Notes under the pieces: model-generated
Databases searched by the model: none
What the model was told of the DNA's origin: nothing
What the model saw: the letters and a program-made list of their open reading frames with translations, nothing else
Part shown: positions 1-46,510 of the stretch, in pieces
Position numbering within the stretch: the first letter of the stretch is position 1
Layout: each line of letters opens with the position of its first letter
Translations under genes and position numbers: made by a program
NCBI GenBank assembly: GCA_031260285.1
Contig: JAIRKD010000040.1
Coordinates: forward strand, 1-46,510
Source: Gemmatimonadota bacterium
GTDB lineage: Bacteria > Gemmatimonadota > Gemmatimonadetes > Longimicrobiales > Longimicrobiaceae
DNA: 46,510 nucleotides
Direction: 5' to 3'

Positions 1-1785
1 TGTTCCTCCGGGGAGGTTCAGACGGATCACATCGGAACCCGCGATCTCCGGGGTTGCCGCACGCAGGACGAGACCCATCCCCGGGGGGAAGTTCGAGCCG
101 TCCTCCAGCTCCGCTTTCCAGGCACGTTTGACATCCGCAATTGTCAGCGGCGTCTGGGCAACCGGTTCGCGTGGCAGCTCCGCCGCCTCCGAAGAAACCG
201 GCTTTGTGTCACCAACGGGCTTTGCTTCGGCAGCCAGCCTCTCGTCGAAAATCCGTGGAGGTGCCGGAACAGATGCGGGTACGGAAGGGGGTGAGAGTAC
301 CGCAGCCTCAACCCCGGCCGGTTCCAGCATCAGAGCCGGGGAAGACATCCCGTCCGCTCTGGTTCCGCTGGTTCCGCTGGTTCCCGTTCCCGTTCCCGTT
401 CCCGTCGGAATCTGTGCACCCGCGGGTGCCTCTGCACGGAAACTTCCCACAGCCGAGGGGGGTGGAGCCTCGACAGCCGGGGCTGAGGAGAGGGAAGCCG
501 AAGGCTCCTCCATTCTCCGCTCCGGTCGGGGGGTCCGTTCAGGCGCAGGAGGAGAGGGTACAGCCGCTGGTGAAGGAGCTGCCACCGATGGAGCAGCTGT
601 CACCGGAGAACGAGCGGATGTGGACGCTGAATCGGCTGTTCCGGAGAGCAGCGCGTCCATCACTTCCTCAAGGGCGATGGTGCGGTCCAGGAACGAAAAG
701 CGGAGGAGCAGAAGCTCAATGAGAATCTGCTGCTGTCCGCTCTTCCGGAAGTTTCCGTCTGTATCCAGTTCAGAGACCCCGGCGAGCATACGCAGCAGGT
801 CGCCCGGAGCGAACCTCGCTGCCGCGGCTCCAAAACGTTCCACAAGACCCGCGCGAAGCTCGGTCACCTCTCCGCCGAGGCGCAGGACGAGGAGGGTCCG
901 GAAGAACCCGGTCAGTCCCTGATAGAACTCCGCGAGATCATACCCCTGATCCAGAAGGCGCGACACAAACCCGAATACCGCGTCGGGCCGCTGATCCGCG
1001 ATGATCCCGGCCAGCTCCAGATAGATATCATCATCCACCAGACCAAGTACCTTCTGCACATCCGCGCGGGTCGGGGTACCCACGGTGAAGGAAAGGACCT
1101 GATCCAGCAGGGAAAGGGCGTCACGCATTCCGCCGTCCGCTTTCTGGGCGATCGGCAGAAGGACATCGTCTTCCGCGGCAACGCCTTCCGCCGCCAGAAC
1201 CACACGCATGCGACCCAGCAGATCCATCGTGCCGATACGGTGGAAATCAAACCGCTGGCAGCGGGAGAGAATCGGCGGCGCCATCTGCTGGATCTTCTGC
1301 GGCTCGGTTGTCGCAAAGATGAAGATCACGCGTGGCGGCGGCTCCTCCAGAATCTTGAGGAGCGCGTTCCAGGCCTCGCGGGTGAGCATGTGCGCTTCGT
1401 CGATGATGTAGATCTTGAAGCGGCCCTCTTCGGAGGGAGCGTACATCGCCCGCTCACGAAGGTCACGCGCGTCGTCCACACCCCGGTTGGAGGCGGCGTC
1501 GATCTCAACCACGTCCAGAGCCGTCCGGCCAGCCCAGATCCGCTCACAGGAGTCACACACTCCGCAGGGTTCACCTTCGTCGCTTCGCGCGGGGCAGTTG
1601 AGTGCCATCGCAAGAACGCGGGCAAGCGTTGTCTTCCCCACCCCGCGGGGTCCGCAGAAAAGATAGGCGTGAGCAACCCGGCCGAGGCGGACCGCAGTGC
1701 GGAGCGTCCCCGAGACGTGCTCCTGCGTGGCGACTTCCGCAAACCGGCGAGGCCGATAGGCGCGAGCCAGCGCTGTACGCGACAT
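1..1785 (-). CDS. dnaX: DNA polymerase III subunit gamma/tau (partial)
   Basis: Clamp-loader ATPase subunit, which loads the beta sliding clamp and ties the loader to the replicase. The 595 visible codons run off the left edge, so the C-terminus is missing. N-terminal AAA+ domain: Walker A GPRGVGKTT (about residues 45-53), a zinc module with C64, C74, C77 and C80, Walker B IIDEAH (127-132), and a FATTEP sensor-1 segment. After about residue 360 the protein becomes a low-complexity Pro/Ala/Ser/Thr linker, as expected between the gamma and tau portions. The start is the ATG at 1785 (MSRTALARAYRP), the usual family N-terminus. I see no A-rich slippery heptamer like the one that makes E. coli gamma. 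Function is confident; the full length is unknown. Confidence 0.95.
   Translation of the reverse strand, partial: MSRTALARAYRPRRFAEVATQEHVSGTLRTAVRLGRVAHAYLFCGPRGVGKTTLARVLAMALNCPARSDEGEPCGVCDSCERIWAGRTALDVVEIDAASNRGVDDARDLRERAMYAPSEEGRFKIYIIDEAHMLTREAWNALLKILEEPPPRVIFIFATTEPQKIQQMAPPILSRCQRFDFHRIGTMDLLGRMRVVLAAEGVAAEDDVLLPIAQKADGGMRDALSLLDQVLSFTVGTPTRADVQKVLGLVDDDIYLELAGIIADQRPDAVFGFVSRLLDQGYDLAEFYQGLTGFFRTLLVLRLGGEVTELRAGLVERFGAAAARFAPGDLLRMLAGVSELDTDGNFRKSGQQQILIELLLLRFSFLDRTIALEEVMDALLSGTADSASTSARSPVTAAPSVAAPSPAAVPSPPAPERTPRPERRMEEPSASLSSAPAVEAPPPSAVGSFRAEAPAGAQIPTGTGTGTGTSGTSGTRADGMSSPALMLEPAGVEAAVLSPPSVPASVPAPPRIFDERLAAEAKPVGDTKPVSSEAAELPREPVAQTPLTIADVKRAWKAELEDGSNFPPGMGLVLRAATPEIAGSDVIRLNLPGGT
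361..406. repeat. Hexanucleotide microsatellite inside dnaX
   Basis: Short tandem repeat built from a CGTTCC-like unit. Read on the minus strand in the dnaX frame it encodes alternating Gly-Thr residues (GTGTGTGTSGTSGT) in the linker after the ATPase domain. The unit is 6 bp, so slippage would change linker length without shifting frame. Confidence 0.7.
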
Positions 1786-1812
1786 GGATTCCAGATCTGT
1801 GGGGAAGAAGGA

Positions 1813-1840
1813 TCCCGTACTGGAAGATAACAATACGGGA
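1813..1840. repeat. Inverted repeat in the dnaX leader
   Basis: TCCCGTA and TACGGGA (7-bp perfect arms) are separated by 14 bases in the 86-bp gap between yraN and the dnaX start. There is no T-run on either side, so it is not a standard terminator. It could be a leader hairpin or chance. Confidence 0.3.
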
Positions 1841-1871
1841 AAGGACGGCTCAACCCCGGGAGCCGGAAAAG

Positions 1872-2231
1872 CTACAGACCCCAGGCGTCTTCCAGGTGCT
1901 GCATCCGGAAACCGCTCATTCCCCGACGGATAATGGAGATGACATCAAACCGGTACCGGAGCCCCCGCTCTCCGAACCGCGCGATCCAGGCCTGGGCGAC
2001 GTTCTGGATCGCCTGCCGCTTCTGTTCGACAATGGCGGAGAACGGGTGCCCGAAGCGTTCGTCGCGGCGTGTTTTCACTTCCACAAACGCAAGCGTCCTT
2101 CCGCGCCGGACAATCAGGTCTATCTCCTGACGGCCCGCCCGGAAGTTGCACTCCAGAATGCGCCACCCCGTCCGCTGGAAGTACTCTGCCGCAACCCGCT
2201 CTCCCCAGATACCCAGGTCTTTCCCGTTCAT
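1872..2231 (-). CDS. YraN/UPF0102 family endonuclease-like protein
   Basis: A 119-residue protein of the UPF0102 (YraN) family, whose fold resembles Holliday-junction resolvases and restriction endonucleases. Visible signature: GERVAAEYF near the N-terminus, EIDLIVRRG, then FVEVKTRR, together giving the E...EID...EVK nuclease-like core. Length is normal for the family. Start ATG at 2231 (MNGKDLGIWGE). The gene lies between smc and dnaX on the same strand. The cellular role of the family is not established; a DNA processing role is inferred from the fold. Confidence 0.9.
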   Translation of the reverse strand: MNGKDLGIWGERVAAEYFQRTGWRILECNFRAGRQEIDLIVRRGRTLAFVEVKTRRDERFGHPFSAIVEQKRQAIQNVAQAWIARFGERGLRYRFDVISIIRRGMSGFRMQHLEDAWGL

Positions 2232-2591
2232 ATCAGGATCCTTGCTGTTTCAGATGCCGCATACGTATCACCGCACGGTCATCTGCAATATAGGGAGATT
2301 CTTTCCTGATTTCGGGACTGCAGCGTATGAATTCTGTCATTCCAGACACCACAGACGGGACGAGCAGGGATGCCATCATGCCACAGGGACCTGATAGAGA
2401 CCTGATGTGCAGGGGCATTGCCCCTGTCGGATGGGCCGATGCCTGTTCCCCGGGTGATGTCGGGAGGGATATCTGCCAGAGGGTTGGCAGCGCGATACGT
2501 CCGATCCCGAACAGCGCGCAGGGGACCATCCCCCGGCGTTGCCGTATCCGCGGATCAACCCCCGGCCATACACATCAGGAATCTCCCGGAA
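2232..2591. other. 360-bp gap between smc and yraN
   Basis: No convincing gene. The possible minus-strand frames here (for example one ending at 2233) have no recognisable domain and look like chance. One hairpin is visible at 2410-2426 (CAGGGGC, loop ATT, GCCCCTG), with no T-tract, so I do not call it a terminator. The region may hold the smc 3' end and a yraN promoter, but no clear -35/-10 pair was found. Confidence 0.4.
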
Positions 2592-5500
2592 TCAATCCGC
2601 GCCGGGCTGCCACTGGCCCACCAGTTCAACCCCGACAATCGAGGAAACTCCCGGATCCTCCATCGTGACCCCATACACCCAGTCCGCAGCTTCCATGGTG
2701 CGCGGATTATGGGTGATCACAATGAACTGGGTCTCGCGCTTGAAGTCGTCGAGAAGCTGGATGAAGCGACCGACGTTGCTCTCATCCAGAGGAGCGTCAA
2801 TCTCATCGAGTACACAGAACGGCGAAGGTTTGACCAGGTACAGCGCAAAAAGAAGGGCAAGCGCGGTCAGCGTGCGCTCTCCACCGGAGAGGAGATGAAT
2901 CCGCTGGGTTCTCTTTCCCCCGGGCGAGGCCTGGATATCAATCGCCGACTCAAGGGGATCGTCGGGGTCAGCCAGCCAGAGGTTGCATTCGCCACCCGTA
3001 AACAGCGACTGGAAGGTACGCTGGAAGTTGAGCCGGACGGTCTCGAAGGTGGTCTCGAACGACTCCCGGGCGGTCCGGTTGATCTGACGGATCGCCGCGG
3101 TCAGGTTATCGCGGGCAGTGACCAGATCGGTGCGCTGCGTCTGAAGGAACCCGAGCCTCCGGTCCTCTTCTGCGTGCTCCTCAACCGCGAGCATGTTCAC
3201 GGGGCCGAGGGAATCGATCTGCTGCGCAACCGAGCGGATCTCCTGGCGCCAGGAGCCGGCTTCACCATCAACGGGCTCCACCTCGCGCTCCAGAACCTCC
3301 CAGGGGCGGCCCCATTCCGCCTCAACCCGTTCGCGGACAAGCGCCTGCCGGGAGCGCATCTCAACCATCTGAACATCCAGCTCATGGCGCCGTTCCGTGC
3401 CCTCGCTCTCCCGACGACGGGCGCCGCGGATACGCTCATTAAGCTCGGCAACCTCGGAATCCACCTCCGCAAGACGGGCATCAACCAGCGCGATGGCGCC
3501 GACGCCCTCGTCGCGCAGCCGGAAAAGGTCCTCAACCTCCCGGGCAGCGTCATCGTGGGAAGTGGAAAGTGATTCGAGCGCCCGGCGGGTATCCGCCATC
3601 TCAACGTCAATCCGGCCAAGCCGATGGACGGTTGCACCCCGGGCCTGCTCCTCAGCGCGAAGACGCCGGTCCGCGTCACGGAAGTCCGCCTCCGCGCCGG
3701 AGAGAGCAACCCGCACCTCTGCCTCCTCGTCACGGAAGGCGTCCCACTGGAGCTGGAGCTCATCCAGACGGGAACGAGCAGCGTTCTCCGCAGCCGCGGC
3801 GGTTTCAAGGTCGGCAGCCCGCTCTTTCAGCAGGAGCTCCACCCGCTCAAGCCGAAGCGAGAAGTCCTGCGTGCTGCCGGCAAGCACGACCAGGTCACCC
3901 TCAACCTTCCGGCGTCGATCCGAGAGTCGCGAGCGCTGCCCCTGATGAGCGGCGGTGTCCATCTGGATGTTCTTCAGCTGGCTCTCAACCAGGCGGAGCT
4001 CTTCCTCCGCGCGGAGCTGACGCTCTTCCGCGTCCAGCAGAAGGGTGCGGACCGCATCCCGCTCTCCGGCGCGCAGTTCGCGCCGGGTCGAGGCAGTCTC
4101 CGCATCCGCCCGGAGCTGCTGCAGAGCCGCCCGCTGGGAGAGGATCCCCTGCCCCGCCTCCCGCTCCAGCAGACGGACCACCCCGCGCAGATCAACAACG
4201 TCACCCGCCTCGCCGATCCGGTTCCGGCCCGCGATGAACTCTGTCAGCGGATCATCCGGGATCACTTCCGCCTCCGCAAGGAGCAGATCCACCCAGGCGC
4301 CTCCTCCTGTCGTGGCCGCACCCGCCGTCATATCAGCAGCGGAAAGGGCTTCAAGGGGAAGCAGAACCAGCGTTCCTCCCGTTGACCACTCCTCCCGGAA
4401 CCAGCGGCGGATTGCGCGGACGGTTGCGAAGTCCTCCACCACAAGCGCCTGCAGGAGCGGACCGAGGAACATCTCGATCCCACCGAAGGAACAGGGGTCA
4501 CCTGAACGATCAATGAAGTCCGCCAGTGGGCCATGGACACCGGGGAAGCTCTCCGGCGCACCCATGATCGCCGCAACAGCCGGAGAAAATCCCTCGTAGC
4601 TTCTCTCCAGCGCATCCCGCGCCTCCACCTGGCTGACAAGCGTAACCGCCCGATCCTCCGCGATCCGGAGCTCATCACGCGCACGGGACTCCCTCGCCCG
4701 GAAAAGGCGGACCTCTTCCTTCGTATCCCGGGCCGCGTCCGTCACCTCATCCAGCCGGTCGCGGATCTCCTCGGACTGGGTCTCCCAGAGCTCCGTCTGA
4801 TCCATGACCAGCGCCAGTTCACCCGCAAGACCGGCCAGTTCGGCGGAAAGCGTATCGTGGCGACTTCTGGCGTCGCTGAGGCTTCGCTCCAGAGCGGCTT
4901 TTTCGCCCTGGGCAGCGGCGATCTCGTGCGCGATCGCGCGCGACGCCCGGGATGCAGTGTCCGCAGCTTCGCGCTCGGCCATCACCCGGGCCCGGATGAC
5001 CGCGCTCTCCTCTGTCTTTACGGATGCGCGTTCCCCGATCTCGCGCGCGACGGACTCGTGGCGGCGCTTCTCCTCTTCCAGCGCGGCGATCCGCTCGCCA
5101 GAACCGGAGGCCCGTTCGCGCAGGTTTGCGGCCTCCCGGGCGAGCTCACCGGCACGCTGATCCGAGTTCCGGCGCCGCTCTTCCGCAACAACAATCTCGC
5201 GCTCCCGCTCATGCAGCCGGCTACGCACCGAGTCGAGCGACTGCCGCAATACAGACTGCCTGCGACCCAGCTCCGCAGCCTCGATCCGACGCTCTTCCAC
5301 AATGAGTTCCGCCGTATCCCGCTCCGCGGAAAGCAGCAGAAGACTCTCCTCGATCAGGGCCCGTTCTCCGTCCGCCTGAGTGAGCGCGTCACCCAGTTCG
5401 TAGAGCTCGTTCCGGGCAACCGCGATCTCAAGCGCCAGACGTCTGTCCCGCAGCTCCCCGTACCGTTCGGCCTTCCGTTTCTGGCGGCTGAGGGTACGGA

Positions 5501-6104
5501 CCTTCGCGTCCACTTCCGCAACAAGGTCGTCCAGTCGGGTGAGATCAGCCTCCGCCGCGGTCAGCCGCCGCTCTGCCGCCTGGCGGCTGTCCTTGTAACG
5601 ACCGATCCCGGCTGCTTCCTCAAAAAGGCTCCGGCGTTCCTCCGCGCGGTCGCTCAGGATCGCCTCGATCATCGTGGCTTCGATAATCGCGTAGGCGTTT
5701 GAGCCAAGGCCGGTATCCCGCAGAATGGCATGGATATCCCGAAGCCGGCAGGCGGTGCGGTTGAGGGAGTACTCGCTTCCCCCCTCGCGGAAGACTTTCC
5801 GGGTGACTTCCAGTTCGGTCTGGGGGATGGAAACGCGGCCGTCCTGGTTATCAAAAAGGAGAGAGACTTCGGCGAGGTTCAGTGGACGCCGGCGTGAAGT
5901 CCCCTGGAAGATCGCCTCTTCCATCTTCGCGCCACGGATCACACTTGCCCGCTGCTCTCCAAGCACCCAGCGGATGGCGTCCGCAATGTTGGATTTCCCG
6001 CAGCCGTTCGAACCGACAATCGCGGTTACACCCTCCCGGAAATCGAGCGTGGTCCGGTCGGCAAAAGACTTGAAGCCCTGAATACGGAGGGTCTTGAGCT
6101 TCAT
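2592..6104 (-). CDS. smc: Chromosome segregation protein SMC
   Basis: Large ATPase that compacts and helps segregate the chromosome, acting with ScpA and ScpB (not in this window). 1170 residues, normal length. N-terminal head: MKLKTLRIQGFKSF and Walker A GSNGCGKS (31-38). Two long Arg/Glu-rich coiled-coil arms flank a hinge around residues 500-640 (YEGFSPAVAAIMG onward). C-terminal head: signature LSGGE (1072-1076), Walker B CVLDEIDAPLD (about 1097-1107), then ITHNPRTMEAAD. The ATG at 6104 overlaps the stop of the upstream SPOR-domain gene (ATGA, 6101-6104), so the two are probably translationally coupled. Very confident. Confidence 0.97.
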   Translation of the reverse strand: MKLKTLRIQGFKSFADRTTLDFREGVTAIVGSNGCGKSNIADAIRWVLGEQRASVIRGAKMEEAIFQGTSRRRPLNLAEVSLLFDNQDGRVSIPQTELEVTRKVFREGGSEYSLNRTACRLRDIHAILRDTGLGSNAYAIIEATMIEAILSDRAEERRSLFEEAAGIGRYKDSRQAAERRLTAAEADLTRLDDLVAEVDAKVRTLSRQKRKAERYGELRDRRLALEIAVARNELYELGDALTQADGERALIEESLLLLSAERDTAELIVEERRIEAAELGRRQSVLRQSLDSVRSRLHEREREIVVAEERRRNSDQRAGELAREAANLRERASGSGERIAALEEEKRRHESVAREIGERASVKTEESAVIRARVMAEREAADTASRASRAIAHEIAAAQGEKAALERSLSDARSRHDTLSAELAGLAGELALVMDQTELWETQSEEIRDRLDEVTDAARDTKEEVRLFRARESRARDELRIAEDRAVTLVSQVEARDALERSYEGFSPAVAAIMGAPESFPGVHGPLADFIDRSGDPCSFGGIEMFLGPLLQALVVEDFATVRAIRRWFREEWSTGGTLVLLPLEALSAADMTAGAATTGGGAWVDLLLAEAEVIPDDPLTEFIAGRNRIGEAGDVVDLRGVVRLLEREAGQGILSQRAALQQLRADAETASTRRELRAGERDAVRTLLLDAEERQLRAEEELRLVESQLKNIQMDTAAHQGQRSRLSDRRRKVEGDLVVLAGSTQDFSLRLERVELLLKERAADLETAAAAENAARSRLDELQLQWDAFRDEEAEVRVALSGAEADFRDADRRLRAEEQARGATVHRLGRIDVEMADTRRALESLSTSHDDAAREVEDLFRLRDEGVGAIALVDARLAEVDSEVAELNERIRGARRRESEGTERRHELDVQMVEMRSRQALVRERVEAEWGRPWEVLEREVEPVDGEAGSWRQEIRSVAQQIDSLGPVNMLAVEEHAEEDRRLGFLQTQRTDLVTARDNLTAAIRQINRTARESFETTFETVRLNFQRTFQSLFTGGECNLWLADPDDPLESAIDIQASPGGKRTQRIHLLSGGERTLTALALLFALYLVKPSPFCVLDEIDAPLDESNVGRFIQLLDDFKRETQFIVITHNPRTMEAADWVYGVTMEDPGVSSIVGVELVGQWQPGAD

Positions 6105-7588
6105 TCGGGGGCGCTGATCGGAGAGCCCTCCCGTGAAACCAGCGTGCTCTCCAGCCCCGCTGCCCTCAGAGCGTTTCGCATCCAGGCCGCCTCCGTGGGA
6201 TCGCGGTACGCCCCGGCGTAGATCCGCCAGCGGCGCGAACCGTCCTGGGAGAAGAGCTCGGCTGTATAGGCGGGGATCCCCAGCAGCGCCAGTGAATCAA
6301 CCCGCGCGGAGGCAGCTTCACCCGTCAGGGCGTAGCCAAGATCAAAGGTCAGAGGCGCAGAGTGCAGGAAGTTCCAGGCGCCACCAGCGTCTGCGACAAC
6401 AATCACACCCGCCTTGATCAGCTGGTCACGCAGTTCGTTTGCGCTCACCGTGTCGTGAAGCATCCCGGCCAGGACACGGTAGTAGAGAACGCCCTGAATC
6501 TCTTCCGGCGAGACAAAGAACCCGGTTGACGGAACCTTCGCTTCGTCAGCGGCCGCCAGATCAAGCGCGGCGCTCAGTGTGGGAAACGCGGTTACGCTCA
6601 CCGAATAGGCAAGGAAATCCGCCTGGACTCCGGAGAAGGAAGAATCCTCCCCGGCTTCCGCGACAAATTCCGGCAGGAACGACTCACCCGCGGTTGACTG
6701 GCCCAGAATCAGGACCAGCATCCCGAGAAAAAGAACTGTCAGACCCGCCAGCGGGCCGAATGTGACGAGGTTTTCCCTTGATACAGCACCAACCCCGGGG
6801 ATCCGGAGATGCCGGGAGAAGGGGGATGAAGGTGCGCCTGACCCCTGAATCGGGGCTGGGGCGGATATACCTTCCTGCGCGGAAACTTCATCAGCTGTCA
6901 GGAGGGCTTCAGACACCGGGGGGCCATCAGACGTCCGGGACGCCGCCGGGATCCCGGCGGGAAGCTCGGCCTGAACCGGGGTCGCGGTTGATTCTTCCGG
7001 GGGAACAAACCAGTCCGTAACCCGACTTCCTTCCGCAAGAAGACGCTGGCCCGCCTCGCTCTCTCCTGCTGAGCCCAGCAGCACCACCTCCGGCACCCAG
7101 TCAGCCAGCCGCTCCACATGCGGGGCTTCCGCGGGGGCGAAAATCAGGAGGCATCCCCCATCCCGCTGAACCTCGGCACGCAGCCTTGTCCATCCCGGAT
7201 GCTGATGGATTTCGCTTGCGTCAGCGGTATAGGTGCCCGCCCGGATCACAAACGAACCACCCGGCCCCGATCTCATAACCCGTGAAGGAGAGCCGCCGTA
7301 GAGGAGGACATCAACCACCCCCTCGATCCCCTCGCCGGTGGTCACAAGGGGGTGCTCAACGTGCAAATCCGCGAGTACCGCGTGCCGACCGTTCTTCGAC
7401 CAGAGGATGCTCAGCGCCACAACCGCCCGGGCCGCCCACTCGCGGTCGGCTTCTCCGGAAAGGATAAGCACAACCTCCCTCGCCCGGTCATCAACCAGCG
7501 ATCCGGAATCCGGATTCAGCTCGTCGAAGGTTTTCGGGAAGAGCGGATCGCCGGGGATCACGCCGGGATCAGGAGGCTGGTCGTTCAT
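6101..7588 (-). CDS. SPOR-domain membrane protein with ParA/BY-kinase-like N-domain
   Basis: 495 residues in three parts. (a) Residues about 35-175 resemble the Rossmann-like fold of MinD/ParA or capsule tyrosine-kinase ATPases: a VVLILSG strand, LADLHVEHP (73-81) at the position of the LVDADLRRP motif, then GIEGVVDVLLYG. The expected P-loop is replaced by GEADREWAAR, with no GK(S/T). (b) A variable linker and one transmembrane helix at about 277-297. (c) A C-terminal region with SPOR-like segments YRVLAGMLHD and WRIYAGAYRDPTEA, expected outside the membrane and peptidoglycan-binding in characterised SPOR domains. A TTG at 7621 would add 11 residues; the ATG at 7588 is preferred. It overlaps smc by 4 bp. 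Role unknown; a division or envelope link is inferred from SPOR. Confidence 0.7.
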   Translation of the reverse strand: MNDQPPDPGVIPGDPLFPKTFDELNPDSGSLVDDRAREVVLILSGEADREWAARAVVALSILWSKNGRHAVLADLHVEHPLVTTGEGIEGVVDVLLYGGSPSRVMRSGPGGSFVIRAGTYTADASEIHQHPGWTRLRAEVQRDGGCLLIFAPAEAPHVERLADWVPEVVLLGSAGESEAGQRLLAEGSRVTDWFVPPEESTATPVQAELPAGIPAASRTSDGPPVSEALLTADEVSAQEGISAPAPIQGSGAPSSPFSRHLRIPGVGAVSRENLVTFGPLAGLTVLFLGMLVLILGQSTAGESFLPEFVAEAGEDSSFSGVQADFLAYSVSVTAFPTLSAALDLAAADEAKVPSTGFFVSPEEIQGVLYYRVLAGMLHDTVSANELRDQLIKAGVIVVADAGGAWNFLHSAPLTFDLGYALTGEAASARVDSLALLGIPAYTAELFSQDGSRRWRIYAGAYRDPTEAAWMRNALRAAGLESTLVSREGSPISAPE

Positions 7589-7663
7589 GAACCGCGCATA
7601 CCGCAAACCAGGGAACCGCAAAGGAAGGGAGCAAGGAAGACCAGCGGCTCCGGGGCCGCGGCT

Positions 7664-8050
7664 TCAGTCTACGCCATCCGGCGAAAGACGCTGCAGCGGC
7701 ACATCTCCCCAGAGCCGCTCAAGCTGATAGAACTCACGCGCCGCTGGATGGAAGATGTGCACAACAAAATCGACGTAATCCAGGAGAACCCACCGGCCGC
7801 TGCGCATGCCCTCCACGCCAAACGCCCGGACACCTTCCTTCCGGAGCTCTTCCGCGACAAAATCGCCGATCGCCGAAACGTGGGTATCCGAACGACCCGT
7901 CGCAACAATGAAGAAGTCGGTTGCGGCCGAAACATCCCGAAGGTCGAGAAGCACCACATCCTCAGCCTTGCGGTCCAGAAGAAGCTCAACCGCGCGGGCC
8001 ACCTGTGCCGGAAGCTCCGCCGTACCGGGTACCGTACTCTCCTCAGACAT
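7664..8050 (-). CDS. rsfS: Ribosomal silencing factor RsfS
   Basis: RsfS/Iojap family protein, known to bind ribosomal protein L14 and block subunit joining when nutrients are limiting. About 128 residues. Family motifs: VVLLDLRDVSAATDFFIVATG, SDTHVSAIGDFV, and the C-terminal WVLLDYVDFVVHIFHPAAREFYQLERLWGD, split here by position only. Start ATG at 8050 is chosen; an in-frame GTG lies two codons upstream at 8056. No strong ribosome-binding site is visible. It follows the rplI terminator, so it probably has its own promoter in 8051-8140. Confidence 0.93.
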   Translation of the reverse strand: MSEESTVPGTAELPAQVARAVELLLDRKAEDVVLLDLRDVSAATDFFIVATGRSDTHVSAIGDFVAEELRKEGVRAFGVEGMRSGRWVLLDYVDFVVHIFHPAAREFYQLERLWGDVPLQRLSPDGVD

Positions 8051-8142
8051 CCGCACTTACTCAGTTTCCCACGGGATACGCCGGGACCGCAGTGGGTGCT
8101 TCCCAGCGCATTGCGCAGAGACCGCCCGCGGGGATCCGGCAG

Positions 8143-8164
8143 AAAAAAACGGGCAACCAGCCCG
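8143..8164 (-). terminator. Intrinsic terminator of the rpsF-rplI operon
   Basis: On the minus strand, CGGGC - TGGTT - GCCCG is followed directly by seven T. It lies 180 bases after the rplI stop and before rsfS, the expected end of the ribosomal protein transcript. Confidence 0.75.
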
Positions 8165-8171
8165 GAGAACG

Positions 8172-8209
8172 CGACGTGTTCGAGGCAGAACCCACCCCCG
8201 AACACGTCG
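8172..8209. repeat. 11-bp perfect inverted repeat upstream of the rplI terminator
   Basis: CGACGTGTTCG (8172-8182) and CGAACACGTCG (8199-8209) are separated by a 16-base loop. It sits in the rplI 3' untranslated region just before the intrinsic terminator. It has no T-tract of its own and could be a transcript-stabilising stem or a protein-binding palindrome. Confidence 0.6.
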
Positions 8210-8342
8210 TTATCCAGCAATATCCGGCAGAACCGGTAAACGAGTCGCGGCTGGTCTCAAAATCAAACAGCCCACAACCCGTCAGACAACACATCAAGGC
8301 AGACAGCGCCCCGCCCTCGAAGGAGAGCGGAGCCGCCATAAA

Positions 8343-8789
8343 CTACTCCTCCTTGATCACCCACACCTTGATTTCCGGGCGGACATCCGCGTGCAGCTTA
8401 ACCGGCACGGAGAAGACACCCAGAGCCTTGAGCGGCTCATCAAGGACGATCTGACGGCGGTCGATCACGATGCCCTGCTCCGCCATCTTCTCGGCGATAT
8501 CCGCGGCGGTGATCGAACCGAAGAGCTTGCCTTCCTCACCCGCGCGGGCGCTGAAGGTCACCGAGGTGGCCTCGATCACCGCAGCACGCTGGCGTGCCTC
8601 AGCGCGTTCAGCCGCCGTACGCTTCTCGTACTGCGCGCGCTCACGCTCGATCCGCTTCAGGTTCCCGGGGGTCGCGGCGTAGGCCAGACCCTTCGGGATG
8701 AGATAATTACGCGCGTAACCCGGCTTGACGGACACCACCTCGCCGATGTCGCCGAGGTTATCCAGCCGTTCTTTCAGAATAATCTGCAT
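8343..8789 (-). CDS. rplI: 50S ribosomal protein L9
   Basis: 148-residue L9 with the normal two-lobed layout: N-terminal MQIILKERLDNLGDIGEVVSVKPGYARNYL region split at residue 20, IPKGLAYAAT, a long connecting helix rich in Arg/Glu/Ala, and a C-terminal RNA-binding lobe containing GKLFGSITAADIAE. The start at 8789 is preferred over upstream in-frame codons because it gives the family N-terminus and is preceded by AAGGA about seven bases upstream. Last gene of rpsF-rpsR-DUF2232-rplI. Confidence 0.97.
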   Translation of the reverse strand: MQIILKERLDNLGDIGEVVSVKPGYARNYLIPKGLAYAATPGNLKRIERERAQYEKRTAAERAEARQRAAVIEATSVTFSARAGEEGKLFGSITAADIAEKMAEQGIVIDRRQIVLDEPLKALGVFSVPVKLHADVRPEIKVWVIKEE

Positions 8790-8835
8790 GGAATCAATCC
8801 TTGCCTTATAGCCATCCGTTTCCGGAGGCCCGTAA

Positions 8836-9798
8836 CTATGTGCGTGTGACGTCGGTGACCCGCCGCCGGACGTCCAGCCAGGTATCGCCAAGACCCATCA
8901 GCAGCGCCGCCAGAAGCACCAGAATCAGGAGCGACTGAAGTCCACCACCGAGCGCGAGCAGAATCACGACACCCAGAACTATCGAAAGAGCCGACCCCGC
9001 CTCCGCGGTCAGAAAAGCGAATACCGCGAACCCTCTCAACATGTACAGCGCTCCCATAAAAAGGAGCAGGTTCGCTCCGACCCGTTCCGCCCCGGGAACA
9101 GAGGAGAGCAGCAGAAGCGCTCCCCCCAGAATCAGCAACCAGACGAGATGGTCGTTGAACCGGAACCCGCTCAGATCACCCAGACGGAACCCTTCGCTTG
9201 TCGAGCGCCTCAACCGCCGAACCCACCAGGCGGCCAGTGCAAGCGCCGCGACCGACTGCAGTGCGAGGTAGGCCGGGAACATGTAAACCTGCTGCTCCAC
9301 AACCTGCCCGGTGGTGACCCGCAGTTCCGCGAGGCCGGTTGCATCAGGCAGCTGCTTCTCCAGATCTCCCAGAAGGATCTCTGAAACCTCAGCCAGATGG
9401 GTATGGATCAGGTTGTCCATAACCCCGATCCCCCCGGCGGCGACCATGACTGTTCCGCCGACCACCACCGCGATACCCGTTGAGCCGAGAGCGCGGGTCA
9501 GAACCGCCCACCCGGGCCGGGCCAGCGAAATGGCGAGGAACACCATCCCCAGCACCAGAGCCCATCCACGACCGACCTGACCCAGCGGACCACCCGGCAG
9601 AAAGAGCACAAACAGCCAGAGAGCGAGACCCGCGCTGACCCAGACAAGCCTTCTTCCGGTGGGCAGCCCGACCATCAGCATGGCCAGGGGAATCCCGACC
9701 AGAGGCAGCGGGCCGAACACCGGGAACGCGAGCACCAGAACCGCCAGCGCGATCGCGGTACCCCAGCGGCCGCGGTTGCTCTCAACGGCCGGTTTCAC
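8836..9798 (-). CDS. DUF2232 (YybS-like) integral membrane protein
   Basis: About 320 residues with roughly eight hydrophobic segments, typical of the DUF2232/YybS family often found between rpsR and rplI. Predicted helices include ALAVLVLAFPVFGPLPLVG, LVWVSAGLALWLFVLFL, and a C-terminal series ending in LLILVLLAALLMGLGDTWLD. The start is the GTG at 9798 (VKPAVESNRG), placed 12 bases after the rpsR stop and preceded by GGCGGA; longer in-frame starts would overlap rpsR. Function of the family is unknown, though it resembles the membrane-embedded part of energy-coupling transporters and is co-transcribed with ribosomal genes. Confidence 0.75.
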   Translation of the reverse strand: MKPAVESNRGRWGTAIALAVLVLAFPVFGPLPLVGIPLAMLMVGLPTGRRLVWVSAGLALWLFVLFLPGGPLGQVGRGWALVLGMVFLAISLARPGWAVLTRALGSTGIAVVVGGTVMVAAGGIGVMDNLIHTHLAEVSEILLGDLEKQLPDATGLAELRVTTGQVVEQQVYMFPAYLALQSVAALALAAWWVRRLRRSTSEGFRLGDLSGFRFNDHLVWLLILGGALLLLSSVPGAERVGANLLLFMGALYMLRGFAVFAFLTAEAGSALSIVLGVVILLALGGGLQSLLILVLLAALLMGLGDTWLDVRRRVTDVTRT

Positions 9799-9809
9799 GA
9801 CTCGTCCGC

Positions 9810-10031
9810 CTAGCTCTCGAAGCCGGCGATGTACGGCAGAAGCGCCAGATAACGGGCGCGCTTGATCGCGATCCCGACCTGCCGCTGATGACGCGCGCAC
9901 ATTCCGCTGATCCGCCGGGGCAGGATCTTTCCGCGCTCCGTGATGAACCGGGAGAGCCGGCGCTCATCCTTGTAGTCAACGAAGCGGATGTTCGCTTCAC
10001 AGACCGGGCATGCTTTCCGATGACGCGCCAT
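9810..10031 (-). CDS. rpsR: 30S ribosomal protein S18
   Basis: 73 residues: [40 protein letters not shown] and [19 protein letters not shown], the canonical S18 core that contacts S6 and 16S rRNA. A CPVC pair near the N-terminus is the first half of a Cys4-type zinc site; C58 of MCARH adds a third Cys, so metal binding is possible but incomplete. Start ATG at 10031, one base after the rpsF stop. Confidence 0.97.
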
Positions 10032-10032
10032 G

Positions 10033-10398
10033 TTATTCCTCCTCCTCACCGTCTTCGTCATCACCCTCCGACCGCTCCTCGATCACCGGGGCAGGCGAGG
10101 TGGACAGGTTACCCTCGTTCACCACAATCAGATAGCGCAGCAGGCCCTCATCGAGCTTCAGAAGCCGCTCGAACTCCGGCAGACGATCCGCCGCGGCGTT
10201 GAAGTGCGTCACGACGTAGTAGCCGTTCTGCTGATCCTGAACCGGGTAGGCGAGCTGACGCCGGCCCCAGTGGTCGATCTCTGTTACCTGACCCACGCCC
10301 TCACCCGTGATGAGGCCATGGAAGCGGTCCAGCTTTTCGGTAACCGCCTCCGGCTCAAGCGCGGAGTTGAAGATATACACTGCTTCGTATTCTCTCAC
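10033..10398 (-). CDS. rpsF: 30S ribosomal protein S6
   Basis: 121 residues: [38 protein letters not shown] and [11 protein letters not shown], all hallmark S6 segments, followed by an acidic Glu/Asp tail. The start codon is GTG at 10398, preceded by AGGAAGG at a suitable distance. First gene of the ribosomal operon; S6 binds 16S rRNA as a heterodimer with S18. In many bacteria the S6:S18 pair also regulates its own leader RNA; a leader hairpin is present here, but the S6:S18 motif was not confirmed. Confidence 0.96.
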
Positions 10399-10456
10399 CC
10401 GAACACCTTCCTGTGGACACGTGGCTCCGCGCGGATATGCGGGGAGCAGGAAAATG

Positions 10457-10481
10457 AAAAACCTCTCCCCTCATGGAGAAG
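10457..10481 (-). terminator. Terminator-like hairpin ahead of rpsF
   Basis: On the minus strand CTTCTCC - loop - GGAGAGG (one G-U pair) is followed by TTTTTC. It lies about 60 bases before the rpsF start. It may end transcription coming from the RHS island or act as an attenuator in the rpsF leader. Confidence 0.45.
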
Positions 10482-11031
10482 GGAGCCGGGTAGTATAACG
10501 GTTTAGAAGGTGTTGGGGAATGGGGGTGAGATGAGCTTGCGGGTTTACGGCGATCCGGTTCCTGATGAACGGTGCATCTGGTCGAATATGACAACACGGT
10601 GGCCGGCCTGTAAGCTTCCGCATCTGCGTAAAGCGTCCGGTCTCCGGATTGTAGTACCGGTTCCTCCGGTACATCAGCCCGTTCGGATCGGTGGATCCCA
10701 TCACCAGCGATCCATACCAGGTCTTGCTACGTAGATTACCGGGGTCGAGCGGGGTCTGGTAGGAACTGGTCTTCAGCGCGCTCCCCAGCACCGCGATCGA
10801 GCAGAGCTTCGTGGGTGGGCAGAGGCGTACCCCCGTATCGTCCGTGAAGTCGAAGTAGAGCCCGCGCACGTTGGCGTGCGGAATCACCCGCTTCCCGTTA
10901 CGGATCAGGCTCAGTGGCTGATCGATCCCGAGCCCGTGGGTATACCGGATCGTGATGCTGTCGCGCACCTCCAGCAGAAGCTGGTCTCCGTCCCAGACAA
11001 AGAGATCCGAGGATCTGTCACCACACTTCCG
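10471..11031 (-). pseudogene. Displaced RHS core fragment
   Basis: The 411 bases at 10621-11031 duplicate the RHS core at 12365-12775 with no length change and about 16 differences by eye (roughly 96% identical). The translated fragment runs from RKCGDRSSDLFVWDGD to RYYNPETGRFTQM. It then stops matching exactly where the intact protein continues into DPIGIAGG, and about 50 unrelated residues follow to a stop at 10471. It lacks the N-terminus, the YD repeats and the end of the core, so it is a broken cassette. The upstream side joins an IS3-type transposase start. This is the layout expected when an old RHS C-terminal cassette is displaced by a new one, although recombination with the IS is an alternative. 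Confidence 0.8.
10492..10497 (-). promoter_or_regulatory. Possible -10 element for rpsF
   Basis: TATACT on the minus strand, 94 bases before the rpsF start. No good -35 hexamer is seen at the standard spacing (TTCCCC at 17 bp), so this is weak. Confidence 0.25.
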
Positions 11032-11128
11032 CCTGCCGCAGGAACCCGATGATCTGCTCCGTCATAAACCGACTTGCTTTCATCTCGTCCGTCCTCTCTT
11101 TTGAGTGGCGGCAAAGGGGGGCAGGTCA
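11018..11128 (-). mobile_element. IS3-family element remnant (start of orfA)
   Basis: On the minus strand a 21-codon frame (11083-11018) reads MKASRFMTEQIIGFLRQAE, closely resembling the conserved N-terminus of IS3-family OrfA (MKxSRFTEEQIIGFLKEAE). It then runs into the RHS core copy and stops. The sequence TGACCTGCCCCC ending at 11128 resembles an IS407-group terminal inverted repeat, placed about 45 bases before the ATG. Only this end is left; no orfB is visible. Family assignment is from motif memory, not a database search. Confidence 0.65.
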
Positions 11129-11189
11129 GGACCGCGTCATGCCCGTTTCACAAAACTTACAAAAGGGAAGCGCGAGCATCAATTGTCGT

Positions 11190-11825
11190 TCAACGCATAA
11201 GATTGATTCCCCCGCCATCAATTATATCTATTTTCCGCAAAGGATGTGGTAAATCCAATGGATATACACATTCGTATCTATTTGCGTCTAAATATTCCAG
11301 CGCCCAAAACCGCATAGTCATGCCCTTATCTCCATTATTTCCTATCTCTATGGTGGTGGGCAGAGATAAAAGACTATCAAGTTTTTCATTAGGGTCCACG
11401 TATAGCGGTTTGATATCAATGCCTCCATCCAGTACAACTCCGCCGACATAATCACTCGTCAGCCAGTGCTCTATCCTGAGCGCTTCCAAACAATGATTCC
11501 AGGCTGATTCCGGCGTTGAACGGTCGCCCTTTTCGGGCTGTTTGCCATGGAACCATTCCCCCACGCTCTCAATCCGATGTAGTGCCCTATAGTCATAAAA
11601 ATATAATAGATCATCATAGAAGTGATCGTAAGTGTTTGGGAAAGCCATTACATAGTATCCTTTGTACAGCAGCGAAGGCCTGGTAATAGTGTCGATCTCG
11701 GCGCTCGTCAGCTTATACCCTACTACGTCAGACAGATCCCTTGTGATTATATCCCCGATATCGTCTTGGCATCCAGGGAATCCCAATGACATCACAAAGA
11801 AGAGAATCGGCATTCTTGTTTTCAT
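11190..11825 (-). CDS. Predicted lipoprotein, candidate immunity protein
   Basis: 211 residues, no recognised family. The N-terminus MKTRMPILFFVMSLGFPGC looks like a lipoprotein signal; FPGC is an imperfect lipobox with Cys19 as the lipidation candidate and Gln-Asp-Asp after it. The rest is soluble, rich in aromatic and acidic residues (FYDDLLYFYDYRAL). Its ATG overlaps the stop of the RHS gene (ATGA, 11822-11825), so it is translated right after the toxin tip. It is visibly more AT-rich than its neighbours, like the tip itself. Position, overlap and shared composition suggest a cognate immunity protein, held in the periplasm or on the outer membrane. This is inference; no homology supports it. 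Confidence 0.6.
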   Translation of the reverse strand: MKTRMPILFFVMSLGFPGCQDDIGDIITRDLSDVVGYKLTSAEIDTITRPSLLYKGYYVMAFPNTYDHFYDDLLYFYDYRALHRIESVGEWFHGKQPEKGDRSTPESAWNHCLEALRIEHWLTSDYVGGVVLDGGIDIKPLYVDPNEKLDSLLSLPTTIEIGNNGDKGMTMRFWALEYLDANRYECVYPLDLPHPLRKIDIIDGGGINLMR

Positions 11826-14800
11826 TTAAATTTGGGGTAGGCGTTTTTTATGTACAAAGACCATGATTCAGGCCCTCGCTCCATAGCTCTCAGTGCGGAG
11901 TCCCACCTCTTGCTGGTCCCTCTGCCTCCAGCCATCAGGTATGTAGCCATCCCATATATAAAAGCGTCAGATTCTTCAGCCAGGCTTTCACCAACAGCTC
12001 CATAGGTCGCATGCCATACCTCATGACTCAGGTTGGCGGCAATCTCGATCGTAGACCACCCATTTACATTGAGATTGATAGTCGGAACGTTCTTCTTGCC
12101 GGAATACGTTGTCGATCCACCAACAGTTGGTCCAAATCGATCAACGATATTCACGCTTGTCGTTTTGCTGTCTACAAGAGCCTGGATGACATCTCCCCTG
12201 CCTATCTGCTCCAATAACATATAGGCCTCTTTGATAGCGTCGTCGGGACAATTTTCGGTATCTGTGTCCTCCACTGGACAGAGCCCGAAGGGATCACTGA
12301 AGTTCACGGGATCTCCATTGGCATACCCGTAGACATTCAGCCCACCCGCGATGCCGATGGGGTCCATCTGCGTAAAGCGTCCGGTCTCCGGATTGTAGTA
12401 CCGGTTCCTCCGGTACATCAGTCCGTTCGGGTCGGTGGATCCCATCACCAGTGATCCATACCAGGTCTTGCTACGCAGATTACTCGGGTCGAGCGGGGTC
12501 CGGTAGGAACTGGTCTTCAGCGCGCTCCCCAGCACCGCGATCGAGCAGAGCTTCGTGGGTGGACAGAGGCGTACCCCCGTATCGTCCGTGAAGTCGAAGT
12601 AGAGCCCGCGCACGTTGGTGTGCGGAATCACCCGCTTCCCGTTCCGGATCAGGCTCAGTGGCTGATCGATCCCGAGCCCGTGGGTATACCGGACCGTGAT
12701 GCTGTCGCGCACCTCCAGCAGAAGCTGATCTCCGTCCCAGACAAAGAGTTCCGAGGATTTATCCCCACACTTCCGGCAGAGCAGATCGTCATCCCGCCTT
12801 GTGATCGTCCGGACTCTGCGGCCCAGTGCGTCGTACCGGTACTCCACAAACTCCCCATCAATGGTCTGCGGCATTCCGACCGGGACTCCCGGGCAGATCA
12901 CGCCCGTGGGGCAGAACGCTCCCGGCACCACCCGTTGCGTATACCGGAGCTTTCCATCTGCTCCGTACCAGCTCTGGCTCCGCGACTGCCCCACTCGTAC
13001 AGCTGGCTGAGAGTTGTTGAGCGGGCGTTGCCACGTCTCGGTTGCAAAAACCCGTTCATTTCCAGCCGCGTCATAGGTCGTGCTGGTTCCGGTCTGTGGA
13101 GGATAGGAACAGTTCCCGTCTGTGTTGCTGCAATACATGAAGTCTACATCGCTCGTCGTGTTGCCATCATGCCCTGTCTGCGTGACGATGAACGGGCGGT
13201 CGACCATCATTCCATCGTCATACTGTCTCTGGTTGACGAACCGGTACAGCAGGTTCCCCAGGGGATCGGTCACCATCTGTTCCACCTCGGTTCCGTTCTG
13301 CTCTGTGAGCAGGAGATACCCGAGCCCGGAGTAGTAATAATCTCCGAGGACCTTGCCTCGCTGATCATAGGTGAAGCTGGCATTCAGCATCCCCCCGGGG
13401 CCACCACTGCGGTTCTTCAGCCGACCATTCAGGTCATACTCCCGCGTCTCCGTCACCCCGTTCGGGTAGGCGATCGTCTTCAGCTCTCCGTGCGCCGTAT
13501 AGCTGAACAGGTAGTTCTTCCCCAGCACATCCTGGATTGAGGTCAGCTCCCCGGTGGTCGGGCTCCAGGTGTAACTCTGCTTCACCCCTCCGTTCTGGTG
13601 CAGCGCCGTCCGCCGCCCGTTCCGGTCGTACTCATACCGGAGCCCGTGCATGGCCCCAACTACCGCGAGTCCCGCCACGATGGTTGAGTCCTTGCGGAGT
13701 GCCCCGTTCGGATAGTACTCCCGGATCACCGTTGCATCCCGGTTCACCGCTTTTACCAGGTTCCCCAGGTTGTCATAGAGGAAGGTCTCCGTATCCGACG
13801 GGATGGTGAGCCCCCCGTTGGCTGCGTTCGGAAAGACCGGGAAGGATGTGAAATAGGTAGAGGACAGATCCAGCTGCTCCCGGGCGGTGGTCACCGCGGG
13901 AATGATGCGCTCCTTCAGCCGACCCAGCCGGTCGTAGTTCATCAGGATCGAATCCCCCGTCGCGGTCTTCACCTTCACCGGGTTCCCCGCCGGATCGTAG
14001 TGCGTCAGCGTGACGATCGGTGACGTGTTATGGATCGTCTGGCTCGAATGACTCGTCGGTCTGCCCAGCGCATCATAGACCCACGACTCGCTGGCAGCTG
14101 GCTCTGTGGAAACGGAAAGAAGATTCCCCACCGCATCATAGACGTTTGTCGTGAGGGTCCACTCCTCCGGGCTGCGCGCCTGTCCGCCCGTGAACCGGTT
14201 GGCGAAGGTGGGCGTGTACGGGATATCCATCGAGGGACCGTAGTGGACCGTTGTCTTCACCCGGTCCATCAGATCGTAGACAAAGTTCTGAACCCCTCTC
14301 CTCGTTCCGTCGATCGGGGTGTAGATCGAGTCCACCCGGCCGATCAGATCCCGCTTGATCGTCGTGACCGTTCCCAGCGGCGTAACCACCCTTCGCAGGT
14401 TGCACCGGTCGTCGTAGTCGTAGTGTGTACTGTCCGCGGCCGTTGCACTCTCCGTCACCCGGCTCGTCAGCCCGGCACATCCCGAAGGGATATACGCAAA
14501 ACTGACCCGCGAGGCCGTACCACGACCATCCTGCACCCAACTTGTGTTCCCGTTGACCAGGTACGCCATCTGAACAAAGTCCCCCTCCGGCTGGGTGACC
14601 TTGGTGGGAAGAAAGGGATGAAGCACATCGCTGTACTCGTAGCTCGTTACCGCATCGCGGCCATCTCCGTAGGGATTGATCTGGGTCGTCCGGATCGGGG
14701 CGCCTTTTCCGTTGAATACAGCCCGGGTGGTGTACCCGTTGGACGCCCGGACTTCCGTCACCAGCGCCGGGAAGCTCGCATCCTCCCGGAAGAGCCGCGT

Positions 14801-17317
14801 CTCGTTGCCCAGTACATCCCGGATCACGGTCGGCGCACCCCACCGGTCCGTCCAGATCCGGGTCGTGTCCCGGAGCGTCGGAGAAACTGGAACCGGCCCC
14901 AGGATCATGGTCATCGCGCTCGTCAGTGCGATGGGGGTCCCCTTCGGAGCTGCCGCCGTGCCGACCTTGAGCCCGAGAACTTCCAAGGGGCTGAAGTCAC
15001 TTCGGATATTCAACCGGTTGGTCCCCGTATCCGCCACCAGCGTTGTAAACCGGCTCCCGACAGGGGTATAGCTGTAGCTGTTGCGCGTCCCTCGTTTGTC
15101 CGTCCGGCTGCTCACCAGACGGCTGGTGGTGTTCGGATAGCTGAACCGGGTACTCAACAGCGTATCCGACGGGCTGTCCGGGTCCTGGATGTACCGGATC
15201 CGGCCTCCTCCACCCGTCAGCGTCGTGAGCGCCACCTTCGTGGTACGGGAAACCGGATTCACCGGCGGCGGCGCGGTGATTGTGTAGTTCCCGACCACAC
15301 CTCCCGCCGGCCAGCTGATAACATACTCCTGACGGGTGATGCCGGAGGGGGCCGGGAGCAGGATCTTCGAAAGCCGTCCGTAGCTGTCGTACTCGAAACT
15401 GGTTCTATGACCCAACCGGCTGACGGTGGAGTCCTGCAGACCCGTCGCGCTGTAGTACACCTTCGTCTTGTCCGGCAGGTCATGGACGTACGAAACCTGC
15501 GTACCCACCGTGATCTTCCGGATCGAATCCACTCCCGCCATGTCCGGATGGGTCGCCTTCCATGTTGTGGGATTGGCGGGGGTACCAGGTTCAAACAGAC
15601 GGGTACTGCCGTCCCCGCCCACCCAGAGGAAGCTGTTCCCCTCCTGCACCAGACGCTCGATCCCCGCCATCCACCACCCTGATCCGAACGGCGAGCTCGC
15701 GCGGTTCACAATCACCAGTTTCCCGGTCTTTGTAACTGTGCTCGACCCCTGCTTCACCTCCAGCGTGTAGTCGTAGCTCCCCGTTGGATCCGACGCCGCG
15801 TCAAACCCAAGTGCGATCCGCCTTGCCTGCCCACCCGTCCATCCAGACGTCGTCCAGGCTCCCGTTGCACGGGTGGTCCAGGTCGTTGCGGTGGACGCTT
15901 TCACCCGCAGCGTCGCCATCACCGAATCCGTCTGCGATACTCCGGTCGGAAGCCATACGTTGGCCGCCACTACAGGCACCGGGGTCGCATGCTGGCTGTT
16001 GTACAGAAGCGTCGGAGATCGGTCCGCACTCATCGCCTGCGTTACCGGAAGACCATGTACCAGCCGCAGATCTCCGCATTCGTAGCCCGCTCCGGCCCCC
16101 GCCGATACGGCAACACAGTAGGACCGCTCGACCGCGGTACCCGGATTCACCGTCTCCACCTCCACACCCAGCGTGTTCTGCACGGAAAGCGTCATCGCAC
16201 CCGTAACCGGCAGAGCCGTAGTTGAAGCAGACGCTCTGGCCTTGAGCTGAACGACTCCGGTGCTGGAGGGCATCCCACTCGCATACTTGATCCAGGCCGT
16301 TGCACTTCCCAATGCGGGAACCGTTACCACCGAGGGCATGACCAGGCAGTTCGATGTGGATGCACTCTCGCATGCCGCACTCAGATCATAACTGCCCGCG
16401 GTTGATTTATAGTTCTTGATCGTGAACTGAACACTGTCCGTTGTACCGGGTGTCGTGGTACGGGTTGGCACCGACGGAGTGATCAAAACCTCTTCCCAGA
16501 CCGCCGTAATCCCTCCGGCTTTTACGACCCCCGCTCCCTGGTGGGTAGCGCGCACCCCGATTGTGGGGGTTGAAGAGCTGTACGGGCCCGTCGTATAGGT
16601 GAGCGTGACAGGGAAGCTCTTGTCCGGGTTGGGTGGCGCCTCGCTGACCATTACCTGACTCGGCGAGACACTGCAGTTGAGAATGCCCGGGCCACAGTCC
16701 GGCACAACAGCAACCGTGCCTCCGATTCCCGAATAATGGATGTTGAAGCTTTGCGTGCGGGTTGCATTCGGTGGAACAGAGATAACAGAGCCCAGAGGCG
16801 TAATTCCGAGATACGCCAGAGGGCCGAGGACCCCTACATCCACGTCAAAATAGGCCCCCATCCCTCCTCCGGAAGTCGTCAGTTTATAGGTGGCGGTTCC
16901 ACCCGAAGAACCAACCATAAAGCCAAGAAAGAAGGCTTCCGGGAACTCGACATTCGGTTCGACCCACATCTCAATCGGCTCATCCGCACAATCCAGCGTT
17001 CCACCACATGAGAGCAGTTCGACCGTGATGGGCAGAGTTTGCTGAGAGTAATTCAGGACGTAGATCACCAGATCCGCAAATTGATACTGGTATCCGTACG
17101 TAGAGTAACCACCCATGGAGCCGTTTGGGCTCCTCAGCTCGATCTGCGCTTCCGGTCGCCCCGTCGCGAGCAGAGACACGAGAACCGCCAGGCCGATCCG
17201 GGCCGCCACACCAGATCGAAACAACCCGAACCATGGAGCTGACGCAGAAGCCCGCTTCATTCGCGAGGGAGCGGAAGAGACCGCAGGCAGAAATACAGAC
17301 AGGACAGAATCCATCAT
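11822..17317 (-). CDS. Secreted RHS/YD-repeat polymorphic toxin
   Basis: 1831 residues. N-terminus has a signal peptide (hydrophobic IGLAVLVSLLATGRPEA, then Gln). Residues about 60-600 look like several beta-sandwich domains, then FGSGWWMAGIERLV and a WVGGDGSTRLFE segment typical of RHS entry regions. YD repeats cover roughly 640-1560 (YDALGRPTSH, YDRLGRLKER, YEYDRNGRRTAL, YRYDALGRRVRT). The conserved core is PNGLMYRRNRYYNPETGRF ... NVYGYANGDPVNFSDPFGL, ending near residue 1679. A 152-residue variable tip follows. The RHS shell in characterised proteins encloses the toxin and cleaves it after the core. The ATG at 17260 (MKRASASAPW) is a plausible alternative start with a better signal-peptide shape. 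It overlaps the candidate immunity gene. No secretion-system genes or VgrG are nearby. Confidence 0.9.
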   Translation of the reverse strand: MMDSVLSVFLPAVSSAPSRMKRASASAPWFGLFRSGVAARIGLAVLVSLLATGRPEAQIELRSPNGSMGGYSTYGYQYQFADLVIYVLNYSQQTLPITVELLSCGGTLDCADEPIEMWVEPNVEFPEAFFLGFMVGSSGGTATYKLTTSGGGMGAYFDVDVGVLGPLAYLGITPLGSVISVPPNATRTQSFNIHYSGIGGTVAVVPDCGPGILNCSVSPSQVMVSEAPPNPDKSFPVTLTYTTGPYSSSTPTIGVRATHQGAGVVKAGGITAVWEEVLITPSVPTRTTTPGTTDSVQFTIKNYKSTAGSYDLSAACESASTSNCLVMPSVVTVPALGSATAWIKYASGMPSSTGVVQLKARASASTTALPVTGAMTLSVQNTLGVEVETVNPGTAVERSYCVAVSAGAGAGYECGDLRLVHGLPVTQAMSADRSPTLLYNSQHATPVPVVAANVWLPTGVSQTDSVMATLRVKASTATTWTTRATGAWTTSGWTGGQARRIALGFDAASDPTGSYDYTLEVKQGSSTVTKTGKLVIVNRASSPFGSGWWMAGIERLVQEGNSFLWVGGDGSTRLFEPGTPANPTTWKATHPDMAGVDSIRKITVGTQVSYVHDLPDKTKVYYSATGLQDSTVSRLGHRTSFEYDSYGRLSKILLPAPSGITRQEYVISWPAGGVVGNYTITAPPPVNPVSRTTKVALTTLTGGGGRIRYIQDPDSPSDTLLSTRFSYPNTTSRLVSSRTDKRGTRNSYSYTPVGSRFTTLVADTGTNRLNIRSDFSPLEVLGLKVGTAAAPKGTPIALTSAMTMILGPVPVSPTLRDTTRIWTDRWGAPTVIRDVLGNETRLFREDASFPALVTEVRASNGYTTRAVFNGKGAPIRTTQINPYGDGRDAVTSYEYSDVLHPFLPTKVTQPEGDFVQMAYLVNGNTSWVQDGRGTASRVSFAYIPSGCAGLTSRVTESATAADSTHYDYDDRCNLRRVVTPLGTVTTIKRDLIGRVDSIYTPIDGTRRGVQNFVYDLMDRVKTTVHYGPSMDIPYTPTFANRFTGGQARSPEEWTLTTNVYDAVGNLLSVSTEPAASESWVYDALGRPTSHSSQTIHNTSPIVTLTHYDPAGNPVKVKTATGDSILMNYDRLGRLKERIIPAVTTAREQLDLSSTYFTSFPVFPNAANGGLTIPSDTETFLYDNLGNLVKAVNRDATVIREYYPNGALRKDSTIVAGLAVVGAMHGLRYEYDRNGRRTALHQNGGVKQSYTWSPTTGELTSIQDVLGKNYLFSYTAHGELKTIAYPNGVTETREYDLNGRLKNRSGGPGGMLNASFTYDQRGKVLGDYYYSGLGYLLLTEQNGTEVEQMVTDPLGNLLYRFVNQRQYDDGMMVDRPFIVTQTGHDGNTTSDVDFMYCSNTDGNCSYPPQTGTSTTYDAAGNERVFATETWQRPLNNSQPAVRVGQSRSQSWYGADGKLRYTQRVVPGAFCPTGVICPGVPVGMPQTIDGEFVEYRYDALGRRVRTITRRDDDLLCRKCGDKSSELFVWDGDQLLLEVRDSITVRYTHGLGIDQPLSLIRNGKRVIPHTNVRGLYFDFTDDTGVRLCPPTKLCSIAVLGSALKTSSYRTPLDPSNLRSKTWYGSLVMGSTDPNGLMYRRNRYYNPETGRFTQMDPIGIAGGLNVYGYANGDPVNFSDPFGLCPVEDTDTENCPDDAIKEAYMLLEQIGRGDVIQALVDSKTTSVNIVDRFGPTVGGSTTYSGKKNVPTINLNVNGWSTIEIAANLSHEVWHATYGAVGESLAEESDAFIYGMATYLMAGGRGTSKRWDSALRAMERGPESWSLYIKNAYPKFK
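11825..12280 (-). other. RHS toxin tip: predicted zinc metallopeptidase
   Basis: Residues about 1680-1831 of the RHS protein, after the DPFGL core end. The tip contains HEVWH (1765-1769; bases 12011-12025), an HExxH zinc-protease motif inside a predicted helix (IAANLSHEVWHATYG). GESLAEESDAF follows, giving Glu candidates 8, 12 and 13 residues after the second His for a third zinc ligand (gluzincin-like). Two Cys flank its N-terminus. Base composition drops visibly compared with the RHS shell. Metallopeptidase tips are a known class among polymorphic toxins; the substrate is unknown. Confidence 0.7.
12365..12775. repeat. RHS core direct repeat, copy B (intact gene)
   Basis: 411-bp segment inside the intact RHS gene that is duplicated at 10621-11031 in the same orientation, 1.33 kb away, without indels. 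It covers the core just before the toxin tip and could serve as homology for cassette exchange or for deletion of the tip plus immunity gene. Confidence 0.9.
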
Positions 17318-17999
17318 GGCGACACCCGGGGGAGAAGGTGATCCAACAATGGGACAGGAGCTGTATGACTACGGACCGGCCAAACGGCCTGAATGTCCGG
17401 CTCATGACAAGCCGGGGAGCACCGCGAAGACCTGATCTCCCGAAAGAAAGGGAAGGAATCATCGGACAAAACCGATCTGTTCCCCGCTTGATTCCGGTAC
17501 TCCGGGAATAACTTCAGTGCTTCAGGAAAACAGTCTCAGCCAGGCAGAAGACAACCCAACACGGACGGGAACCAGACACCAGCTCTATGGAGGACAGGGG
17601 GAACAACCAGCCTCAATCCGCTGGCGCCCCCGGCAGCAACTCGAAAGGAACAACAAAAAGAAGGGGGAGAAAGCATCGCCATCTCCCGATGACTGACTAA
17701 CCTCCTGAATGCAGGGTAAAGCAAATATCGAAAAAAATCAAGGATTTTCCTGTTATGCCTCCGGAGCGAGAAGAAAACACAGAGAACCGGCCTGTTGCGA
17801 CAGTTCTCTATGCCTGGGCAAAAATGAACGGAAAGGAATAATGAGGATAGAGTGAACAAGCCCCGGATCCCCCGCCCTGCTACTCCGGCTCCGCTCCGCT
17901 GCCTTTAAAACTCCGAGAACAGCCTTGTTTCCTCCTCGCCCAGCTTCTCCGGCACCTTCCTATCCATCCTCACCAGGAGATCACCCCACACCCCCAACC
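17318..17999. other. 682-bp gap between RHS gene and ychF
   Basis: No convincing gene; a minus-strand frame at 17536-17859 has no family features. It is less GC-rich than the flanking operons. A hairpin at about 17779-17807 (AGAGAAC...GTTCTCT, with an inner TGT-TGCG-ACA) is followed on the minus strand by GTGTTTTCTTCT and could terminate ychF. A second small stem, CCGGCT/AGCCGG, lies near 17397-17414. The RHS promoter is probably in 17318-17500 but no clear boxes were found. Confidence 0.4.
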
Positions 18000-19100
18000 C
18001 TACACGTTGAACCGGAACAACAGAATATCCCCATCCGCGACGAGGTATTCCTTGCCTTCCGAGCGCATCAGCCCCTGATCACGAGCCACCTTCACGCTCC
18101 CTGTGCGCACAAAATCATTCCAGCCCACCGTCTCCGCGCGGATGAAGCCACGCTGGAAGTCCGAGTGAATCACCCCCGCGGCCTCCGGAGCCTTCGCGCC
18201 GATCGGGATTGTCCAGGCGCGCACTTCCTTTTCACCCGCCGTGAAGTACGTCTGAAGGCCAAGCAGCCGGTAGCCCGAGCGGATCAGCCGGTTGAGGCCG
18301 GGCTCCTCCAGACCCAGAGAGGTGAGGAACTCATCCCGCTGATCAGCGGGAAGCTCCGAGAGCTCCGATTCAATCCGGCTCGAAATGGGAATGACCTCCG
18401 CCAGTTCGCCACTGGCCGTCACCGCCGTCCGCAGCGCGCTGACGTATGCATTCTCCCCCTCCGGCAGATCCGACTCAGCCACGTTGGCGAGGTATACAAC
18501 CGGCTTCGAGGTCAGCAGGTTGAACGAGCGGAGGAGCACTTCCTCCTCGCTGGAGGTCTCAACCGAGCGCGCTGAGCGACCTTCCGAGAGCGCTTCAAAG
18601 AGCCGCTCCAGAAGACCAAGCTCCGCGCGGGCGTCACGATCCCCTCCCCGGGCACCCTTCCGGACCCGCTCCAGCCGTTTCTCGACAACCGACAGGTCAG
18701 CAAGCACAAGCTCCAGATTGATCACTTCGCGGTCCCGCACCGGATCAATCCCACCCATCACGTGAACCACATCCGTGTCGTCAAAGCAGCGGACCACATG
18801 AACAATCGCATCCGTCTCACGGATGTTGGCAAGGAACTGGTTGCCCAGCCCTTCCCCTTCCGAGGCACCCTTCACCAGACCTGCGATATCCACAAACTGG
18901 ACAACAGCGGGGATCGTCTGCCGGGGGCCGATCTTCTCCGTGAGCAGGGTAAGACGGGCGTCCGGGACCTCAACCATCCCGACGTTGGGCTCCACGGTAC
19001 AGAAGGGATAGTTCGCGGCTTCAGCGCCGGCGGCGGTCAACGCATTGAAGAGCGTTGACTTCCCCACATTCGGAAGCCCCACGATTCCAAGTCTCAGCAT
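18000..19100 (-). CDS. ychF: Redox-regulated ATPase YchF (OBG-family)
   Basis: 366 residues, full length. G1 GLPNVGKST (8-16), G3 [20 protein letters not shown], and YLANVAESD in place of the NKxD guanine motif, which in this family gives ATP preference. A coiled-coil insertion (about 130-200) and a C-terminal TGS domain ([16 protein letters not shown] ... [13 protein letters not shown]) complete the match. YchF binds ribosomes. Start ATG at 19100. ychF and pth are adjacent in many bacteria; here they are separated by a terminator and palindromic repeats. Confidence 0.97.
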
Positions 19101-19275
19101 GTCCGGATATCCTTCAGCAGATCGAGTTCAACAGAGTCATGACTTCCCCACGGAAAGCGCCGCGGTTCTGAGCGCAGGCGGAGGAAAATAACCACCCCGG
19201 CAGCGGGAGCCAAAAATCGGTACCACCCGGGGGTGAGGATGGCGGAAGGTGTACGTCAGAATGGGGGAAAATCGG

Positions 19276-19354
19276 GTAGGGGCGACCGGCCGGTCGCCCC
19301 TACGGGCGGGGGGGGAATCGGTTCAACGGGCGACCACAGGTCGCCCCTACGGGC
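19276..19354. repeat. Pair of REP-like palindromes
   Basis: A 28-bp perfect palindrome at 19276-19303 (GTAGGGGCGACC around a GGCCGG centre) is followed at 19328-19350 by a related imperfect stem, GGGCGACC - ACA - GGTCGCCC, which ends with the same CTACGGGCG tail. This looks like a REP/BIME-type intergenic repeat pair. The same GTAGGGGCGACC...GGTCGCCCCTAC theme is widespread in environmental genomes. Confidence 0.8.
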
Positions 19355-19432
19355 GTGACCGTACAACAGACGATATCGTGGGCGTCCTGGATGACGGCAG
19401 ATTCCGCGCGCGGGGGTACAAAGCGGACTTTC

Positions 19433-19455
19433 AAAAAAACCGCGGCCTGTTCCGC
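19433..19455 (-). terminator. Intrinsic terminator after pth
   Basis: On the minus strand GCGG - AACAGG - CCGC then GG and seven T. The stem is short but the T-tract is strong, and it starts right at the pth stop codon. Confidence 0.6.
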
Positions 19456-20033
19456 TACTGGTTGCAGCGGTTCATTGCCGCTTCAATCCCGTTCTGGACC
19501 CAGAGGTCCACACAGTCGGTCACCGCATCCATCGCGCTGAGCAGAACCTCCCGGTCCGCGCGCGGGGGTGCGGAGAGAACCCAGTCCGCCTTCGGAACGC
19601 CGGGTGGAGGCGCTCCCACCCCGATCCGCAGACGCGCGTAGTCAAGCGTGCCAAGCGCCTCCTGGACTGACTTCAGGCCGTTATGTCCACCCGCGCTCCC
19701 CCCCGCGCGGAAGCGGATCCGGCCGACCTCCAGAGCCATCTCATCCACCACAACCAGGAGATCGCGAACCAGATCAAACCCTTCCTTCTTCGACAGCCCG
19801 GCCAGCACCCGACCGCTCCGGTTCATATAGGTGTAGGGCTTCACCACCTGAATCGCGACCGTCCCTGCCCGGCCGCGCGCCACACCCGCGTTCCCCTGCT
19901 CCCGGAAGCGGCCGAGGCCATAGCGATCCGCAAGGCGATCGGCCAGCCACCATGCCACATTGTGGCGCGTCATGGAATACTCCGGCCCGGGGTTCCCCAG
20001 GCAGAGGATCGTCTTCGGGATCGTCTCCGTCAC
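19455..20033 (-). CDS. pth: Peptidyl-tRNA hydrolase
   Basis: 192 residues. Releases tRNA from stalled peptidyl-tRNA. Motifs: LCLGNPGPEY (Asn14), TRHNVAWWLAD (catalytic His24), VVVDEMALEVGRIRFR and GSAGGHNGLKSV, all in canonical order. Start is GTG at 20033, 3 bases after the rplY/ctc stop. The prs-ctc-pth-ychF order is a classic conserved cluster. Confidence 0.96.
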   Translation of the reverse strand: MTETIPKTILCLGNPGPEYSMTRHNVAWWLADRLADRYGLGRFREQGNAGVARGRAGTVAIQVVKPYTYMNRSGRVLAGLSKKEGFDLVRDLLVVVDEMALEVGRIRFRAGGSAGGHNGLKSVQEALGTLDYARLRIGVGAPPPGVPKADWVLSAPPRADREVLLSAMDAVTDCVDLWVQNGIEAAMNRCNQ

Positions 20034-20036
20034 ACC

Positions 20037-20675
20037 TCACTCCGTATCGGCTTCTTCTGCATCAGATTCTTCGGGGGATTCACCCGCACGCTCCGGCTCC
20101 TCTTCCTCCACCTCAGGCTCCGGCGCGATCGGCTGTGTCACCGAGCAGACCACAAGTTCGGGGTCGTTCAGAACTGTCACACCAGGGACGGCCACATCCT
20201 TCACATGAATGGATTCACCCAGGTGAAGGTGGGTCAGATCCAGCTCGATCTCCGAGGGGATGTCAGCGGGAAGGCACTCCACGGAAAGCTCCCGCAGGAC
20301 CTCATGAAGAACGCCGCTCTCCTCATGAACCCCGACGGGCGCACCCTGGAACCGGATCGGTATATTGACCTGCAGCTTCTCCCCGGCGCGCACCTGGAAG
20401 AAGTCGACGTGAAGGATCTGCGGCCGCCAGGGGTGCCGCTGAACCTCCCGGATCAGCGTCTGAACCGGGGGAGCGCCCTCCACCTGAAGGTCGATGATTG
20501 TGTTGTCGGGGTTGATCGACGCGAGCAGCAGTTCCAGCTCGTGCCGATCAAGCACCAGCGACCGGTCCTGAACGCCATGGCCGTAGGCCACAGCCGGAAC
20601 CCGACCTTCATTCCTCAGCTTCCGGGCGACACCCTTCCCGCCTTCACTCCGTACCCCAGCCTTCAACGTGACCAT
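20037..20675 (-). CDS. rplY: 50S ribosomal protein L25/Ctc
   Basis: 212 residues, the long CTC form: an N-terminal L25 domain (VARKLRNEGRVPAVAYGHG; LIREVQRHPWRPQILHVDFFQV) and a C-terminal TL5-like beta domain (VNIPIRFQGAPVGVHEESG; LPADIPSEIELDLTHLHLGESI), ending in an acidic Glu-rich tail. Binds 5S rRNA. Start ATG at 20675. Lies between prs and pth on the same strand. Confidence 0.96.
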   Translation of the reverse strand: MVTLKAGVRSEGGKGVARKLRNEGRVPAVAYGHGVQDRSLVLDRHELELLLASINPDNTIIDLQVEGAPPVQTLIREVQRHPWRPQILHVDFFQVRAGEKLQVNIPIRFQGAPVGVHEESGVLHEVLRELSVECLPADIPSEIELDLTHLHLGESIHVKDVAVPGVTVLNDPELVVCSVTQPIAPEPEVEEEEPERAGESPEESDAEEADTE

Positions 20676-20732
20676 GCGAAACCTCTCCGTTGGAGATCGT
20701 TCGCCTCCGGCGACGTGGCCGGAGCGCCAGCG

Positions 20733-21692
20733 TCAGTCGAAGAGCGAGCTCACAGACTCGTTGGAGTGGGTGTACCGGATCGCCTGGGCGATCAGATCGC
20801 CAACCGAAAGCACGGTCAACTGGGGGAAATGTTTTTCCTCCGGAATGTTGATCGTATTGGTGACCACCACCTCCTTGACCGGGGAGTTGCGAAGTCGCTC
20901 AACCGCCGGCCCCGAGAGGAGCGCGTGTGTAGCGCAGCAATAAACGTCCCGCGCGCCGCGCGCCTTCAGGGCGCTGACTGCTTCGGCCATGGTTCCGCCG
21001 GTATCAATCAGGTCATCCGCGAGGAGACAGTCACGGCCATCCACGTCACCGATCACGTGCAGGACTTCCGCGACGTTGGCGGTCGGCCGGCGCTTGTCGA
21101 TGATGCCGATGGTTGCGTCAATCCGCTTCGCGAAGCCACGCGCCATCTTTGCGGCTCCAACGTCCGGAGCGACAACCACCGGCCGGTGCAGTCCCTTCTC
21201 CTTGAAGTACCGGGTGAGGACAGGAGCCGCGTACAGATGATCAACGGGGATGTCGAAGAAGCCCTGGAGCTGGTGCTGATGGAAATCGATCGCGAGAACG
21301 CGGTCGGCACCGGCGGTGGTTATCATGTTTGCGCAGAGCTTCGCGCCGATCGCCACCCGCGGCTGGTCCTTCCGGTCCTGCCGGGCGTACCCGAAGTAGG
21401 GCACCACCGCCGTGATACGCGCGGCAGAGGCGCGACGGGCGGCGTCGATCAGCAGAAGAAGCTCAAGAATCGTATCCGCCGGGGGCGGAGTGGACTGGAG
21501 AATGAACAGGTCACGGCCACGCACATTCTCATCAATCCGGACAAAGATCTCACCGTCAGCAAACCGGCGGATCGTCCGGCCACCAAGCGGAACACCCAGC
21601 GTCCGGGAGACTTCCTCGGCGAGCATCGTGTTGGCGGAGCCGGAGAGAACCATCAGCGGCCTTGCGGCGGCGCTCGCAAAAGGATCAGACAT
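20733..21692 (-). CDS. prs: Ribose-phosphate pyrophosphokinase
   Basis: 319 residues. Makes PRPP from ribose-5-phosphate and ATP for nucleotide, His and Trp synthesis. Motifs: RRFADGEIFVRIDENVRG, GYARQDRKDQPR, DFHQHQLQGFFDIPVDHL (usually DLHADQIQGFFD), VVVAPDVGAAKMA and the PRPP loop DDLIDTGGT. Start ATG at 21692 is preferred; an in-frame GTG at 21713 would add 7 residues without the family match. First protein gene after tRNA-Gln. Confidence 0.95.
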   Translation of the reverse strand: MSDPFASAAARPLMVLSGSANTMLAEEVSRTLGVPLGGRTIRRFADGEIFVRIDENVRGRDLFILQSTPPPADTILELLLLIDAARRASAARITAVVPYFGYARQDRKDQPRVAIGAKLCANMITTAGADRVLAIDFHQHQLQGFFDIPVDHLYAAPVLTRYFKEKGLHRPVVVAPDVGAAKMARGFAKRIDATIGIIDKRRPTANVAEVLHVIGDVDGRDCLLADDLIDTGGTMAEAVSALKARGARDVYCCATHALLSGPAVERLRNSPVKEVVVTNTINIPEEKHFPQLTVLSVGDLIAQAIRYTHSNESVSSLFD

Positions 21693-21821
21693 GGGGTAAA
21701 CGTTGCGGATCACCCAGAGTGAAACGGCCCGGCAGCAGAAACATGGAAACCGGGACCGTCAGAAAACCGCCGGCACAGAAGCTCCGGCGAATCGCGGCTG
21801 AACCTTTATGCCGCGCAACAG

Positions 21822-21892
21822 CTCCCCCCCCACGATTCGAACGTGGATCAGCGGTTCCAAAGGCCGCTGTGTTGCCCTTACACCAGGGGGGA
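21822..21892 (-). tRNA. tRNA-Gln (anticodon TTG)
   Basis: Folds as a cloverleaf. Acceptor TCCCCCC/GGGGGGA (7 bp); D stem GTGT/ACAC; anticodon stem GCGGC/ACCGC with loop CTTTGGA (anticodon TTG = plus-strand 21858-21860); T stem CCACG/CGTGG with loop TTCGAAT. The discriminator is G, and CCA is not encoded. The innermost anticodon pair is C-A rather than the C-G usually seen. It sits between ispE and prs. Confidence 0.93.
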
Positions 21893-22023
21893 TTCAGCAC
21901 CCGCACAGCTCCTGCGCGGGAACCGGGACAATCCGAAAATTTACCGACCGCCCGGAGAAGGGTCAATCCCGCAACCCCAGGCCGGGCCGATGATGCGGCC
22001 GCCTTCCCGCGTTCGGAACGACG

Positions 22024-22926
22024 TCAGTCCCGCAACACCGGGGCGGGCCAGTGGTCCAGGGTTGATGCCGGATAGCTCCCGACTCCGATCGCGGCAAAAG
22101 CGCGCTGGCACTGGCGCACGGCCTCGGCGGAATCAAACACTCCGAAAATCGCGGAGCCGCTTCCCGACAACAGGCTGATCCGGGCGCCATGCTTCCGAAG
22201 CAGCTCAAGGAAGCTGTTGTACCCGGGGATCTGCCTGCGGGCCACCAGCTCAAAATCGTTATGGGCGATGGCGGAAAGCGCCTCCCAGGAGGAGAGATCC
22301 GCCGCGTCCACTGTCAGCGGTGTGGTTGAGGGTGTGGTTCCGGGCGCGGAAGCAGCGCGGGCCTCATCAAGCGCGGCAAACGCGGGACCGGTGGGCAGAC
22401 GGATTCCGGCATCCACAACCAGGACAGGGCGGCTCGGCGGAGGCGGGAGCTGAAGAAGCCTCTCTCCCCGGCCCCAGGCAAGCGCAAAGGGAGATGCGCC
22501 CAGAAAGAAGGGGACGTCACTCCCGAGCTGTGCTCCCAGTTCCAGCAGCTTCCCGGAGCTCAGAGGATCACCGGACAGAGCATTAAGAGCGCGCAGGGTG
22601 GCGGCGGCATCGGAGCTTCCTCCCCCGAGACCGGCGGCGGAGGGGATCACCTTCTCCAGCCGGATCGAGATCGCAGGTGCGGTTCCCAGTGCCTCATGGA
22701 ATGCCAGTGCGGCTCTGTGAACGAGGTTATCCTCCGTTGGACCGACATGCACGGTGCCTGTGACCATCAGCTCGATCCCATCCCCCGCGCGGGTGATCTC
22801 CAGACGGTCGTTCAGCGATATGGCGCAGAAAACCGTTTCGAGGGAGTGGTATCCGGAGTCCTCCCGGGCGAGCACAACCAGCCGGAGGTTGACCTTGGCG
22901 ACAGGGGTGATCGTGACGCGGGTCAT
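22024..22926 (-). CDS. ispE: 4-diphosphocytidyl-2-C-methyl-D-erythritol kinase
   Basis: 300 residues, GHMP kinase of the MEP isoprenoid pathway. N-terminal AKVNLRLVVLAREDSGYHSLETVF, ATP loop PSAAGLGGGSSDAAAT, and C-terminal ISLLSGSGSAIFGVFDS. Length is normal. The ATG at 22926 overlaps the stop of the UPF0104 gene by 4 bp (22923-22926), making it the last of six coupled genes. It is followed by tRNA-Gln. Confidence 0.95.
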   Translation of the reverse strand: MTRVTITPVAKVNLRLVVLAREDSGYHSLETVFCAISLNDRLEITRAGDGIELMVTGTVHVGPTEDNLVHRAALAFHEALGTAPAISIRLEKVIPSAAGLGGGSSDAAATLRALNALSGDPLSSGKLLELGAQLGSDVPFFLGASPFALAWGRGERLLQLPPPPSRPVLVVDAGIRLPTGPAFAALDEARAASAPGTTPSTTPLTVDAADLSSWEALSAIAHNDFELVARRQIPGYNSFLELLRKHGARISLLSGSGSAIFGVFDSAEAVRQCQRAFAAIGVGSYPASTLDHWPAPVLRD

Positions 22927-24002
22927 GAGAGGTTGTTCCGGGAGCGGGATGTCGAGATCTCCTTCACAGCCTCATTCTCCACCGCCTCATTCTCCACCAC
23001 TGCTTCACTCCCCCGGACGTCCGACCAGGAGAGGTTGAAGCGGGAGAGGTACCAGACACCGATCAGCGTGACGGGCAGGAAGCCGGCGATATGGAAACCG
23101 ACGGCAAAGGAAATCGCCTGTGAACCCGGAACCCCCCAGATCCCCAGTCCGACACGGGCGGCAGCTTCGAAGGGACCGAAGAAGCCAGGAGAAGAGGGGA
23201 CCGCGGCCGCCAGCGCGATAATCGACTGCATGAAGACCGCGCCGGACCAGGGAACATGATCAATCCCGAAGGCGCGGAAGGCGAAGAAATAGGAAAGCGC
23301 GAGGAACGACCACTGGCCGATCGCGAGGATGAGGGAGATCGCGGAAAGCCGGATATCCGTCAGGATGCGAAGGCCGGCCGCAAACGCCCGCAGTGTCTCG
23401 ATAAAGGGGGCACGCAGACGTTCGGGGAGGAACCGGGAGAGAAGGCGCGCGATGCGTCCGGCGTACCGGGGAGCGGCGACGGCGAGGAGAAGAGCCCCCG
23501 CGGCAACTCCCATCACAACCGCGGCGGTCAGTGCCCAGCCCCGGAAGTCCACACCCCCGGGGCTCACCTCCGCCGGGAACGCGGGTGCTGCCATCGCGGC
23601 GAAGAGCAGCCCGATCAGAACAATCCCGTCGAGGAGCCGTTCGATCACCAGCGTGGCAAACGCCGCCGCGGCAGGGACCGGAGTCAGCCGTGAGAGCACA
23701 AACGCCCGCGCAAACTCACCCACCCGGGCGGGCAGGACGTTGTTGGCGGCAAACCCGATGAAGGTTGCGGCGGTCCGGGCTGAGAAGGGAGCCGGCGTAC
23801 CCAGGGGCCGCAGGAGGAACCCCCAGCGGAAAGCCCGGATATGGAATGCGCTGAGCGCGATGAGAATCGAGATCCCGAACTGGACCGGGTCCGCGTCGGA
23901 GATCCTCTGAACCACCTCCACCACGGAAACATCCCGGAGCGCCCACCCCAGCAGGAGAAGGCTGAGCAGGACCCCGAGGATCGTTCGTGACTTCAGACTC
24001 AT
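22923..24002 (-). CDS. UPF0104 / lysylphosphatidylglycerol synthase-type membrane protein
   Basis: 359 residues with about eight transmembrane helices. Family features: an N-terminal helix (TILGVLLSLLLLGWALRDV), FHIRAFRWGFLLRPLG, and FIGFAANNVLPARVGEFARAF, the conserved N-x-x-P-x-R-x-G-E signature of MprF/AglD-type flippase-like proteins. Only the membrane domain is present, without the catalytic aminoacyl-transferase part. The C-terminal tail carries a small ENEAV repeat from 15-bp tandem DNA. It overlaps both neighbours by 4 bp. Likely moves or senses a lipid; substrate unknown. Confidence 0.85.
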   Translation of the reverse strand: MSLKSRTILGVLLSLLLLGWALRDVSVVEVVQRISDADPVQFGISILIALSAFHIRAFRWGFLLRPLGTPAPFSARTAATFIGFAANNVLPARVGEFARAFVLSRLTPVPAAAAFATLVIERLLDGIVLIGLLFAAMAAPAFPAEVSPGGVDFRGWALTAAVVMGVAAGALLLAVAAPRYAGRIARLLSRFLPERLRAPFIETLRAFAAGLRILTDIRLSAISLILAIGQWSFLALSYFFAFRAFGIDHVPWSGAVFMQSIIALAAAVPSSPGFFGPFEAAARVGLGIWGVPGSQAISFAVGFHIAGFLPVTLIGVWYLSRFNLSWSDVRGSEAVVENEAVENEAVKEISTSRSRNNLS

Positions 24003-25405
24003 TCCCCGCGGGAGTCCGCTTCGAGGCTCAGTTCGAGCAGGTCGAAGAGTTCGCGGACCAGCGCCTCCAACGGCCGGGAGTCCAGAGGCTCACCACGAAC
24101 CGCCGCCTCAACGGCTTCACGCATCGCAGCCGCCTGCCGGAGAGCGCTCTCCCTGTCATGCAGAAGAGAGTTGATGAGAAGGGACGCTTCCGCATCTTCC
24201 AGTGAGGGACTGTCCGGGCTGATGTCCGGATTACCGGTGCTCTCCGGTTCCTCCGCCGGGCCGTCGCTGCAGGCAGCGTCTGCCTCCGGATCGTACAGGA
24301 GGTCTTCGATCGAGAGTCTGTCGAACGACGATTCGTCTTCATCCATCAACAGGTCGTCAATCGAGAGCCCGTCAACCAGCAGATCGTCAATCAGCAGATC
24401 ATCGATGGACAGTGCGGCAACAGGCGGCTCGTCCTCTGACAGCTGATTCTTCGACTGATGCTCTGCTGAGGGATCGGATGGCTCGTCCGTTGACTGATCA
24501 TCCGCCAGCAGCTGATCAATCAGGACGGTTTCCGGTTCCTCCTCGAACAGGCTTTCGATCGAAATGGCCTCAACCTCATCGGTACTGCTCTCCAGGAGGT
24601 TCTCGATGGAAACGATCCCGCCGTCGCTGTCCATCAGAAGCCCATCAAACGGGGCCGGATCTGCGTCTTCCTCCGTGGCCTCGTTCTCCTCGCCCTCGTT
24701 CTCCGCCTCGTCATCCATGAGCAGGTCGGTCATGGCGACAACATCACGGGCCTCTGCCTCCTGTTCCCCGTTCTCTTCCGCTTCATCCTCAACAAGCAGG
24801 AAGCCGATCGGGATGACCGCCGGCTCCGCTCCCCCGGGGGATTCCTCAGGCAGGTCGGCATCAGGCGTATCCGTATCCGATGCGTCGAAGAGAATATCCT
24901 CGATCAGAACCGCGAGGGTGGATTCCGCGAGGTCCGTGGCTTCGGTGGCTTCAAAGAAGAGTGCTTCGATGGATACAGCCGAAGTATCGGTATCAACAGG
25001 AACAGCGGCGGCATCCGATCCATCGGATCCGAGAGCGGACCAGCGTTCGAGGTAGTGCAGAACGCGGTTGTCCTCCTCACTGCCCCAGCCGCTGATTGTC
25101 AGGAGAAGAGTCTGGAGCTGATCCGCAGTGTCGCGAGCCAGGTCAAGGAGTTCGTCACTCCAGCTGACCCGGCCATCCGCGAGCGCCAGAGCGACCTCTT
25201 CCAGGGCACCGGCAAGCTGCGCAACCAGAGCCGCCCCGGCCATCTCCAGGCTTCCCCGGACGCCCATCGCAAGGCGAAGGACTTCAACCACATCCGGATG
25301 GTCGGACTGGTTCAGCGCACCCCGGAGCTGGTCGAGGAAGTCACAGGCCTCGCCAACAAAGTATTCATCAAGGCGATCAAGCCGATCGGGGTGATCCGAA
25401 GTCAT
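23999..25405 (-). CDS. Hpt-like protein with about 12 SIExLL-type motif repeats
   Basis: 468 residues in three parts. (a) Residues 10-105, helical, resemble a histidine phosphotransfer domain: [14 protein letters not shown] lines up with the RxAHTLKGxxxxxG motif, but the phospho-accepting His is Met47 here, so it cannot accept phosphate in the usual way. (b) Residues about 145-415, very acidic and probably disordered, carry about 12 copies of a hexapeptide (SIEALF, LIEDIL, SIENLL, SIESLF, LIDQLL, SIDDLL twice, [12 protein letters not shown] and looser ones). (c) A C-terminal helical region (416-468). It overlaps pdxJ and the UPF0104 gene by 4 bp on each side. No homologue of known function recognised; scaffold or docking roles are guesses. 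Confidence 0.7.
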
Positions 25406-26133
25406 ACTCCTCTCCTGGCGAAGCGGACGATGTCCTTCATCTCACGTACAGCGCGCTCCATTCCGACAAAAAGCGCATGCGCCATGATCGAGTGTCCGAT
25501 GTTCAGCTCTTCGATCTCGGGAATCTCTGCAACCGGACCAACGTTGAGGCAGGTAAGCCCGTGGCCCGCATGCACCGACAGCCCGAGAGACCGGCCCAGT
25601 GCGGCGGCGCGGCGGAGGCGGGCCAGCTGCCGCTCCTTCTCCGCCCCTGAGGCAAGTGCGTATTCGCCGGTATGGAGCTCCACCGCTTCAACGCCCAGAT
25701 CAAGCGCCGCGCGGATGGTATCGGGTTCAGGATCGATGAACAGGGAGGTCCGGATGCCCGCGTCCCGGAGGCGACAGACGGCCGTTTCGAGCGCGGATCC
25801 ACCCACGGGTGAGGGGATCGCAAGCCCGCCCTCCGTGGTGACCTCTTCGCGCCGCTCGGGGACGAGGGTGACCTGCGCCGGCAGCCAGGCCACCGCGAGA
25901 TCCACAATCTCCGGGGCAACCGCCATCTCTAGGTTGATCGGGGTGCGGGCGGTGCGCAGAAGCAGCTCCACATCCCGGTCCTGAATGTGGCGGCGGTCTT
26001 CGCGGAGGTGAACCGTGATTCCGTCCGCGCCACCGATTTCGGCGAGCACCGCCGCGCGAACCGGGTCCGGCTCGTCGGTACGGCGTGCCTGACGGACCGT
26101 CGCGACGTGATCGATGTTGATATAGAGTCTCAC
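25402..26133 (-). CDS. pdxJ: Pyridoxine 5'-phosphate synthase
   Basis: 243 residues. Condenses aminoacetone phosphate and deoxyxylulose phosphate to PNP in the DXP-dependent vitamin B6 pathway. Motifs: [52 protein letters not shown]-type [19 protein letters not shown], and [12 protein letters not shown]. Start is GTG at 26133, overlapping the upstream stop (GTGA). The stop overlaps the next ATG by 4 bp. Confidence 0.97.
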
Positions 26134-27137
26134 AAGACTTCCGCTTCGAGCGCCCTTGCGATTCGATCCGCCGCCTGGGGGTTCAGCCCCCGGATCCGCG
26201 CGAGACCGAGGGTGATCCGGCCGAGCCCCGAATATAACGGACTCATTTCGGGCGACAACCCGGAGAGATGGAGGTTGACCGTGACATCGTCTCCCCGGGA
26301 GATGGGGCCGGTGAGCGCTCCGGCCGGAGACATCAATGCTGCGGAATCAACAGCTCCGCGAGCGAGCTCTGTCAGTGCCTCACGCGCAGCTTCCCGCTCA
26401 GCCCCCGCTTCGGTCATGAGATCTTCAGCCAGAGCGAGGAGGGCAACGATGTAGTTCGACGCAAAGACCGCCGCTGCGTGGTAGACCGGTCGTTTTGCGG
26501 AATCCACCCGCAACACACGGCCATCAACCAGCAGAACCAGACGCTCAGCGGCCCGGACAGCCTCCCCTTCCCCTCCCACCCCGAACCAGGCTCGGCTGAA
26601 GCTGCCGGCGGATTCAACCGCATCCGAAACAGCGATAAGCGGATGGAGAGAGCCAACCGGATGCCCCTGCTCCGAAAGTGGCAGAAGTGCCTCCGGGCCC
26701 AGCGCCCCGCTTGTATGAAGCACAGGAACTGTCGGCGCCTGTCTGGCAGACAGATATGCGGCGAGGTCAGCAGCCACCGCGGTAATTGCGCCATCCGGCA
26801 CCGCGATGATCACCAGCGTCGGGAGCCCGGTCGGCGGTTCGGTCAGGGTCTCCGTCGAACGCACAACCGGAGACGGGGCCGCGGAGGAAGCCGGAAACCC
26901 TGCCTGGAGATCAACGGAGGGCTCGCCGGTGGGGAAGCCATGCGAGTACGCCACCTTTGCGCGCCGGAAAACCGGATACTCAGGCGCCCCGGAGCTCCGC
27001 CCGACAAAGGTGATGGTTCCAACCTCGTCCGATTCCGCGATCCGGCTGCCCAGAGCCAGCCCGAGACGCCCGACCCCGATCATCCAGATCCGGCTGAAGA
27101 CGTTCATCAATTGACCATGATCCGGCTGTTCCGTCAT
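26130..27137 (-). CDS. Rossmann-like and DUF2520 domain protein
   Basis: 335 residues. N-terminal NAD(P)-type fold: [17 protein letters not shown] (a GxGxxG-type turn), then [20 protein letters not shown]-terminal DUF2520 helical domain: [52 protein letters not shown]. The layout resembles pyrroline-5-carboxylate reductase-like and 6PGDH-like enzymes. The substrate is unknown. ATG at 27137 overlaps the hflX stop; a second in-frame Met at residue 11 is less likely. Confidence 0.85.
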
Positions 27138-28420
27138 TGATCCGTGATGCGGACATCCGGCTGGCGACGGAGGCGACCCAGTACAGCGGGCGGAAGGCGG
27201 GCGATGAGAATCACATCACCCTCCTCGTCCGAGCGGGAAAGCACCTCCCCCTCCCGATAGATCTCTGCGAGGATCCCACCCTTCGCGGCAGGCACTGTGA
27301 TGCGCACCCGGGAGTTTGCCGAACGGATCCGCTCCTGCAGAAGCATCCGCAACGGCTCAACACCACCCGGCTCCACGCTGGATACAAACACCGACTCCCG
27401 CGGATAGAACGCCTTCGCCCGCGCCTGCCAGACCTCTTCCTCCTCGTGGGTGAGGCGGTCCACCTTGTTGAAGACAAGCGCCGTGGGGTGCCGGGAAAGG
27501 CCCAGGTCGTCCAGCACGGAATCAACCACCTCCATCTGCGACTCCCACCCCGCGTGTGAGCTGTCCACCACATGGAGGATGAGGTCCGCCTCGCCGGCCT
27601 CTTCGAGTGTGGCGCGGAAGGAGGCAACCAGATGGTGCGGAAGCTTCCGGATGAAGCCCACGGTATCGGTCAGCAGACATTCATAGCCATCCCCGACATC
27701 CACCGTCCGGGTGGTGGCGTCCAGCGTCGCGAAGAGACGGTCCTCCACAAAGACATCACTGCCGGACAACGCCCGGAGGAGAGACGACTTCCCGGCGTTG
27801 GTGTACCCGACAAGCGACGCGCGGAAGATGTCCGATCGCGACTTCCGCTGGGTCGCACGCTGGCGGGAGATCCGTTCGAGATCCTCCTTGAGCCGGCCGA
27901 TCTTGTGGTTGATCATCCGGCGGTCCGTCTCCAGCTGCGTCTCGCCGGGTCCGCGCATCCCGATCCCGCCCCGGACGCGGGAGAGGTGGGCCCACATCCG
28001 GGTCAGTCGGGGGAGCAGGTACTGGAGCTGCGCGAGCTCAACCTGCAGCCTCGCTTCCGCCGTCCGGGCGCGGGTTGCGAAGATGTCGAGGATGAGCTCC
28101 GCCCGGTCCATGACCCGGATCCCGAGGAACTCCTCCAGATTCTTTCCCTGGGCGGGGGAGAGTTCATCATCAAAGATGATGAGCGTGGCTTCCCGGTCGA
28201 GAATCAGCTCCTTCAGCTCCGCGGCTTTCCCCTCACCGATGTAGAGACGCGGGTGCGGGGAGTCCACCCGCTGCACCAGATCACCAACCACTTCAGCGCC
28301 AGCCGTATCCGCGAGCCGCGCCAGCTCCTGGATGTGCTCCGCCACCTCCTCAGGGGGGAGGCGCTTCAGGGGGGCACCCACCAGAATCGCGCGCTCACGA
28401 GGCGTTTCGAGTTCGATCAT
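27134..28420 (-). CDS. hflX: GTPase HflX
   Basis: 428 residues. Ribosome-splitting and stress-recovery GTPase. N-terminal HflX domain (YIGEGKAAELKELI; IIFDDELSPAQGKNLEEFLG; VELAQLQYLLPRLTRMW) and the GPGETQLETDRR signature. The G domain has G1 GYTNAGKSS (205-213), G3 DTVGFIRKLPHHLV and G4 NKVD. Start ATG at 28420. It heads the run of six overlapping genes. The 163 bp upstream has three near-direct copies of GTCAGAAACG (28450-28480), which could be regulatory. Confidence 0.96.
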   Translation of the reverse strand: MIELETPRERAILVGAPLKRLPPEEVAEHIQELARLADTAGAEVVGDLVQRVDSPHPRLYIGEGKAAELKELILDREATLIIFDDELSPAQGKNLEEFLGIRVMDRAELILDIFATRARTAEARLQVELAQLQYLLPRLTRMWAHLSRVRGGIGMRGPGETQLETDRRMINHKIGRLKEDLERISRQRATQRKSRSDIFRASLVGYTNAGKSSLLRALSGSDVFVEDRLFATLDATTRTVDVGDGYECLLTDTVGFIRKLPHHLVASFRATLEEAGEADLILHVVDSSHAGWESQMEVVDSVLDDLGLSRHPTALVFNKVDRLTHEEEEVWQARAKAFYPRESVFVSSVEPGGVEPLRMLLQERIRSANSRVRITVPAAKGGILAEIYREGEVLSRSDEEGDVILIARLPPAVLGRLRRQPDVRITDQ

Positions 28421-28583
28421 CAGTGATTGAGAACGGGATCAAGGAGAAAGGTCAGAAACGTTCAGGAACCGTCAGAAAACGATCCACAAATCCAACAAAG
28501 CCGACGGAAAGCGGTCATAATATCCGGTCATCCGGGAAATCTGGTCCGGCGCCGGAAGAGATAGCTGGTTCTGTCGCGGGCTT

Positions 28584-29360
28584 CTACCCCGCGAGGCTGG
28601 GGGATCGGGCCCACGCCTGCCAGGCATCGCCTTCCAGCTCTTTCCAGGAGTCGCGGGTGAGGAGCAGGCCACGACCACACCACTCCGCCAGCATCGTGAA
28701 GTCATGGCTGGAGAGAAGGACCGCGCACCCCCGCGACCGGCGATGGTCCAGCTCTCTGATCAGACTTGCGGAGGATGCACGGTCCAGACCGTTGAAAACT
28801 TCATCCAGCACAAGAAGCCGGGGGTTGTGGAGGAGTGCCGCCACCACCGCCACCTTGCGTCCCATCCCCTGGGAGAGCTCCCGGCAGGGGAGGCCTTCTG
28901 CGCCCTCAAGCCCGAAGATGCCGAGGAGACGGCCGGATTCCTCCAGGCTTGCGGCCCGGTCGAGGCGTCGCGCTTCTGTGATGAACCGGAGGGTTTCGGC
29001 AACCGTCAGCTCGCCGTACAGGAACGGATGTTCGGGCACGGACCCCAGCGCCGCCGCCACAGCCGTCAGATCAGCAAAAGGGTCCGCACCCGCGATTCTG
29101 ACAGTTCCCGAGTCCGGAAGCCGCTCTCCGGTGAGGCAGCCGAGGAAGGTGGACTTGCCCGCCCCGTTCCCGCCGATCACCGCCACTGCTTCCCCCGGCT
29201 GAACGGTGAGAGATACACCCCGGAGGATCGGTCGCCGGCGGTACGCCTTGGAGAGATCCCGGACCTCCAGAACCGGAGCCCCGGAGCCGGCACGCGCGCT
29301 GTTGATGTGTTCCACGTCGCTGGTGTGTTCCACGTTGAGCGGATCCCCCCTGTCAGTCAT
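28584..29360 (-). CDS. ABC transporter ATP-binding protein
   Basis: 258 residues. Walker A GGNGAGKST, Q-loop region, signature LSQGMGRKVAVVAALL, Walker B LLVLDEVFNGLD, H-loop SSHD. The first ~30 residues are a variable lead-in (NVEHTSDVEHIN, from a short DNA duplication). It lies 75 bp after the permease gene on the same strand, which it probably partners. The substrate is not evident; its resemblance is to ABC-2-type export or heme-exporter-like ATPases. Confidence 0.92.
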   Translation of the reverse strand: MTDRGDPLNVEHTSDVEHINSARAGSGAPVLEVRDLSKAYRRRPILRGVSLTVQPGEAVAVIGGNGAGKSTFLGCLTGERLPDSGTVRIAGADPFADLTAVAAALGSVPEHPFLYGELTVAETLRFITEARRLDRAASLEESGRLLGIFGLEGAEGLPCRELSQGMGRKVAVVAALLHNPRLLVLDEVFNGLDRASSASLIRELDHRRSRGCAVLLSSHDFTMLAEWCGRGLLLTRDSWKELEGDAWQAWARSPSLAG

Positions 29361-29435
29361 GACCGAAGCTGTCGCGCAGGGTCTGGTGAACCCGAAAGAA
29401 CGGGCTGGGGAGATCTGAGTTCGGGGATGCAGTGA

Positions 29436-30680
29436 TCACCGGAACCGTCCCGCGGAAAGGATGGAAAGCGCTGAAGCGCTGAAGGCGGTGACAGCACCAG
29501 CCAGAGGCCAGAGCCAGGCGCCAGCCTGCCCGCTCCACCAGTTCCACGCAAGCGCGACGGGAAGAAGCAGCCAGAGCGAGAGCTCAAAAGCCCCTACCCA
29601 GCGCCCCAGGAAACGCTCCCGTTCCCGGAGGCCGACGGAGCGATCCAGCCAGCGGACGCCCTTTCTCTCCACCCCGCCGATGCCGATCACAGCCGCGGAC
29701 TGAACAAGCAGTGCAACACCCACCGCCGCGATCACCCAGGAGCGCCCCGAGGGGTCAGTCCCCCAGCGGGCGAGGATCGCGAAGGAGGCAATCGCAACCG
29801 GCCAGGTCACCCGGGAGGCCCATGTGAAGCGGCGACCGACAACCGTTGCATCCCGCGCCCATACAGCCGCGGAGCCGCGGGGAAGAAGGCCGGATATTCC
29901 CTTTCCGACGGAGAATCCTTCCCCCTGGCCCTCCGGCGCCGGCACGTACGTCATCTCCCGGGCGCGTGGAACAAACCCCGGAGCGGCGGATGCAAATACG
30001 CGCACCCCGACCATCAGCGAGACCAGCGCGAGCAGGAAGGTAACGAGGGTTGTGGCGGTCACGGCGATCCCCGCGCCCAGCAGCCAGCCGAGAAGCGACC
30101 CGGCGAGGAAAGGGACCAGTGGAGCGTACACCAGCGGCGCAGCGGCGGCCAGCTCACGGTCCCACATTCCCATTCCCATCCAGCGGGGAGGGGAGGCGCT
30201 GGAGGTTGCTCCCGCCGCCAGACCGAAGCTGAGAGCCGCAATCGCGGCGGAAAAGATCGCAACGGGAAAGCCAGCCAGAGCCGGACGGCCCGGAGCCACT
30301 CCACCCGCGACAAACGGAATCAGAACCGCGACCCCGATCGCGATCGCAAGACCCAGCAGCCGGAAGGCGCGATACAGAAAGATCGACCCCGGATGGACTC
30401 CCAGCTGACGGAGGAAGAGGTCATCCCCGCCCCGCATCAGAACGCCATATGCGAGGAACGAGACCGGTCCCGCAACAAGCATCCCGAGCGCCGGGCCGGC
30501 TCCCAGGGTGGCGGGATCCGCGATCCGCCCGAAGCTCCAGAGCGCGCTGATGATGATCACCACCGGCAGGATCGTCGCCACCAGGAGGGTGAGAGACGGC
30601 ACTCGAAGCTGACCTCCGAGCCGGGCCCTGTCGAGCCGGGCGAGCCAGAGAAGATCAGCCACCATCACCGATCTTCTCAC
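29436..30680 (-). CDS. ABC-2-like permease, multi-span membrane protein
   Basis: 414 residues with about ten hydrophobic segments (for example LTLLVATILPVVIIISALWSF, LGLAIAIGVAVLIPFVAGGV, SWVIAAVGVALLVQSAAVIGIGG), and a soluble loop around residues 235-275. No conserved motif identifies the substrate. GTG at 30680 overlaps the rarA stop (GTGA, 30677-30680); a later ATG at 30665 is possible. Paired with the downstream ATPase as an exporter or membrane-remodelling transporter; inferred from adjacency. Confidence 0.7.
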   Translation of the reverse strand: MRRSVMVADLLWLARLDRARLGGQLRVPSLTLLVATILPVVIIISALWSFGRIADPATLGAGPALGMLVAGPVSFLAYGVLMRGGDDLFLRQLGVHPGSIFLYRAFRLLGLAIAIGVAVLIPFVAGGVAPGRPALAGFPVAIFSAAIAALSFGLAAGATSSASPPRWMGMGMWDRELAAAAPLVYAPLVPFLAGSLLGWLLGAGIAVTATTLVTFLLALVSLMVGVRVFASAAPGFVPRAREMTYVPAPEGQGEGFSVGKGISGLLPRGSAAVWARDATVVGRRFTWASRVTWPVAIASFAILARWGTDPSGRSWVIAAVGVALLVQSAAVIGIGGVERKGVRWLDRSVGLRERERFLGRWVGAFELSLWLLLPVALAWNWWSGQAGAWLWPLAGAVTAFSASALSILSAGRFR

Positions 30681-32047
30681 TCCGTCTGCCCTCGTTCGCG
30701 CATGATCCGGCGGATCTCCGCTTCATGACCCCGATCGGTCGGCTCATAGAAGCGGGCGTCCCCCAGCTCCTCGGGGAGGCACCGCACCTGCACGTAGCCA
30801 CCCTCATGGTTGTGCGCGTATTCGTAGCCCTGCCCGTACCCCCATTCCCGCATCAGCGAGGTGGTGGCGTTGCGCAGGGGAAGCGGAACGGGCGCGTCGG
30901 GAGTGTTTCCAGCCGCCTCCCGGGCCGCGGCGAGCGCGAGGTAGGCACGGTTCGACTTCGGCGCGCTGGCGACGTACAGGATCGCGTTGGCGAGTGGAAG
31001 AAAACCCTCCGGGGGACCGAGGCGCTCAAACGCCTGCATCGCCTGGGTCGCCATGACTCCGGCGTTCGGGTCCGCGAGCCCAACGTCCTCGTAGGCTGCC
31101 GCGACAAGCCTCCGGAAGACAACCATCGGGTCTTCCCCGCCCCGTATCATCCGCATCGCCCAGTAGAGCGCCGCGTCACCCTGGCTGGACCGGAGGGATT
31201 TGTGAAACGCGGAGAGCATCTCATACCCCACCGTTGTATCGTAGACCGGGATGCGCTTCTGCAGCGCTTCCCCCGCGATCCCGATATCAATTGCGCCACC
31301 CTGCCCGACCAGCTCCGCCGCGATCTCCAGCGCATTCAGTGCTCTCCGGGCATCTCCCGAAGAAGACTCCACAATCAGCGCCTCCGCCTCGGGAGTCAGC
31401 GTGACACTCAGGGAACCGAGGCCCCGTTCAACGTCTGTCAGCGCCCGACGAAGGATCTCCCGGAGCGCATCCGCATCCATGGGGTGAAGCTGAAGCACCC
31501 GCGAGCGGGAGAGCAGTGCCGCGTTGACCTCGAACCCCGGATGCTCTGTGGTTGCACCTACAAGGGTAAGCAGTCCCGACTCCACAAAGGGAAGCAGGAA
31601 GTCCTGCTGCCCCTTGTTCAGGCGATGGATCTCATCCACAAAGAGCAGCGTATGCCGGCCGGCGCGGCGCCAGTCGCGCGCTGTCTTTACGATCTCGCGC
31701 AGGCGGGGCACTCCTTCACTGACCGCATTGAAGGGAACGAACTCCGCTCCCGCGAGCCGCGCGAGCAGCCGCCCGAGAGTGGTTTTCCCCGTCCCCGGAG
31801 GGCCATGCAGGATCAGACTGGGGATCTTTCCCCCCGCATGAACACGGCGGATGAATCCGGCAGGGCCCACAAGATCTGCCTGGCCGAGGATTTCATCGAG
31901 AGAACGCGGCCGCATCCGCTCCGCGAGAGGCGCCCCCGGGCCGGAGGCCGGAAGTCCGGCTCCGGTCACCGGTTGAAGCGGATCACCCGAAGGACCTGGA
32001 GCTCCACCCGGATCCGGAGGGAAAAGAGGAAGGCTGTCGTCGCTCAA
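30677..32047 (-). CDS. rarA: Replication-associated recombination protein A
   Basis: 456 residues, AAA+ ATPase acting at stalled replication forks. Motifs: RPRSLDEILGQADLVGP, Walker A HGPPGTGKTTLGRLLA, LFVDEIHRLNKGQQDFLL (Walker B), LVGATTEHPGFEVNAALLSRSR, and the C-terminal tetramerisation region with AYEDVGLADPNA and a final WGYGQGYEYAHNHEGG. A variable 45-residue Pro-rich N-terminus precedes the AAA+ domain. Start ATG at 32047, 6 bp after the ZIP stop. Confidence 0.95.
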   Translation of the reverse strand: MSDDSLPLFPPDPGGAPGPSGDPLQPVTGAGLPASGPGAPLAERMRPRSLDEILGQADLVGPAGFIRRVHAGGKIPSLILHGPPGTGKTTLGRLLARLAGAEFVPFNAVSEGVPRLREIVKTARDWRRAGRHTLLFVDEIHRLNKGQQDFLLPFVESGLLTLVGATTEHPGFEVNAALLSRSRVLQLHPMDADALREILRRALTDVERGLGSLSVTLTPEAEALIVESSSGDARRALNALEIAAELVGQGGAIDIGIAGEALQKRIPVYDTTVGYEMLSAFHKSLRSSQGDAALYWAMRMIRGGEDPMVVFRRLVAAAYEDVGLADPNAGVMATQAMQAFERLGPPEGFLPLANAILYVASAPKSNRAYLALAAAREAAGNTPDAPVPLPLRNATTSLMREWGYGQGYEYAHNHEGGYVQVRCLPEELGDARFYEPTDRGHEAEIRRIMRERGQTE

Positions 32048-32053
32048 GGCACC

Positions 32054-32785
32054 TCAGACGTCCAGGCCGCCCAGCACAAGCCGGGCGAGCAGATAGACCA
32101 GCACCCCCGCGATCACTCCCGCGCCGGAGGTGAAATCCTTCTGCTTCTGCACTTCCGGAACCAGATTCGAGGCGGCAACGTAGGTTGTCACCCCGGCGCT
32201 GAGCGCCAGACCATGCTGGGCGAGGGGCTGGATCCAGGAGGTGAGCAGTACGCCACCCACCGTGGTTGCGCCCAGCAGCACCACTCCCTGAAGCGCCCGC
32301 CGCTTGCTGTTCCCGCTGACCAGCATGATCGAGGCGATGGTCACACCTTCGGGGACCTTGTGAACCAGCACCGCCAGGAAGACCACCAGCCCGAGGGAAG
32401 CGTTTACATCAAACGCACTGGCGATCGCCACCCCGTCGAAGAATGTATGCAGCAGGAGGCCGAGGAGGGCGGCGGTCCCGACCCACCGGGCCACCATCGC
32501 CTCGTGGTGGGTCTCTTCCCCGAAGTGGAAGTGCGGGGTCAGGATATGCTGGGTGACATGGACCAGCAGATACCCGAACAGCGCAACCATCCCTGCGTCA
32601 GGATCAATCTCGATCGCGTGAGGCAGCATGGAGGCGAACGCCGCCGCAAGCATGAACCCCGCGCCGAAGCCGAGGAGCATCCGCTGCACACGGATCCCCC
32701 GCGGTGAAGCGCTGGTGATCAGCAGCCCACCCACAACGTTCGCAACCGCCGCGACGAGTGCATAAAGTATGGCGGGAGCGATCAT
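32054..32785 (-). CDS. ZIP family metal transporter
   Basis: 243 residues, about eight transmembrane helices. The metal-site motifs HTFFDGVAIASAF (TM4) and HKVPEGVTIASIML (TM5) are intact. A His-rich stretch, HILTPHFHFGEETHHEA, lies in the loop before TM4. Imports divalent cations such as zinc. Start ATG at 32785. Probably co-transcribed with rarA, although the functional link is not obvious. Confidence 0.92.
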   Translation of the reverse strand: MIAPAILYALVAAVANVVGGLLITSASPRGIRVQRMLLGFGAGFMLAAAFASMLPHAIEIDPDAGMVALFGYLLVHVTQHILTPHFHFGEETHHEAMVARWVGTAALLGLLLHTFFDGVAIASAFDVNASLGLVVFLAVLVHKVPEGVTIASIMLVSGNSKRRALQGVVLLGATTVGGVLLTSWIQPLAQHGLALSAGVTTYVAASNLVPEVQKQKDFTSGAGVIAGVLVYLLARLVLGGLDV

Positions 32786-33378
32786 CTCTCTGCTCCCTCA
32801 AACGATGCCGAAGCTGTGGCGTTCGTGTTTGTGCCTATTGATTCAGGGGTTTTCGAGCCCCGGAAACAACAACGACCGGTTTCCGGGAGAACCCAAAAAG
32901 AATATCCTTCCAGCGCCAATCCCTCAACAGCTTGCGGGCACGCTCCTCGCGGCTGCCGTTCCTGTCCTGCCCTTTCGGCACACAGGAATCTGGAGGGACC
33001 GGTGGCACATGGACACGCCCGACGCAGGATCCTGATCCTGCTGGTACTGATTGCGGGAGGGCTGACCGGTCTCGGCGCCGGACTTCTGCTCATCCGTTAT
33101 CTGTTATTATAGCCGGAAGGTCGGCTGGATCGCTGTAACCGGATCGCTGCAACCGGATCTCCGTCGCAGACGAGCCGGCGTCCGGACCCGGTGTTCCTCC
33201 GGACGTCGTTGATCATGTCTCCCGGGGACCTGCAGGAAAGGCTCCCGCGGAGTTGTCAGTCTGTATCCATTGAATCCGGCAGGGGTGGATCGGTTCGGGA
33301 AAGCGGAGCTTCCGCTTCCGGACCGGGGTATCGCTCATCGAACGCCTCGGCATGATGCCCGGAGAACGCGGAAAACCC
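32786..33378. other. Divergent intergenic region with a small ORF
   Basis: Separates the minus-strand ZIP gene from plus-strand dacB. Apart from the small ORF at 33002-33112, it holds two adjacent 14-bp repeats at 33127-33140 and 33141-33154 (GGATCGCTGTAACC / GGATCGCTGCAACC), and a GTCCGGA...TCCGGAC inverted repeat at about 33181-33206. No clear promoter boxes were found. Confidence 0.4.
33002..33112 (+). CDS. Possible 36-residue single-span membrane protein
   Basis: GTG start with a Shine-Dalgarno-like GGAGG five bases before it. The peptide is MAHGHARRR followed by one hydrophobic helix ILILLVLIAGGLTGLGAG and LLLIRYLLL, and ends in TAG. A positive N-terminus and one Gly-rich span fit a small membrane protein. 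Unknown function; the supporting evidence is the SD and the sharp amino-acid pattern, so chance remains possible. Confidence 0.4.
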   Translation: MAHGHARRRILILLVLIAGGLTGLGAGLLLIRYLLL

Positions 33379-35397
33379 ATGAAGAAAATCCATCAGACCC
33401 TCCTGGTCATCGCGGTTGCCGCGGCAATCATGGCGATCGCTCCGGACTGGTCGCCCGCAAAGTCAACGGATCCGTCTCCGGAATCAACGGACGCGGGAAC
33501 GCTGGAGATGGCTTCCCCCGCGATGGAGCTGGCCACCGCGCCGATCAGCGGCGTGGAGATCTCCCCGCCGTCAGCAGCTCCGGCGCCGGTTTCCGCGGCG
33601 GTGCTTGACCTGCGATCGGATCTGGAGAAGCTGATCCGCGATGCGACTTCCCGGGGCGCGATGCACGGAGTGCTGGTGGTTTCGCTTGACCGGGGGGATA
33701 CGCTCTTCGCCTACAATGCGGATCTGCCGCTTGCGCCGGCGAGCAACATGAAGCTCTTCACCACGGCGGCGGCTCTCTACTACCTGGGCCCCGACTTCCG
33801 GTACTCCACCTACGCTCTTGCCGCCGGCCAGATCATCGATGGGGTGCTGTTCGGAGATCTGGTTCTCTACGGAACGGGGGACCCCGCAATCTCCAGCCGG
33901 ATGCTCCCCGGCGCGCTCACCCCTTTGAAAGCGCTTGCGGACTCTCTCCGGGCGCGGGGGATCACCGAGGTCCGCGGAGATATCGTCGGAGACGGAAGCT
34001 ACTTTGACGATGAATGGATCGGAGAGGGCTGGCGGGAGGAGTACCGGCTGGACAGCTACTCCGCGCCGGTCGGTGCTCTCTCACTCGCCGAGAACATCAT
34101 CAGTATCCGGGTGACGCCCGGGTCCTCCACCGGCGAACCGGCGGCAATCAGCACGATCCCGAACACCCATGGCCTGCTGATCCAGAACCGGGTGACCACC
34201 ACAGCAAGCGGCACTTCGAGCGTACGCTTCTCCTGGGACCCGGAGGGGCTGATCATTGAAGGACGACTTGCCCGGGGACATCCAGGCGTTGCACGGACAG
34301 TGACGGTTGTGGACCCCGCCAACTTCGCGGCTTCCGCATTCCGAACCGTTCTGGAGACTTCGGGCATCCGGGTCGGGGGAGATGTACGGACGGTTCGTCG
34401 CCCGGAGGGCTCACCCGTCAGCTTCGGCGCGGTTTCCTCAAACGGCGGAGCGTCCATTCCCCCGAGGGTGATCGGCACCCATCTCTCGCCGACACTCGGA
34501 GAGCTGGTCTCGGTTGCGAACCATGTCAGCCACAACCTCTTCGCGGAGTCGTTCTTCAAGACGATCGGCCGGGTTGCTCTGGGAGACGGAAGCTTTCACG
34601 GTGGTATGCTTGCGGTTCAGTACTTCCTGGAGTGCGAGAAGCCGTTTGACATGTCGCTTCTCCACATCGTGGACGGATCGGGGCTCTCCCCCGAGGACCG
34701 GATCACTCCGCGAGCGATGGTCCACCTTCTGGATCTGATGACAAGAACCGACGTCTGGGAGCCGTTCTACGATTCCCTCCCGGAAGCGGCCTCGCCACTT
34801 GGAGGCCAGCACAGCCTCCGCGGACGGATGGGCGGGACGCCCGCCGCGCGCAACCTGCGGGCGAAGACGGGAACAATCAACAATGTCTCCGGGCTCTCCG
34901 GTTACGTCCGGGCGGCGGATGGGGAGCGGCTGGCCTTCAGCATTCTGACCAACGAGATCCCGGCCACCAGCCGCGCAAAACGGATGGAAGATGCGATCGG
35001 GATACGCCTGGCGAACTTCACCCGGCCGGCGGAGACGGGACCCGGCAGCTCTTCGGTGGCGCCTGCGAGTACAACTCCCGCAACAGCAGCTCCCGTGAAC
35101 GCCGCACCCGCCGCAACAGCACCCTCCGGTCAGGTCAGCTCCGGAAGCGGGGGTTCAGCTCCCGCAGCCGGCACCACCGGTCGTACATCCGCGACCGCAA
35201 CAGCTCCGTCCACACCAGCCCCGGCCGCGGCGGCAACAGCGCCCGCAACCGCTTCGCGAACCCACAAGGTCCGTGCGGGTCAGACGATGGATGGAATCGC
35301 CCGACAGTACGGAACAACGGTGGCGGAGCTGCGGAGAGTTAATCCGGGCATCGAGCCGCGCCGCATCCAGGTCGGCCAGACGATCCGGCTGCCGTAA
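33379..35397 (+). CDS. D-Ala-D-Ala carboxypeptidase (PBP4/DacB type) with LysM
   Basis: 672 residues, S13 peptidase that trims peptidoglycan stem peptides in the periplasm. Signal peptide (KKIHQTLLVIAVAAAIMAIA), then the penicillin-binding motifs SNMK (S122, K125), SHN (384-386) and KTG (496-498, then TINNVSGLSGY), with the inserted domains typical of PBP4 in between. A low-complexity Thr/Pro/Ala linker (about 540-625) leads to a C-terminal LysM domain (629-672; GQTMDGIARQYGTTVAEL). The LysM fusion would tether it to the wall. The ATG at 33379 is preferred over 33352 because it begins the signal peptide. Confidence 0.92.
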   Translation: MKKIHQTLLVIAVAAAIMAIAPDWSPAKSTDPSPESTDAGTLEMASPAMELATAPISGVEISPPSAAPAPVSAAVLDLRSDLEKLIRDATSRGAMHGVLVVSLDRGDTLFAYNADLPLAPASNMKLFTTAAALYYLGPDFRYSTYALAAGQIIDGVLFGDLVLYGTGDPAISSRMLPGALTPLKALADSLRARGITEVRGDIVGDGSYFDDEWIGEGWREEYRLDSYSAPVGALSLAENIISIRVTPGSSTGEPAAISTIPNTHGLLIQNRVTTTASGTSSVRFSWDPEGLIIEGRLARGHPGVARTVTVVDPANFAASAFRTVLETSGIRVGGDVRTVRRPEGSPVSFGAVSSNGGASIPPRVIGTHLSPTLGELVSVANHVSHNLFAESFFKTIGRVALGDGSFHGGMLAVQYFLECEKPFDMSLLHIVDGSGLSPEDRITPRAMVHLLDLMTRTDVWEPFYDSLPEAASPLGGQHSLRGRMGGTPAARNLRAKTGTINNVSGLSGYVRAADGERLAFSILTNEIPATSRAKRMEDAIGIRLANFTRPAETGPGSSSVAPASTTPATAAPVNAAPAATAPSGQVSSGSGGSAPAAGTTGRTSATATAPSTPAPAAAATAPATASRTHKVRAGQTMDGIARQYGTTVAELRRVNPGIEPRRIQVGQTIRLP

Positions 35398-35413
35398 CGG
35401 ATGGCTGGTTTTC

Positions 35414-35429
35414 TCCGTCAGGCGACGGA
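35414..35429. repeat. Small stem between convergent genes
   Basis: TCCGTC - AGGC - GACGGA, just after the dacB stop. There is no T-tract downstream on either strand, so it is a weak terminator candidate at best. Confidence 0.3.
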
Positions 35430-35481
35430 AGGGTGAAGGAGAGGAGAAAAAACGGGAACGGACAGAACGAGTACGCAGGAA

Positions 35482-35517
35482 GGTGGAGCGCTGAAGAATG
35501 GTGGAGTGCTGAAGAGA
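35482..35517. repeat. 18-bp tandem duplication
   Basis: GGTGGAGCGCTGAAGAAT followed at once by GGTGGAGTGCTGAAGAGA, between the convergent dacB and NlpC/P60 genes. Confidence 0.6.
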
Positions 35518-35524
35518 TGAGTGA

Positions 35525-36703
35525 TCACAGCTCCCGGCGGATCAGCCGCCGGGCGTTCACCAGCCGTGTACGCAGCTCCCGCTCGTAGTCCGTCTTCCCT
35601 GCCAGGTCGTTCTCCGCCACACCACCACGGCCGACCGCGGAGTGGATAACTCCCGACCCACCCGTAGAGATCGCCACATGTGACACCCGGTGCCCAGGCT
35701 CCGCAAAGAACAGCAGATCACCCGGCCTGAATCCCCGGAAATCCCGCGCAGGAGGGTCCGTTTCTGACGGGCCGCTTGCAAGGCCATCCGGAGCAGCACC
35801 GTCCGGGGCGAGGCCTTTCGAGGTGATATCTCCCGAAGCGCAATCTGTACCCTCATCCGCCGGGGGCGGAACGGGAATCAGCGCCCCCATTGCGGCCTGC
35901 TGATCCGAATCCCGGGGTAACGGAATCCCGTAAGTGCCGAAAATCGCCTGTACAAACCCCGAGCAGTCCACTCCTGAGAGCGTCCGGCCTCCCCAGAGGT
36001 AAGGGGATCCGAGCCAGACCCGCGCCGTGGATACCAGCTTCTCTGCAACCGCTGGAAACCGCTGATTCCGTTCGGAAGCCGGGACTGTTTCTCCGATCAA
36101 CCGGCCTTCCCTGCCATCGGGAAGGAAAGCCCGTCCATCACTGACTGATACCCGCGCGCCCCATGGAAGCCGGGTGAGCGAAGCTCCAGCTTCATCCACC
36201 ATCTGCGCCTCCAGAGCGAGGTGAAGTTCGCCCCGGTCACCACGCTCCCACGCCAGCGCCTCTTTTTCCTCAACGCGAAGCAGGTACCCCCGGTGTACCC
36301 ACCCGAGGTAGCCGTCAGGGGCGCGACACTGCAGCCAGCGACCTTCCTCGCGCAGTACGAGAACCGTCTCCCCAAGCAGAAGCTGGGAGATCTGGGACTC
36401 GGAAACGAGCGGCCCTGCCAGCATCGGAGCGATCGCTGAAGTCACCAGACCGAAGGGCCGCGGTTGCATACCGGCTGAAGAGACCTCCACAACCCGGTTG
36501 ATGACAGGCTTCCCGGCGGCGACATGCATCAGCCTCTCATGCAGCGTGGGGATCACTCCCCGGATGGAAACCGCGCCGGAGATCTCAATGGAAGCACCCT
36601 GCTCACGAGCGCGGACCTCAAAGATATCTGTCCTCGGATCCACGCTGAACCCGGAACGAAGCTCCGCGATCGCCCTCTGAAATACATCGAGAATATCGGT
36701 CAT
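35525..36703 (-). CDS. NlpC/P60 peptidase with SH3b-like domains
   Basis: 392 residues. A short N-terminal alpha/beta region (residues 1-75), two SH3b-like segments (about 83-145 and 160-205; GYLGWVHRGYLLRVEE marks the first), then an NlpC/P60 catalytic domain: LGSPYLWGGR, GVDCSGF (Cys247), RVSHVAIST (His342), GVIHSAVG (His354). A 45-residue Gly/Pro/Asp-rich insertion lies between Cys and His (about 277-321). No signal peptide is visible, so export or cytoplasmic action is unclear. It should cut peptidoglycan stem peptides. ATG at 36703; a GTG one codon upstream is possible. Convergent with dacB. Confidence 0.88.
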   Translation of the reverse strand: MTDILDVFQRAIAELRSGFSVDPRTDIFEVRAREQGASIEISGAVSIRGVIPTLHERLMHVAAGKPVINRVVEVSSAGMQPRPFGLVTSAIAPMLAGPLVSESQISQLLLGETVLVLREEGRWLQCRAPDGYLGWVHRGYLLRVEEKEALAWERGDRGELHLALEAQMVDEAGASLTRLPWGARVSVSDGRAFLPDGREGRLIGETVPASERNQRFPAVAEKLVSTARVWLGSPYLWGGRTLSGVDCSGFVQAIFGTYGIPLPRDSDQQAAMGALIPVPPPADEGTDCASGDITSKGLAPDGAAPDGLASGPSETDPPARDFRGFRPGDLLFFAEPGHRVSHVAISTGGSGVIHSAVGRGGVAENDLAGKTDYERELRTRLVNARRLIRREL

Positions 36704-37084
36704 CACGAACCGTCAGTGTGGAATCCGATCAACAGAACCGTCAACGGAACCATCAAGAATCATCAATAGAGCTGATCAGCAGAACGGAATATCAGCTGCC
36801 GCATCTGCAACAGCAGAATAACAATCCAGCCAGGCATCCGGGCTCCGGCCTCGCTTCAAATCCTCTTTTCCGTCTTGCGGAGCGGCCTTTCCGTCGACAA
36901 TGTCGGGACTTGCAGGAGAAAATGTTCGTGAGCAGCTTTTGAGTGGTCCGTCTGCCGGATGATTGACGTTCGACCCGCTCAAACAGGGCTCCGAACGCTC
37001 TCAACCGCCTGCTTCGGTCACCTGTTCAGGTTGTTCGTTTCCGTCACCCGGATCCGCCACCGGTACCCTTCACCCGCATCCCGA
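36704..37084. other. 381-bp divergent intergenic region, NlpC/P60 to recX
   Basis: No gene supported. 36727-36785 has irregular repeats of ATCAACAGAACC-like words every 10-13 bases. A small palindrome CGACA-A-TGTCG is at 36895-36905. Either could be an operator between the divergent genes. The plus-strand frame that extends recX upstream to 36959 does not look coding. Confidence 0.4.
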
Positions 37085-37729
37085 ATGGAAATCACCGCGA
37101 TCCGGAAGCAGAAGAACCGGAGCAACCAGGTGATGGTCTGTCTGGACGGAGACCATCAGGTTGTGCTCTCAACCGAGGTGGTCACCCGCTCCGGCCTGCG
37201 GCGCGGAATCTCGATTGCCGAGGATCAACTCGCCAGTCTGGTAAGTGAGGATCGCGAGATCCGTGCGCGGGAAGCGGCTCTGCGCCTGCTGGAACGCAGG
37301 GCACAAAGTCGGGTGGGCGTACGCCGGTCGCTGGCCCGGAAAGGGTTCGAGCCGGAGGTGGTTGAGGCCTGCATCACCCGACTGGATAACGCGGGCCTCC
37401 TCGATGACCGGAGCTATGCGGTCCAGTTTGTCACCGAGCGGAGCCGGAGCCGGCCCCGGGGGGTCATGGGGCTGGAAGCTGAACTGATCGCCCGGGGGAT
37501 CGACGCTGACACCGCGGAAGCGGCCATCACCGAAGTGCTTGCGGCAACCGGCGCTTCCGAGCTGGATCTGGCGGCCATTGCCGCCCGGAAGTTCCGGCGC
37601 AGAGCCGGAGAGGCCCCGCTCGCAACCCGTCGTCGGCTCCAGGGCTTCCTGGCGCGACGGGGTTTCTCGGCAGAGACAGTCCGATCCTTTCTCTCTCTCC
37701 GGGCGGCGGGTGGCCCGGCCTCGGCGTAG
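37085..37729 (+). CDS. recX: Regulatory protein RecX
   Basis: 214 residues from the ATG at 37085 (MEITAIRKQK); longer in-frame starts lack family similarity. Helical repeat modules of RecX are visible: AREAALRLLERRAQSRVGVRRSLARKGF, ACITRLDNAGLLDDRSYAVQF, RSRPRGVMGLEAELIARGI, and a last one, FLARRGFSAETVRSFL. RecX limits RecA filament growth; recA itself is not in this window. Followed 19 bp later by the response regulator. Confidence 0.88.
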   Translation: MEITAIRKQKNRSNQVMVCLDGDHQVVLSTEVVTRSGLRRGISIAEDQLASLVSEDREIRAREAALRLLERRAQSRVGVRRSLARKGFEPEVVEACITRLDNAGLLDDRSYAVQFVTERSRSRPRGVMGLEAELIARGIDADTAEAAITEVLAATGASELDLAAIAARKFRRRAGEAPLATRRRLQGFLARRGFSAETVRSFLSLRAAGGPASA

Positions 37730-37748
37730 CCTCCGGATCCGCGGATTG

Positions 37749-38669
37749 ATGGGTAGAATCCTCTTTGCTGATGATGATCCCGCGATGCGGGTGGTTGTCA
37801 CGGATGCACTCACATCCGCTGGCCTTCAGCTCCGTACCGTCAGCAATGGTGCAGACGCGTTGCTTGAAGTCCTCGCCGACCCACCCGACCTCGTTCTTCT
37901 CGACTACCGGATGGGTACGCCGGACGGTCTGGAGGTCTGCCGCCGGATCAAGGACAATCCACAGCTCCAGCACCTGCCCGTCCTGATTCTGACGGCGGAT
38001 GGTGATCTGGAGAGCCGGATCCGCGGGTTTGAGGCGGGGGCGAACGACTACCTTCCCAAACCCTTTGATACCCGGGAACTGATCGCCCGGGTGCGGGCGC
38101 TTCTGCTGCTGGCGGAGCAGTCACGGGGGCTCAACCCCTCCACCGGCCTGCCCGGCGGAAGCATGATCGAGCGGGAGTTTGCCCACCGGCAGCAGCGGGG
38201 TGAGCCATTCGCCCTCTGCTACCTTGATCTGACAGACTTCAAGTCGTTCAACGACCGTTTTGGTTTTGCCACCGCCAATCAGGTGATTGAACGGACAGGC
38301 GCGATCCTGAGTGAGGCGGTCGCGGGAACACCCCATTTTGCGGGACACATCGGCGGGGACGACTTTGTGGTTTTCTGCACCCCGGAAGCCGCCCGGGCGC
38401 TGGTGACAGGGGTTCAGAGACGTTTTGAGGAAGCTCTTTCGGGGTACGTCCCGTCAGAGGTATTCTCCTTCGGCGTCTACCAGGGCCGTCCGCGGAACGG
38501 AGAGGAACAGTCCATTCCCCTCACCCGGATTGTCGCGGTGGTTCTCCATCTGGACCCCGCCACCATGCCCCCGCTTACGGTACTCGCTGAGTCCGCCGCG
38601 GCCGGGAAGGCTCACGCCAAGACACTTGCCGCCACCGGGCTGATCGAGGTGAATACACTCGAAGCATGA
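37749..38669 (+). CDS. Response regulator with GGDEF-like domain
   Basis: 306 residues. Receiver domain: FADDDPAMR (acidic pocket), phospho-accepting Asp52 (LVLLDYRMG), Thr82 and Lys104 (LPKPFD). After a short linker comes a diguanylate-cyclase-like domain: STGLPGGSMIEREF, CYLDLTDFKSFNDRFGFATAN (metal and substrate region) and GHIGGDDFVVF at the signature place. GGDDF differs from GG(D/E)EF, so the c-di-GMP synthase may be weak or inactive and act as a binding or signalling module. Start ATG at 37749; a TTG one codon earlier is possible. Confidence 0.88.
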   Translation: MGRILFADDDPAMRVVVTDALTSAGLQLRTVSNGADALLEVLADPPDLVLLDYRMGTPDGLEVCRRIKDNPQLQHLPVLILTADGDLESRIRGFEAGANDYLPKPFDTRELIARVRALLLLAEQSRGLNPSTGLPGGSMIEREFAHRQQRGEPFALCYLDLTDFKSFNDRFGFATANQVIERTGAILSEAVAGTPHFAGHIGGDDFVVFCTPEAARALVTGVQRRFEEALSGYVPSEVFSFGVYQGRPRNGEEQSIPLTRIVAVVLHLDPATMPPLTVLAESAAAGKAHAKTLAATGLIEVNTLEA

Positions 38670-38687
38670 TCCGTCTGAGAGCCTTCA

Positions 38688-39524
38688 TCAGGGCTCATCA
38701 CCGGGCCGGAGAAGTTCCAGGAACTCGTAGACAATCATTCCTTCGTCTGTCACCGTTGAATTCACCCGCCAGCCATCGTCAAGCGAGTTCAGCACCTTTT
38801 CCGCGCGCGCCATCGGCCAGGCGAGAGAGGAAGCGACCTCGGTCACCGTCAACCGACCGCGCTTCTCTCCCGCCAGCCGAAGGACATCCTGCTGCAGCCT
38901 GGCGATGAGTGCCTGTCGCCGCTGATCTCTCGCCCGCCGCGACGCCCTGTGAAGCAGGAAAGCCCCCACCCCCGCCAGAACTCCCCAGACCACCATCACC
39001 CAGACTCCCTCGGCGACCCCCGTCACCAGAAGGAGAAGGGCCAGGATCCCCAGAGCGATTGAACCTGCCTGAACCCCGCTTCCACTCTCTTCAGCCAGGA
39101 CCGGAAGCACCAACCCGGAAGCCGTCGGATACGGCTGCCCCGCAACGGGAAGAGCGGACCCGCCGTACTTCCCCCAGCCGGCTCCGCACCGGGGGCAGAT
39201 GAGGTGATTATGGCGGAGCGCATAGTAGATGAACCCACCCGCGCCAAAGGACATCGGCAGAGTGAGAATCCCCGCCACGACCAGCCGGGCCACATGCTTG
39301 TTCTGACTGAACCAGGAGCCCCCGGGACCCTGATAGGCACAACGGGGACAGGCATGGACAAAACCCGCTGTTACTCCCGCCTCGCCGGCAGAGATGACGC
39401 CGGGACCGGCGTCGATACCGGAATGGGCACCACCCGCCGGAATCAACGGGTGGAGCTCCGCCCCGCAGGTTCCGCAGCTGGATCGCCCGACAGGTACGAC
39501 AGCTCCACAGACTGAACAGTTCAT
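38688..39524 (-). CDS. Zinc-ribbon membrane protein with winged-helix-like C-terminus
   Basis: 278 residues, no named family. N-terminal zinc ribbon (MNCSVCG, then SCGTCGAEL: C3, C6, C17, C20), a second and third pair (ACPRCAYQG; LICPRCGAGWG), three hydrophobic stretches (LVVAGILTLPMSFGAGGFIYY; AGSIALGILALLLLVTGVAEG; VWVMVVWGVLAGVGAFLL), and a C-terminal region with LTVTEVASSLAWPMARAEKVLNSL, which looks like a helix-turn-helix. ATG at 39524 is favoured, with GGTGGAAAG upstream; a GTG at 39533 adds three residues. A membrane-bound sensor or regulator is possible but unproven. Confidence 0.6.
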   Translation of the reverse strand: MNCSVCGAVVPVGRSSCGTCGAELHPLIPAGGAHSGIDAGPGVISAGEAGVTAGFVHACPRCAYQGPGGSWFSQNKHVARLVVAGILTLPMSFGAGGFIYYALRHNHLICPRCGAGWGKYGGSALPVAGQPYPTASGLVLPVLAEESGSGVQAGSIALGILALLLLVTGVAEGVWVMVVWGVLAGVGAFLLHRASRRARDQRRQALIARLQQDVLRLAGEKRGRLTVTEVASSLAWPMARAEKVLNSLDDGWRVNSTVTDEGMIVYEFLELLRPGDEP

Positions 39525-39678
39525 GCTTTCCACCTGATCAGATTTCCCGCCACTCCGGAACGGGAGAAGCGTTCCGGTACATCAGACTGCCCGCCACCGC
39601 GACGGTACACCATACCCGCGGACCATCCCGATACATCAGGACCGGAGACCGGGCTGAAGCTGAAGAGGCCCCCCCGCG

Positions 39679-40926
39679 CTACCATCGGGCGTGGTTGCCC
39701 CGGGCATCGATGTGAATATACGGCCCGTGCGCATCACTTTCCGGGTAGAGCCCCGCCCCGCCGATCAGCTCCGGATACTTCGCCTCCACCCGGTCAACCG
39801 CGCGCAGAATGATTGTGGCGTCCGTGAAGTTGATGTCCCCGTCTCCGTTGAGATCGTCCATCATCCCGTCGCCATCGTTATCAATCCACATATCCGCCGC
39901 GTCACCCCACATATGACGGGAGAGAGCAGCCCGGCCATCCCCGCCCGGTCCATTGTACTGCGGCGTCCGGAAACCACTCATCACATAAATATGGTCCGCC
40001 CGGATCCCCATCGCGTTCAGCTCCTGAACAACCAGCTCCACCTTGTCGATCATCCTCAGATCCAGTGCGACATACTTCGGCCAGACCTCAAACTGGTCCT
40101 TGGTGAGGAACTGGCCAATCGTAAGGTGCTCGGAGATCCGGAGATCCCGGCTTTCGGGGGTCACCTCGATAAAACCGGTAGGTGGCGTGTAGATGTCGTT
40201 GGGGTCACTGCCCGCCGTGGGATAGATCCCGAGATGGTAACCGTTGAGGTATTCTCCGCGGATCCTGGTTGCCGGCACCAGCGTAACAACCGTTATCCGG
40301 CTCCCCGCCAGGTTATCGAGAACCCAGATCCCGGGCTCTCCCGGCGCGAAGATCGGTGCGCCCGCCGGGTGGGTTGAAAGGATCGTCTCCCCCGGAGCTG
40401 CTGCTGGTGAAGCAGCCGGGATCAACGCAGCACCCGACGGCGCTGCTCCCGGCACTTCCGTCCCGGCCAACCCGACCTCCGTCACCGGAACCCCCAGAAC
40501 GCGGGGACCGGGGCGAGCGGGAGGAGGCGGGGCCACACGCGGAGACGGCAGAGAGGACGGAGAAGCAGGGGGATAGACCCTCACCCACTGATGACCCAGA
40601 TCCCAGCTCAGCCCGGTTGAGCCCGCCACCCGGGCGTCGAGTCTCGCACCCGGCGTTGTAACCAGCAGATACACCGCTTCGCTGATCCCGAACCGGATCT
40701 CTTCCGGACCCCGAGGCTGCGTCGCGATGGCGTCTCTCTCAGCAGATGCGCTCCGCTCAGTGGTCATGAGCGACAGCTCTGATCGCAACTGCCCTTCCGC
40801 TTTCCCGGCGGTCAGGGTGGCGACCCCACCCGCCACCAGCCAGACAACAGGAAGAGCCAGCCGGAGGGCCCCGCTCAAGCGGGACGGAATGTGCGGAAGA
40901 GATATCGCTCTGGTCACTGAATGCAT
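39679..40926 (-). CDS. Secreted M15/DUF882-like peptidase with Ca-loop insertion
   Basis: 415 residues. A signal peptide-like N-terminus (LRLALPVVWLVAGGVATLTAG, then ...AEGQ), a variable Pro/Ala-rich region, and a C-terminal catalytic domain like D-Ala-D-Ala carboxypeptidase relatives (YcbK/DUF882): VMSGFRTPQYN, SRHMWGDAADMWI (His338, Asp345) and GPYIHIDARG (His405), the expected zinc ligands. Between them, residues about 349-380 (DNDGDGMMDDLNGDGDINFTDA split here) resemble a dockerin/EF-hand calcium loop. Start ATG at 40926; a TTG at 40956 is possible. Probably cuts or binds peptidoglycan. Confidence 0.75.
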   Translation of the reverse strand: MHSVTRAISLPHIPSRLSGALRLALPVVWLVAGGVATLTAGKAEGQLRSELSLMTTERSASAERDAIATQPRGPEEIRFGISEAVYLLVTTPGARLDARVAGSTGLSWDLGHQWVRVYPPASPSSLPSPRVAPPPPARPGPRVLGVPVTEVGLAGTEVPGAAPSGAALIPAASPAAAPGETILSTHPAGAPIFAPGEPGIWVLDNLAGSRITVVTLVPATRIRGEYLNGYHLGIYPTAGSDPNDIYTPPTGFIEVTPESRDLRISEHLTIGQFLTKDQFEVWPKYVALDLRMIDKVELVVQELNAMGIRADHIYVMSGFRTPQYNGPGGDGRAALSRHMWGDAADMWIDNDGDGMMDDLNGDGDINFTDATIILRAVDRVEAKYPELIGGAGLYPESDAHGPYIHIDARGNHARW

Positions 40927-40961
40927 CACCGGGGGAAAAGCGCCTGGGGGTTGCAACGGTC

Positions 40962-41015
40962 TATGAATCGGACCTGATACGAGTGCAGGCTGACAGAAGT
41001 GTCATCCGATTCATA
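40962..41015. repeat. 11-bp inverted repeat between divergent genes
   Basis: TATGAATCGGA (40962-40972) and TCCGATTCATA (41005-41015), perfect arms 32 bases apart, in the gap between the minus-strand M15-like gene and plus-strand gpmI. Could be an operator or a large hairpin. Confidence 0.55.
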
Positions 41016-41213
41016 TCAGCCGACCGGTACCACCGGTATCAACAGATCCTGTACCAGCAAATAACGTTCATCACCGGGTGGAGCTGCACCGGCCCCTCAT
41101 CTTCATCCGTCCGGGCGTACCCGGCCGGGGTGGCTGCTCCTGAAGGTGGGGTACTACATTACCGTTCTGGTGGTTCCGTCAAAGATACCGAGCAGTGGAG
41201 ACCGAGTCACGCC

Positions 41214-42836
41214 ATGGAATCAAACGAGAACAGCGGAAGAGACAGGAACACGGCAGCGGACCGGACCCGGGTTGCGCTTGTCATCCTTGATGGATGGGGC
41301 CTCCGGGAACCCACCCCTGACAACGCCGTCACGCTGGCCAGCACCCCTGCGTGGGATTCCATCTGGACCAGCGGCTCCCGCCCGTGCGCCCGGCTGCGGA
41401 CCGATGGCCCCGCGGTAGGCCTTCCCGAGGGACAGATGGGCAACTCGGAAGTCGGCCACCTCAACCTGGGTGCGGGCCGGGTGGTCACGCAATCTCTCCT
41501 CCGGATCAGCCAGGCGATTGAATCGGGTGAGTTCTTCGAAAATACCGCGCTGATCCGGGTGATGAAGGAAGTCGCCGCGCGAGGCGGAACCCTCCATCTG
41601 ATGGGGCTGATCGGGCCGGGCGGGGTACACGCGGTGGACTCGCATCTGCTCGCACTCTGCGAGATGGCGAACCGCCACGGGCTGCCGCGCATACGGGTCC
41701 ACGCCTTCCTTGACGGACGCGACACCCCACCCCGCTCCGCGCGCGACTACCTGACCGAACTGCTTGGCCGCTGCGGGAATGGTGACGCCTGCCAGATCGC
41801 CACAGTGATGGGCCGCTACTGGTCGATGGACCGCGATCGCCGCTGGGACCGGACCGAGAAGGCGTACCGGGCCATGGTTTACGGCGAGGGAATCGAGATC
41901 CGCAACGTGGTGGCAAGCGTCGATGAGGCCTACGCCTCCAATGAGACCGACGAGTTCATCCAGCCCCGCGTGGTGGTTGATGAATCCGGCCAGCCGATGG
42001 GGAAGGTCAGCGAGGGAGACGGAGTGATCTTCTTCAACTTCCGCGCAGACCGGGTCCGTCAGATCACCCGGGCGCTTGCGGATGAGGAGTTCACCGGATT
42101 TGACCGTGGTCCCGACCGGCCGCATGTGGACCTTGTGACCATGACCGAATACGACCGGGCGTTCCCCCTGGATGTGGCGTTTCCGCCGCAGGATATGACC
42201 AATATCCTCGCGGACGTGCTCGCTGCCAGCGGACGGACAAGCTTCCGGACAGCGGAGACGGAGAAGTACCCCCATGTGACGTACTTCTTCAACGGCGGTG
42301 TCGAGGAGCCCCGGCCCGGTGAGACCCGCAGGCTTGTCCCCTCACCCAAAGTCGCCACCTACGATCTGCAGCCGGAGATGAGCGCGGCGCAGGTGTGTGA
42401 CGGGCTGCTGGAGGCGCTGGAGTCCCGAGCCCACGATGTGCTGGTCTGCAACTTCGCGAACCCGGATATGGTGGGTCATACCGGAGTTCTTGAGGCCGCC
42501 GTCCGCGCCGTGGAGACAGTGGATGCCCAGCTGGCGCGGATCCTCAGATGCTGCGAGGAAACGGGAACCACTCTGCTTGTCACCGCGGACCACGGGAACT
42601 GCGAGCAGATGTGGGATCCGGAAACAAACGGTCCGCATACCGCGCACACCCTGAATCGGGTGGGGGTTATTCTTGTCGAACCAGGTGGCTCCGCTCCGGG
42701 GACCACATTGACGGACGGCTCGCTCCGTGACGTTTCCCCGACCATCCTCGGCCTGATCGGTGTTCCGAAGCCGCCCGAGATGACCGGTCGCGACCTGCGG
42801 ACCCCAGCCACCCCGTCCGCGGTATCTTCATCGTGA
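41214..42836 (+). CDS. gpmI: 2,3-bisphosphoglycerate-independent phosphoglycerate mutase
   Basis: 540 residues. Interconverts 3- and 2-phosphoglycerate in glycolysis and gluconeogenesis. Motifs: VALVILDGWGLREP (metal Asp26), GQMGNSEVGHLNLGAGRVV (catalytic Ser78), HAFLDGRDTPPRSA, FNFRADRVRQITRAL, VLVCNFANPDMVGHTG, and TADHGNCEQMWD. Start ATG at 41214 gives the family start; the frame extends upstream without similarity. Confidence 0.97.
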   Translation: MESNENSGRDRNTAADRTRVALVILDGWGLREPTPDNAVTLASTPAWDSIWTSGSRPCARLRTDGPAVGLPEGQMGNSEVGHLNLGAGRVVTQSLLRISQAIESGEFFENTALIRVMKEVAARGGTLHLMGLIGPGGVHAVDSHLLALCEMANRHGLPRIRVHAFLDGRDTPPRSARDYLTELLGRCGNGDACQIATVMGRYWSMDRDRRWDRTEKAYRAMVYGEGIEIRNVVASVDEAYASNETDEFIQPRVVVDESGQPMGKVSEGDGVIFFNFRADRVRQITRALADEEFTGFDRGPDRPHVDLVTMTEYDRAFPLDVAFPPQDMTNILADVLAASGRTSFRTAETEKYPHVTYFFNGGVEEPRPGETRRLVPSPKVATYDLQPEMSAAQVCDGLLEALESRAHDVLVCNFANPDMVGHTGVLEAAVRAVETVDAQLARILRCCEETGTTLLVTADHGNCEQMWDPETNGPHTAHTLNRVGVILVEPGGSAPGTTLTDGSLRDVSPTILGLIGVPKPPEMTGRDLRTPATPSAVSSS

Positions 42837-42952
42837 CCTCCGTCACCGGTGGGTCTCTCCGCCTTGCGGGCGGCGTTCCGGACGGGGTAGCTTCCCTGCC
42901 CGTTGGAATGCGCCGGGCCCGCAAGTCACGTTTACCGCTCTCGATCCGCATT

Positions 42953-43621
42953 ATGCGATACGTCTGGTCATCCCTGGCCGTTCTTCTCCTGTCCGCCACG
43001 CAGCTGCATGGCCAGGTGATCAACTCGCCATACCGTTTTATCGAAACCCGGAACAACTTCACCTTCTTCGCCGGGCATATCTCCGTTGATCCGGGCCGGA
43101 ACAATCAGGCTCCGAAATCAGGGACGATCTACGGAGGCCGGTACCACATCCACTTTGCGGGGCCGATCTCGGGTGAACTCGGGCTTTCGATTTCGCCCAC
43201 AACGCGGACGATCTACGATATGCCCGACGATAGCGAAACGCTCCAGGCGCTCGCGACCACCAACACAACATACGCGGTAGGTGAGGTCGGGCTGCGTCTT
43301 CGCTTCACCGGTCAGCGGACCTGGCACGGGCTTGCTCCCTACGGCTCCCTTACCGGCGGCGTGGTTGGTGACGCAACCAGCGCAAACCAGCTGGAGATGG
43401 ATATCCCCGAAGATCAGTTCTTCCGCTTCGGCCTTGGCTTTGCATCGGGGGTTGCCCTGGGAACCGATCTTTTTGTTGGTGATCGCTTCTCTCTCCGGGC
43501 GGAGGTGCGCGACTACATGTGGCGTCTGAGCTACCCCAGCGGGCTCAGCGCGGGCAAGGTTCGCGTAACCGAATGGACGCACAACTTCGCGCCAACGCTT
43601 GGAGGGTCCTACCACTTCTGA
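42953..43621 (+). CDS. Predicted outer-membrane beta-barrel-like protein
   Basis: About 222 residues. N-terminal signal peptide MRYVWSSLAVLLLSATQLHGQ, ending in a GQ typical of this genome's exported proteins. Alternating hydrophobic beta segments follow (FTFFAGHISVDPG; YHIHFAGPISGELGLSI; VGEVGLRLRFTG; RFGLGFASGVALG), and the C-terminus ends in YHF, a common barrel end. No specific family recognised. A Met at 42908 and the GTG at 42833 (overlapping the gpmI stop) are alternative starts; 42953 was chosen from the signal peptide. Confidence 0.7.
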   Translation: MRYVWSSLAVLLLSATQLHGQVINSPYRFIETRNNFTFFAGHISVDPGRNNQAPKSGTIYGGRYHIHFAGPISGELGLSISPTTRTIYDMPDDSETLQALATTNTTYAVGEVGLRLRFTGQRTWHGLAPYGSLTGGVVGDATSANQLEMDIPEDQFFRFGLGFASGVALGTDLFVGDRFSLRAEVRDYMWRLSYPSGLSAGKVRVTEWTHNFAPTLGGSYHF

Positions 43622-43635
43622 CCTGTGAGGGCTCG

Positions 43636-44118
43636 ATGGCTGGAACGTTCGGAGACGACCTCTACAACTTCCAGGAACTGACGGACGATGAGTTGAGAAC
43701 CGTCATCGTCGAGCACCTTCAGGATCAGTCGAACCTGGATGTAAACGACATCCAGGTCACGGTTCAGGACGGATGGGTAACGCTGGAAGGACGGGTCGGA
43801 ACGGACGATGAGGTTCAGGTCGCGGGCGAGGTACTGGACGATCTGCTGGGCCTGGAAGACTATTCCAACAACCTCATGGTTGATCCGCTCCGCCGGGGAC
43901 ACAACTCCCCCACGCAGACCGAGAACCCCCTGAACGCGGAGGATTCGCTGGGCGGCTCCGACCTGCAACAGTCCGATACCGCGGAACACCTCATCGAGGA
44001 CCTCCAGTCAGAGACTCGGGGGACTCATGACCCGATCCGCGCCATCCGTGACGCCACTTCCTGGTCCCCACCGGACGAACCGATGGGGGATGGATACGGT
44101 TCGCGGGAAGATCACTGA
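43636..44118 (+). CDS. BON-domain protein
   Basis: 160 residues. After a short lead, one BON domain: LTDDELRTVIVEHLQDQSN ... VNDIQVTVQDGWVTLEGRVGTDDEVQVAGEVLDDLLGL, with the characteristic V-x-L-x-G turn. A polar, low-complexity tail follows. No signal peptide, so probably cytoplasmic. BON domains bind lipids or proteins; the role here is unknown. ATG at 43636 has GAGGG six bases upstream. Confidence 0.8.
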   Translation: MAGTFGDDLYNFQELTDDELRTVIVEHLQDQSNLDVNDIQVTVQDGWVTLEGRVGTDDEVQVAGEVLDDLLGLEDYSNNLMVDPLRRGHNSPTQTENPLNAEDSLGGSDLQQSDTAEHLIEDLQSETRGTHDPIRAIRDATSWSPPDEPMGDGYGSREDH

Positions 44119-44315
44119 GAAAACGCTGATCCTGCCGGGATTTGTGACCGGTTACAGTGTCGTGTGCGGTTTCTGTAACGGGATCACTGTGACAGGTGGC
44201 TCCAACCGGTGGCGATGAGACCACTGACCATACCGGGATTGTACCGGCGCCATGACAGCATGGCAGTGGCCGCGAATAATACTGAGCTGGGTGAGTTCGA
44301 CGAACCAACGCCGCC

Positions 44316-44359
44316 TTGACATTTTCCTTACGCACGGTTTTTTTCCGTACAAAAGGAGG
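44316..44359 (+). promoter_or_regulatory. Promoter/operator and strong RBS for the toxin-antitoxin pair
   Basis: TTGACA at 44316-44321 is a candidate -35. A partly palindromic ACGG - seven T - CCGT element (about 44334-44348) follows, a plausible autoregulatory site. AAGGAGG at 44353-44359 is five bases before the antitoxin ATG. No good -10 box was found. Confidence 0.4.
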
Positions 44360-44364
44360 CGCTT

Positions 44365-44643
44365 ATGAGCCGGACACAAACCAATCGCGATGACCGCATC
44401 GAGCTGCGCGCCACGGGAGATGAAAAGCGGCTTCTCACTGCCGCCGCTGCTTATGAGCGGCTCGACGTGACCAGCTTTGTCATGCGCGCTGTCCTGCCGG
44501 CCGCGCGCGAGGTCCTCGAACGGGCGGAACGCATCGCTTTGTCGAAGCGGGATACACTGCGCGTACTCGACCTTCTGGAAAACCCGCCAGCCCCGACGCC
44601 AGCCCTGCTTGCCGCGGCTCGTCGTCGTGTCGCCCGGGGATAG
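44365..44643 (+). CDS. DUF1778 (TacA-type) antitoxin
   Basis: 92 residues. Ribbon-helix-helix-like N-terminus DDRIELRATGDEKRLLTAAAAYERLDVTSFVMRAVLPAA, then a C-terminal part that would bind the toxin. This is the usual DUF1778 length and architecture. It precedes a GNAT toxin gene, as in tacAT loci, and is expected to neutralise it and repress its own promoter. Strong Shine-Dalgarno just upstream. Confidence 0.9.
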   Translation: MSRTQTNRDDRIELRATGDEKRLLTAAAAYERLDVTSFVMRAVLPAAREVLERAERIALSKRDTLRVLDLLENPPAPTPALLAAARRRVARG

Positions 44644-45205
44644 AAGGGTGCTTGACTGGTGCGAAGAACCTGTCGGGCGTGATCATGATCGCAAAGCGTT
44701 TGATTGCGGTTCGCCGGAGCTGAACGACTATCTGCGTCGACATGCCCGGCAGAACCATGAGGGCGGCGGCTCCAAGACATTCGTCGCAGTCTCCGCTGAA
44801 GCGCCCGCAACCATCCTTGGCTATTACTCCATCAGCCCGGCTTCGATCGAGTTCGCAAAAGTCCCCGTCGCTCTGACCAGGGGGCTCGGGCGCTATGATG
44901 TCTCCGTGTTCCGACTTGCCCGTCTGGCTGTGGCGCTTTCTGTGCAAGGTCGGGGACTCGGAGGCGATCTTTTGCTGGCGGCCGGAACCAGGGCGCTTGC
45001 CGTGGCCGCCCAGGTCGGCGGGGTGGCGCTGGCAATAGACGCCAAGGATGAAAAGGCCGCGCGCTGGTACGGACGCTTCGGCGCGATGCCGTTGCTCGAC
45101 AGCAGCCCGCTCAGCCTCATCCTGCCGTTCAAGGCCATCGCCGACGCTCTCGACGCCGTACAGAACGAAGGCTTGATGCTGCACGACAACCCGTTGACTG
45201 CTTGA
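44627..45205 (+). CDS. GNAT-family (TacT-type) toxin
   Basis: About 192 residues. N-terminal FDCGSPELNDYLRRHARQNHEGGGSKTFV is the TacT family signature. The acetyl-CoA loop is VALSVQGRGLGGDLLLAA, and ARWYGRFGAMPL holds the conserved Tyr near the active site. Characterised TacT toxins acetylate the amino group of charged tRNAs to stop translation. The start is uncertain: GTG at 44627 (overlapping the antitoxin by 17 bp) or GTG at 44648. No separate promoter seen. Confidence 0.88.
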   Translation: MSPGDRRVLDWCEEPVGRDHDRKAFDCGSPELNDYLRRHARQNHEGGGSKTFVAVSAEAPATILGYYSISPASIEFAKVPVALTRGLGRYDVSVFRLARLAVALSVQGRGLGGDLLLAAGTRALAVAAQVGGVALAIDAKDEKAARWYGRFGAMPLLDSSPLSLILPFKAIADALDAVQNEGLMLHDNPLTA

Positions 45206-45296
45206 AGGAAGGAGCAGCCCCCGTGACCCGTACAGAACAGGGGCCCTTCCCGACAGGGATCCCCCCACGCCCCTACCCGATTCTGATTCCTGACAC

Positions 45297-46510
45297 GTGA
45301 AGGCCGACTGGGTTACACCCCGCGACGCACTGCGGACGATCCTCGAATCCGTCAGTGTCCTGGGCACCGAAACCATATCCATTGCTGAGGCGCGGGGACG
45401 CATCCTCGGCGAGGACCTCATCGCGCCCATCGACCTCCCCCGCTGGACCAACAGCGGGATGGACGGATTTGCCGTTCACTCGGCGGATATGAAGGGAGCA
45501 AGCCCCTACACCCCCATCCCGCTGAAGGTAATCGCGGATATCCCCGCCGGATTATTTCCGGACCAGCCTCTCCCCCGGGGATGCGCGGCCCGTATCATGA
45601 CCGGCGCGCCGGTGCCCTCCGGCGCTGACTCCGTTGTGCGGGTTGAGGATACCAACGGAGGAACCGGAATTGGCGGCCCCGACGCCGAAGTCATCATCCT
45701 GAACGCGCGGGATGCCGGAAAGAACATCCGCCGGCAGGGTGACGAGATCGCCCAGGGGACAACCGGTCTGCGCGCCGGCACCCGGATGAACCCCGGCGCT
45801 CTGGGGATCGCGGCCTCCCTCGGCGGTGCCCGGCTGGTTGTTCACCGGCGTCCGATTGTCGCGTTGCTCACCTCGGGGGATGAGCTGGTCCATCTTGACC
45901 GCTACGACGAAGTTCTCGCCGGCCGCCGGACGATCTCGTCAAGCAGCTATTCAATCAAAGCCGCCCTTGAAGAAGCAGGCTGCGATGTCCGGTACCTCGG
46001 AATCGCAGACGATTCGCCGGAAAGCCTTCGGCAGACAATCAGACAGGCACGGGGCTGCGACGCGCTGGTCACAGTTGGCGGGATCAGTGTCGGGAACCAT
46101 GACTACGTCAAAGGCGTGCTGCTGGAGCTGGATACCCGGTTCAGCTTCTGGAGGGTGCGCATGCGGCCCGGCTCGCCGTTCGCGTTCGGCGTTGTGGGCA
46201 GCCTGGACGGGATCCCCTGGTTCGGCCTGCCGGGCAACCCGGCTTCTTCAGCGGTCACCTTCGAAACCTTCTGCCGGCCCGCCCTTCTGCGGATGGGTGG
46301 AACAGCCGCGATCCACAGGCGATGGATCTCCGCCCGCCTTCTGGATCAGGTGGAGGCGGTACCCGGTCTGACCCAGTTCATCCGGGTCCATCTGGACCAG
46401 GAGGAGGATGGGACGTTTGTGGCCCGGCTTACAGGGAAGCAGGCGTCGGGATACCTCAGCTCGATTGCGCTGGCAAACGGGTTGATGATTGTGGAGCCGG
46501 CGGAGGTGGC
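45297..46510 (+). CDS. moeA: Molybdopterin molybdenumtransferase MoeA (partial)
   Basis: 404 visible codons, running off the right edge. Inserts molybdenum into molybdopterin. Motifs: IDLPRWTNSGMDGFAV, AARIMTGAPVPSGADSVV, GKNIRRQGDEIAQG, VALLTSGDELV, DALVTVGGISVGNHDYVK, and WFGLPGNPASSAVTF. Start GTG at 45297: an in-frame stop (TGA) two codons upstream rules out any earlier start. Other molybdenum cofactor genes are not in the window. Confidence 0.95.
   Translation, partial: MKADWVTPRDALRTILESVSVLGTETISIAEARGRILGEDLIAPIDLPRWTNSGMDGFAVHSADMKGASPYTPIPLKVIADIPAGLFPDQPLPRGCAARIMTGAPVPSGADSVVRVEDTNGGTGIGGPDAEVIILNARDAGKNIRRQGDEIAQGTTGLRAGTRMNPGALGIAASLGGARLVVHRRPIVALLTSGDELVHLDRYDEVLAGRRTISSSSYSIKAALEEAGCDVRYLGIADDSPESLRQTIRQARGCDALVTVGGISVGNHDYVKGVLLELDTRFSFWRVRMRPGSPFAFGVVGSLDGIPWFGLPGNPASSAVTFETFCRPALLRMGGTAAIHRRWISARLLDQVEAVPGLTQFIRVHLDQEEDGTFVARLTGKQASGYLSSIALANGLMIVEPAEV

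Follow-up and report, generated by a model that had tools for sequence, protein, structure and literature searches.

A candidate periplasm-acting metallopeptidase tip and its lipoprotein-type partner in an RHS gene of a Gemmatimonadota bacterium

The C-terminal metallopeptidase of VgrG2b exerts its toxicity in the periplasm, and the cognate immunity protein depends on its own signal peptide (PMC6899460). VgrG2b/PA0261 of P. aeruginosa and SARI_02727/SARI_02726 of Salmonella arizonae each combine an HExxH toxin with a small envelope-targeted immunity protein, which has a signal peptide in Pseudomonas and is a predicted lipoprotein in Enterobacteriaceae (PMC6899460, PMC12992299). Some RHS proteins also end in HExxH domains, such as Tox-MPTase1-5 and Tox-HopH1 (Peptidase_M91) (PMC3482391). 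A periplasmic metallopeptidase toxin with envelope immunity is a known kind of weapon. In the RHS main and orphan loci of Salmonella and other enterobacteria, a DPxGL motif is followed by the tip, the immunity gene and, downstream, a displaced core fragment (PMC3967940).

We analyzed a stretch of 46,510 nucleotides (the window), which is contig 6 (C6) of a 2.76-Mb Gemmatimonadota genome in 110 contigs (G000). Its exchangeable cassette at 11190-12280 probably encodes a small, gluzincin-like zinc metallopeptidase that would act in the periplasm, together with the cognate lipoprotein immunity protein. The original prediction had called this a candidate new toxin-immunity pair. The cassette itself is borne out by its boundary, GC shift, gene overlap and duplicated core; the concept is less new than claimed, because there are known metallopeptidase effectors whose immunity proteins carry a signal peptide or are lipoproteins (PMC6899460, PMC12992299, PMC3482391). 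The features of the locus are as follows.

11822-17317, minus strand: RHS polymorphic toxin gene, 1831 amino acids
12281..12430, minus strand: end of the RHS-associated core, terminating in DPFGL (TIGR03696 match and translation)
11825..12280, minus strand: candidate zinc metallopeptidase toxin tip, 152 amino acids, RHS residues 1680-1831 (stop codon at 11822-11824)
12011..12025, minus strand: HEVWH motif, tip residues 86-90 (RHS 1765-1769)
11972..11974, minus strand: tip Glu103 (RHS 1782), candidate for the third zinc ligand, in E-x-x-A-x-x-Y (motif reading across relatives)
11190-11825, minus strand: candidate immunity lipoprotein gene, 211 amino acids, ATG start
11769..11825, minus strand: lipoprotein-type signal MKTRMPILFFVMSLGFPGC, lipobox FPGC (direct reading and heuristic rule)
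12365..12775, minus strand: resident copy of a 411-bp repeat, the 3' end of the live core
11021..11083, minus strand: remnant similar to the beginning of an IS3-family OrfA (MKASRFMTEQIIGFLRQAEVW), between the partner gene and the displaced core
10621-11031, minus strand: displaced copy of the core 3' end, cut at RFTQM and tipless

The 1831-amino acid protein has the RHS repeats (PF05593, E 2e-24), core (TIGR03696, E 1.7e-17, last residue 1679) and DPxGL-type boundary of RHS/YD polymorphic toxins. The variable tip of such toxins is evident from the GC shift, the 411-bp core duplication and the mostly dissimilar tips in the genome. The N terminus is hydrophobic and Sec-like as read by eye, and no PAAR or VgrG domain was found by Pfam. 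The tip and the lipoprotein gene have GC contents of 48.6% and 44.5%, as compared with 60.8% for the RHS core and 62.9% for the window, and the lipoprotein gene overlaps the RHS gene by 4 bp (11822-11825, ATGA). The original prediction of a tip at about residues 1680-1831 with HEVWH and downstream glutamates (Glu98, Glu102 and Glu103), followed by an overlapping gene of similarly low GC for a probable lipoprotein, thus holds in its coordinates and residues. In the signal of this protein, the charged start (MKTRM), hydrophobic stretch (PILFFVMSLG) and Cys19 fit a lipoprotein; phenylalanine and proline at -3 and -2 are unusual, making the lipobox noncanonical.

Like VgrG2b/PA0261 and the SARI pair, the window has an HExxH tip beside a small partner that is predicted to be envelope-targeted. 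Unlike that of VgrG2b, this tip belongs to an RHS protein whose N terminus is Sec-like, and it has no sequence match to solved structures or Pfam families. The order of DPxGL, tip, immunity-type gene and displaced core is the same as in enterobacterial RHS loci, except that here the displaced core no longer carries a tip, an IS3 remnant precedes it, and the phylum is different.

The HExxH motif of gluzincins arose in only 0.1% of shuffled copies of the window tip. Across the RHS tips of the window's family, HExxH is present in 13 of 70, as compared with 0.4 expected from shuffling. In the window tip, E-S-D-A-F-I-Y begins 13 residues past the second histidine of this motif, as does E-R-D-A-D-S-Y in the L208 tip described below; the L133 tip has D-A-L-A-D-A-Y at 12 residues, and the C23 tip E-L-R-A-W-D-E at 16. 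This E-x-x-A-x-x-Y-like motif, read by eye, makes Glu103 the best third-ligand candidate. We propose Glu103 as the predicted third zinc ligand, with Glu102 as the alternative. MAFFT aligns Glu103 with a later glutamate of C23, and in a profile alignment with chromosomal HExxH proteins, their glutamate faces Tyr109, not Glu103. AlphaFold2 models of the tip (two-row alignment, pLDDT 42.9) and the partner (single sequence, pLDDT 30.9) were both of low confidence, and a PDB fold search with this low-confidence tip model returned matches only at E=10.

As the original prediction had supposed, neither protein could be assigned to a family. HMM and sequence searches of the tip and the lipoprotein yielded nothing significant in Pfam, NCBIfam, PHROGs or PADLOC, and neither the tip, the partner nor two profiles of the tip found a significant sequence match in the PDB; the VgrG2b chain was absent among PDB matches at E<=10 for the tip and both profiles. 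The partner has no Pfam or NCBIfam match and could not be assigned to the PA0261 family. Pfam holds all five Tox-MPTase families, and the tip matched none of them in a Pfam-A scan at a limit of E 10. Peptidase_M91 (PF14891) did not match the tip at E<=1, and unlike Tox-HopH1, the tip has no EN or DN after HEVWH. An ENxVR-type motif like that of HopH1 is present instead in other tips (G032:C5, G032:C13 and L209). In tblastn searches of plasmids, the partner had no match and the tip only weak matches under murQ; viral contigs searched with the alignment of the C6 and C23 tips held no relative, and a single-tip scan of genome contigs gave 69 pattern matches with no relative of the tip among them. 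Judged from these searches, tip and partner appear to lie outside any described sequence family and would constitute new sequence families.

DUF6782 (PF20573) was rejected as the family of the tip. It does not match the window tip, and its match to the C23 tip around HExxH (23.5 bits, E 3.9e-5) does not reach the cut-off of 27 bits. Of 395 genomes in the phylum, 289 have matches to this model, which also picks up ordinary chromosomal HExxH proteins; the C23 score therefore supports a metallopeptidase, not membership. The chromosomal protein that DUF6782 finds (L097-L126; EQVxGFYDPDS...HELVHAxQ...EGHAT) is conserved in most genomes of the phylum.

The same genome encodes a relative of the tip on contig C23. 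This RHS tip is 167 amino acids in length, has HEYAH, and is 29% identical to the window tip (z=10, in standard deviations above shuffles); its partner is a lipoprotein (ISGC). A core-based scan and profile search identified three further tips in other Gemmatimonadota: L133 (RBC101, HEMAH), L208 (G155, HEARH, E 1.2e-9) and L209 (G004, HETKH, E 1.8e-8). HExxH is kept in all four candidate relatives. L133, L208 and L209 are clearly related to one another (z above 20), and their link to the C6 and C23 tips is weak (z 2-4). For these two groups, hhalign gave a probability of 82% with the shared CP..CP linker and 48% without it, on another alignment; between C6/C23 and the chromosomal HExxH proteins, the hhalign probability was 65%. 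Downstream of the L209 tip lies a lipoprotein-type gene (AASC), and downstream of the L133 tip a short ORF whose product has a hydrophobic stretch at its N terminus; no clear partner gene follows the L208 tip. A low-scoring A3 match in G301 lies in an unrelated frame and was set aside; further low-scoring A3 matches are in G316, G079 and G055. L132 and L127 were found through core similarity and have unrelated tips.

Two of these loci have an unusual layout. L209 (1381-3197) has two HExxH tips in tandem, both on partial cores; the first (HETKH) with its lipoprotein partner is followed by a second core piece and a tip with HEVGH...AENAVRGLE that resembles Peptidase_M91/HopH1. L133 (2240-3240), from the Gemmatimonadetes genome RBC101, is an orphan HExxH tip with a core fragment of ~35 residues, directly behind a HicB/HicA-like pair named by eye.

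The broadest reading of these relationships is one we put forward tentatively, and it is rather more doubtful than the assignment of the cassette itself. The C6 and C23 tips, with the distant L133, L208 and L209, might form a new family of peptidase toxins, so far confined to RHS proteins of Gemmatimonadota, with a new family of immunity lipoproteins and a novel envelope substrate; a lipoprotein partner would then predict periplasmic action of RHS tips without a recognizable domain.

The only homologue of the partner is a C-terminal piece on another contig of the same genome (C93:11-190; 36% identity over 59 amino acids, E 2.3e-6, z 15). It is an orphan (L008, 1-208), cut by the left edge of the contig. 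The partners in C23 and L209 have no detectable similarity to that in the window. Low sequence identity is common among the immunity proteins of a single toxin family (PMC6899460).

The displaced core copy lies downstream of the lipoprotein gene and differs from the resident copy by 16 mismatches in 411 bp (96% identity). The IS3 remnant is mostly 60-80% identical to plasmid sequences over ~20 residues (tblastn, E about 0.1), some of which are annotated as IS3-family transposases. The core duplication and the IS3 remnant are the scar of a tip exchange, and the cassette looks like a product of recombination. Insertion of a fresh core-tip-immunity piece next to an older core end would give such a duplicated core; a comparable displaced core arrangement has been described in RHS orphan loci (PMC3967940). 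The genome has 11 tip-bearing RHS core ends, mostly unlike each other. Neither this number, the 411-bp duplicate nor the C23 relative had been part of the original prediction. The tips are located on contigs C6, C23, C26, C27, C33, C45, C86 and C93; C33 and C93 carry arrays of displaced tips, among them nuclease-like and membrane-partnered ones.

The compartment of action was addressed through a survey of TIGR03696 core ends in 21 genomes of the window's family. The partner was defined as the longest ORF starting -40 to +150 bases from the tip stop, and was called a lipoprotein by a home-made rule, a lipobox behind a hydrophobic stretch. Lipoprotein partners accompany 10 of 13 HExxH tips and 11 of 53 other tips (one-sided Fisher p=2.6e-4), in a set of tips that are not fully independent owing to kinship and in which five of the 13 with HExxH come from G032. 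The association persists without the window's genome (lipoprotein/not, 6/3 for HExxH and 10/36 for others; p=0.013) and within it (4/0 and 1/6; p=0.015). It supports the earlier inference from the lipoprotein partner to a toxin acting in the envelope. Of the three exceptions among the 13, one has a partner with a Sec-type signal and another a partner whose Sec-type signal is probable; the third is a truncated tip, and its partner is a two-TM protein. A further 79 named loci provided 60 tips, none with HExxH, and therefore could not enlarge the test.

Among tips without HExxH, lipoprotein partners occur with Peptidase_M23 (E 7.6e-30) and with a CHAP-like tip (E 7e-4, below the cut-off), and two more lipoprotein-partnered tips carry HEL[LI]GH. 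Nuclease-type tips have soluble partners: no signal is present on the partner of a Tox-REase-9 tip (E 1.4e-15) or on that of a GIY-YIG-like tip. The M23 tip (L055, core end at G400:C100:5833-6051) is a clear peptidoglycan-cutting tip followed by the gene for its lipoprotein immunity protein, and an HEARH tip adjoins it in the same array. RHS tips with HELIGH/HELLGH and an EN motif are found at L033 and L065 (G361:C334 and G379:C15), where the partners were called lipoproteins, that of G379 being multi-TM; these tips are possibly a variant HExxxH metallopeptidase.

We infer zinc binding, proteolysis, toxicity, neutralization, release and target for the cassette, which might work as follows. The RHS shell would export and deliver the tip. 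Export via Sec is likely, given the Sec-like N terminus and the lack of a PAAR or VgrG domain by Pfam. Release would occur at the DPFGL boundary, through the aspartyl protease of the core, to which RHS release has been attributed (PMC8636562). In the target periplasm, His86, His90 and probably Glu103 would hold zinc, with Glu87 as the catalytic base, and the substrate cut by the tip would be either a protein of the envelope or a peptide of the peptidoglycan. In the producer, the lipoprotein would sit on the periplasmic face of the membrane, where it would bind and block tips delivered by sister cells. The genome also has a ClpV1 match above the curated cut-off (C80:3823-6417, 1269.9 bits), in a bin with contamination estimated at 4.8%. 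A T6SS may exist on account of this match; nothing ties it to the RHS gene.

The alternative that survives best keeps the periplasmic site and lipoprotein immunity, and takes the tip for a zinc hydrolase of peptidoglycan peptides rather than of proteins. The M23 and CHAP-like tips of related genomes are of the cell-wall-cutting type and likewise have lipoprotein partners, but they have no evident similarity to the window tip. HExxH families more often cut proteins, and a peptidoglycan substrate is accordingly the less likely one, though it deserves to be kept in mind.

Two further alternatives are improbable. One is that the tip is degenerate, with a nonworking HExxH in a decaying cassette. 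The displaced core and the IS3 remnant do show turnover at the locus, and the tips on G000:C26 and G032:C11 look truncated; in the window, however, both frames are intact with their 4-bp overlap, and HEVWH and the acidic patch are complete. The other, equally improbable, is that the partner is an unrelated lipoprotein gene carried in with the cassette, and not the immunity gene. In its favor, the sole homologue on C93 has no visible tip alongside, with the contig ending there, and the partners of related tips lack detectable similarity. The low identity among immunity proteins of one family noted above weakens the latter point, and the overlap, the common low GC, the position between tip and duplicated core, and the partner rule seen across the family all argue for a cognate pair.

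Least probable of all is a processing role, in which the HExxH domain would be a peptidase that frees or trims the RHS protein and the lipoprotein an accessory or delivery factor: PVC-type metallopeptidase domains do process polymorphic toxins (PMC3482391), but the tip comes last in the protein, after DPFGL, and no further domain follows that it could release, sister RHS tips at this position are nuclease, GIY-YIG-like, M23 and CHAP-like, each with its own partner, and the core aspartyl protease is already credited with RHS release (PMC8636562).

If the periplasmic metallopeptidase reading is true, the small set of peptidase weapons that act in the periplasm would gain a metallopeptidase tip and an immunity lipoprotein, both of them unclassified. 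The survey suggests a rule usable for any genome, by which the signal of the partner gene indicates the compartment in which an uncharacterized RHS tip acts. With 11 tips in one genome, the Gemmatimonadota, little studied for competition, are indicated as carriers of large tip repertoires.
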